Assembly (NCBI RefSeq): GCF_910592395.1
Contig: NC_088309.1
Span: 25,422,599 to 25,486,598, forward strand
Length of the DNA: 64,000 nt
From: Lineus longissimus
Taxonomy: Eukaryota > Nemertea > Pilidiophora > Heteronemertea > Lineidae
Direction: 5' to 3'
The notes beneath the pieces are model-generated. The model did not search any database and was not told the DNA's origin. It saw nothing but the letters and a program-made list of their open reading frames with translations. Positions 1-64,000 of the stretch are shown here, in pieces. The first letter of the stretch is position 1. Each line of letters begins with the position of its first letter. The position numbers were made by a program, and so were the translations under genes.

Positions 1-88
1 AGATCAGATCACATCCAGCTGAAAAATTGGCTCTTTCCCTAAAACAGTACCTTGTATACTGACTATTAGTATCTTTTTTCCATTTCAG

Positions 89-415
89 ATTGAAGTTGTC
101 CAAAAATACAGTGTCTTGATAGGAATGAATGGTGCAGGTCTCATCAACGCCTTATTTGCTCCACCCTTCACCTGTGCTGTCCAGCTAGTGCCATATGAGG
201 CTCAAACTAACCACAAAGCATTTGGAACTTTACTCACAGCTAAGGGACCTTATCTTGAGTGGCATAATCAACATAAGGATTTACACTTTGTTAAGGCAGA
301 TGGAACTAATCACAATGCAGATACTGTGGTGAATGTTGATGAGTTCAGGAAACTAGTCCGGGAGGCTTTGGAGTGGGCAAGACAAGCTAGGCATAACTAC
401 AGAGAAGAACTTTGA
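89..415 (+). CDS. GT61-family glycosyltransferase, EOGT-like, last exon (5' part outside window)
   Basis: Terminal exon opening after a clear acceptor (TTTCCATTTCAG, ending at 88) and closing with TGA at 413-415. It encodes 108 residues in phase 0. The segment VLIGMNGAGLINALF matches the VLIGMHGAGL core of the GT61 (DUF563) catalytic domain, with His replaced by Asn. The conserved VDEFRKLV helix near the end resembles the EOGT C terminus. The protein ends in REEL, which fits the ER-retrieval pattern [KRHQSA]-[DENQ]-E-L, as in ER-resident EOGT, which transfers O-GlcNAc to EGF domains in the ER lumen. POMGNT2 is also GT61 but carries a C-terminal FNIII domain that is absent here. EOGT itself or an invertebrate GT61 paralogue are both possible; upstream exons are needed to decide. 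Confidence 0.8.
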   Translation: MEVVQKYSVLIGMNGAGLINALFAPPFTCAVQLVPYEAQTNHKAFGTLLTAKGPYLEWHNQHKDLHFVKADGTNHNADTVVNVDEFRKLVREALEWARQARHNYREEL

Positions 416-1116
416 TTTTCTACTGCTTGAAAGTCTTTATCTCATAATTCATAGGTCGGCACAGTTAAAATAAGGGAAGGGGGGTCAAACAACAAAGTGT
501 TCAGAAACATGTTGTACATCCATTTGTATTGCCATTAGAACAAAATGCATCGAATTGAATTTGTTCAGGATCTCTTTATTTTCATTTAGCATCATATTTT
601 TACTCAAGTTTTGTACACAATGTCTCCATTTTCTTGGTTAATGGTTCATGATTACATGTTATGCTAAGCTCTGTGCCATTTTGTTAATGAACTTTTTTGC
701 TGTGTGTCTTCGGTTAGAATTTGTAATGTGCAGAACCATAATGGAAATCAAAACTCACCCAGTGATATCTTGTCAAAGCATCTTGCCATATTTAGCCATA
801 CATGAACAGGTAGTATCAAGATACATTTTAACTGGAAATGATGTACTACATATACCTGTGGGTCAAAGCTATCTGTCTTTTTTGATAGATTGATCAAATA
901 TTTTATGTATTGTATTTTGCATTGTTATTCTTTATAATTTGCTTTTTAGAATTATATGATCTTTTGCATACTGCATTTATAAACTATCTGAATCTCATCA
1001 GAATGAGCCAGCAGCATTTTGTACTCTACATTGTACATGTTATACATGTACATTTTGGACTGAAAATGTCTATGTCATACAAATATTTGTCTCATGTTTA
1101 CATGATATAGAATAAA
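416..1116 (+). other. 3' UTR of the GT61 gene with poly(A) signal
   Basis: AT-rich stretch after the GT61 stop codon. An AATAAA hexamer at 1111-1116 is the first clear poly(A) signal, implying a 3' UTR of about 0.7 kb. Short open frames inside it have no coding look. Confidence 0.6.
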
Positions 1117-1194
1117 TTCTTTATCCAAGAATTTTCAACTTATTCTATGTGTTCTGATAAAGATTCTATCATGGCTTGGTCAGGCTCCTTGAGA

Positions 1195-1710
1195 CGGACT
1201 ATGACTAAAGACTCCATATATCCTCCTGTAGCCCCGAGGTGACGGGCTGTAACTGAAGACCATTAATCTTTCATTGACCTGGAGGTGACAAACTATGATG
1301 GAAGATCATTCATCAATCATCCTTTACTAGCCTTGAGGTGACAAGCGATGATGGAAGGCCATTTGTCCTTTCCTGGTCAGCCAGGAGGTAACAGGCTGTG
1401 ACCGAAGACCATTCGTCCTCCTATAGCTTGGAGGTGACAGACATGACAGAAGACCATTTGTCCTCCAGTAGCCTGGGAGGTGACAGGCTGTGACCAAAGA
1501 CCATTTGTCCTCCTGTAGCCTGGAGATGACAGAAGACCATTTGTCCTCAAATATTGCCTGGAGGTGAAAAGCTTCATGGCAGATGACCCTTCTTCCTCCA
1601 ATATAGCCTGGGACGGACATGTTGTGACAGGCGACTATTCGTCCTCTAATAGCCTGGACGACCATTTATCCTCCTATCGCCAAGAGGTGACAAGCTTTAG
1701 CGGAAGACCA
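1195..1710. repeat. Degenerate minisatellite (unit about 35-50 bp)
   Basis: About ten diverged tandem units built from GGAGGTGACAGGCTGTGACC, GAAGACCATTTGTCCTCC and ATAGCCT. Units vary by indels, so the array is old. The spurious overlapping open frames here on both strands follow from the repeat structure. Confidence 0.85.
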
Positions 1711-2318
1711 ATCAGGCCCACAAATAATAGAACACACGCCGGTAGGCCTATGTCTTCAACTAGCTTATAGTAGAAATGTAAAGACAGTCTAAGTTAAGGT
1801 TAGACTCATGTATCTTGACGAAGACATCGTTTCAATACTGTTCACTCAAAATCACAAATGATTCATTCATGAGATCTACCTTGGATAATCAAAGGGAGTA
1901 ATAACACTTCCTTGGATAAGCTAGTAGAACAATATCCTATGAACGTGAAGTCGTGTATGGCACATGTTCTGACAAGTGAGTATTGTATTCATCCCAAAAC
2001 AGTAAAGGTCCCTTTTTGAGCTGCCTGTTTTTGGTCAACCACAGTGGGACACATATACTAGTATATAACCTTGTACGCACGGTTCGAAAAAAATTCTTTC
2101 CTACTGATATTGTCGGTTGATGACAGAATTATTAAACTTTGAAAAATTGTATCTCTGAAACCATCAATGTCATATGGCACTTTGAATTGGCGGCTGAGGT
2201 GGTGTCTACAATGAACATGACAAGGACAACCAAGGGGCCTCGGCTGTGTGCCGTCCACACGCAAAGGCCGGGACAAAGTCGAGTGCGCGGTGTTAACATC
2301 CTTGATAATTGCGTATCA
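1711..2318. other. Intergenic, no gene seen
   Basis: Between the minisatellite and the stop codon of the minus-strand GT32 gene. It probably contains that gene's 3' UTR. No convincing AATAAA on the minus strand was found. Confidence 0.5.
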
Positions 2319-3877
2319 TTAGTCACGTTTGTTTAGGTATTCGCAAGGAATCTTCTTGTCTTCCTCATTTTTCCATCCAAAATGCCTATTGATATGCCGA
2401 CACCTTTTCTCCGCCTTTTGTCTCAAAATAGTGTTCACATCGGACCAATTTGCGACCTCGTTATTAGAGGGAATTGTCTTTACATCAAATTCTTGCGAGA
2501 CCTCCCCAATATTTTTCAATATTGTCTTATAAGAGCTGAACACATTATGTAAAACAGGTGCCGTCCTTTTTTCCGCCTGAGGACATTTCGAAGTGTCTTG
2601 GGTTGGAAGAAGAAGAAGGAGGTAGCCAAGAAACGGATGACGTGGGACGGACGCCATGAATAACGACGTCACTGTAACGTCAGTCTTATACAAAATCATT
2701 GAATACAATTTGGGAACTCTTGCGATGATACATTTTCCGTCCATCAGGATTTTATCTAAAGACCCAGTAGGTTCCAACCTCAAATCCACAAATATTCCCC
2801 CAAAGTGATGTAAAATGAAAGGCGCCATTAATAGCTCATCACCCAAAACGTCAAACAGTGGAAGATACTGTGGGTACTTCTCCGTCAAAAGTTGTCTCAC
2901 GTCATTCCGCGTCCAAAATATGTACTGATACTTTTTACTAGCCTTCCATTTGACCATTTTCCTCAGAAAGTCTTCACCCGCATCGGCATGCCATGAGATC
3001 TGGTGAATTATTTTTGGTATTTCGCCCGCGTTGTCGTATTTGGGTTGTATCGTCTGTCTGAGCCACGCCTCTGCGTTCTCTGGCGGGAAAATGGTTTTGT
3101 AGGCCCGGCAAATCTTCGACGGTGAATCTGGGTGTATTCCAATCGATGTGAGGACGAACGTTGCCGTCAGGTACAGAGCAAGGAAGACACTGCTTGCCAG
3201 AGCCAGGAAGAAGATCAGAGTCAGTATGACATAACCAGGCTTGTTTTTGGCAGTCAGACGGAGCTTCAGGAGATACAGGGGAAGCCTCTGGAACAGCCGA
3301 AAGGGACGTATTTCTAGGCTCACCTGAAATGTAAAAGAATAATTATAGGTCCTCGATTCAACTGCCCTTAGCCGTCAGTTTATCATGCTATACATTACTG
3401 TCGGATTGATGTCTCTATATATATATTTATATCCAACCTGCGACGAAAGACGCAGTATAGACCTGGATGTCAGTTTATTCTGGTGCGACAGAAACTGCCA
3501 CAGGAAGGTGTGCAAAAGAATGACCCCACCCTTAACGTCTTAGCCGAGTGACAAGCCCTCTGGCCTCTAGTTTCCGTCGGGCCGGGCAGTTCGCAAAATT
3601 GCGGTGGGATGACGGCTCCTGACTTAGTTTACAGCACACTATCTGTAATCTGGCCTGGGAATTTAATTTGGACCACTCCAGTGGAGAAATCCATGGGGAG
3701 GGAGATTGCTCCTTATACCAATACCTTGGCTGTAGTACCAAGGAGTTAAAGGGCAAGCCGGACCACTCTAATAATTAAAGACACGGTATGTGCCTTCTCT
3801 TCACCTCATACGTCGGGTTTGTTGGGTGGGTATCATCCTTCACAACAGGACTGGAAGATGAACGTATGACTCACCAT
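2319..3877 (-). CDS. GT32-family type II membrane glycosyltransferase with altered DxD motif
   Basis: Main coding exon 3323-2319, about 335 residues in all. The frame runs back to an acceptor (TTTACATTTCAG just above 3323) and the first codon there is GTG, so the start must lie upstream. An ATG directly followed by a consensus donor (ATG|GTGAGT, ATG at 3877-3875) would join in phase to give Met-Val-Ser-Leu; this start is inferred. Residues about 30-62 form one hydrophobic segment after a basic N terminus, a Golgi-type signal anchor. IPKIIHQISW (about 103-112) and HHFGGIFVD (about 173-181) are GT32 (DXD-sugar-binding) signatures, as in A4GALT and Och1. The usual D-x-D reads D-L-R, so the second acidic residue is lost. 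Donor and acceptor sugars cannot be read from the sequence. Confidence 0.75.
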
Positions 3878-4229
3878 GTTAGCCTCGTCTTCCCGAGCAC
3901 CTCAAATGACTCAACTCGTAAGTTGTCACATCCAAACCGTTCGCGTTCGTCGTTGACACAGTCTGGATGTCCTCTCAATAAACAGCTACGAAACAGTCCT
4001 TAACATGTTTATAAAATGAGCCATGCATACTCATACGTGCGAACGCACTAACGCGAGTTTCTTTCAATAGTCTTTGATATAATAATCGTCATAATCTCAA
4101 ACATATACAATATCATTGAGACGCGCACAATGAATTATTGTAAGCAATTATGTGTTGATCTGATCTGCACGGTGTCGGGAAAATATAGCGGTATTGGTCC
4201 TGTCTCGACAAGGCGGACACAGCGGTAGA

Positions 4230-5330
4230 CGGACATGGAGATATGCATGGCTCAGTTTATAAAGACAGCTTCGCCGTTTTTGGTGTGTATGGCTATTAAG
4301 AGAAGATACGCTATGCCATGCTTGCTACGGGGCTTGCTATCTCAAACCCACGGCCAGAGACGCGCGCGAGTCCACCATTCCTCCAAGACACTTACTACGT
4401 GTCTAAAACTAAGGACCACAGACATTGTTACCTGGCGTCTCGTCCAGAGACACAGGATTTGCCCAACGACGTTATGTGACTACTTCACTCTTCAAGAGAA
4501 TACAGAGTGCTGCCCAACTCCACCGAACTTGCTGTCTCGACAGTGTCACCATGCGCCCAGAGACACCAGGCGTACTATCACAAACCCAGTGCCAGAGACA
4601 CACGCAATTCCCCCATTCGTCATAAACACGAAACTGCTCATTTCAAATGAAGGACCAGAGACAAATTGTCACTGCTCGTCAAACCTTATATAAATCAAGG
4701 GCCAAGGGCAAAAGACACCAGACTTGTCATATCAAACCCAAGGCAAATTGTCATTATTCTTCCCGCGACAACATGCTTACTGTCTCAAACCCGTGGCCAA
4801 AGACACAAGAGACAATTTGGCCGTCTATCTCAAAAGAGATAATGCCACTCTCGACCAGAGACACCTTGCTTTTGTCTCAAACCCATTGAATGCTGGACAC
4901 ACAATGTCACATTTCGTTCAGAAATCTCAAACTTAGGGCCAAAGATGCGCCAATACACTTGGATGCTGACTCATGTCAGAGCTAAATATGCAATGTCCCA
5001 TTCGTCCGGAGACAACATGATTGCTCTCGAAATGAGGGCCAAAGGCACATTACCACTTTTCGTCAAGAGACACCATACTTGCCATTTCAAACTAAGGGAA
5101 AGACACAATGTCATTCACTGACATCTACAGGCTCGCAATCACAATCCTACAGCAAAAGACACTTTGTCACCTCCTGTCACGAGCTAGGAAATCTGGATTG
5201 CTTTCTGAGACCAAGGCCAAAGATTCAATGTTACCATTCTTCCAGAGACAACAGGATTGCTATCTCAAACAGAAGACCAAAGACACATTCCCACTATTCA
5301 TCAAGAGACACCAGACTTCCTATATGAAAG
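4230..5330. repeat. Second degenerate minisatellite (unit about 60 bp)
   Basis: Roughly 1.1 kb of diverged copies of a unit containing CTCAAACCCAGGCCAGAGAC, then CATTGTCACCATTC, then GTCAAGAGACACCAGACTTG. It lies between the GT32 first exon and the 3' end of INTS2. Overlapping frames such as that at 4235-4693 reflect the repeated CCAGAGACAC words, not a gene. Confidence 0.8.
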
Positions 5331-5331
5331 G

Positions 5332-5337
5332 TTTATT
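5332..5337 (-). terminator. Candidate INTS2 poly(A) signal
   Basis: TTTATT on the plus strand (AATAAA on the minus strand), about 360 nt beyond the INTS2 stop codon and at the edge of the tandem array. Confidence 0.4.
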
Positions 5338-5699
5338 CGTTTCAATCATCCCACTGGTTCTATGTCTTTAAATGGAATAAGAGATACAAGCAAAAACAAA
5401 GTTCACATCACATCTTTTTAAGTTTCATATCAAAAGCATAATGAAATATCATTCACAACTATTTGTTCAAACCATTAACACTTTTTAAGCATTTAATATG
5501 TTCAATTCTGAAACATCTTGAGACCACAAGTTTTGCAGGACAACCTGTTTTCTTGATTGAAAGAGGAGGGCCTGAATATCACTGTCCTTCATATCTCTCA
5601 GCACCACAATAACTCAACAACAAAAATGCATGACAATGTCACTGTCTTGTATAAAAGGCAACACAAATATCAAGTCCTCAAGTCTTTACACTAATCGCA

Positions 5700-8600
5700 T
5701 CATGTCACCGATTTCACTATGACAGTATTCTGAACAATCTGAGAAAAGGTGTGTGTCAGCTCTTCAAAAAGTTTGTGGTCCTCTGATGTAGATTGTGAAA
5801 TGTTTGGTTGTGCCCTAAAAATGTCGTCTTCGTCCCGTTTCGAACTTGTGACCAGTTTATTCCTCGTGGCTGAGATGTGAGCAGCACAGACATGTCCAAG
5901 CTGTGTCAGGAGATTGATGATATCCTCGCACAGAGGCGGGAAAGCTTGCCCTATCCGTACCAAGGCCGGCAGCACGGGTAGAAAGAATTTAGATCTACTG
6001 TCAGCCGTTAAAACTGTAAGAAGAAGGAAATGAGAGGTGAAACAACATTTAGGTTAGTATACAGAGGAGACTTAGTACACTGATGTCCAATCTCACTGCA
6101 GCCATCCGTGGACTGTACAATGATGGTACAACTTACCTCCTAGGAGTGTTGTCATGACACTAACAGCTAGCTTGGCAATCCCCAATGACTTTGGCAAGGC
6201 ATATTGGAGACTCAGAAACGACACCAACTCGATCGAGAAGATCTGTTTGTGCATGTCCGGTTGGCTGAGAAGCTCGGGAATGAAGTCTAGGCAGATGTGC
6301 ATGGAGGGAATGCCACGAACTGTCATGGGAAGGAGCTCACTGGGGTAACCCTGAAGAGAAAAGGAGATTGTGAGGCCTCAATAAACCACTTCTATTCTGA
6401 AAAATTCAATCTAACAAATTTGTTTTCTGCTTCTTATGGATTCACATGCAGAAGGTTTCTCAAAGTTCATTAGACAAGGCCTGATGAAATAGCTTTTGGG
6501 CAATATCCTGAAAACTGTTATATGTCTGAATCTTAACTGGATGCAAAACAGTGGCAAAAACGCCCAAAACTGACCTGGAAGTGCACAAGCTTTGCCAGAT
6601 TTGGATCAGCAATGAACACTTGGTGAAGATGTGAACAAATGAGGCAGTGAATTTCCCGCAGATTGTTTTGGGCTTCTTCCTTCCCCTGAAAAACAGTTGG
6701 AAACATTGTAGAATTATAGCAAATATGCACGAATCTTGAACAATCACACCATACTTAAGTTTCCCTCGAAAAGGTACATCAAGGTAGTTGATATCAATGA
6801 GTACTGTGTTCTTTTCCATACAGGAAATGAGGTTGTGACTTTGTCCCGCCAGATGAGACAAAGTCACATCCTGTCCTCTCTACATTACATGCCACAAACA
6901 TTCGCTCTGTTCTTGTATACGCACTTTGTTACTTACTTCAGTGCAACATGATGGTTTAAGCCATTAAAAGCGTGGAAAATGCTGGCCTTCTATAACAAAA
7001 TTAACATAAGATTTAAGCTCACCTTCTCCTCAGGCCTTGGCAAACATGCCTCGAGCAGGATCTGAACTGCAGTACTCTCCTGAGTGGCTATGAGGGCGTT
7101 CTTCAACTCTTCCCTCTCCTGATTGGCAGTGCTAGGTCCATTCTTCTCCTGGATAGGGTTTGTGAGACAGTGAGACGTCAGGTAGGCCCGCGACGCCTGA
7201 AGGTAGGACAACAACGTCCGGAGCACTATCTCTAGAATAGGCGGACACCTGAATACTCTGACGTCACACCTGAGCACAATCAGTGGATCTACTGTCATGT
7301 CATCCTCGGTGTAAGGAAGGCCTTTTTGCATGCCATTGGACCTGAGGGCATTGACCGTCATCACTCTCAACCTGTAATTAAGAATAACCAACTTTTACTA
7401 CATTTTACTCTTAATGCCCATCTAACTCTAAATTTACAATTTCGCTTAGGGTGCTGATCTGGAAGAGATGAACAACCCAGGTAGATGAACTCACCTTCTT
7501 GTCATGACGGTATTGAACTGCACCCAAATATTCTGAACGAGATCCTGAAGTTTTCGAGGGACCTTCTCCTCCAAAAGTTTTGGAAGATTTTCGATGATCA
7601 CGTCTGCATTTTTGATGATTTCTGCCATGGGCAGGGACTGGAGATATTCTAACTGCATCAAGAGTGGGGTTGAGGACTCACCCAGACAATCAAATGCTGC
7701 AAGAAAAGAAAAGATGTTAAATAGTCTAATGCACGTTTAGATGGACAGACGTGATGAATAACCACATTGTCAATAGAAGTAACCCCCCAAATGTGTTCCT
7801 ATCCAGCTTCTTCTACTTCATGGTCACTCAGTTAGGTGTATTCTTTATCTGTTTCAATACTATGCTTTGTCCTTGCTCTAGGTTGATTTTATTTTTTGGT
7901 CCAGATTCTAAGATTCTCACCTTGCTGAATGGTTTTGCCATTACAAACAGAAACATTGAGATTAACGGGATGGTGGGGACCTTTCACATCGAAATGAAGC
8001 TCTTCATCCAACCAGTCCTGTACCAGACACAGGTGAGGGAAGTGGGTCGCCAATAACCTTGAGGAGGACAAAATCAACAAATACAGTAAAATCTGAATTA
8101 TTACCACAGCATAGCATCACACAATCTGAAAACCGTCACTGTTGAGCTAGACCCCTTTCTTGCACAGCATGCACCTAGCTGTTCTCACATAGGACATAGC
8201 CTGTTTTTTCACAAACACAAGCTTCTATGGACTGTCAAGAAGGGAGCAGGTGTTCATATTCAGACTTTATCACTAAATCCAAAGTGACTGTCTGCAACTC
8301 GGTACATGCACATCTTGTGTGATGTAGTAATAATACCATGGTCTTGCAGAAGTGGTTCTGTCAACTACAGCAATGTGACCTTTCTTCAACACCCTGGTTC
8401 ATCAGAAGACTTTCTTCAATACTTACTTTAGCATTGGTGAGAAGAGACCAGCATAGAGTTGTTGCTCTCGCTGGGCCTGCTGCAGAAGGTACTTGATCGG
8501 GAGCTGTGATATGAGGTTTTGGGAATACCTCTTCACCCTTCTACTTGAAGCCACTGAAATTCATGTGAAAGCATATCAGAATACCATACAATGAGGTGAT

Positions 8601-11600
8601 TGGCGAATTCACTTTCCCTCCTCTGATGAGTCCCAGTCAAAAGTCTTGTAAGGATTTAGAATAATTAGGTAGAATCCCCAAATGAAATTAATAAAGTGAT
8701 AATATTTACCTATTGATTTCATGTTACTCATGAGGCAGTCTTCATACAACAGAATGTAATACAACATCAGAAGCTGAGATGTGAAACTATCCAAGTTATT
8801 CGTGTCCGAATCAACTTCCATGGCATCTGCCTGGCTTGTTTTCATCAAGGCTGAGCTCTTAAATATGCTGATGATTTCTTCCTCAGTGAACGGTTCATTC
8901 GTGTGACCAGCTGTTTTGATGCTTGGCATGAGGATACTCGTGATGAATGTCTCAATCAGGGGCGGCAGTAAGGGATGCAGGGGAGGGGCCGAAGAGCAAA
9001 TTTGCCGGTATATCCAATCCTGTGAGAAGAAAGAGATTGTCCTTGTAGTTATACTTTTCTTTGCTTTCAATTCTAGCCAAAAATTCAAAAGATCTGGAAC
9101 AGCGTGTGGAGTTCATTAAGAGAGCATAACTTTTTGTGAGTTCTCACCAAACCTTTCTCGGATCCAAACAAAACTAACACAACTTTCAACAGATTTCTAG
9201 ACACAATCTGATTGGGCCACTCATGACAGAGGAAAAAATATGTCCACAGTTCGCTATCTGATACCGACCTTGATTGGAACTTTGTGCTTGGAAAATGCTC
9301 GACTCTTCAGCAACTGGAATATGCAGTGAATAGGGAGAAATCCTGCCAGGTCAGCATTCAAGCGTGGAGTGACTGCTACTTTGACTGCATGACTAGTCAC
9401 CACCTGTAATATCAAGAAATCAGCATAAACAACAGGATCATTTCCAATAGAGACAGTAATCAGAAACAAATTTCCCAAAGTACGTGTACATCAATTCTCT
9501 TAGTACAGCAACTTAAATTCAGAAAGAAATGGCAAGAAATGTCACCTCAAATTCGTTCACCAGAATTGTATTATTGAAAAACTCTGAAATTCTACGAATA
9601 AATTCATTGAAACTGAAGAAAGATATACCTGTTCATTAAATATATCCTGTGTGAATATCTGCTTCAATCTGGACAATGCGTTTGCCTTCACAGCACTCTT
9701 CATCCCCAAGGTCGTACACACCAACTCGGCAATAGCTTGGGTCTGATTGCCATGGAAATGGATCGCTATCAGGAACAGCATCTCACCAAATGATGCAGCA
9801 ACGCCACTAGCACTGGAAAACAGAATAAAGCATTAGTTGTGTTTCAGGGGTTATTTGGTGTTTGCTGTAATCAAACAACTCATCTAACGCCTCCTGTAAG
9901 GATCAGGGACATGGACAATCACCAGGGCGGACAAGAGATGACTCGTAACCTTTGACTGCCAATGCCTCGGGAGGAACTTGAGGGTTTGGGGTTCCATCCG
10001 TTCTAGTCTTGCTAGCTGAACTCAAGGTTCAACATCAAATATCCTCTATTATAAAAATGACATGCACCTTCACCAATTGACTTTACAAAATCCTTACATT
10101 TCAAATTTCGATTCCTCTTTCACAAGCCACTTGATCCATTCAACTGCTGTTCTCTCTGGTTCTTGGCCACTGCAATGAAAAATAGTGTAGAAATGATGTG
10201 ATGTATGATGTTCCTGGTATATTTGCTGTAAAAGAAAAGATTCGTTTCATCATAGCTAGTTATTTGGATCATTGCAATACAGTTAAAAGTTGAACAAGAG
10301 TTCAGGCTTGCAATTGGCAATCGAATCACAAGAGAAGCCATAAGAATACAGCTAATTACCTTATTAGCTGAGGACATCCAATGAGCATACACAGACCAAG
10401 TGTCACCAATCGGACACCACCCAGGGATGGCGGTGGATGGCATGTGACAAGGCGCAGCAGGGCTTTGCTTTCATCATCACTGAACCTGGAAAAGAATCAA
10501 CAATGATAAATTTCTGTTTCAAAAATATAGAATGTAACAGAAGGGTATCATTTATGCTTATTGATGTTATCAGATTGTTATGGACTTGTTTTCACAAAAA
10601 TTTTGGCGGCGTCTTCAATTACAAAAGGGACACAATGTTAACCACATTAGCATGTTGAATTGAAAGAGGTCACTAACCTCAATCCAGCTATTCCTTTCAA
10701 TGCACAGTAAAGCCTGGTAAAGGCACTAGCCTGCACAATATGTTCTTCTGGGAGTTTATTGGAGCCCTCTTTGAACAACTTGTTCAGTTCTTGAAGGAGA
10801 TGTTGGCGAAGGAAGGACAGCGTGGATGGGGAAGTCTCCTTTTTCTGAAAAATTCAAAATTATAATACATGGCCAACATATACAGCTGGAATAGAACAGA
10901 ATACAACACAAACAAGTACCCCGGCTTTGTTTCAGGGAGATCATCTGCAACCCTAACTCAGTAGTTTATAAGATATTCTGGATTTTCATAAGCAGCTTTT
11001 TATGGAATTCAATGATATTCAAAAATGCACCAGTAAACTTATTCATACTTACTTTTTGTCCATTGCGTACAAACTGAGCAAACCAATTCCTGACATTTGT
11101 ATCACTGCCCAGGAGTAACCCACTGATAAAGGAAACAAGCTCATTGACGCCACTGTCATCCTCCTCCCCGTCCTCCTCTGAGTGTTGACAATGATGCAGG
11201 GTCAGCTGGACCGCTAAGCTTGGCAGACGACAGTTACTAACACAGATTGCTCTGACATGAAGTATCTGAGCAGGGTTCATCTCACACAACATCTGAAGGG
11301 CGTCTGATCTCTTCCGGCCGCCTAATGACTCTTCCTCTTGTTTCTCCCCATTCATCACCAATGACGTACAAACTGCATACAAAAAGTCAAAGATAAATGA
11401 ATCACAAAACTTACAGTTCATCAGCAAAATCTGAGTCAGAGTCAGATGCAATTCTTTGGAAGTGTCACCATGGGTCTAGAGTGTTGGTTTTCTCGGTTCT
11501 TCACATGCAGCAGTTACAAGATTACAATAACGTAATTGCAACTCACTTTCACAATAACAACCATTATGGTCTCGGTCAACCAAGCTAAAAATATCGGTCT

Positions 11601-13052
11601 GTAGGTAAGACATAGAAATAGTATCTCACCTTCAAGGAAACTATCAGGTGCATTTGCTACCAATCTACTTAACAACCAGTTGCCATTTTTCATGTGCAGC
11701 AATGTCTCAGACACATCAGTCATTGGCAGAAGGTTGGGCAACTCTGTAAAAGAAAGAAATGAAAGTACATGTACATAGTAATATGGTGTTCAAACAAATA
11801 TGGTGGCAAACATTTTGCAAAGTTTTCTGAACTGAGCCTATCTCTTCAGGGTGCCAGTGCGCAACATGTTAAGTAGCGGGGTGTTTTATCAACACTTTCT
11901 CATATTTATACTACAGTAATTTCATAGGATGGGACAACCAGAATCAATAAACAAACATGTGTTCCCAAAACAAGTTTTCTCCAATCACCCAACCAGAATA
12001 GAAGTGTTTCAAATTAGCAAACAATAGTTTATTATCCAGTCTTACCAGCTTGTGCAATACACATGACATCAGACACCTCCTCAAGATAGACCTCACTATC
12101 AAACAAATCTGAAGACTTGGTGTAAAAGTCTGATCGAGGTTCACGAATCTGAAAGTATCATCAACGAAAGGTATTTCAAAATCAATTTAAAACTTAAGTG
12201 TTCACACGAAAATAATAAAATTAAGTAAAGTATCTTTCAAATAGTTATCAAAGTTGTACACATCAAGACAAATGATTTTACCCACCTGCGACATAACAAA
12301 TAAAAGTTCACTAAGAACAAGCCTAAGTTTCCTTGCTGCATCACTCCTCTCAAATTCAATTGCAATCCCATGCTGTAGCTGGGAAATAAGGATGCTGTCA
12401 TTCTGGCTTCCTCCTATTTTAGCTCTGAAAATGTCGAGAAGTTGTATTTAAGTTGTATTGCAAATAATACCTTAGCATAAAGGTGGTGACAATGCTTGGC
12501 CTATCAATTGGAAATCAATTGGTTATTGGAAATTGGAGGATTTAATAGTGATGGTTGTAATCGCAAACATAGACATCATCCCTGGCCGCTAAATGCTGTT
12601 CAAAAGAAATAAACCAGCATAAATGGTTTTTGTACTAGAAAAAAAATTCAGTCAATCAGCCTGTGGCAAAGCCTAGTTTAGTTGGGCAGGGGTCTGTACT
12701 AAAGCCAGTGGCCTGGACCTTACAAAGCCTTACGCCTACAGCCCGAGCCGAGGTCAAGATCTCTCTACCTTAGTTGCTGTTCTTTTCTTGCATCCTGCTC
12801 AAGTGCATGAAAATCTATAGACAGCAATGCAACCAATCCATTGACCACTTCTAGACCAGACAATATCTGGAGAATCCTCTTTCTTTCCGTGTTCCATTTT
12901 GCACTAGTGTCAAGAGGAGCACAAAGTGCCATCCGAACAAGGCAAGGTAAAATACATCGCAGCTCCTTCTCAGGGATTTCCAACAGGTCTTTAATGTTAA
13001 CATCCCTTAATGCTTCAAATACAGAAGAGCTGACGGTCCTCACATCCACCAT
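5700..13052 (-). CDS. INTS2: Integrator complex subunit 2
   Basis: Eighteen exons join in phase to 1135 residues (human about 1200): 13052-12769, 12424-12286, 12148-12046, 11743-11630, 11372-11053, 10844-10678, 10485-10360, 10169-10098, 9812-9629, 9403-9269, 9019-8710, 8553-8427, 8057-7921, 7696-7495, 7371-7023, 6685-6575, 6350-6137, 6013-5700. All have GT donors and AG acceptors. Diagnostic INTS2 strings run end to end: LLSIDFHALEQDARKEQQLR, EEESLGGRKRSDAL, SFISGLLLGSDTNVRNWF, TAHAV-type SHAVKVAVTPRLNA, GFLPIHCIFQLLKSR, DPLIVLRCDVRV, GIPSMHICLDFIPELL. INTS2 is a helical scaffold subunit of the nuclear Integrator, which cleaves snRNA and paused Pol II transcripts. The start ATG (13052-13050) opens a conserved N terminus. 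The gene is divergent from MED31, 720 bp away. Confidence 0.96.
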
Positions 13053-13771
13053 GGTGGACTAAAAGGCGATTATAATCGTGTTTTTTGCCGGAGAATTTGA
13101 TTGGAGACAAGACCACAATTGATTTTTTAAGCCTTTTAGCAGTTAAATTGTCAATGTTTGACCGCGACGCATCAAAGAACGCGTCAAGTAGTGAAACTGA
13201 AATTCGGATATGACATACGGGTTAGTCTTGCGAGTAACTGGTGCGATGGAAATTGGTGATTGACCACGGAAATTTTTTTATAATCGACAAATTAGACAGA
13301 CTTTGATATTTCCACTGTTTTCAGCCAACTGGCAGAAAAAACTCAAAACACGCCCCCTATTACCCAATTAGCAAAATTCGAAACTAATTTTTTCATCAAA
13401 TAATTTCTTTATATCTGTAGACTTGCCACAGCAAATATTTTTTCAATACCTCTCCAAATATGTACTTGAGAGTAAAAAACATGCACTCGTCTAATTGATA
13501 GGCCTCGACCCTCCAACCTATGAATATTCATTAGTGGTCTTGTCTCATTGTTTTCGAAAACATGGGCGCTGACATGACAGTGTTCAGCAGATAATAGAAA
13601 AGTTACTTTTTTTATTTCTATCTAGAAATATCTGAGTATCCTACAAGAAATAGAAGATATTCTTTTAAGTCAGTTCATCGTAACAAATAATTTCAAAATT
13701 GATTTTTGAATTTTATATAAGATGTTTTCATAACGCAATGGTGGTACCGGAGTAAATCATGGCTTCAGAAA
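13053..13771. promoter_or_regulatory. Probable bidirectional promoter, INTS2 / MED31
   Basis: 719 bp between two divergent start codons of transcription-machinery genes. No TATA box stands out; the stretch is AT-rich with no open frame. The promoter role is inferred from the head-to-head layout only. Confidence 0.5.
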
Positions 13772-14976
13772 ATGGCCACAAGAGGATTGAGTACTCTTCC
13801 TTTGTCGGGTAAATTTGCTTGAAATCTCCCGATTTCCAATCAAAATTCCTTGCAAAAGCAACTTGATACTACAATCCAAGCGATATTGCGTATATTTGAT
13901 AAATCTCCATGCCATCTACTAAGAAATAAAGCCTCTAGCCCAACTTAAAAATGAGGACCCGATCAAATTTCCAGCCTGTGTAAAAGTAAATTTAGTCCCG
14001 TGGAGAAATAGTCCGAGCACTATATTGGTCAATGTTGATTCACTATCATCCCTCTTGTAGCTAAGGAGGAGCTGTCCTTGTTAAGAATTGGTTAACCATC
14101 CAAGACCATTCAAATCCAAGTGATTTTCATTCATCGTTCTTTTTTCCAGAAACTGAAGACCAGCAGAAACTGCGATTTCAAGTTGAGTTGGAATTTGTTC
14201 AGTGCCTAGCTAACCCGAATTACTTGAACTGTACGTATCATTGTATCATTATGAATCTTCATGACATCAGGTTTTAGCTGAGACAAGAGTACTTTAGCTA
14301 AGAGAGAGTATTGTAAAAGTACCGTATTGTAGTACTGGTAGGCCTACATGTATATTTATTTTGTAATACCCTTGGTTTCCCTTCCTTCCAGTTTTGTCTC
14401 AAAGAGGTTATTTTAAGGAGCAGACCTTTGTCAACTATTTGAAGTATCTACTCTACTGGAAGGAGCCCGAGTACTCCAAGTACCTGAAGTGAGTGGAAAT
14501 TCCAGTTATTTTGTGGGTGGGCTTCAGAAATAGTAGTGGTTATTTAATCTCCAGCACTGCAGTTAAATTAGAACTAAAGAGGGCGATTCCCATCAGGAGT
14601 TTTTACAGTCTGAGGTCAGCATCGTTATTGGCTAGCATCCAAGTTGTCTTTTTACAATACTGCATGTTTCAGTACCAGATGAATGCATAACAAGTACAGT
14701 ACAACATTTTAAGACGGCGTGAAAAGACAAAAAAGATTCTCTCACTTGATGACAGCAGACTAAATGTTATCCTTTAATTTCAGATATCCCCAGTGTTTGG
14801 CATTCTTGGACCTACTTCAGTATGAACATTTCCGAAAAGAAATAGTTAACGGACAGTGTGCGAAGTTCATTGACGATCAACAGTTACTGCACTGGCAACA
14901 TTATCAAAGGAAGCGAATGAAACTAATCCAAGCTCAGGCTGAGCAGACCCAACAAAACGTGCAAAAGGGTTCTTGA
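13772..14976 (+). CDS. MED31: Mediator complex subunit 31
   Basis: Four exons, 13772-13808, 14150-14230, 14392-14488 and 14784-14976, give 135 residues (human 131). The conserved core is unmistakable: LEFVQCLANPNYLNFL, RGYFKEQTFVNYLKYLLYW, YPQCLAFLDLLQYEHFRKE, QQLLHWQHY. The start was chosen by phase. The first ATG (13759) gives a frame that cannot join exon 2 without a stop, while the ATG at 13772 in a good context (AAAATGG) joins exactly to GAA-ACT-GAA. MED31 (Soh1) is a small helical subunit of the Mediator middle module, in the nucleus. UQCC2 begins 72 nt after the MED31 stop on the same strand, with no poly(A) signal between, so the last MED31 exon may carry both reading frames. Confidence 0.95.
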
Positions 14977-15048
14977 TAACTTAAGACGAGAGTTCATCAG
15001 GGTGCTTCTTATAAAGACATCTTGAGAGGCTGTATTGACTGTGTTACG

Positions 15049-15411
15049 ATGTCTGCATCACTGTATCGTAGATTCATGCAACTGTGTCAAAAATGGCCAG
15101 TGGATGCAACTAAAAGTGGCAGAGATCTTGGATCTGTCATACGCCGGAATGTTGCTAAGGCGTTTCGTCATGGTGAAACTTCTGATGTAAATGTTGCAGA
15201 GTGTGAAAGAACTTACGAAATTCTTGCTCGACTTAATAGTAATCACTATAAGATAAAGTACGCCCGTATCAATGATACGTGTGCTACTGGACTCTCATTG
15301 GAAGAGGTCCATCTGGTGAATTCAACAGAAAGTATGAAACTTGTGAATAAAGATGACCAGGAAACTGTCGAAAGACTTATAAGCAGGGCCAATGAAGCTG
15401 ACAAGATGTGA
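15049..15411 (+). CDS. UQCC2: Ubiquinol-cytochrome c reductase assembly factor 2 (MNF1-like), intronless
   Basis: Single uninterrupted frame of 120 residues (human 126). The start is the ATG at 15049 (MSASLYRRFMQLCQKWPVD); codons upstream in frame lack an ATG. Family hallmarks are YRRFMQLCQKWPVD, KSGRDLGSVIRRNVAKAFR, LARLNSNHYKIKYAR and GLSLEEVHLV. UQCC2 is a mitochondrial matrix protein that works with UQCC1 to stabilise newly made cytochrome b during complex III assembly. The human gene has introns; this copy has none. It lies 72 nt after MED31, so either it is read from a two-cistron mRNA or it has its own promoter in the last MED31 exon or intron. The frame is intact and conserved, which argues against a dead retrocopy. 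Confidence 0.93.
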   Translation: MSASLYRRFMQLCQKWPVDATKSGRDLGSVIRRNVAKAFRHGETSDVNVAECERTYEILARLNSNHYKIKYARINDTCATGLSLEEVHLVNSTESMKLVNKDDQETVERLISRANEADKM

Positions 15412-15586
15412 TTTTAATGAGTGGTTTTGGCAGTTCAGTCAGTAAACCTCAATACATTTATACTATGACTAGTAACTAAGAGAATTTCATCATGCATCTT
15501 ATGAAATACGATGCTACTTCATGTGTACTTTTGTCATCAGGGTGGTTTAACTTGTAAAATTTTTGTTGTGCATAGGTAGTTTTGGT

Positions 15587-15592
15587 AATAAA
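15587..15592 (+). terminator. Poly(A) signal downstream of UQCC2
   Basis: AATAAA about 175 nt after the UQCC2 stop. It is the first such hexamer after the MED31 stop, so it could serve both MED31 and UQCC2. Confidence 0.6.
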
Positions 15593-17319
15593 TATGATGT
15601 GCTTAAGTACCTAAGTAATTGTTATTCTATCCAATCTTTTCATAAATGCATGCATGCAGCAATACAAAGTACAATGTATTCGACTTGCTGTGACCCAATA
15701 TAAGACATGAGGCAGAATCAACAGGGCAGACGATGTTAAGGACGACCTTGGTATCCATGATCGTTTTATAACTTCATTTGAGCTGGAATCTGATTACCTA
15801 GTAGGCTGACCAAAGTTTGTCTGATAGAACACAGTGCCGGTGTCTTTTCGGAGTAAATGTTGGGAGGAATGTAAAATGAAATAGCCTGACCAAATCAGTT
15901 GTCCCTGGTGTTAAAGTTCCACCACTACAGAGTCTGTGGCACATCTTGTGGCTATACAGTAGTAGTCAATAAATGACACTCCATTATCATGACTGTCTCA
16001 ACCAATCTTGTCCATAGACCAACACCAGGGACAACCAGGTTCCAAAGGACAGTCTCGGTTTTCAATGCGCTCCTCCATTTCCAACTGTGATGAATAAAAT
16101 CATTCTGAATCAATGTTTGTTTCTTTGCCCCTGCAACCTAGTTCGTCGCCAGCTCAGACCGCCAAAAACGATATAAGACAGTCACCAGTCCTTGGGCCAT
16201 CATCCACTTGAAAAAAAAGAAGAAACAATTTCTTTTAAGCAATATGCTAATTTAATAATTAGTAGTCTCAAGTGTATTTGCTAGCAAATGCCAGCTATAC
16301 AATACTTCATACAAAGTGATTTCATCACTTGATGAAGTGACTGACGTTACATGGGTACAAAATTAATTAGTCTAATTAATTATGCTGTGATCCAACCAGA
16401 AGAAATTGGAGGATTTGAGCCCAATAAACAGCTATAAAACTTCGCATCTCCTGGAATGTCCTATACATGTACCGCATCTACACCTGAATGCTTGATTATA
16501 CATGAATAATACTTTGTCTGGTAAAATCACAATGATGCTACAGGGACTCTGATATACTGTGTCTTGAATTCCCTACAACCGACAATCTTGGCCTTTCAAA
16601 AGCAATGTGACCATCATAGAATTTCACCTGTTTTACTATAACAAAGAAATACACAGCAAATCAAAAAGATGACACACAACTTACAATCAGTCACATTATT
16701 TTAACAGTAATCAAGAATATAGAGGAAAAGTACATGGCAATGTACATGCAGTTCACAATACCGGTAATACCATGCCAATGTATCATGTCAGAAAATGCTT
16801 GTAATGCTTGGAGTTAAGGATTATCATCATCATCATCATCTTTTCTTCAATCGTTATCAGCTGCTTCATGACCAAAAACTGACTGGTCATATAGGTGCTA
16901 AGGTGAGTTACACCGGTGGACTGATCGAAAATCGAGTATCATATGAATACAACAAAAATGTTGTGACAACTTAATACCTATTAATATTGAATATCTAATA
17001 AATAAATAACAGTAACAGTACTTCTTTATAAGGGCAGAAATAATGAAGAATATTTATCTACGAACACTGAAGGATTCCTCCTAATCCTAATAATAAATAT
17101 TAAACATAAAAGTGTCTATGGGTTTGGCTCTAGAATGATTTTCACCAGGCAGACATGGAACTAGGGGGGATATAAGGGCATACATCCCTCCATTTCGAAA
17201 TACATTCATGTTTCACACAGTTTTCCACGTTAACACCTCCTGCTTCCATGCCTGTTTCAGAACAAATCATCCTTTAACCCTATGGTTAGTGCAGATATCC
17301 TGTGTTACTTCGTGTGTCC
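15593..17319. other. Gene-free stretch with small repeats
   Basis: No coding signal. It holds the MITE-like element at 15899-16034, a short ATC microsatellite near 16827-16841 and AT-rich sequence, and probably the 3' UTR of TIR-HEAT gene A on the minus strand. Confidence 0.5.
15899..16034. mobile_element. MITE-like element with 14-bp terminal inverted repeats
   Basis: TTGTCCCTGGTGTT at 15899-15912 is the exact reverse complement of AACACCAGGGACAA at 16021-16034, enclosing 108 bp of non-coding DNA. No transposase frame is present, so it would be non-autonomous. The target-site duplication is not clear. Confidence 0.5.
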
Positions 17320-20300
17320 TCATGATAACGTTAAGATCCTTATTTCTTCCGTTAGGACTTTTGTCATGTGTATTGCCTTGTCTGCCTCTTCACCTCCGAT
17401 CTCCTTCAGGGCTATCCCAGCTGCTTCACGTACTGTTGATATCACATCATTACGCCTGGAAAAAGAAGAAGAGCATTTTAAGTGCATTTGCATGTAAGAT
17501 AACTCCAGTACGGCAATGTTGATCTTTGAAACTTAACCCACAAATACAAACAATGTACGCAAGCACTTTCCAACTGATGTTGCAATATTTCGAATTCAAC
17601 CCAACAGAGACATGATCCCTCGACATCACCATGGTAACAGCAATGTCATACAGTACTGATGCGGTGACACAGGAATCCCAACTATCGATGAGAATCCCAA
17701 CTATTGCTGGTATTTGTATCACTTCTTGCTCTCAGCTCCAAATTCTGATCTAAGTTTAGTTCAGATTTAGCTTTATGGAGGGATATCAAATCAGTATGAC
17801 CAACAATGCCTAGCTTTGCAAAATCAAATATTGGATTGGCAATCAACTGAAAGTAACCAACCATAACATTGCATGCAAATAATATTGTAAATTCTATTCA
17901 ATTTTTGTCCTCAAAAGGAGTAGTATACTGGGCCTGTGTCGTGAAGTACCAGCTGAATATTGATAACGAATATCACTCACTATGCACTGAATGATTAATT
18001 GGCTTGCACAAATAAAATGCAATTGGCAATCAACTGAAAGTAACCAACCATAACATTGCATGCAAATAATATTGTAAATTCTATTCAATTTTTGTCCTCA
18101 AAAGGAGTAGTATACTGGGCCTGTGTCGTGAAGTACCAGCTGAATATTGATAACGAATATCACTCACTATGCACTGAATGATTAATTGGCTTGCACAAAT
18201 AAAATGCAATTGGATCATGGGGAATCCCAAGTGTACGAATTAGATTCGGTATCAGAACATGTTTTGGTTCAAGGGCTTGGACTGGGACTGGTTTCACTTA
18301 CAGGCTTGGTGCGTGTGTTATCATTTATACTGAGTGATAGTGCATTCTCAACAGAATAGGACACGGGCAGAGGCTGAAGGCAACATGGATTCAAATGGTA
18401 CCACCAGAATTAGCAAAGAGTCAGACACGGAAAATGGTGAGCTTGTGACTTTATCTTTATTTCAAAGTTTCTTTTGTTTTACCTCTTGGTGTAGGCAATC
18501 CAAAGTAGACTGCGCACAATTGATTGTGACACCACCTAAATGGTGTATTTCAACCACTGTCCATGAGATCTAATGAGATCTAATACGAATGGGATTCATG
18601 ATGAATTTTGTCTGGGTCAAAGTGTAATCTGACCTCCATTGACTCAATCTACCTGCCTCCTCTACCAATTAGGAATGGCAATTCAATAACCCATGATAAA
18701 TTTTCTGTCGGTCCAAGTGTAATCACATCATTCTGTGAGGTACAAAATTCTGAGGTACAACTGCTAATTTAATTGTTTTCTTCTTCATGCAGTTGAAGAT
18801 CTTGATGACAGCCTGAAGGTCACGAGTGAACCTATCCAAGCTGAGGCAGCCGACACCATGGAAGAAAAAAGACGTCTGCCATCTGACAAAGAAAACAGTA
18901 TCCAAGTTGAAGAGATCAGCTCATCTGTTGTTACAGAAATCCAAAAGGATGAAGATGGATTCTTAGTTGGATTGGAGACGATGGTCCCAGCAAATGTTCC
19001 CATCGCAGAGGAGGATTACCCAGAATTTAAGAAAGACGGCCAGTTTGATGCGCTTTTGGTGTATCACGAGAATGACCAAGAAAAAGCATGCTATTGTATT
19101 GACAGATTATGCAGCCAGAATCATCTGAGTGGTCGACGTATACGCATTGCAACCCTTGAACAGAGGAAAGGTGGAAAGAATGAGATTGAGAGACTCGAGT
19201 ACTATTGCAAAAAGAGCACATTTTTGATGATGCTGCTGACTGAAAACTTTTGTGACGATGATAACTGGATGCGATTCTACCAAAACACAATCATCATGGA
19301 AAGTATTCTCAACCGCGAAAAGAAATGGTGTGCCATACCAATTCATACAGAATACTGGAGAAAACCTGTGAGGTACAAGGTACCCTTTGCACTGCAAGGC
19401 ATCCGAGGGATCTGCTTGACTGATAATGCTTGGGACGAGGGTGTCATAAACATGATACAGCAAAAGGAGCCAATTCTATTAGACCGAGAATGGAAACAAG
19501 AGCGAGAATTCAAAACGTGGTTAATGAGGGAACAGGGAATACGTTTAAAGAAATGGAAACGTGAGAAGGAGAATCTGAAGAAGGAGAGAGAACAAATACA
19601 GCAGAAAACAGCAGAATGTGACAGTGACACCATGGAGTATGATACACAACCCACCTTACATCTCAACAACCCTGGCTTTCAAACACAGAGAAACATTGGC
19701 TCGACACGGGAACAATGTCCGCCAGGAGTTCCACGGCAAGCCTGGGATTATGACTCAAATAATTCTGTACCACAAAATCAATTTACGGGACCTTATTCTC
19801 AAGGTGGTGCCACTAGTATGCCAAATCCATTCCCTGGTGGACCTGGTCCATCACCGGAACAGGTGATGCAGTTGCAAACACTTATGCAAATGTATCCGAA
19901 CATCCTGCAAGTTCAAGCACCTATGAACTTCAGTATCAATGCAAGGGTGATTAATTTTGGAAATAACAGTCAGACGATGATTCAAACGCCAATGGAAGAT
20001 GACATTGATGAGGAAGACTTCTGAACAACTTATAGTCCAACAAGAGCTCAAAAGCATGCAGAGGCCAGATGCCAATGAGTGCCGGCAAGGTTTTATGTTG
20101 GCCCCATTGCGTGGCCGGGTATGGTGTCAAAACGGTACTATTTAGCACATCACTAAACCAGTGTTGTTTTTGCATTACTCGGTAGTGATTTCCGTGAAAA
20201 AACATTTTGTAAGTTGTTACTTGATGTTGGCAGTAACTAGTTTTCGTGGTGAATCTTATGTTATAGTATTTCAGATTTTGGAGACCAGACTGGAAACACA

Positions 20301-23300
20301 CAGTTTTCTTATCACTGACTGAAAATTAATATTTGTAACTATACATGTGCATGTATTGAATTCTGAGAAGTAAGCAGAATCTGAAATCCCAGTCTAGACT
20401 CGCCCCCATACTAGTCTACTCCTCGCCTAACTTAAGTGTATAACTACTGTGTTCATTTATTGAATAAAGTTGATAACTCCAGAAAGCAGGCTTACCATAA
20501 TGTGACAAGCTTTGGGACGGCCTTCGTGGCCTTCAATCGTCCGAGAGCCAAACACCCTGTTTCTCGTACTAGACGATCGCTACTGTTCAAGATATTGATA
20601 ATCCTGTCGACAATTCTCAACCTCGTAATGTTACTTTTACAATGCATCTTAGACAGCGTGATTGCTGCCACGGCGCACACATTGAAGTCATCATCGTCAA
20701 GAAGATCCATCAAGGCCTCCACCACGGCAGGACTTTTGTATTTTTCTGAAGACAGATTTCAAAGGATTACATGTACATGTATGCAGTGCATAAAACATGA
20801 CATCATCAGAAGCTTATATAATTCAAAATCGGCAATATACAGTACAATACAGCCCATATCTTGTCATTTTGGACATGTCACTTTATTTTAATTATCACGG
20901 ATGTCCCTAGCCTAAATGAGTTCAAATCATCACCCAGAGTATGAGACTGTTCAAGAGTAAGCTCTTTCGTGCCATACACTCACCGAGGTTAGAAATAGCT
21001 TCAACCCGGACAGATGACTCCATCTCAAACACTTTCTTGATAGCATAGCTCTCAACAGCATAGTCTTCAACCCGGCTCCAAAATGGTTCGAGCTCACCAT
21101 TGTCCCTCATGCAAAATTCTGAGGATAAAAGACAGAATGTGGGCATTTATAAAAGTTTGTATTCACAATCCTGAAATTTGATAGTACTATATGGGCTCAT
21201 GACCTTAATTCAAAAAGGAAATGCAACAAGCTTTCTTTTTTTGAACTTGTAGTAGCCATATGAGATACATCTGATACTCTGGCCTACTTAACTGTAAGCT
21301 ATCAAATTACAAACTCCACCAAATACATATCCTCGAGGCTTTTGACTAAAATTGCAGAATAGCTTTTACATCCTAATGATTACTTTAACCAAGTATTCAT
21401 AAAGGTCTTTATAAACACTTGCTTTAAAACCATAAATTTCAGTCACAAGAGACCTTACGGCCAAGTTAATGATTACATTTCATGAACATCCAATGATGGG
21501 ACACACTGGTATGAAATGTCCAATACCCTATCAGCAAACAGCTGTTTCTGCCAATAACCAATAAGGAACCACTCACCGTCATAACGTCTTCTGGTCATCT
21601 GTCCTTTCACACTCAATTCCCTCTTGAGTATGGATTCCAGCCATTGTTTATCTTCATTTGAGGTGAAGAGACTTTTTAGATTGTTATCAAACTCCTTCGT
21701 AAACACTTGCTTCATGCTGAGAAAAAAAGTTGTCACATCAAAATTTGGAATGGACCAGAAACCTTGTATCCATGCCCTAAAACTAAAAGCTTGTAGAGTA
21801 TACCAGACTGTACCATTTTAATTAGTGCCCGCCCCACATTAACTTGAAGCATTTAACATTGAACAGTGCACCCTTTTCCAGTCAATGATGCATTTAGAGG
21901 TCAGAAATCAGCCCCACAGTTTCATGATTTGGCTAGCCCTGCCCTAGACTCCATGTAACTTTCCAGATTATAAAACAAATACCCAGCAAGGATGTTTCTT
22001 ACTTGATAAACATTAACTATATGCAATGTTTAATAGCTTAAATAAAAATTTCTCACCTATTCCAATCAACAGTCTCTTTTTTGGCAAAATGTTTATCCCA
22101 GAAGTCATTCTTTCTTTGGTTTTGCTTCGAATTTCTTGAAGTACGCACCCGCATTTGAGGTCGTGTTTGACTTCTTTCTACTGAAAAGTTAGTAAATTTC
22201 AATAAGTTTAGGATTTCGAAAAAAATTATGATATCAAATGCTGAAAACTCTTTACAGTTACAATGTAGAGTGATTGAGCTGTTCATTCACTTTCACTATC
22301 AATGTCACTTTCACTATCAATATAAAATGAGTGAGGTATCAGCAGGTGTAGATACAACGAGAAAACACTTTGAAATTTGCCATGAATTTTCAGAAATTGA
22401 TATACAACATGTAGCCATAAATATCACATCTTTCCCTATTATGGCAAACTCTGGGTTATAACGCTAATCACTAAAATAACACTTACATTTTGGTCTCTCT
22501 TGTTCAGCTTCTTCTTTTTCTGAAAAGTTCCAGCGCAAAATAGATAACAAACCCAGAAAATGTAGGGATTTGAAGGCAAAGAAAACACGAAAGGCACACA
22601 TCTGTGGAATTGAGAGTCACAGACTAATGAGCAGCTATCAGTCGGAACTTTCACTGAAGACAACAGAGTCAGAAACCAGACAGAGATGGTGGACTTAATG
22701 ACAAGCATTCTGTAAAAGCTTGTCAAGGGAGTGGACAGGAGTGGGTCATTTTTGCCTCAGTTTGCTAGTGATGTAGCCCTAGCAGTTAAAATAAGGAAAT
22801 TGGCATGAATTGAGTGAGTGGACTGTCTACCTAAAAAACCCACCTTCTTTTGCCTCCTCCCTTGCTTCTTTATTCTTGACATTGGTTATTTCTGTCTGTA
22901 TATCTTCGATCACATTAGCAAAGTCTGTTTCAAATTTGTCTTTATCGACACTGTACCAGTCAAATCGAGAGAGCTGAAGTCTCCTAAAAGACAGAAGAAG
23001 ACGTAAGATTTTATAACGAAGCCTTGGCATTATAAAGAGACAATATAGGCAGCAGCTAAGCAGGCAAGATAAAGTTACACAAAGCCGCCAATAGAGGTCT
23101 CTCACACCTCACAGTAGGTCGAAATGATTCACGCTTGTACGAGGGATATATTTAGTGCTGAGTCTGACATGACCAAGGGCCCCAGACATGAACTTATTCT
23201 GAGCTAAGGTTTCCCAGGACATCTCCACAAATCCTTATGAAAGACTTGGGCAATTACTCACATGCCAACATCCATAAGTGGGAATAGGAAGTCTTTGCTT

Positions 23301-25496
23301 TTGAATCCCACAGGAAAGATAGGTTTCTGCGATACATAGGCAAGGGCAAGCTCATCACGGCAATACTTTGACTGGACAGAGTATTCAGTCACAAGGGAGA
23401 GAAACACCTGAAAACAGAGAACATCAAACATGTCAATTTCGATGCTCATTGATCTCAGTATATAATTCTTGAAAGGAGCAGGATCTATCAAATAACGAAG
23501 GGACATGCCGAAGTCTCACACTAAGGTGCAATGGTGGGGTTTGAACCAGGAACCTCTTGATGAATAGATGACCACAAGCCAAGAGTCCTTTTTCAATGGA
23601 TTTTGCCTCACCTTTGCATCAATAATTGCCTGTCCAATCTTGCTGAGGAAGTCCACACCTGCCTTCAGCCCAACCATGTCCACCCAGACACTAATGCCAT
23701 TTTCTTCTAAGGCATCTGAAAGATAAGTATGATGCTTGTAGAAAGTCTTGAGGAGTGTACATGTATATGGCTGTTCAGTACATACATGTAGGTTGCACAC
23801 TGGCGAACACATTAGTTCTGGAAATGACTTTTCAGTTTGTTTTTTTTACTTTCTTTGGAAGACCATGATAACATAATATGTACAACATAACTGCAGTATG
23901 GACACAGTCACTGGAGCCAGCAAAAACTTTCTTAACACACCTGGATTGAATATACATATTGTATACACAGGAGCGTGAAGTTTAAGTCAAATAGATGCTT
24001 GCGAGCACAAAGTCGTAAAAGCATTTACTTGACTTGAACTTCACGCTCCTGTGATTGTATAAACAGAAGTATAAAATAACCACATTCCATAGCCCAAGGG
24101 GAAAATACAGTTAACATTTTCAACAGAGAAAATATTGATTGGTAACCTTTATTGTACATATGTAATGAATACACATTGATTTCTACACCTGAACAGAATA
24201 TCAATAGTGGGATAACTTTACATTCATTGTTGATTACAATAACCACTACTTGTACATTTTAAATAATTCAAAAATGAATGCTGAGGGAACTCTTCAAGCC
24301 ACACCCATCACTAGTATGATGTGCATGTAACAGTTAGGGGGATGGGGGATGATAGATTGTTGCATCTATCATGTCCATCAGCCACACCATTTCAGGAGCT
24401 TTTTAAATCAAAAAATGTTCCACACAGAGTATCCTTTCCATCCTATATCCTTCAGTCCTTTTCTGGAGATGTTATCGCAAGGGGGAGAGTTTATTAAATG
24501 GCAATACAAATGTTTTTAATTTAATTTAATATATTATAGTGAATGTCAGCCAGTACAATCTGATTGATATCATTATTTTATATCTGCTGTAAGCTTTCAT
24601 GAAATAAGGTCTAAGGATGACATCATGCCATCTTACTTTCTCCTCAGCGCAGATGAATTCTAAGAATGTCACAAGACTTATTCAATGAATCACAGCACTT
24701 GAGATGTCCGTAAATGCTATAGAGGCCAAAGGACTACATAACATAAACTGTATGGAGCAATACTCAATACAATCTCTTTCATGTCTTTCAAATGATACGA
24801 CACTCAATGGGTGATCTGTCATGTACATTGTAGATCAACATTACAGTCTAACAATGGGTAGACGGGCGAATCGCCTATATATATTTTTGACATGATGATA
24901 TAGATCCCACTTGACCTACTTGAATAAAACTTTCACTCATAAAAACAAATTTATGAACTGCAAATAAAACAATAATTTTGGATTGTCTTTCCTTGATTTC
25001 AATAATAATGATGATATGGTACAATAGTCTTGGGCCTACACACAGCACTAGTGCCAGTGGAACTAAAGAAGAAAAACATTATGTAATATATTGCTCATTT
25101 TTCAAATACAAGTCTTAGCTTACAACTTGTACACTTGTTCACAAGGAACAAGTAAGTAGTTACCAGAAGTATTTCAAAACTGAAAATTTCCATACAAGTA
25201 AGTCTATGTTTTGTGAGCTTAATACTGAAAAGTTTTATGTCACCCCCCCCCCCCGGCCATTCCCAATCTTCACTACATGTACAATACTACGTACCTCTAA
25301 TTTTCTCCATCATTTTCTTATCACTGTGACTGTAACTAATCATGATATCCTGTGGTCCAATCTCCTGCTGGCTCTTGCTCGCTGCCATGGTCATGGTCGG
25401 CTTGACAGCCGGTTCCCTGTCAGGTGGTGGTTTTACCTTGATCTCAGATGGAGCTGATGGAGAACTAGCCCGGCTACTGGAAGCACCTGATCCCAT
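17320..25496 (-). CDS. TIR-HEAT protein A (N-myristoylation motif, TIR domain, HEAT repeats)
   Basis: Ten coding exons join in phase to 469 residues: 25496-25295, 23715-23612, 23407-23262, 22983-22844, 22519-22487, 22180-22057, 21716-21577, 21118-20984, 20745-20496, 17455-17320. The N terminus MGSGASSSRASS fits the N-myristoyltransferase pattern (Gly2, Ser6). The TIR domain (about 50-190) starts QDIMISYSHSDKK, has ALEENGISVWVDMVGLKAG, and ends YCRDELALAYVSQKPIFPVG; the Glu of CRDEL aligns with the catalytic Glu of SARM1-type TIRs. A charged linker follows (about 190-215), then a helical region and PBS-lyase-type HEAT repeats (about 330-460, e.g. DRLVRETGCLALGRLKATKA). No known gene name is recognised. 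The 3-kb last intron holds a TICAM-like gene on the other strand. Paralogue B is head-to-head. Confidence 0.88.
17836..18209. repeat. Perfect tandem duplication, 2 x 187 bp
   Basis: The unit starting TTGGCAATCAACTGAAAGTA at 17836 recurs at 18023 with no difference that I could find over 187 bp. It lies 0.2-0.5 kb upstream of the TICAM-like start codon, inside the last intron of TIR-HEAT A. It is very recent or an assembly artefact. Confidence 0.9.
18385..20024 (+). CDS. TICAM/TRIF-like TIR adaptor nested in a TIR-HEAT intron
   Basis: Two coding exons, 18385-18436 and 18793-20024, give 427 residues. The start is the ATG of MDSNGTTRISK (AACATGG context). An acidic Ser-rich N terminus precedes a TIR domain at about 102-240: FDALLVYHENDQEKA, STFLMMLLTENF, and VPFALQGIRGI, which closely mirrors the PFALQ segment of TICAM2/TRAM. 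LLTENF plus FALQ is TICAM-type rather than MyD88-type. The region usually holding the BB-loop proline reads RKGGKNE. A charged helix, probably coiled coil (about 245-290), is followed by a Pro/Gln/Asn/Met-rich tail. The tail ends with VINFGNNSQTM (403-413), a possible RHIM-like core, and an acidic stop. In vertebrates TICAM1/2 couple Toll-like receptors to interferon and NF-kB signalling. Orthology to TICAM1 or TICAM2 singly is not settled. Confidence 0.85.
20463..20468 (+). terminator. Poly(A) signal of the TICAM-like gene
   Basis: AATAAA about 440 nt after the stop. It lies only about 28 bp before the splice-donor end (20496) of the penultimate TIR-HEAT A exon on the other strand, so the two transcripts may overlap antisense. 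Confidence 0.6.
23967..24052. repeat. Near-perfect 34-bp hairpin (86 nt), pre-miRNA-sized
   Basis: The arm 23967-24000 (starting ACAGGAGCGTGAAGTT) pairs with 24019-24052 (ending AACTTCACGCTCCTGT). As RNA the stem has two G-U wobbles and one mismatch over 34 bp, with an 18-nt loop. It lies in intron 1 of TIR-HEAT A. It could be a microRNA-like hairpin or a very small palindromic MITE. Confidence 0.75.
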
Positions 25497-25497
25497 A

Positions 25498-25503
25498 TCA
25501 CAT
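25498..25503 (-). promoter_or_regulatory. Start-stop minimal uORF just before the TIR-HEAT A start codon
   Basis: On the minus strand the leader reads GTACCAACAGATGTGATATGGG. An ATG directly followed by TGA (25503-25498) ends one nucleotide before the main ATG (25496). A likely acceptor (TATTCTCAG) just above 25513 puts this in the mature leader. Such elements can restrain translation. Confidence 0.5.
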
Positions 25504-25513
25504 CTGTTGGTAC

Positions 25514-26811
25514 CTGAGAATATCCAGAAAAAAACCTGATGTTCACACTAAGTCAGCAATATATTTTACGGTATTTTTTTACTATTGTGACCTCCTGAAG
25601 GATTGAGACTGAGAGTGAGAATGTATTGAATAGGCATATCTGAATATTAAACAGATGATGTTAATGTGCTACAAATCTAATTAACTGGACAGGATAAACC
25701 AGCATTGTCTCATCACTGATGAAAAACACTGTTTCGGGTTTGTTTGATTTTTAGAAAACAGTTTTAACACATTCAAAACTTCACTCTGCTCACCCCAAAT
25801 GTTGATTCTACTAGCTACTGCATGTGCAAGATAGGCACATAAGAGTGTTTCTGATAATCGTTGAGGGGAGACGGAGAGGGGGGCTATCAGTCAGCAAACA
25901 GGGGAGGGGGGAGGGGCCATTGATTCAGTGGCCTGTGATTCAAACAATCAAATGATTATGATAATGACAAATCGATGTCTCCATGAAGATGATCATGAAT
26001 GACATGATGATGATGAATATGATGATGATAAAGTCTTGTCTCTTGAAGAATACAAGTAGGCCTAGGCCTATAGTCCTAAAAGATCCGATGGAAAAACAAC
26101 ACTAACTTATTTTTGCTGATAGTGGTATTACTAGTATCTCATTCACGGTGATCATCTACATCTTGACTGACTCCAAGTATTGAATAAAAACCACTTCAGA
26201 AGAAACCAAGGAAAAATAATTTGATGAATGAAAAATTTCCGACACTCGGCGGCCATGTGTAAACAACATTCCAGGACACCGTTGTAACGGCTCCGTTGAT
26301 TGGTTAAAAAATTAAAGGTTTATCTTGCTATGGGGCGCAAACAATGAAAATATAAACCAATTCGACCCCGAGTGACTCTTACCAGACGACTAGGGGTTTT
26401 ACTTGATGCGATTTGTAAAAATTCCTTGATGGTCAAGATGTAGCTACACAGACCATTTGAAAAACTTCTATACGTGATCAGTGGTAGAACTTCTTGCGAC
26501 GTTTTAGGACTTGTGTAGTACCAGGTCCACCATGCCCACTGCCACGGGAGTGTAATGCTCAATTTGTCCAACACTGACCGCATTGGCGCTCTATGCGGAA
26601 GTAAAACCATTTACATCATTGGTCAGGATTTCATGTTTATGGCATGACATAAGTCGCCTCTACGTCATCCGATCATGTCCCTTTGATGTACATAAAATCA
26701 TTATTTGACTCATGAACTTCTGGAGCATGTAAAAAAGGTAAAGCAACTGAAGTGAATACAGTTGCAGCTAGGCAAAATGGTGGTGATTTCTGCAGTCGTT
26801 GTAAAAGTGGT
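25514..26811. promoter_or_regulatory. Shared upstream region of the divergent TIR-HEAT genes
   Basis: About 1.3 kb between the coding starts of paralogues A and B. A 96-codon minus-strand frame at 26610-26320 ending near a consensus donor (CTG|GTAAGA) may be a 5' non-coding exon of gene A, but it is not recognisable as protein. A run of 12 C (25243-25254) lies nearby, in intron 1 of gene A, just downstream of its first coding exon. Confidence 0.4.
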
Positions 26812-29800
26812 ATGGGCTGTTCTTCTTCGGTTGTTGTGAGGCAGATAAGACGTACTCGACCACAGCCTGACGGTCGCAACATAACCATCAATAGTAAGAA
26901 TGACGCTATCTTTGTTGTCAATGGTCACTGATGATGCTGAGCAGTTGCACTGGTGCCAGTGGGCAGTGCCGTGTCGACAAAGTCGCAATAGTTACTGAAT
27001 GATTGAATGACGATGGCCGAATGACTGATCAATGCAATATTAGCATGGTGGGTGTCTTTGCTCTTTTGCTGATTAACTGATCTATTGATAAGGCTGAGTT
27101 GATTTCCTGGTTTACTTGTAATCGACACTCCATGGGTGTTACAATTAGGCCTATTATTAATCATATCATGGCTCATGTTTTATGATAGTTTACGTTCATA
27201 CCAATTGAGTAGCAAGCACCATTGAAATCAACAACTACATGTAACCTGTAGAGGGGATGCTACTAACAAACAACAGCTACCTTCAAGATTGTCACAACCA
27301 ACTCGGACGTCATAAGACTCATATCAAAACTTTGTATACAAGACGAAGTCTGGACAATGAAGCCATATAATCGTAATAACACCTCTGACCTTCACCCATT
27401 CTCCTTCCAGTTATTGAGGCTTCAAGTGTCACTGAAAAGAGCGATCTTAACCTCAACCATAACGGTTTATCCAACAACCGTTCCAAACACACAGACTTGG
27501 CTGTGATAACTGTGACTTCAATTCCGTCCACATCTAACCCAGCAGAGCATAGTTCCTTGGATGACTTGGGCAAGATGTCGATTTCAGGCAGTAACATTGA
27601 TGTCATGATCAGCTTTGATGAAGCAGATAAAGACAAGGCCAAGATCTTTGCTGGTGAGTGGGATAATTTGGTGCAAACCAAATGGATGGGCAATAAATTG
27701 CTTTGCTTCACTTATTTGCAGTTTCCTATGTCAGATCAGGGTGAAGATTTTGATACTGATAGGACCACGGAGGCCACCGGTAAACAGTTATTAGTCACAC
27801 CTGGTCAGCCAATGCTATGTTATGAACACATTAATAGATGATGCCAGATTTTAAAACTATCCCCTTCTCTTTCAGATAAATTGACCAAAGCTGGTCTCAA
27901 AGTATGGATTGGGATAGGGAAATCTGGGGGAGAGAAAGGCCTAGCCATTGTTCAGTGCAAGGTAAGCGATGTGGTATGAATTTCTTTTCAGTGGTTATGT
28001 TAAACCAATAAGATAAGGTCACTTCGCCTCATGGCTTTGCGACAAAATGTGTGCACTCCAATGAGCAATGCAAGTAGGCCACAAGACCCTTGGCCCTTGA
28101 AGATATGTAATTATGCTACCAGGGTTAATTGTAATTTTATCTGATAAGCAATGGAATAGAAGTATGAACTGCTAAATCTGAATGACAGTAGGCATGTATG
28201 TCCAGGGACTTAAAATCAACCAGTTGGTTGCCAGAGACTGGGATGACTATTTCCATCACAGAATTTGATTTCATGTAAGGAGGAATTCAAAGGAAGCATT
28301 GAAATGTAGTTTTGCAAATATATGATAGAATCTGCTTTCTACTCTTTTCAGGCTTTCATCCAAATCATGAGTGCACAAGGAGCAGCTTCTAAGGCACTCC
28401 AGGACGAACTGTCACTTGCTTACATCAGTAACACACCCATATTTCCAGTTGGCCTTGCAAACTTTTCAGCAATTTCTCCAAATTTAGACAGTGGCAGGTG
28501 TGTATATGATGAGATTGCATGCAGTATTTCACTTTTTAAAACAATTCCTGACCAAAATCCATATATGCCTAGGTTTCGATTGTAGATAAGATGCAAAAAA
28601 CCTTGGTGGTCAGTATTTGTGTGAAGATATGATTTCCTAACACGTCATGCCTATTCATGGGCAGCATGTGAAGGTGTCTGAAGCAATAATCTGATAAATG
28701 CTAAAACAAAATACTGAACCAAGGGGTTAAAATTTCATTTTCATTGACATCAAAGTTATATGTTCTTATCTGTGCTGCATGAATTGAACATATTATCAGT
28801 GTTGACATTCTATTTCCAGACGCTTGATTCTTGCCAAAATCAACTGGACATTTTTCACAAAAGACGAGCACTATGAGAGCAGATTTGCAAGTTTCTTGAA
28901 TAGTCTCAGGACAGAGATTGAGAGTGGCATCCCGGACCCTGATGCAGATGTCGAAGACGATGAAAGGTTCACATCTATGAATAGAACGAAAGGAATGGAA
29001 ATAGACTATGAAGAGGATCAAGACATGGTAGAGTTCATGGCCGAATTTTCAAAGAAGACTGGCGATGAAACTCAGGATTTCTGGACTCGTCATTTCAATG
29101 AGGAAAGCCAGGTGCCCTGGTTACAATTCCGTGATGCATTCACCGACGATTATAAAGTGGAGATTGTCCGCGTGTTTGGAATGGACAAAGAAAAATGGCT
29201 CTGTGGATTGATTTATAGAGACATTTTTGAGCTTGCGAAAGATGTGAAAAAGTCCAGTTACTTGCAGTTTTGTATTAACAAGACCGATGACCCACACTAT
29301 TTCTTCTCCCGAGTTCAGGACTACGCCACAGCTATTGTGGCTATGAAAGAAGTGTTTGACATGGATAGCACTGTCCGATTGACAGCTGTACAGAATTTAG
29401 GTAAGTACTAGAGCGCCTTTTCCTGTGGATGTGGCCTTGCCAATAGCAAAGTACAAGCAATATTCTTCAAGGACTTTGAATCAACATTGCAGTTGGCAGA
29501 AAATCAAACAAAATTTCCATATTTGCTTTCCTGCTATGGATGCGCAGGAATAACTATTATGTTGGTTACTGATATCATTGACATTACCGTATTTGTTAAT
29601 TCTTACAGGAAAATTCCGAACTCCCTCAGTTATCACCACGTTGATGGAATTGTTAGAAGATGCAGAGCCAAATATGAGAGCAGTGGCAGCATTAGCTTTA
29701 GGAAGATCAGGTATGACATAACCGTTGAGCATTTACGTTTTACACAGAATTTATTTACTGGAATATTCATCTATCAGTATTCATTTTGAAATTCTGGTCA

Positions 29801-30668
29801 AGATTTTGCTTGCTTACTTACTGAGTCCCTTTTTGTTGTTTAGTCAGCATTGTAATGTGTGTGAGTACGAGATCATGTTCATTAGAATGACAGATTTTGA
29901 TTGGGAATGATTGGCTTTCTGACTGCCACGCACTCTTGTATGAGGTCCAATTTCAGCAGGGCTTTGTGGGAGGCTTGCTTTAGGAGGATGTGCCCACCTG
30001 TCATGTAGATGGTATCATAACCCAATGTCCTTCAATTTTAGGGAAGAAAACAAAGAAAGTTGTTGATCATCTTCTCAAGTCGCTGGAAGATGAGGACAGG
30101 TTGGTTAGAGAAAGTGTGTGTCTCTCCTTGGGGAGTCTCAAAGCTGAAAGAGCTGTGCAACCTGTACTCGATAGGTGGTAAGTTGCTGGTTGCTCTGGTA
30201 TTGTCTCCATTGGACCTAATCTGATCGAGAAGTAATGTGTTTTGGCTATAACCCATCTGAATTGAAAAAATAGGATAGCATCACCGAGTCGTGTGATAAA
30301 TGCTATGCCGACACAAATGTAGGTGGCCTACAGTGTTTAAAAACTGGCCATTTCAGGTGTTTCCAACTGATTAATTTTAGTCCTATAAAACCAAATGCTC
30401 ACTTCACCATCAGTGAGAAAATGAAAACATGGCAAGGAAAAACAGTGCTTTTAATCGGATTGTTTTGTTGCACCAAAACAATGGTTTATGTCCAACAATA
30501 TAAGTTGCTTTGTTTTCCCATTTCAGGCGTAATGATCCAATATCAACAGTTCGAGAGGCGGCTAGGATTGCAATCACAAAGATCGGAGGAGATGAGGCAG
30601 CTGGTGCCATCAAAGTAACACAGGTCCTATCAGAAGAAATGGCAAACTTGAGAAAAAAGAGAACCTGA
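26812..30668 (+). CDS. TIR-HEAT protein B (paralogue of A)
   Basis: Eight exons join in phase to 505 residues: 26812-26893, 27411-27653, 27876-27961, 28352-28497, 28820-29400, 29609-29710, 30042-30177, 30527-30668. The first exon is inferred: MGCSSSVVVRQIRR ends in a GTAAGA donor whose phase fits the acceptor at 27410. MGCSSS is a dual myristoyl/palmitoyl-type start. The TIR domain (about 85-240) has SNIDVMISFDEADKD, AGLKVWIG, and LQDELSLAYISNTPIFPVG, with Glu kept at the SARM1 catalytic position. A long acidic, helical middle region follows. HEAT repeats fill about 365-500: STVRLTAVQNLG, DRLVRESVCLSLGSLKAERA, STVREAARIAITKIGGDEA. The C terminus is basic (NLRKKRT). Exon 28820-29400 equals five exons of gene A. 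Function is inferred to be TIR signalling or NAD cleavage at membranes. Confidence 0.87.
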
Positions 30669-30903
30669 AATGGACAGTAGCTTCAATGTTTTGGTTGACA
30701 TTCTAATACTGGCCTCCTCAATTTGCAAATGAGAAAAAATCTTGATAAAGTCTAGGATTGCTATTGGCGTTTTTTCCGTGGTACAATGTACAGTCATCAA
30801 GCATAGCCTGATACTCAATATGACTGTACTCATGGGACATACGTTAAGACTGAGTTAAAAATATTGCTTGTTGTATACAAATTTGTAATAATTACACCCT
30901 TGG

Positions 30904-30909
30904 AATAAA
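30904..30909 (+). terminator. Poly(A) signal of TIR-HEAT B
   Basis: AATAAA about 235 nt after the stop codon of gene B. Confidence 0.6.
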
Positions 30910-32040
30910 ATTTATTATACAGTCATGTGCATGTAATCTTACAATGTACATGTACACGTGCTCCACATCTGCGAAGAATCTTTATTTCCTTACCTAAGTA
31001 TTGCCTACTTTCCGCACAGGCTGTTTTGTGATATTGATAGGCCCAGTGTACATAATGTAGTTGTCAGATAGGTGCAGACATGATCAAATCGTATTGGAAA
31101 GTTTATTGTGCTAGTATGAAATATTTATCATGGCATAAATTTAGTGGATTTTTGCTTGTACTATATAACTATGTATTTTATTTAACACTTGGTCTACACT
31201 TTTAATTTGATCACATTATCTTTACACAAATAGTAGTATTAACTACATGTAAAGTGCCTGGTATTAGAAATATATTGAAACTCATCTGTTTCATGACATT
31301 GTATAAAGTTGTTTTGCAGAGACCTTGCATGGATGTCAAGTGGTATCAGGAAGGTCTTTTACGTAGTATTGGTACTGGGGCTTAGTTTATCTGAAGGCTA
31401 GCTGAAGTGTCCATATCAAGCAAGGCTTCTACTTGACTAGACAACCAGAGGCTCAGGAGCCATGCAGACAACACAGCTGTTTGATTGATGAGGTCTCCAC
31501 AGGTTGTTCTGATGTATCCTTCCACTTGCGTAGCTAGATAAATATTTTTCACGCTAATGGATACTTCAACAATATGACTGTACGAATCTTCTCTTATTGA
31601 GAATAAAATGTTTCTCTTAATTCCCGGGTTTGTTTTTCTCCATTTGTATCAAAGCTTGCCATGGTGTTCATGAGGAATCGTTTGATGAAGCTGCTGTCTT
31701 GCCACATTTGTCACAACCTTTTATCATGGAAGTAATGCAAACCTGTAACCATGGTTCTCTCTCCGAGATATACTCCATTCAAAGAGGGAAGAACTAAAAG
31801 AAGGCAATTCAAGCAGTTGATTTGACCAAAAATTCAGCAAACTATCGCAACCACAAGACGGCAATGCTAACTGACAACCATAGTTTGTCTTTCCCAGGGA
31901 AATCCTCAGTTTGAAAAGCGAAAAAAAGATGTGCATTATGGTCTCAACAGCATGGAGATTGAGAAGAGTAAATGTCATTTGAAAGAAAAAGTGACCAGAT
32001 CTTCAAATAAAACGGAAACTACATATTAATAAATAAACAG
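30910..32040. other. Intergenic, no gene seen
   Basis: About 1.1 kb between the convergent 3' ends of TIR-HEAT B and the C18orf32-like gene. No splice-supported coding frame or clear repeat was found. Confidence 0.5.
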
Positions 32041-32046
32041 TTTATT
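32041..32046 (-). terminator. Candidate poly(A) signal of the C18orf32-like gene
   Basis: TTTATT on plus (AATAAA on minus), about 0.7 kb past the minus-strand stop at 32740. Confidence 0.4.
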
Positions 32047-32739
32047 GTACTTTACATCTGAGTGGAATATTTACAATTATATAGTTGTATGGTTCCTTTG
32101 TCAGGTACATCATACTTGAGAAATAACCTGAATTCAAGCTCTGTCTCGCCCCTCCCCAATTCACCTCACAAACACTGTGGCATCAAAGATTTTTTAAAAC
32201 GAGAACATAATTCCACTTACATGGAAAAGTAGGATGAAGGTGTTATCCTTCTTATACCAAATACATGAAACTGTGTCTAATTTGGGTGCAAAATCACACC
32301 AATATTAATACATGATTAGAGACTATGTCATGTTTGTGAAATATGACTGATTACCTCATTCCAACATGAAAATAGGATCATAGTATCAACAGAGCGACAT
32401 ATAACACAAATGAAGGCTAGAGAATAATGCTAATGACATAAATGATCCATACTCTGAAGCGGTACATCGTGTCACATAGCATTCCTGCTGTGAAAAGTGA
32501 TCTGTGACTATTAGGATGTTTTTTGTCATTGACGACCATTGGCATTAACTGATGAGTTAGTGTCACTAACTAGATGTATCAAAGCTCCTCAATCATCCAT
32601 CCTCAAGCTTGATTCAAAATTATGAACCAATGAGAGTGCATTGGTTGCATCACACTTCCATTTCCTAATAGAATGTACTTTCTGGCTCCCATGTCTGATG
32701 TCTCCCAGTTCAATCAAGACTAAAAATCCTCCAATTTGT

Positions 32740-35881
<3,142 letters not shown>

Positions 35882-38321
35882 ATGGCGGCGGCTTCAGCAA
35901 ATGTGAAAGTTGGGGCGTCTGCTCTTTTATTTCTGGCCGTTTTCATGGTAACCGATGGACAAGTGACCACACCCGCGACACCAATAAGTTGTCAACCTAT
36001 TGGGTACAATACTAAGAATCTAACGAGGTACGATCAATTGTGGTAAGGGTGAAAGTCGGAGAAGAATCAGTCGTGAAACATTGTATACCCTTAGTGATAA
36101 GTGTCGCGTGTACAGATGTACTATGAGTATGATGTAGCCTATGTTAACATAAGCAGCAGTTTTCTGTTATTTAAAGTGGTAGCTGCAGAGATTAACTTTT
36201 AACTTTTTGGCTTGTTTCTTTAGAGCCTTCTTTTAATGTCTCCCTTCAGAGCTGATTATTGGGAATTCACCACAGATAAAGGACCATGTCAAAATGGGAC
36301 AAAGTGTACATTCTACATGAGCTTATGTAAGAAGTTACCTGACATTGGAGCTGGCACAATGTGTAAAGATGCTGCTGTTTGCCAGAAATCAGAGGCGTCT
36401 GGAGCTTATGCAAGTCTCGGGATGAATGGTTCATTTGTGAACCTCAGTAAGTCTGGCTCATTGAAAGATAAACGAATTAACATGTCCATGTTTGTGACAT
36501 GCAGTGATGCAGTTAAAAAGCAATGCAGCCTTTAGAAGAAGAGTGCAGTGTAGAGCCATACTTAGTACACGAAATTGATTCTAATTAAGCATAGAAACAG
36601 CATATGAAATGGTAAATCAGAATGTATTTCAGGACTTCTTAGGTAAACGCCTAGAATCACCTCTACATGAGAATACTGTAAAATTGAAAGTACATGTATG
36701 GAGTATGCAGCCTTGCTCTATATATACCAACAGTATCAGCTTTCTTAATACACATTGTGAACCACAGCACATCAGTTTATAGCTTTCCTTCTTTTATTTT
36801 AGCGGTAAATGAATTCTGGGCTTTGTTCCCAAAGGGTGCTGAGCACAAAACCAAACAGAACACAACATGTCGTCTGGCCTCTTATTATGTGTTTCTATGC
36901 GACAAAAACGTCCCTTGGATTCCTGTGGAGAGAGCAGCTGGAAGTTCACCTGTTGCATCAAAAGTACCAGGGACACCAATTATTACTTATAATGACAGAA
37001 CGTGCACAGTAAGTTAGGCTTCACCTATAGTCAGGTTTACCTACTTATGGGAATAGAGTTCTCTTGCTTTGTATTAGTAATTGGCAGGACTGGAGACTCT
37101 CAGTGTAGCTAGAACTCGTTCCCCCCATTTTAACCCTGATCGTTCATATCATGGTTCGATATCCTTGAACTTTTGAGAAATCAAGCTATCAAGTTAATCA
37201 AATGAATGAAAGAGCAATTCGGGTCTGAATATCTCTGCCAGAGAAAGAGAATTTGATTTGGCAAACATTAAGGATGCTGAAAGATGTAGACGAAAAGTTG
37301 GCTAAAGAGCTCACCATGATTGCTTTTGGTTTCTATTTTCAAGTACAATGTGACTGTTCGCTATGCTGGGGCTTGCTACCAAGTCACACCTGCTGCTGCA
37401 ATAGCTGTCCTTAGCGCTGGAAGTGTCCTTGTCATATTGTAAGTAATAACTTTGTTTTTAATGCTGTGCCCTGTCAGTGTGAAGGCATCTCACTATTCAG
37501 TCTTGCACATGCATAGTTGAAATTACATACGCATAGTTTTTTAGATTTATGACAAATTCTCTTAGTCATGTCAGTCATGGAACTTCACTTGTTCTGCCAC
37601 ATGAGCTTCAAACCTTGTGTGTAACCGAGTTTTTGGCAGAATTGAGGTGAGCAGTCTTCCATGGTACTTGATCCTGCTATTACCTATTGGCTTTTCAGAA
37701 GTAAATGTCCACATCCTTCTGGGTCGCTGTGCAAAAATTTCTTCAAAATTGTATTTTTCTCAAGAGACCCTGAAATGTGTTTCGTTTCAGATTTACAGTA
37801 GCAGTTGTGGTGTATTGCTTAGGTGGTGTAACTTATAACTATTGTTCGGGTGCAGAGCAGCGGCAGCTGGTTCCACATGCTGAATTTTGGGAAGAGCTTC
37901 CCAGCAACATCAAGGTAAGAAGAAAACAATAAGTGACTTGTTGCATTTGGTTTTGGATAATTTTGGCCTATTTTTTGGTGTTTACCCCTTCGTTATTGTC
38001 AGGCACCAGAAGCGTTTTAATTCAGGCTATGTCTGGCAAGTTGGAGAGCTCTATGATGTCACCAGTCTGGCAAGAATCCTGATCAGCGAACTGTCTTCTA
38101 GGAACAGTGTATTCTTACACTTTTCTCGTTGCTTCAGAGGGCTGGGCTGTTATCAGTAATTTTGTGCAGCTATTGTAGCTTCAGTTTCAGTTCAGTATGA
38201 ATTATGCAGCTAGGTTTATCGTTTAGCATCATTGATCTCAATTTTTTTTCAGGAGGGCTTCAGATTTACCTTCACCTGTGGTCAAGGCTCCAGTGGCCAG
38301 AAGACATATGAACAACTCTAA
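35882..38321 (+). CDS. M6PR: Cation-dependent mannose-6-phosphate-receptor-like MRH membrane protein
   Basis: Six exons, 35882-36027, 36250-36446, 36803-37008, 37344-37438, 37791-37914 and 38253-38321, give 278 residues (human M6PR 277). A signal peptide (hydrophobic ALLFLAVFMV, about 12-21) is followed by an MRH domain: AVCQKSEASGAYASLGMNGS, TCRLASYYVFLCD, CTYNVTVRYAGACY. One transmembrane span lies at about 197-222. The tail QRQLVPHAEFWEELPSNIKEG mirrors the human FPHLAFWQDL segment. Of the four M6P contacts, candidates for Gln, Arg and Tyr are visible; the Glu is not evident. The human acidic-dileucine end is absent and the protein stops at YEQL, a YxxPhi-type sorting signal. Role inferred: shuttling lysosomal glycoproteins from Golgi to endosomes. 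Confidence 0.82.
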
Positions 38322-41300
38322 CAGAAAAAAAGATTTTGAAGAATTTGTTTGATTTCAACCACTATTCTCATAAAACCCGCCATAGAAACATGCTCAAAGA
38401 ACTCCTTAGTTACAAAGTTGAGAATTTTCTTGTTCTGTTTCTGGTGCTCTTAATTCTTTTCTGTGATCTTTAGAATTGGTCTAATCTCTGTATTTTCACA
38501 ATTGTTATAAATACATGATAAAAAAACAGACAGAAAAACTTTGATGTATAAACATTTAGGATTGTTGTGGTATATTAGTTTGTAGAGGTAATACATCTAT
38601 AGATGTCTACTCTGCAGTGCCTTCACTGTGGAATATATATCATATATTTCGAGTAAAATAATGAACAAAAACCATCAGTAGTCTTCCAACTATTTAGGCA
38701 GGAAGGTGAAATGTAATATTTTCATACGTCATATAGAGATTTGCACAACTGTATTTTCTCAGTGACTTTTCTAACTGGTACTGGACCCCATGCCTGGATA
38801 ATGCTTCAGTCCATGTTGGTTTTCCTCTTTTTGGGTACGTATTTTCAAAATGTATACTCTTCTTGACTGATGTACACTCTGCAGATGAATGTTGGAACTT
38901 TAATGCGCAACTTGGGACAAAAGATGATTGGTTAATTTTTGGTTAAAATGAGCTATATACACGTATAAGCATTTTGTGAAATCAAAGATTTTCTTTTGCT
39001 AGGCCTTATAAATTTTTGGTAATGTCATGTCTTTTTACGCTCCCTTTTTTTAACGGCCTTGAACTTGCTGTATTTCAAATCATGCTTCTATTTACAAATG
39101 TCAAACACGTCAAAGAGAGTTTTCAGTACTTATTTGTAAAATGGACAAATTATATATGATAAATGGTACTATATGTATAATGGAAATTTTGTACTGGATG
39201 TGCTAAGATGGTAATTATGTTTTTTTCTGGTAATGGAAAACAATTAGGTGACTCTCACCAATGCCAATAGATGTACATGTATGTAACGTACATGTAGGTC
39301 TGTGGTGCAAGAATGCTTTGATTTCGTTGTTGATTCCTCTGGCAAATATAATGTCATTAATATAGTTTTCATGTAATGCAATCATATGCATATGATCAAA
39401 AGTTGTTCTGGTTGCTCTGACATTGTCAGTATGGATATAATATTTGTCAGGTATTCTTGTTTTTGTTTATTTCCAAGTTATCAAGTGTACTATATTATTC
39501 CAATAGATGTATTGTTTTATTAGTGCAGTGTATAATTGCTACGCTATAACCATTGTTGAAACACTACACTGGTTCTATGAACACCGACGGGAGTGGTCAA
39601 ATGCCTTTTCGTAGGTGTGAAAGGGGTTCTCTCTCATTGTTTGTGTCCATCAGTTACCTTTGCAAAAGAGCTATAGACAAAGTGGGCATGGAAGAGTCCA
39701 TGTCGAAGTCCTGTAAGCCCTATTGTGTACGTACATGTAGGATCAGTGTGGTTAAGAAGCCAGGGAGTTTCATTAGTTAACATTGATGTATTTTTCTTTG
39801 ATTATATTTTTTTCCCATAAACTTCTTGTATTAGCAGTAATCATGGTATTTGGACAGTGAGTATTAAGGCTAAAGTTATACCCCACATTGATGAAAGTAA
39901 GGTTTGTTAATTATAGTGTCACTCCTATCTCTCATTCCAGACGCCTGGGGAGAAGGCAGTTTGATAATTGTACACTATATTTTACTGAATGCCAGCTATA
40001 AAGCAACCGGCCACAATAGAAATAACTGACAATAGGGCTCAAACCTTTGACCCTCCCATTCACGACATAAAAAACTGTTTAATAATACATGTAATAAGTG
40101 AAATAAATATTGTAAATTCTGCTATAAATTGTGCTTGTCAGGTCTTATTTGTTGAACATAGGAATTAGGGGTGGCAATAACAACCCATCTGTTAACTGAG
40201 GGCAATGTCCTCAAGTTCAGCTGTGTTGGATTTTGTCAATATTGGACTGCTTGCCTGACTGTGCTATTCCAGGCAAGCCATTGGTTCAATGGAAATGGAA
40301 CTGCTGGATAGTGGAGTTTATGCTCTTGATTCAACAGTGCATTGTGTAGACATCCTATCACAGTGCAGAGAATGATATGGTAGAAACCATTCGATTGCCT
40401 ATGCGTTGTTGGTTTGGTTTGACTGTCCTTCAAAAAGATCCACCTCCTAACAAGCCCTGAAAAGGTACACGTCAACTCTGCCTCCAAACACTCCCGACAA
40501 AAGTTTCCCCGAGAGAAACAGTGCCCTGTAACTGATGTACTAGTGTGAAATGACAGGGCAACAGTCATTTCTAGGACCCTTCAACATCATTCTGTTCATA
40601 ACAAAGCAATTGACACAAATTCATTCTCATTTTTCAAAAGTTGTAAAGTTTTAATGCCTTCTCCAATAATTACAAAATAGCTCTATACAAATCCCTAAAT
40701 AAAAGTGAACAAAATCTCATGTGCAAAAATACTCTGTAATAATCATTACATATACTGTGTCATGTCATAATAAAGAACATATCACCTATAACATTGAATA
40801 TCAATACATAAATACTGCATGTGACCATGTACTTTTAAAGGGAGAATATCTACAATATTAGCACATTTTTGATAAGAGAACAAAAGACCAGAAAACCGAG
40901 GACACCAAATACATGTAATGTATTTGTTTCCCTAAGCTAGGCTCATATTCTAATTCCACCTCTCACACATCTGAAATAGAAAGGCTGATATAATACCCCC
41001 CATAGCATAAATCAATTTGAAATTTTGAAGCTAGAATTTAACAAATCAAGTTCGATCCATGATCATGATAAAACAATCCTTGAAGCAAGGTGAGAAAAAC
41101 CATCAATCTGGAATTATTCATACTACGTGTATATACCATCTACATGTTGTAGACTTTGCAAAATAATCTCTCTCATGATCATAATATATATAATTTCAGT
41201 AAAATCAAGAGTTTTCTGTCAGATTTGATATGTCAGAAAGAACTATGATCACACAGACATGGAGTGCATAGGTGGAATAACTGTAAAGATACACTAGCCT

Positions 41301-42220
41301 ATTGTATTCTACATTTACCCGAATACAAATGCATGATATGACTTCTTACAACCAACATCAGTCCTGATCCTACTGGATTTTCAGACTAAACCCCAACAAT
41401 TCCCTTCATCGCGATTGTGATTGGGAGCCAACGATACTCACAAAATACAGACTCAGATTATTTGAAACAGATAACAATTTTCAAGCCAACACCGCTCAGT
41501 CCTCTAAGAACTTTCGCCTCACAGCTTCGGTTATATCCGAATACATGTAGAAGTTTCTTGGGACACCTTCAAACTCGTTTCTTTCAATTTCCCAATACAA
41601 AGTTTGAGCCCCTCCCCCCCCCCCATCCTCTTGAGTTGAACCGGAAATCAAAGTTTCATAGCAAAGTACATCATTAAGAGATAACATGAGGTTATGTTCA
41701 CAGACAGCAGGTCATAAAATGTCCGATATAATTTTAGATTTAATTGCTCATATACATGTATTTCACTCCATTTAACCGGCTACTATTTACACTAGAGTTT
41801 TCACTAAAAGCATGACTTTAGCATTATCATTGTTACCAAGACAATACTAAATCAAAAGATGATATACAAACAAGTTCTCTTAGAGTAATTGGTGTTTTGG
41901 TAAAAAAGTCATTCAAGGATCTTCTTGGTAAGAACTATTATTGTACAGGGATCGGAGATGAATGAGCATGTTCATCCCAACAGTTGACTGCTTTATAAGA
42001 AAACCAGCACCAGAGTTAGGAACATAATGGGCTTAGGGCATAACCCTCTATCACCCCTCTCAAATATTATACTACTTCAGCAGGTATTATGTCCTGAGGT
42101 AAACGGTTTCTTGACAATTCAGCAGCACATTGGTCCCTCTTATCTCCACATCACAGAGCCGCCACCTCACTCTCAGATCTGCAATGTAAGCATGTTTGAT
42201 TTATTATACTGATACGTCTC
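38322..42220. other. Gene-free stretch with 3' UTRs
   Basis: 3.9 kb between the convergent ends of the M6PR-like and INPP5K-like genes. AATAAA occurs at 40102-40107 (+), and a C-rich run at 41614-41624. No splice-supported exon was seen. Confidence 0.5.
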
Positions 42221-42226
42221 TTTATT
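42221..42226 (-). terminator. Candidate INPP5K-like poly(A) signal
   Basis: TTTATT on plus (AATAAA on minus), about 165 nt past the proposed stop at 42389. Confidence 0.45.
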
Positions 42227-42388
42227 CTTCCTGAGTGCATCAACAGACTTGCAGTGGGTCACAAAAATTACCCACTGGCCCTGGATCAATTCCAAGTAAG
42301 ACCTATGTACTCCTTGCAGTGCAGCTGAAAGGTTTAATCAGAGACTAAAATCGCCCTCACAGTCTGATATCTTGCAAGCCATCAGGCT

Positions 42389-45300
42389 TCAGATATTCCT
42401 GTCAAGCAGTCCAATCTGGAAAGAGCCAACTTACTACATTTCAACGGTGTCTAGATTGATGCGACTGTGCTACCACCACCTACAATACACATTGCAAGTT
42501 CTCAAAATATCAAACATATACAGTAGTCAGTAGAACCTCCCTTAACGGACACCTCTCTATTAAGGACACCCTCTCTATTAAGGACACTAGTTTTGGTCCC
42601 AAATTGGTTGTTTCCATTCAATTTGACCTCTCTAATCAGGACACCTCTCTATCAAGGACAGCACTTGTCAGTCCCGAGGGTGTCCTTAATAGAGAGGTTC
42701 TACTGTATTTGACTCACAACAAATGAACAAATGATACTTACATCAAATTCATTGCTATAACCGACCAAATAGTTCTTCTTCCGATTGAAATAGGCCAAGA
42801 CAAATCTCCCAGTAAGCTTTGCTGTGTAGCTGCCACCAAACTTTATCTCGGACTCGTCATTTTTCTCCTGTGGTTTTGCCCACTCATAGGTCAGGTGATC
42901 CTCTGGGTGCTTGAAGTCACTCTGTAAGTTAAGAGTATGTGAGTAACTGACAAGGTCTTGGCCATCCGTCTCTGGGGGATAATTGATATTTGAGCTCTAG
43001 ATTCCTGGGGAACATGACGACAAAGAGGAACCAACCCGGCACTGGGTTGGAGAACCTCATCTTCTTGTCAGATATCAATGTCTACTTGCCACTTCTGAGC
43101 AGCTTACCACTCTAATGGGAGTGATTTTTAAGCTCCTTAACTTACAATCACCACAGAGTTTAGGAATTGTGTTTGCCATGCCAAACTAAGCTGGTCGTTG
43201 AAAACCTTGGATTCTGACCTGACCTGAACTTACTCGATATAAGCCTATCCAATCCCATGTTGAAACCTCCAAGTCACCACTAACAGAATAGTTTGCTTCG
43301 TTATCCTGGCCAGGCTTCCAATCACACACAGTGGTGAACTGGACTGGCATTGAGGGACTCTCATTCAATACCTACAAGAAATGTGAATAAAAGTAAAGAA
43401 ACATAGCCAGAAGTTTAAGTTTTGGGTTCTAGAAAAGTGTGATATCAACAATGTTGGTAGTTGTCCTCAGACTTTACACTTTAAACCTGTTCTATCCTGA
43501 AACCAATCAGTTGAACTCAGATGAGCTGCTCAATCGGCACTTGACTATAACCTGAGCATTTCCGACCGGTGCCCACTTTTACACCTGGGTAGTGTAAGGC
43601 GTGGATAGCAAAAACACATGCCTAGAGTCTTACGTCTCATGTACTATGATGAGGCCAACTAAAAGTCCTTTATAGCCAACACAAAATGCTGCCTAACCTT
43701 AATTTCAAAGCCAGCACTGACAGGCTTATGATCGCTGTTTTTGTATTCTTGATAATTTCTATAATAAAGTTGTTGGGCAGAGAGAGTAACATCTTTAAAG
43801 GAATCTTCATGTGTCATCCACAAGATTCGGTCAGTCCAGGCAGGTTTTCGTTGTTTTTCACTGAAAGAGAAAGAATTTGTGAGAGTTACTGCGGTCCAAC
43901 CATCACCAAAATCATGAAAAATGCCTATTCTACTAACAAAGAAAAAGAAAGAATTTTTTACCTTGAGTCATAGTCATCTGTTCCTATATCGTATTTATAT
44001 GTTGGATCAAAATTTAGTGGGCCTTCCTCAAAGTCAACAAAGATGATTTCTTCTTTTCTACTTTTGTTGAGCTGTAACAAAGAGTTCTCCATTTTATCCA
44101 AATTTTATCATAAATTGATTACGATAAATTGCCCTTGTGCCTACTAGGCCTAGTGTAACAGTGTCTATTCCACGACCAGTGCAGTTGACAGTTGCTACAG
44201 CAGACCCTCATGGAGACAGAATTGCTAGAGTGCGGTCGAGAGCTCAGACAAGGCAGGTGTGAAGCAAAACAACTCATTCTTGAGATAATTTGCCGTTATG
44301 GGATGCTTGCTAATATAACAATCTCCATGAATTTGTCTGGATAATTACTTTCTCGTCTCAGTGCAAAATTGGAGAAATGAATTTGTCTGGACGAAGAGTT
44401 CAGTGAAAAACTGAGAGACTACGAGAAAAAATTACCCTACCTGGTCATGAGGCCACATAGTTTGAAGCTCTCCTTTCTTTACTCTATGTTCAATCTCAGT
44501 CTTGTCCAAGTCATCGATACGGAAATTTAAATCTCCCATCCAGAAAACATAACTGTAAAAGATGGAAAGAAAATAAAGTCCTGAAGACTTAAACTTCCTC
44601 CACAACCGGTACTTTTTCTTGATAGTTTGATTTATTTCCTCCATTAAGAGAGGAGTGGTATGAGCCCCATCACCAAGCAAAAACACAGCAAGCAAAAGAG
44701 GAATTTTAAAACTTACTCATGATCAAGAATGAAGTCCACATCAGAGTCCCGAAATTTCTGAGCATCAAGTATATCCATGTAGTCCTGAAGGAAATGAATT
44801 GGGGAAACTATATCACAAATCTACACGTACATGCTGGAGGCAGTGGCTAACAACAGCTGAGCATTCAGTCTGCAGTTAAGGCTAAGCCATGCACATTCAG
44901 TTAGTATGAACACACTTTTCCCTCAAATGCAAAGACTCTGTCATCAATCAGTCCTTTACATAATACACATAGACACTCCTTTCTTAGCCTTACCTCAATT
45001 CTCTCTTTAACCTTGGGGTCATGGGCAGTGAGATGGCAGTTGACAAAGATCAAGTTGACACCACAGTAGTCAAGTCTGATACTGACACCTCCTTTATTAG
45101 CCTGAAGACAAATCAATTAAAGAGCAATTTGACACTCGATTTAAACAGGTATTGGACTTGAGGCAATATTTCAACTGTATCCTTGTTACACATGGAGAAT
45201 CTGGTGATGCCCATCAAATTTTGTTTTTGTTTACTATCAAAAACATTAAACAACAAAAATAGATTTGATTAAAAGTACATGGCATATTCAGCACGTTCTC

Positions 45301-46834
45301 TCCGTTTGGTCTTTCAACAAAATTAAGTTGCTTGTGAAACTATCCAGCCCCAAATTTAGCTCAAGTGCCAAGTCTAACACTTTTGAGATTAAAATACTTA
45401 ACTTACAATTAAACCACCAAATCCTGTCTTGGTACTTTCTGATTCTACATTTGAAACATCGAGCAGTTTTGTCCTCTTGACAAAAACTTGTGTCAGCAGC
45501 CATCCTAGAGTTCTTGTTTTAATCTGGATTATGAAAATAGCATCATAATATACTTGTGTATCACGTTATCTGTTTTGTAATGTATTATATACAACAAAGA
45601 ATCAATAAAGACTAGTCTTTATCAATTCTTGGGACTAGATGTAGTATTCAATAGAAATGAAAGATGATTGATTGCATACAGTGCACATGGTTTCAACAAA
45701 GAATGCCCAAAATGGCTTTCGCCCTGAAGCAGTTTGAAACAGCAGTAATCGCTCTTGGCAGCATTTTGTTGCAAGTCTCTAATAAGGTTGGACATCAACT
45801 GGGGTACCTGTTGACTCTGTCGTTACCCTGGAAGGAGGAGTCTATCCCAAGCTATTCCTGTTTCTTACCTGTTTTGATCTTTTGTTTCCCATAAAGTGCA
45901 CGAGTTTCACAGACTGCCAATTTTCCATCAAAGTAAAAGTGTGGCAACCAAAGTAAAGTGAATTGCCCAGATCACAATGTCAATAAAAGTCAAAGGTGGT
46001 CAACCCTACTTACTCGTACATATCCTTTGCTAGTCAGAAAAGATAATATCCTATTTGACCACTGGGTTTCATCTGCCATTTCCTGTAATCTGAAAAATGA
46101 AACAACACCAGCATGAAAAGGGTAAAATCACAAAAATTCGAACACAAATGAAGTCCAATATTTGCTGACTTTATTAGAGATAAGAGGAATGCCAAAATGA
46201 AATCTACATGCATGTATTGTTATTCAAAAACAGATTTGGATAAGCCTTACTCTTATGATTTAAAGCGCCTACAAGTTAACAGGATATACTCACCCGACAG
46301 CCATAAGCTCCGGTGCGGTCTCCCCGGTTAATCCCAGCCATGAGTCGAAGTTAATCGGTGGTCCCTGTTCCGCGACATTCCATGTCGCCACATGAATCCT
46401 GTAAAAAATGAATTATCAGATGACAGTGGGTAGCCAAGAATGAGACAGGACCGCAAAGGCCCTTTTACAGATATGCTGGTCCACCTAGGGTCGGACCAAC
46501 AAACCTGACACATAAATTCAGTAGTGACTATAGTATAGTAGAAAGTAGTGGTAGGCTAGTGCATTGCCATTGCGTAGTGCCAGTAGCAGTGCACTGCCTA
46601 GGCCTATTGACACTTGAGCGCCAACTAACTTGAGGAGTTGAGGAAATAGGAAAAATTGTGAAAAGTTAAAGGTCATTTTACATAAATCATTGCACTCTAT
46701 TCACCAGCAAATGTATTGAACCGCTTCAGAACAAGAAACACTTGCTTGCTGACAACGAATTAAGGTTTGACATAATTCAAATGTTGAGATAATTTGTAAG
46801 ATTTATACCGAGAATTTCTATCAAATGCGGCCAT
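42389..46834 (-). CDS. INPP5K: Inositol polyphosphate 5-phosphatase with SKICH domain (INPP5K-like)
   Basis: Twelve exons join in phase to 409 residues (human 448): 46834-46809, 46398-46294, 46089-46014, 45523-45407, 45101-44994, 44784-44717, 44552-44441, 44071-43962, 43860-43698, 43371-43234, 42921-42742 and a short last exon 42415-42389 (IGLLDRNI, inferred). The 5-phosphatase domain starts IHVATWNVAEQGPP and has NKGGVSIRLDYCG, FVNCHLTAHDPKVKERIE, the Mg/phosphate motif FWMGDLNFRID (about 170-180), KPAWTDRILW (about 246-255) and SDHKPVSAGFE (about 283-293). The C-terminal SKICH domain has TWDWIGLYR and LVGYSNEFD. It would hydrolyse the 5-phosphate of PI(4,5)P2 and PI(3,4,5)P3 at membranes. 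It lacks the long Pro-rich N terminus of INPP5J, so INPP5K type is favoured. It is divergent from CENPH. Confidence 0.92.
42528..42705. mobile_element. MITE with CAGTAGAACCTC inverted ends
   Basis: Ends CAGTAGAACCTC and GAGGTTCTACTG face each other across 178 bp. Inside are repeated ACCTCTCTATTAAGGACACC words, and the far arm reads GGTGTCCTTAATAGAGAGG. The ends resemble pogo/Tc1-type transposon ends. It lies in the last intron of the INPP5K-like gene; a decayed relative is at 55763-55830. Confidence 0.75.
46455..46507. repeat. Solo end of the 33-kb MITE family
   Basis: AAGGCCCTTTTACAGATATG followed by CCACCTAGGGTCGGACCAAC matches the ends of the element at 33070-33290. It lies in the first intron of the INPP5K-like gene. 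Confidence 0.65.
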
Positions 46835-47438
46835 CTTGCTTTATGGAGACTGGTTTTTAGTTCCATTCTATCTCAATGTACAGTGTACCAAATATAGACG
46901 TTGTACACAAAACTAGTCTGCGGTTATTTCGCTTCCTGAGCCATTCGCCCCCGTCGTTTCGCTCCAAATTGAAGTCGTTTCGCTCCCTTGTCATGCAGCG
47001 TACTCCGTAGTACCGGTTAGAGTAAGGTGGGAAACGTGCCCCGTTCACTGACACAGTGACAGTCCAGTCCGCTGATACCCCAACAGTGCGTCCGTACCCT
47101 ACTTATGCGACCGTATGCAAAAATAAATTTTGGCCATTTTGAATGCGAATGCCACACTTAAACGATCCTCTTCTTGATGATGGCTACAAAGCCAAGCTAA
47201 ATTTATGCATGTACTGTAGGCTAGTTGGTACGCCAGTTAAGGTTGTGACTATGTCTCAGGCTGTGACGTAGATAGGTCTGCTTGCCTCGGCTCGTGTCTT
47301 CTTCTCATTGTCCACGAAAAAGATAGTTCTGAATGTATAATATGATTGGCATCTCTGGTCCTGTAATAAGATGCAACGTTATTAACCAATTCTATTGTCT
47401 CCTTTTTAACAAAGTTTCAAAGAGAAGAGTAGAAACTG
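46835..47438. promoter_or_regulatory. Probable bidirectional promoter, INPP5K-like / CENPH
   Basis: 604 bp between divergent start codons, with a comparatively CpG-rich core around 46910-47100 (many CG dinucleotides near TTTCGCTCC repeats). No TATA box is evident. Confidence 0.45.
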
Positions 47439-49499
47439 ATGATGGATTCAGATGTGTCGTCGGAGCCAGTGACAAGGAGTGTGTCAGTTCCAAAAACCAT
47501 CCTCGATCGTCAGCATCTCAATGAATGGCTGATGTTACAGAAGAGGGAACAAGAGGTTGCCCTAGAAACAGCCAGGTCTCTCCGCAGTCTCTCAAATGAT
47601 GTTCAGGATCCAGAGCTACAGAAAGAAAAGTAAGACTTTCCACATAAAACTTGTCATTCGGTCTCAGGTCAATTTCATGAAGTTGGGTGCTCCAAGGTGA
47701 GAGTCATCTCGAACTCAGATCTGTATGCACATGACAACCCTCCCATCACATTCTGTCATTAGACGGAAATAGTTTTTTCACCAGAAAATATATAGTCCAG
47801 AGAGAAGAGAAACTAACTATGTCTAAAAGAACAGAAACTAACTGCTTAGTTTAAAGGAGAAGGAGGAAATTAACAATAAAAGAACTTTTACCTCTTCTTT
47901 TTCAGTATACTTGCTTTGCAGAAGAAGTTGGCAGATGTATTGTCAGTGCAGTCAAGCAAGCAGTTAATTGTGAAAAGGTATGCTCCTAGAGTACTCCAAT
48001 CGTTTGTCATTTCATTGTCAGATAGAAACATGGCTTGAAGGGGTCTTGAAAATCTGTTAAAAAACAGTTTCATTATGTCTGAAGCCTGATCCCCTTGGGT
48101 TACTTTCAGTTTTAAACTGTGACAAAACATCTGTAGAGGTTTTAGCTCATTTTCTGAGCAGAAGGTTCAAATCCTCCGGAAAGGGGGACCTGATTCAGGG
48201 GGATACCTGTAGCTGTTCATCTATGAGGAATTTGTTCATCTCATTAATTCAGAATGCAGCTTGGGTCAGAACTGCTGAAATATCTCTACCCACATGCAGT
48301 GCAGGATGGCGCTGGAGATGGACCAGTCATTGACAATCAAAAGCAGAGGTAATTTGGCTAATTTCTCTTCATCCTTTAAAGATAGACTGTTATTTATATT
48401 AAAAGATAACTTTTTTACTAGTTATAGGGTAATGGTAATTGTGTGATAATCTTGTGCAGGCCGCCAGTCTATAGAACAAGGCCTGGAAGAATCTGCCTTC
48501 CCCAACTACATGTACTTCTCAAAACTGCTTTATCTATGTGATATTTTACCTCGTGAGATGAAGGGAACAAAGCATTACCTGCATACAAATATTACTCTTG
48601 ATGATTCCTCTTCTATTTATAAATCAGATCAATCAAGACACTCTTGGAGCAGCAGACATATTGTGTGACAGAAATACTTGAAAAACGGAAGAAACTGGAA
48701 GAAAAGAAGGCACAACTGGGGGAACTGAGATCCAAAAACAGGGGTCAGTTTTTGTTTTGAATTGTTTAGAATCCAGATTATTTCAGTTCTGTTGGTGTCA
48801 AAAAGTAACCAAAGACTGAAAAAATAAGGGCTATAATTAGGTCGATCTGATGATTGGAAGTGTGTCAGCTTCATTTTTATCATACTATAAGTTTTTTGTT
48901 ACACATTTCAGAGATTCAGATCCAAAATAGAGAGCGTATGCATGATATCAAAGAGAAGAAAGAAGCACCACTAGGGAAGGAGATTGAGAAATATCCAGAA
49001 GTGCAGAAGTATGTTATAAGAATCTAATTTAGAAGTATTTCAGTAGTCACTGGATGTCCTAAATACATATATTTTTAGAACTTTAAACGTAGACAATGGT
49101 TTGTTGTAGCAGTATCAAGGGTGTAAGATAAGATCACCAAAATTCACCGTAATTCCAGTATTTCCGACGAGAAACTTGGCAAATCGCCTGCATCCTTGCA
49201 ATATCTGTATTTCAAACTCGGAATCACTGAACCATAATTGGCGCAATTTAGAAAACTGTATGATGTGCACCCTTATGGAGAGGAGCTTATAAACCCAAGC
49301 TTATGACTTTGAGCTAAACTTATCTTCCTATCTTTCCTCTTTCAGTGCTAAGCAAAATCTATCAAAGGTGGTGGATAAAATCACAGTGGAGAGACATCTT
49401 TTTCAAGGACTTATATCGGCGAGTGGAATAAATTGGGCGAAAGATCCTGAACTGGCAGATCTGATGATTCAGTTGGGGGAGACACCAAAGTTTGAATAA
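47439..49499 (+). CDS. CENPH: Centromere protein H
   Basis: Six exons, 47439-47629, 47906-47977, 48253-48348, 48628-48743, 48912-49008 and 49346-49499, give 241 residues (human 247). The middle two thirds is highly charged and helical with leucine heptads (ILEKRKKLEEKKAQLGELR), a coiled coil. The C-terminal family motif is clear: ERHLFQGLISASGINWAKDP, then ELADLMIQLGE, matching the vertebrate VFQNLILGSKVNWAEDP block. CENP-H is part of the constitutive centromere-associated network (with CENP-I/K/M), linking CENP-A chromatin to the outer kinetochore. The start is the first of two adjacent ATGs. Length and phase agree with a complete gene. Confidence 0.9.
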
Positions 49500-49662
49500 T
49501 TGGACATAGATATTGGTACACAGATAAATGTGAAGTCGTGCCAATAATTCTCGTCAGAGAGATGCTTAAAGTCTCACCACTGTAAACTGAGCTCTGTTCC
49601 AACTACATGTATATATATTATTATTTTCTATGCTCCTCGGCATCTTTATGATACATTTTTAT

Positions 49663-49668
49663 AATAAA
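49663..49668 (+). terminator. CENPH poly(A) signal
   Basis: AATAAA about 165 nt after the CENPH stop. Confidence 0.65.
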
Positions 49669-52563
49669 TTGCATTTTTATTGAGATACTTATTTCATGTC
49701 ACTTTTTTGCACATGGTGAAAGATGTCATTGATTGGCGAGACAGATATCTTCCCTTTCTGGGCCCCATGCTGCACTTGCCCATTTATGGGCTTCCCTCAT
49801 ATCATGCAGAGGAGGTTAGAAGGAAAGATTGTGGCTGCTGAGACAAATGACAACTCCCGACATCCCCACGTAAAGTCCTCTCTGCAGATATAAAAGCAGT
49901 TCAAGCAGGCTACCCTTGGAGAAACTTGTCACAACACTAGATCACAACGAATCTATGACCCATTCTCTGTTGCTTTAGTTAATCCTGACTATCTGAAAAT
50001 GTGACATCCTGGAGATCTTGTTGAATTTCTTGATTTCCTCATTCCTTCGTTGCGTATACATCTTGGTTGCACAGAACTGGTCCTTCACCTTGTGATATTG
50101 CTCCGAATACCGTTACCCCTTTGGTTGTTGCTCTATTTCTTTCTTGGAACACCCTATACAGATTCTGTTCGCAACAGACTTCTCAAAAGTATCTGTCATT
50201 GCAGACATGTGATGGAAAATGAAAAAACAAATGCACACAGCCCGTTTAGAGGAAAGTTTACTTTATTACCATAACAACATTAGATCTGGTAAGTTGAACT
50301 GAATTGGAATTGCTCTTGATTACAAATAAAACCTTGAATAAACACGAAGGAAGCTTGCCAGCATCCGGATTACAGTAAATTTTTCTTTCTAATCAGAAGT
50401 CCAGCTTCATACATAGATATTAAACTGGCAAAAATCTTTTGTCCTAAATACTGACAATAAGTAGCTAAAAATTTGAAACTGCCTTCAGATTGTAAATTTT
50501 GCCCCCCCCCTAGCAAATGATTAGTCTCCCTCTTGGATAGATGATATGAGATCTAAAGTTTACATGTACATGTATGTTGGTGGCAAAGTGGAAGCACAAC
50601 TCACAACACAACAGATTTACTACAAACACATAAAAGTCAAGATGGTATCACCTGTGTTGATTACATGTATCAACATTTGGTCCTTTTTTTTCATTAGTTC
50701 ACACATCCTACGACAAAGACAAGCAAATTGTGGCATTTGGATACATGCACATGACATATTGTAAACATGAATATCAGAATTAGAATCAGCAGTAGATAAA
50801 TTCAAAGAAGACAAAGAATAATGACTCCTTTACATTACTCTCATCAGTGGTGAAATATCAAGGGAAAAAAGTGTATGAAGCACCTAAACGACTGCACTCA
50901 GTACAGCTTAACAAAGAAGTTGATTACTCTGCAACCGCAATGTTTCAACGCCCCCAGACCCCCTCCTGGGAATCATCTATTTTGGTATTGTGCATTAGAG
51001 GGGTAACTGGATGAACCATCCCTGCCAGGGGGGCACCATTTCCTCCCTTTCACATTTTGACAACCCTATAACGGTAATTTCAATTACATTTTCTTTCCCA
51101 CGAGCACATATTTTTGCGATTACTGGTAACTGTAAAATTAAGGCATGCAAACATTTTAAGTATTTCTGTATTCAATGATGATCAGTTTGTTCGACTTTGC
51201 CGAGATCATGAAAACCTTGTAAAATATTGCAACTGAAATTTTTTCACAAAGTGTTCTGGTCTGCCAACCATGTTTGAGTCAACCCCCTCACAAAATTCGA
51301 GAATATTTAAATCAGAAAAACTGTTCCTCTTCTCTAAATAGTCATAACAAAATAAAATCTCAATTATATTATATAATGGTAACAATTACACTATCATACA
51401 CAGCACCATTATACAATTCTATACATGTTTGCTCGACAAACTAGCAAAACACAACACTAAATTACTTGTGTGTGCATCACAATAATCTTGAGTTTCATAG
51501 AAAAGTGATTGATAAAATATTAACATAGGAAACTGGCATTTACCAAGATCAACTGGCCTTGAAAACAGGCAACCTAATCAAAAGTCAGTCAGAGTGAAAG
51601 TGTTGTGTGGTCTGAGTCATTTACTCTTTTGACCAATCAGCAAGGCCAATTGTGGTACTTGCTATTAGTCTTGATTTATTTGCCAGTGTGTGGTGTGATT
51701 TACAGACAGACAATGATATTTTTCAGAACTACATGCAGATGACAAACAAAAGCTTACTAAGTACTGACCCCACTGCCATGTACCTGACAATGATATAATA
51801 TGTCTACGATTCTTGCTTATATATTCAGATTAATACCTTTGTACATGTCAGACTTGTACTTTTCACTCAAGTAACAATTCTATCGGAGATTCTATTGAAT
51901 GCATTTTGGGCCATCAAGAGTTAACATTCACTCACAAATCTGCTCATTTTCAATCTGGTATAGGGTACTCTAGATAAATGTTCAAGATGATTGGAGATCT
52001 AAGCAGCATAGAGCAAGCAGACCATAACAAACATTGGAAGTTTTGTAACTAGAGGACTACTTTTAAAACAAGGTTTACAAAACAAAGGGCAACGGTACAA
52101 CATACATGAAACATCAAATCACTCAACCAGACATAATTCAGACAACTTTGCACTACCCCAGAACTACAACATCTATAATAACCAGGTACAAAATACAAAA
52201 ATACTTTGGCATAAAAGCTTTCGGTCAAGCAGCAGATTTTGATGAGTTAAAACAGCCTTTTAAGAAGAACAATGCCAAGGAAATATGGAAGTATAGATTA
52301 TCCATGGGTATATTGTCTGTCAATCTGCCTTCCTGTTCCTGGACTACCAAGTATGTACAGAGAGTAGGCCTCTTCCCCTCCCCCCCCCCCCCAATTTAAC
52401 AGAAAGTTTACTCCACAGAGCAGATTGTAATTCATCCTTTTCTTCATGAGTGGCCAAGAAATGTCAGCCTCTGACATGTCTGAAGATACGGTATCACTAT
52501 TATCATGCTTGCATTATTTCACGTTTGTCCGATTGAAACTATTCCAGACTTCTAAATTCAATT
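49669..52563. other. Gene-free stretch between convergent genes
   Basis: 2.9 kb, AT-rich, with a C run at 52380-52392. No exon with both splice signals and recognisable protein content was found. Confidence 0.5.
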
Positions 52564-52569
52564 TTTATT
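52564..52569 (-). terminator. UBASH3 poly(A) signal
   Basis: TTTATT on plus (AATAAA on minus), 58 nt past the UBASH3 stop, implying a short 3' UTR. Confidence 0.6.
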
Positions 52570-52626
52570 GTTTTAACTTTAGATACATAAGTCATAATCA
52601 CAGATACAAAACAACATGCTAAATTC

Positions 52627-55600
52627 TTAATACTGTAAAACTACTCTCCAATTGAACTTTTTATTGCCTCTACTTGTCATCGGCAGCACTGGAGGTTCCA
52701 CTAACGACCATTTTCGACCTTGTTGACTTTCTTTACAGTGCACAAGAGAGCAATAGGGAATGTTCTGCACCATTTGGAAAAACTTGTCGTTGAGGACAGG
52801 AGTGCGGCCAGTGAGCTGCCTCGTCATCGTGTCGATTGTACCCGCATGACCAACAATGAATATGTTTCCAACTGAAAAAGAACATGAGCTGTATTGACTA
52901 ATCATAGATCAATGATACTACCCGTCGCCAGCTAACACCAGACAGTTTTACGTATACGCTAGCTACATGTATCACCCTTTTAGCACAACGAATATGGTTG
53001 CTGAACCTATAAGTGTTGTCACCGAGGCATTAACAGGCTTCATCACTGGACAACATGCTGACCACTCAACTTGTTTCCTGCCAAACACGTGGTACACTGG
53101 TCTCACCTGCTTGATGATTCTCTATCAACTTCCTGACAAACACATGGTTCCTGTTGTAATACGCTTCTATTGACTCCTCAGGGTTCAAGTCAGAGGTTTT
53201 CATTTGAGGTACGTAACTCAGGTCAATGTTGTAGCCCAATTCCTTGAACTCTTCAGGAGAAAACCATTCGGGCATGTCTTGTTTATGCCAGCCTAACCAT
53301 TCGAAGACGTCACAATCAAGCCTGAGAGGTACTGATGTACTCAAGCCCATCCCTAGAAGAAATAAGATATTCTCAATGATATCCACAACAACTCTTTGTT
53401 ACTCAATAGCTGTGCAAGATCCATCTTGATACTGATAAATTCCTGCCTAAATTTGGTGTGTTTACATGTATAGTAGATGCACACATAACTTCCTGCTTGA
53501 TAGAAACGAAGAGCTAATGATGGGCTGGGGGGAGGCATAATAAATAATGACATCCCTGAAATGATTTTGTCTTACCTTCCAAACAAGCAGACGCAGTCTG
53601 TACACATCTTAAAGCAGGCGACACATAAGCAAAGTCGATTTGAACCCCAGCTTCCTTCATTGCCTCTCCTGAAAAGCAAATTACAACATACAAGCAACAA
53701 CAAAGATATCATCAAGGTGGCTTTCTTCTTAACAGTAATTCCAGTTGATCAGATTCATTTAGTGACACATCTCATAAACAGAAGCAGAAGTTAACAGAAC
53801 CTAAATACACACCTTACAGGCCGCCAATATGGTTTTTGTCACCAAGATTTGACAACGTCATCATCCAGCCAGAGAATATTTGAAACAACTAAAAATCACA
53901 TCTTTCTCTGCTGCATAAAATGTCACTATTTACCTGTAGCTCTAGCATGGAAGACGCCAAACTCAGTAAGTGGACAGTCTTTGATGTAAGCATACTTCTT
54001 TCTTCTGTATGGAACTGTTCTTGGCTGATTTAGATCTTGCCGGGAGTAATTTCCTGAAAAAGTCATGAACATTTGAGAATGCGAAAGGTGCATGTAGATT
54101 GTGCAGAACTCCCAGGAAGGTTAATTAAGTAGATCGTGGTCAGAGTATTTGTGCAAACTACACAAAGAGTTTGTGCCTAAGTTGCATGTAAGTTATGTGA
54201 ACATTGCACATAACGTATGCAAATTTAGGGATGACAATTGCGAATGGGACTGTAACCTTCAGTTCACATAAAAAAAAACCCATATCACACAGACTGAAAA
54301 CAGAGATAATTACCTTGTTCGTCAAAGCATTCCTCCAACCACCGTCGACCGAATGTGAAATCTATCCGCTCTCCATGTCTTAACACATAAACATGACGGG
54401 GACCATTTTCCTTGTTTGTTGCAACAGCATTAGTTTCACGTGCCTTTGCCTTTGCCGTCTTGTCAACCTAACACCAAAAACAGACAGATAATTTCAGTCT
54501 AGTATCTGATTAGATGACATTCACATCAGATATTCTAAGTGTTGTGACCTCAGGTAGTGTTCATCTTTGGGTTAAAAAATTACGTGATTTGAGGAATTGA
54601 AACTTTTTCATGCAGAGGCTGCAAAATTTGTTATATAAGTTTTACTTGGATCACTGGCCTGCTGTAAAGTTTAGATACCTACCTTGGCATATATTGGGAC
54701 GGTTGACTTGAGTAGTTCAGGAGTGTTATTAGTAGTGTGACTGTTGTATATTGTCTCATAAACTGATACCTCATTCTCCATTGGCTCAGGCTCGCTGCAG
54801 GCAGCAGCATAACTGAAACACGAGATCGAGCAATTAACAACACAGAAACATTATAATACTGAGGATCTGCATACTTCTTCTAAAAGAGCTACAAGCAAGA
54901 CACAAGCCTTCAATCTTCTGATCCAGTCACAGATGCCTTAATCAATGATAGAAGATTTTCAAAAGTAAGTATCACTCACTATGGTCGTTGCACATGTTTT
55001 ATCCATGTATCCATCTCTGCTGTAGGTTCCGTATAAGCCAAAGGGAACCTGCCCGATATCCCAGTCAGCCAAGACGTCCCCTCACTCCAACCATCTATCT
55101 CCTTTGTTTTCTCATTCACAAGGATAAAGTCTCCAGGGAAGAGGTCCAGCTCATCGGGGTAAAATGCGCTGTTTATACCTAGGACCTTTTTAACCTGAAA
55201 CAGGATAGAGAATGGTACAGCTTAAATGATTGAGATACCAAAGTGCTGCCTTCAGAGAAACTTTGCGGAGTTAATCATTTCAGTGGGTCACTTTCCTGAT
55301 TACAGAGGTCCACAGTGGAAATTACACGTTTAAATACAAATTAACCTTAAAGTAGTATATAGTACAGTAGTGAATTCACAATTCTTCCAAATGAGGAAAA
55401 AAGGTGCTGAAAAGCATCATAGAGATTGCTACAAGCACACCACATACCTCTGTATCCCGACTTCTCGGATCTCTTGAGTACAGTCTGAAATCCCATCCAG
55501 TCTGAGCAGTTGTATTGACCCTATGGGCCAAACTCTCCAACATGGCTTTGTGTTTTGGGTAGAACTTATAGGCAAGTGACAAGTGCAGCTGTTTTTTGTA

Positions 55601-57544
55601 GTTTTCTAGCGTTACGCCTGAAAAAAAATAGGATAAATGCAATTAACGGCAAAGTTGCAAAAACAGTTGAATACCAACATTTAACAACTAGAAGATTTTT
55701 GCAAGTGGGACATTTTCAGCCTTCTCATCCACTTAGCATTTATCAGAATCTTAAGTTTTGAAATCAGTGTCCTTATTAAAGAGGGTGTCCTGCGAAAAGA
55801 GGTGTCTGCTAAGGGAGGTTACACTGTTTAGCCATTTTTTCTCTCAATTACATACCCAGTACCGTGACCTACCTATTGTCTTGGCCTCCTCTGCTAAGTC
55901 TGTCACCACTTTCTTCATAAATCGTTCACCCTCCTCTGTTACAAACATTCCGATAAAATTATCTGATGCAAAATATTCTAAGCCAAGTCTATGAGATTCA
56001 TTGGTGAATCTGTCAATCACCTTTTCGAAGAGCTTCACCATCACGTCAAGTTTTGAGTCCTCTACCTGTTAAAATAAAAATAATAACATGCTACAACAAT
56101 TGTATTTTAAGCTTTAACGCTAAGCCACAGGAAATGTAATTAGGTCACAAACAAGGAAGACTGGATGAATCTGGTATTCTTATTATTTGAAAAACAAAAC
56201 ATATGATACCGCTGCAATTAATTAGGAGTTGAAAATAAAGACGAAATCTCGCTAAAGACTACAGTCACTCACCTTGAACATAGGACACAATGTTATGTGA
56301 GGGAAGTAGTTATGCGCCTTATTCCGCCCACATTTAGCAGCAGAAGTCACCCAGAAATCTTGCAAATCTCGCAACAGATTACCCTTTGGGCACAAGTAGA
56401 CAAAGTAGTCTCTTGGAGTGTTCATATCAAGGCATGGATCATTTATGTGGGATAACAACCTGAAAGTGATTCAATAATTGTTATCAAAGCACAGAGCATT
56501 TATGTAGAAGAACATGAAAAAGATCTGTAGACCTTCAACGCAATTCTAGTGAAATTTACCAAACAATTATTCTGTGGCATGTCCCAGTACACTTGACCAA
56601 GTGCCAACACTTGGTCTCTGTCCCAAGCTGAACTTTGTATACTGACATGTCAAGTGCCTGCCGATGAAAAATTATATCAAATTTGTGTTCCTCCTGAGCC
56701 ACCCTAGGCTGTGGAATAGCAAGAAGCAACTTACCAATCAGTTGCCAGCTGAACCCCATTGTTGCCTGTTGCAGCAAGGGCCTTCTCCCTGAAAAAGTGG
56801 AACCAAAGACAATGAATACAATGAAAATTGTTCTGTGTTCATTGAGGTCACTGAAGTCACTATTCATACATGTCATACCTATTGTCAATACATGGATTGT
56901 TATGGTCAATTCCATGTATTCATATACTGTCATAACCGAACATGACAGAGAGTGCACGGAACGTTGGCCCGCCGCCCTCTCCTCAGCTCCCTCTCTGCTC
57001 CAACTGGGAGACACTCACTGACTTCTCATGGCCCTCCTAGTCCTACCCTTCACCAGCTCCATCCCCAACTGCTCAACATCTCGTCTTTGAGCCTTTCGCC
57101 TCTTCCAAAGCTCCTCCTACTAGTACTACTGTGTGCCAGATTCACTTGAGTATACCGGTATAACAGGCCAGCTCAACTGAGTCAACATCTACATGTATAA
57201 CATGTATATTGAAGCCAAGACTGCATGCACAGATAAGCCATGTAGGGGACAGAGTTAAAGACAATGTCAAGGAGGATTGGATTTCAACCAAATCAAAGAC
57301 TAAGTGAAACTGAAAGAGGAAGAGGAAGAGAAATAGGACATTTTTCACATTTCAATTTGACTTTTCGCACTTCATACACAAAATCGACAATGGTAACCAC
57401 CATGAACTGTATATTTTTAAAAGCCAGAACATACACTCTTTCTTTAGGAAACCCCATATGCATGAGGGTTTGGAGAGGAGCCGCATCCTGCTTGCAAATA
57501 CTTGGGAGGCGACTCCTTCCACCTTTTGGAGAGGAAGTTGCCAT
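52627..57544 (-). CDS. UBASH3: Ubiquitin-associated and SH3 domain protein (TULA/Sts family)
   Basis: Twelve exons join in phase to 638 residues (human UBASH3B 649): 57544-57435, 56788-56735, 56459-56273, 56065-55873, 55617-55448, 55194-54980, 54812-54683, 54467-54314, 54053-53934, 53668-53576, 53352-53107, 52871-52627. The order is UBA ([19 protein letters not shown], about 20-56), 2H phosphodiesterase (PHITLC and QLHLSLAY), SH3 ([23 protein letters not shown]), then histidine phosphatase. The phosphatase keeps LRHGER (about 382-387), [17 protein letters not shown] and VGHAGT (about 564-569), so all catalytic residues look intact. Vertebrate UBASH3A/B dephosphorylate Syk/ZAP-70-type kinases and bind ubiquitin. 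One gene here fits a pre-duplication ancestor. The exon 1 donor was set at GTATGT by phase. It is divergent from TICRR. Confidence 0.94.
55763..55830. repeat. Decayed solo copy of the CAGTAGAACC MITE family
   Basis: CAGTGTCCTTATTAAAGAGG and GTCTGCTAAGGGAGGTTACA resemble the arms of the 42528-42705 element. It lies in a UBASH3 intron. Confidence 0.5.
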
Positions 57545-58498
57545 TTTCACTTTTGGTTGTGATCGTCGTTAAGCTTAACCATTGAATGTAAACTTGGCAA
57601 GAAACATTCCGTACAGACCTTTGAAGGAATATGGGGACAAGTTAGAAAATGCAAGCTCCAGTGAACCCACACAACTGTTTAACATGGGGGAGCCCCCCTC
57701 ACCGTAGTTCCTAAAATCATTGATTTCTCTGTCCTCACAGTATGTCAGTGTTGATGCAGCAGTTGTTTTGGCAAAGACATGTTTTTTCGGAGTTTCTGAA
57801 ACCTAGAGCGCTACTCAATAGGCGGCTAACAAGAAAGCACGCATTTACTGTTGTTGGCCAACGTATGTGTACACTGAACTTGGGATGTGCGTCGGCCCCG
57901 TGTTGTAAGGCCGTCCAGTGCCAGTTGGTGCGTTTTTCGCTGATTTGTGCAAAATTCAACATATCTCAAAAGTTCAATGGTTGACCCTCGATTTTTTTTT
58001 ATATTTGTGTAGCGTAAGCAACTGTCTTTCATGGGAGAATGGTCCTTGTAAGAATTATTCAGGAAGAAATGTATAACATTTGGGGTTTTTCGTGATTGTC
58101 CGGCCCAATTGGCAATATTGCCATTTGGGATGGTGAACAGAGCTTGGAGCAAATGCGACGCTTATGATTTTTTTAAAGAAATAAAATGCCCTTTAACATA
58201 CTGCAGAATCAGGGGAATCGGGCGTTTCCAGTGATATACGACACAGATGGGTTGTCCTCATGCATTCACTTTGGAAACGGATTTTAAAATAGATGTTACG
58301 TCGTGTTAATGGGGCACGTCATCATCGCGTACATTTGGGAAAAACTCCCTAACGAGACCTCAGGAAAAAAAATTCGCGAACGGGACTTCTCCGTGTGCTT
58401 AGAATACGAGAGAGATGAGCGACCAGTGTAAAGGGAACGAAATTCAAAATGGCTGAAGCTGAACAAAAAATTTAAAATCCTCATCAAAATCAGAAATC
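57545..58498. promoter_or_regulatory. Divergent upstream region, UBASH3 / TICRR, invaded by a repeat
   Basis: 954 bp between divergent start codons. Overlapping open frames on both strands (57735-58152) show no protein family. The repeat at 58212-58358 ends 140 bp before the TICRR ATG. Confidence 0.45.
58212..58358 (-). repeat. Interspersed repeat, copy 2, next to the TICRR start
   Basis: The reverse complement matches 33956-34105 nearly throughout, including ACGCGATGATGACGTGCCCC. It lies just upstream of the TICRR start codon. Confidence 0.85.
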
Positions 58499-61400
58499 AT
58501 GTCGTTCGACGGCGATGTTTTTCAAATCGCTTTCATGGTCGATTTGCAGTCATATAAGAGGAATAAGGAGAACGAGTTGGCTTGCCAACAAGTTGCCAAC
58601 CAAATCCGTTTGAGTGCATTGAAACTGCTGACCCATTTCTGTCAAGTATTTTCTCAAACCAAAACAAGTTCCCATAACTTGAGGTGGGGATACACTTTTT
58701 ACAATTCATGCTCCCTGGCATCGCCAAATGTACGGTCAGACTTTAAAGAATTTAATCTAAAGAACTTTGATGTATTTGAGAGCGATGTAGAAGAAAGACT
58801 TGAGAATGAGCGGATGATGGAGGAAGGTTCCATTTCCAAGGGAGTGAGGTGCCGTTCTGAAGCCACGAAATATGGACTGATGGACTTGTCCAATGACTTC
58901 CCATGGGGACGCCCAGAAATCATGTCCCCTGTCCGTCCGTCACGTCACAAAAAAGCCCAACCAAAGGCCCAAGGGTGGAAAAACATTTCATTTGTGTTCT
59001 CCCATTGCCCGAACACTGAAGAGGACATAGGCAGTTTTATGTATGGTCCAGTTGGAAAACAGTTTGAAGAGGATGTGGCAAATTCAAGTAACATCAAGGC
59101 AAAAGACGTATTGAACAGGATCACAACTCCACCATTGCTCCGAGAAATTTGTGATGGGAAGAGAATAAGAATATTCTTGGTAGATTTGACTGAAAAAGTG
59201 GATGTGACTTGGAATGTGTCGTCGCTAACACAGGTATACACTAGCTACATTACTTAACATTTTGTGATCTTAGGACGCTTTGAAGCAAAAATACTAACCA
59301 GATAGTTGGCATAGCCAAAGGTTCGGATCTTTTTGGTCCTTATGCAGATGAACAGATGACCTCACTTTTACTGTTGTTAGTTTTTTTAGACTAAAATTAT
59401 CCTAACATCATCAGGTACTATGTACTAAATTGACCTTTCTTTCAAATTTGCAGCCACACAGCAGTCCTGGACTCCAGCTATTCAATGACGTCCTGCAAGA
59501 ATTCTCAGGGAGAGTTATTCCTCTTGGTGCTATACTTCAACTTGGCTCACCGACTCAGTGCCAGATTGTCCCAAATTTGAGAACTGTAGATGATCGAACT
59601 TGTGCTGCAAATGAAAAGGTGGCTGTTCCCCATCTTGATGCCTTGGTACCGTTTTCATCAGTTAGCGACCATATGATAGGGAATGCTAATGTAACAACTG
59701 CAAACGCTGTCCATGATGGTAAAGCAGGGACTGGGTTGGTCTTCTTAACAGGTTAGTAGTCTTGCTTTTACATTCCTGTACAAGCAGTTTGTGCTGTTTA
59801 ATAAGTGTCAAGGCCAAGGGAAACAAAATACTAATTGAAAATAATTACAACTGTTTTCAATTAAAAGATGACAGTTATTTTTTTGAAACCCCTAAACCCC
59901 AACAAGATAATTTACCACACTTCTTCCATACGTATGGTAATTTTTCTCCCATATTCAGTGATATGTTCCTCTATGCTGTAGCAATATTTAACCTCAACCT
60001 TTATTGACTTAAAATTGAAAACCAACTTTTTTTTTGTAGAAAAAGGCAAGCAAGTTTGTTACCTAGACACACAGAGTTTGTTAAACCAAGGGGAAACTCT
60101 CAACCACCGTCTTAATGGCCAGTTAAAGAGTGGAAAAGATGCAAAAGTTTCGACTGTGGTACTTGCCGTCTCTGGCACACTGCAACGAGGAGCCCTGCCT
60201 CTAGAATATTTGTCTAATACTGATGTGTATCTCTGCACCCAGAGTAAGAAGTATAGCAAAGAGGCTCTCTTCTACAGTATTCTGGCTGAAATCTCAAAGC
60301 AGAATCTAGCTCTGGTGAGTACTTCAAAATAGTTACTTTCAAATTTCCACGGGCTCAAGTTGTTGATCAGGTGTTACCGATAGCTTTTTGTTCTAATATA
60401 ATACCTTTGGTCTCAAAATACGTTTTTATTTAGAAGATAAGGTATGATGGAACATTGCTCCAATAAACCGTTACAACTTAGTTGTGCATTGTTACATTGA
60501 AACCTTTCTCTTTCAAGGTAGGATAAACTAAGTTATAACTGTATTCATTTTATTTTTCAGGTGGTAGACTTCACATCACTTGTACGCAATACATGTTGGA
60601 AAGCTATCCTGCAGCCACTGACCTCCGTCTCGGCCACTTTAACAGTCATCAAGCCAGACCATATCCTATTTGTCGAAAAGCTCCTCACGTCCAAACTGAT
60701 TGCCGAGTCAAAACATGAGGGACTGCAGTCATTCCTGGACAGAACAGTCAATCATCTTTTAGAAGGTGTATCAATTCGTCAGGTTCACCAGGCCATGCCA
60801 TCAGGTAAGAATACCAAAGAAAAAGATTGATTATGTGCAGTGCCATTTTCTCCAGCAATGGACTATATTGTGGTAAATCTTGTTTTTGGCGTTTGACAAG
60901 CACCATATACTCAATTGTCTTTAGATGTGGTGAATTGGCTCTGACCTCTGGTCTGCCTCTGTCCTCCTAGTGTCAAGATTCTCCAACTGCTGTTTCTGCT
61001 GAACATTAAACAGAGTGCAGTGTAGAAGGATCACCTGCACAATAGGCATATCCATTCTTCTGATCTACTGTCCGTTTGATTTTTCCTTTCAGATCTGGAA
61101 AGTGTAGTGTCGAATGAACACTCAGACACCAAGATGCTCAGCAGCATTTTGGAGCCTTGGTATCTTCAGGGTTGCAGACAGGCCACCATGCAGTCAGTGG
61201 TGGAGTCCCTGAAGGACGGGTCACTTGGGCCTGGTAGTGAGGAATTACAAACGATACGAAAACTCCAGAAGCTCTATCGTTGTGCCAGTAATCCAGATCC
61301 GACTCGGGCAAATCCGAAAAAAGTTGAGAAACAACAGGAAGAAAAGAAAGAAGAAGGAAAGGGTGAGCACGTTGACTGATACCTGATTCTACTGCTAAGT

Positions 61401-64000
61401 AGTCAGTATCATCAAATAAGAGAGGAGGGGGTACCTTTGAATAGAAGTATTTTGTTCCAAGGATTGGCATGAATAACATCTTCTTCTGACTTCCAAGGTC
61501 CAGGAAATGAGAATGTCTTGATTGGTTGGGATTCAGTGTGACATGTGCCCAATCATAAGGTGATATGACCTCATGCGCTGAATTCCTATGTCCTCGCGCA
61601 TATTTTCAGGTGGTGCTCCAAAGCTGTTGAAGAATGAAAAGGACACTTCGATAAGAGCTCGAACAATGGTTGAAAAGGGTAGGAAAATAATGGAGGAGAA
61701 GCAGAAATCTGACAACAGTCCGTCAAAGGAAGAGAAAAAAGAAAAGATCAAACCAGCAAGGATTGAAATAGACCGCTCTCTTGTTGAGGGAAAAGGTATT
61801 TTGAATTGGTTCTCAATCGCACATTTTGATTACTGGTCCTAAAGAGCTTGTCTTTTTAATCTGTTACTTTCTTCTCAAAATCTTGAAAAACCATTCATTC
61901 TCCTTTTTAGATTTCAAAGACGATACTGAGCTGGTTGCCCATCTTCAAGAAAACTATGAGAAAGTTCTGGCTGGAAAATTCCAGCCTGTTCTGTATGCAC
62001 AGATGGCATTTGTGATTGTCAACCATTACTACAAGGAGGGCGGCAAAGCAGACCCAAAAGAAAGCACACTATCCCTTATGAATTCCATGTTGATGGTGGA
62101 TACCAGAACATTGAAAGAAAAATTCAATGCAAGCTCTGTTGAGAAAGCGGATCAAGTCACTGAGTAAGTCATCTTGCTTCGCTCGCAGTGTACACACAAA
62201 TTCCGTGAACAAAAACAAAACATTCTGACATTTATGATAAATGGACATCAACTTGACATTATTTCCTGAGTGTCTAGTTGATGCCTTGCAAGACTGATGA
62301 CAGACAGTGTGCTGATGTCCAGAGGATCGCGCTGAATATGCAATTCTCAATTTTCTTCTCAATCAGATTTCAGGTTCAGATAGCCTTGCATATGGAACAA
62401 GAATCATTCCGTGCCGAGGGCCAGGAAGTGGAATCTGTTGATGATACAAGAATCAAAGAAGTCGTCAAGATGATAAACAGTATGACTGTTGCCTCTGATG
62501 ATAGTAGTATCCAAAAGAGGTTCCTAAATGAGGTTCTCTTGGAACAGTGAGTACTGTTATCCTCTTGCATTCCTTTTAAAAGTTTATCATGTTTCACCAG
62601 GGCAAGCAAAAAGCCCATTCATGTTAGAAATATAAGTAAGTAGCTTGTGTCTAGGTATCCTCTCCTGGACCAAAGACAAGAGTCAGTTGGGCCAGTAACC
62701 CAAATTGGTGGCAAACTCCTGCAGCCCACATCAGATTCCCATGAGGCAAGTTATCTAATCAGGTCTATCTATTCTAGCTACGCTCCAACGATACCTTTGA
62801 CAATGGCAAACCTGTATGAGGAGTTGATGCTGCAACCTCCTGAATTCCTGCCACAATTATTCTCGCCATCCTCACAAAGTGATGATGAGAAACAAGTGAG
62901 GTCGGTGTCGTCTGCTCGATCTCTGTCGTCTGTTAGGTCAGAGTTGCTGTTTTCTGAGGATTCAAGTGACCCTTGGTCTGTCCGAACGAGGTAAGAATTT
63001 CTAGGTTTATAAAAGTTTGTTTGTGTTGGAAGTGTCCCCTCCCATTGTTCAGGGTCATTGTTTACCTTCAATCCTAAAAACCTCTTGTTCTATTGGCGCC
63101 AAATTTGATTGACAGCCATGAGTGGCTAATCCTTTTGATTTTGCAAACAAAAGTATAAGGTTCTACTGATCTTTTGTACATTCCCAGGAGTAGGAAGGTG
63201 AGCCGTTACTCGAGTGTCAGTGATATGGCTAGTAACAAGCAGATCATGATGCCAGTTGCTCAAAAGTCTCGCCGCAGACGATCGGGAAAGCGCTCTAAGA
63301 AGGAAAAGGTTAGTTAATGATGTGTCCTCCAGGCAAAGTCAGGCCCAGTTGTACACAAAGTGTTGCAGGGTCTCACCGACTGTACTAATACAATGATGTA
63401 GCAGGAGTTACAGTTTAAATCACATTTGTGATAGGCCTTATGAAGTAATAACATGAAAAGAACTTCAATTCTGCTATGATTACATTACATTATACTCTTA
63501 CCCTTTGTACAAAAGAAAAACTATCTTCAATGGAGAGGTTCTGAACTCAGGAGGTTTCTGCATGAGTGTGATTGTTGTCAATGTCTGTTCTCTCTCCAGT
63601 TGCCCCGAGCCGCTTCCAGTTCTGATATCCCAATCATGGTGGCTGAGACAGTTGAAAAGAAGAAGGAAACGGAAACAGAAGATGGTAAGTCTGATCTTAG
63701 TTAGGTCCTTTGATTCAAGTTCAGCAATGCACGGCACAAAAAAGATTGTAGAAATGGGTAGCATTTTGACTCCTCGTACAACAAGGACTAGAAGCATTTG
63801 GAAGTCTAGAGGACGTTTTCATCTCCATTTGCAGATGGGATGCTCTCCTGTTCAGTTCATCAAGATATTGTCTCCATATTGTTCTGATGATAGGCAAACG
63901 TTACCTCATACCTTGTTTACATCTTCAGATTCAGCAGACGTAAAGAAGGTTCGTCGTAATCTGTTCATGGGCGGCCTCAGCGCTGGAAGTGAGCGCCTCC
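58499..64000 (+). CDS. TICRR: TICRR / treslin, N-terminal half (runs off the window)
   Basis: Twelve exons are visible: 58499-59233, 59454-59751, 60040-60314, 60561-60804, 61093-61362, 61610-61795, 61911-62163, 62367-62546, 62655-62990, 63188-63308, 63600-63684, 63929-beyond 64000, giving about 1018 residues in phase. The N terminus has LRWGYTFYNSCSLASPNVRSD without its two ends matching treslin's RVHWAFKFFDS block, then FKEFNLKNFDVFESDVEERL, WGRPEIMSPVRP and FVFSHCPNTEEDI. Later exons carry LEPWYLQGCRQATMQSVVES, a basic SRRRRSGKRSKKEK run and VRRNLF. Treslin brings CDC45 to the pre-initiation complex with TOPBP1 and MTBP under CDK control. Vertebrate forms are about 1900 residues, so roughly half lies here. 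Confidence 0.88.

Follow-up and report, generated by a model that had tools for sequence, protein, structure and literature searches.

Organization of the TIR locus

The window analyzed here, 64,000 nucleotides at full length, lies on a contig (C2) of the 391-Mb genome of Lineus longissimus, a nemertean and a protostome. Three genes, A, B and C, were modeled in 13 kb of it by joining stop-free exons at GT-AG junctions. Gene A, which encodes a TIR-EF-HEAT protein of 469 aa, is on the minus strand with its coding part at 17320..25496 and has 10 coding exons (25295-25496, 23612-23715, 23262-23407, 22844-22983, 22487-22519, 22057-22180, 21577-21716, 20984-21118, 20496-20745 and 17320-17455); its model is backed by Pfam and by the NCBI protein LOC135483234 of L. 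longissimus, which matches it at 100% over A's length. The NCBI model carries an upstream exon (26107..26155, minus strand, exon end placed by eye) with an earlier in-frame ATG at 26155. From the start on the 25496 side the protein begins MGSGASSS, and the pattern of start sequences in the family favors this as the probable true start over the upstream ATG. Gene B, a divergent TIR-EF-HEAT gene recognized from its joined exons, Pfam and a tree, is on the plus strand at 27411..30668 and has seven coding exons (27411-27653, 27876-27961, 28352-28497, 28820-29400, 29609-29710, 30042-30177 and 30527-30668), and its product has 477 aa when counted from the first acceptor and 423 aa when counted from the first in-frame Met, the start codon being uncertain. 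The 5′ exon of A (26155) and the first recognized exon of B (27411) are ~1.26 kb apart, and the interval between the two coding parts (25497..27410) may contain a shared promoter region. All five junctions common to A and B have equal phase (1, 0, 2, 1, 2), while four introns are private to A and one to B.

Gene C, the TICAM-like gene, is on the plus strand at 18385-20024 and encodes 427 aa in two exons (18385-18436 and 18793-20024) separated by a phase 1 intron, as in its paralogue, so that a retrocopy origin is unlikely. It lies entirely inside the last intron of A (intron 9, 3,040 bp, 17456..20495, minus strand), on the opposite strand. The first-pass annotation had described this geometry, with divergent A and B genes starting about 1.3 kb apart, equal exon phases at most of their shared junctions and a gene nested in the 3-kb last intron of A, and the models bear it out.

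Several other features of the window were recorded. Directly upstream of C, a 187-bp unit is perfectly duplicated in tandem (17835-18213, 100% matches), which is either a recent event or an assembly effect. Intron 1 of A contains an inverted repeat (~23965-24055) whose arms are near reverse complements and which, by eye, looks like a small mobile element. At 58463-59257, a long open frame with MSFDGDVFQIAFMVDLQS resembles the beginning of a conserved gene.

A and B belong to an old family of TIR-HEAT proteins

Pfam placed TIR_2 and HEAT_2 in both A (1.9e-19 and 2.7e-17) and B (5.7e-9 and 1.5e-21), in line with the common domain order proposed for them. Between the two domains is a Cbl EF-hand-like match that is under the Pfam cut-off in both proteins (E 0.079 in A, 0.0042 in B), giving the animal TIR-HEAT layout of an N-terminal TIR, an EF-like middle and a C-terminal HEAT region. 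A protein search with A, in which only the 7,996 candidates with the most common words were scored, returned 88 proteins at E<=1e-5; 85 of these (P0004-P0088, A included) were taken as the TIR-HEAT family and P0089-P0091 were set aside as partial matches. Both TIR and HEAT-type Pfam domains are listed for 82 of the 85. Every named member is an animal, and the range covers the placozoan Trichoplax, acoels, molluscs, annelids, bryozoans, a brachiopod, another nemertean, echinoderms, hemichordates, lancelets and a tunicate; the family is thus widespread and conserved across animals. A is a plain member of this group of invertebrate proteins, known as 'Protein tirA-like', most records of which are labeled uncharacterized.

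In a 66-row tree built from B and 65 of the 85 members, B forms a clade with the mollusc proteins Solemya2 and Elysia (100/100), apart from the A-type genes of molluscs and Lineus, which rules out that A and B arose by recent tandem duplication. The depth of the split between the two types is weakly supported (88/57), with B and Elysia flagged as long branches. Judging from this tree, A and B are separate older lineages and not a recent pair. The A-type and B-type proteins of Solemya, encoded on contigs of equal length and with distant tags, suggest a possible old linkage without adjacency.

A third Lineus TIR-HEAT gene, A2, was found at C2:21.87 Mb; its recognized exons are open, its N-terminus is MGNTGSS, and its model is incomplete by one short exon. 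A2 groups with the Tubulanus sequence (SH-aLRT 99), with A outside that pair in the best tree. AU tests did not reject a clade of A, A2 and Tubulanus (p 0.52) and did not firmly reject A with A2 (p 0.075). The pairing with Tubulanus speaks against A and A2 as Lineus-only duplicates, although the constraint joining the two was not rejected, and it implies that their split may predate that of these nemerteans.

A has a predicted N-myristoylation start. In the family, a myristoylation consensus is found exactly at the start of 43 of the 85 members and within 60 residues in at least eight of the remaining 42, 40 of which were inspected; Solemya2 and Elysia have no such consensus at the start. Of 47 aligned rows, 46 retain a catalytic-type Glu, which is residue 143 of P0004 and residue 121 of A. 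The B-type TIRs (B, Solemya2 and Elysia) have no GLxAGVDF loop of the A type and retain the DEL motif, and the sequence pattern of NADase TIRs, Glu plus BB loop, is present in A only, B having the Glu and not the loop. A six-row TIR profile for A ranked Cat1 (3.7e-8) and SARM1 (5e-7) ahead of TLRs (TLR15 at 7.5e-6, TLR1 at 7e-4), and the predicted fold of A agrees with this ranking, as the SARM1 TIR is among the Foldseek matches of its structure model (pLDDT 82.7). The same Glu is carried by TLR TIRs whose signaling involves no NAD cleavage, and on its own it is therefore no proof of activity in A. Like SARM1, A combines a similar TIR, the catalytic-type Glu and helical repeats in one protein, but its TIR is N-terminal with HEAT following, in place of the ARM-SAM-SAM-TIR order, and Pfam finds no SAM in it.

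Gene C encodes a TIR closest to TRAM and TRIF

The TIR region of C (19020..19481, plus strand) has no Pfam TIR match, and its assignment is based on PDB sequence and profile searches, a genome search with human TRAM, pairwise z-scores and a tree. A PDB search with C (E<=10) returned three TRAM chains (6.4e-6 to 1.8e-5) and a chance match at 1.2, and a four-row profile of C returned TRAM alone (2.2e-7 to 2.7e-6). TRIF itself was unmatched in both searches. Human TRIF as a query behaves in the same way, TRAM being its only other TIR match at E<=10. In the reverse direction, a human TRAM fragment searched against the whole Lineus genome found C first (1.4e-4) and the paralogue of C second (6.2e-4), followed by a leucine-rich-repeat TIR receptor at 0.017. 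Pairwise z-scores of the three nemertean proteins (C, P0002 and P0003) were 13.5-14.9 with TRAM and 6.5-9.2 with TRIF, compared to -1.0 to 6.3 in 30 control comparisons with two TIR-HEAT and eight other worm TIRs; the highest controls were P0003 with L003 (6.3), P0003 with L001 (4.8) and P0002 with L003 (4.1). Among the worm control rows, L006 alone was recognized as a leucine-rich-repeat receptor, and TLR-like is a label of convenience for the others.

In an 18-row tree, which had no MyD88, TIRAP or BCAP rows and drew a long-branch warning from the tree program, C, P0002, P0003 and two repeat-borne sequences described below join TRIF and TRAM with 99/95 support. Conceivably C, as a divergent TIR adaptor, came to look like TRAM by convergence, or by common loss of the standard TIR boxes, and not by descent. 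TICAM TIRs are long-branched, and a tree of few rows in which long branches meet could produce such a grouping. We consider this improbable given that best matches agree in both directions, between the PDB and the whole genome, that C and TRAM align over ~110 residues with common blocks, and that, besides the tree support, an AU test weighed against grouping TRIF/TRAM with the five other worm TIR rows (p 0.043). The structure model of C is poor (pLDDT 41.6, from three sequences), and a fold search with it gave nothing under 0.001, the best match being histidyl-tRNA synthetase (2.8e-3) with TRAM second (3.9e-3). The TIR of C is closest to TRIF/TRAM, as expected of a TICAM, by the searches, the z-scores and the 18-row tree, the last of these without MyD88 and TIRAP. 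By these sequence comparisons C is more TICAM-like than Pfam indicates, and we count its TICAM affinity, called in the first-pass annotation, among the results; the call is all the more surprising in a nemertean, a protostome.

TICAM-like TIRs also occur in four similar repeat copies (L011, L012, L013 and L015) on contigs C9 and C11. Three of the copies match L011 at 91-98% over 178 to 2,811 bases, with two 66-base pieces at 86-89%, and their open frames over the TIR are 172 to 271 aa long. In L011, another frame encodes a CCHC-like zinc knuckle, seen by eye. Such repeats, or horizontal transfer, could in principle have brought a TICAM into a nemertean, and the copies are what speaks for that route. 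We regard it as very unlikely, since a search of both strands of all four copies gave no tail motif of the C type, the two copies included in the 18-row tree fall outside the group of C and its paralogues, and C retains the intron that it has in common with its paralogue. One scan of viral contigs contained no relative of C. Descent within the TICAM lineage is the reading that we carry forward.

The tail of C has a TRIF-like layout

After its TIR, C has a charged stretch (19482..19607, plus strand; predicted helical in the low-confidence model), a Pro/Gln-rich linker, an 18-residue RHIM-like block near the C-terminus (residues 398-415, 19932..19985, plus strand) and an acidic end. Among C, P0002 and P0003, nine of 18 positions of the block are invariant, compared to 22 of 102 in the preceding linker and 81 of 165 in the TIR (block vs linker, Fisher p 0.015, the block having been picked after inspection). 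In all three proteins this block is the top-scoring window against the RHIMs of RIPK1, RIPK3 and TRIF. Shuffled tails reached the same score in 32 of 2000 cases for C, 379 of 2000 for P0002 and 121 of 2000 for P0003, and 1, 43 and 23, respectively, of 40,362 windows from the 85 TIR-HEAT proteins were equal or better (top score there 13.0, against 12.7 for C), indicating a suggestive likeness to RHIM in C and a weak one in the other two. A strict RHIM is ruled out by both pattern and Pfam: the core reads INFG or VNFG and does not fit [IV]Q[ILV]GxxNx[MLI], and Pfam finds no RHIM in C. A profile of the tail found nothing in the PDB. Insect cRHIMs likewise deviate from the mammalian core (PMC9531809), which makes a variant RHIM in C possible. 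RIPK1 homologues with a RHIM tetrad are reported from some spiralians (PMC12119088), so that a partner for C is conceivable, but the Lineus genome has no RHIM over the cut-off in a search that disregarded introns.

TRAM (TICAM2) has the TIR closest to that of C by sequence, but C has a long tail with the RHIM-like stretch and, like P0002 and P0003, no MG start of the kind N-myristoylated in TRAM. With TRIF (TICAM1) it shares, by eye and using TRIF letters from PDB 8rlm, the order of a TIR followed by a charged stretch, a linker rich in Pro, a RHIM or RHIM-like block and an acidic end. It is shorter than TRIF (427 aa vs 721 in the human chain of 8rlm) and differs from it in having no N-terminal domain, strict RHIM, pLxIS or TRAF6 motif: Pfam finds no TRIF N-terminal domain in C or in P0001-P0003, pLxIS is absent from C, P0002 and P0003, and one TRAF6-like match occurs in P0002 only (both patterns from PMC9440496).

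Arrangement of TIR genes elsewhere in the genome

The first-pass annotation had taken three TIR genes in 13 kb as a sign of a co-evolving locus. The clustering itself stands out, as ~0.25% of random sites would have another TIR locus within 13 kb, a post hoc estimate from ~38 TIR loci in the genome, which is a lower bound with repeat copies excluded and lists merged by hand. Chance placement would thus rarely bring three loci into 13 kb, but A and B have a common ancestor and the figure was computed after the fact. A further weak TIR_2 match (E 0.009, under the cut-off) is at C2:25357005-25357148, ~84 kb from the cluster. The idea of a single co-evolving unit found no support: the last intron of A2 is only ~0.3 kb and the 9-kb stretch around A2 has no C-like match, the paralogue of C (C2:6.94 Mb) is distant from every TIR-HEAT exon found in the genome, and A and B are separate older lineages. 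Joint action of A, B and C is unproven, given that the arrangement does not recur at the A and C paralogues identified in this genome.

The three genes may equally well be functionally unrelated, C having entered an intron of A by chance and A and B being merely old neighbors. Nested genes are common in animals, and the arrangement is missing both at the paralogue of C and at A2, while the low chance expectation points the other way. We put this at about even odds, and it is compatible with the interpretation set out below.

Proposed reading: a compact locus of three different TIR proteins

The reading that we narrowly favor is a compact nemertean TIR locus made of three different parts. A, from an old animal family, would be a TIR-EF-HEAT protein anchored to the membrane by a predicted N-myristoylation, with a TIR closest to NAD-cleaving TIRs such as SARM1 and a putative NADase activity. 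B, a paralogue separated by an older split and degenerate in its BB loop, would probably be a cytosolic partner or regulator and not an enzyme. C would be an adaptor of the TICAM lineage with no catalytic Glu and a TRIF-like layout, most likely binding receptor or adaptor TIRs, and its tail would most likely seed downstream assembly, possibly by amyloid signaling. Any cooperation among the three proteins is likewise conjectural.

The new element is C, a TIR closest to TRAM and TRIF in a nemertean, as the TICAM family is described in print as chordate. In the parts of the Aplysia and oyster surveys considered, no TICAM is reported and the TICAM branch is described as chordate; a TIR survey restricts TRIF-like TIRs to gnathostomes (PMC7075850), and a TICAM survey places the origin of the family at lancelets (PMC9440496). 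The Aplysia and oyster surveys, in the same portions, recognize an ARM-TIR class that may include TIR-HEAT genes, and they do not describe a TIR-HEAT family. The literature considered also included PMC9334734, PMC4346834 and PMC7885112. Among the literature matches listed, from a search with most subscription literature outside it, no paper concerned a protostome TICAM or this TIR-HEAT family and none was a functional study of the family; none of five TIR/HEAT phrases occurred in the full texts searched.

A bolder extension, which we hold to be a speculative and rather doubtful one, is that a TRIF-type adaptor, a TIR joined to an amyloid-type tail, predates the split of protostomes and deuterostomes, that the MyD88-independent TIR branch would then not be a chordate invention, and that in the worm this adaptor shares its locus, and works, with a TIR NADase at the membrane and a partner whose TIR is degenerate. 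If true, the presence of a TICAM of TRIF-like layout in a nemertean would date the adaptor back to early bilaterians, and the origin of TIR-to-RHIM signaling would become testable.
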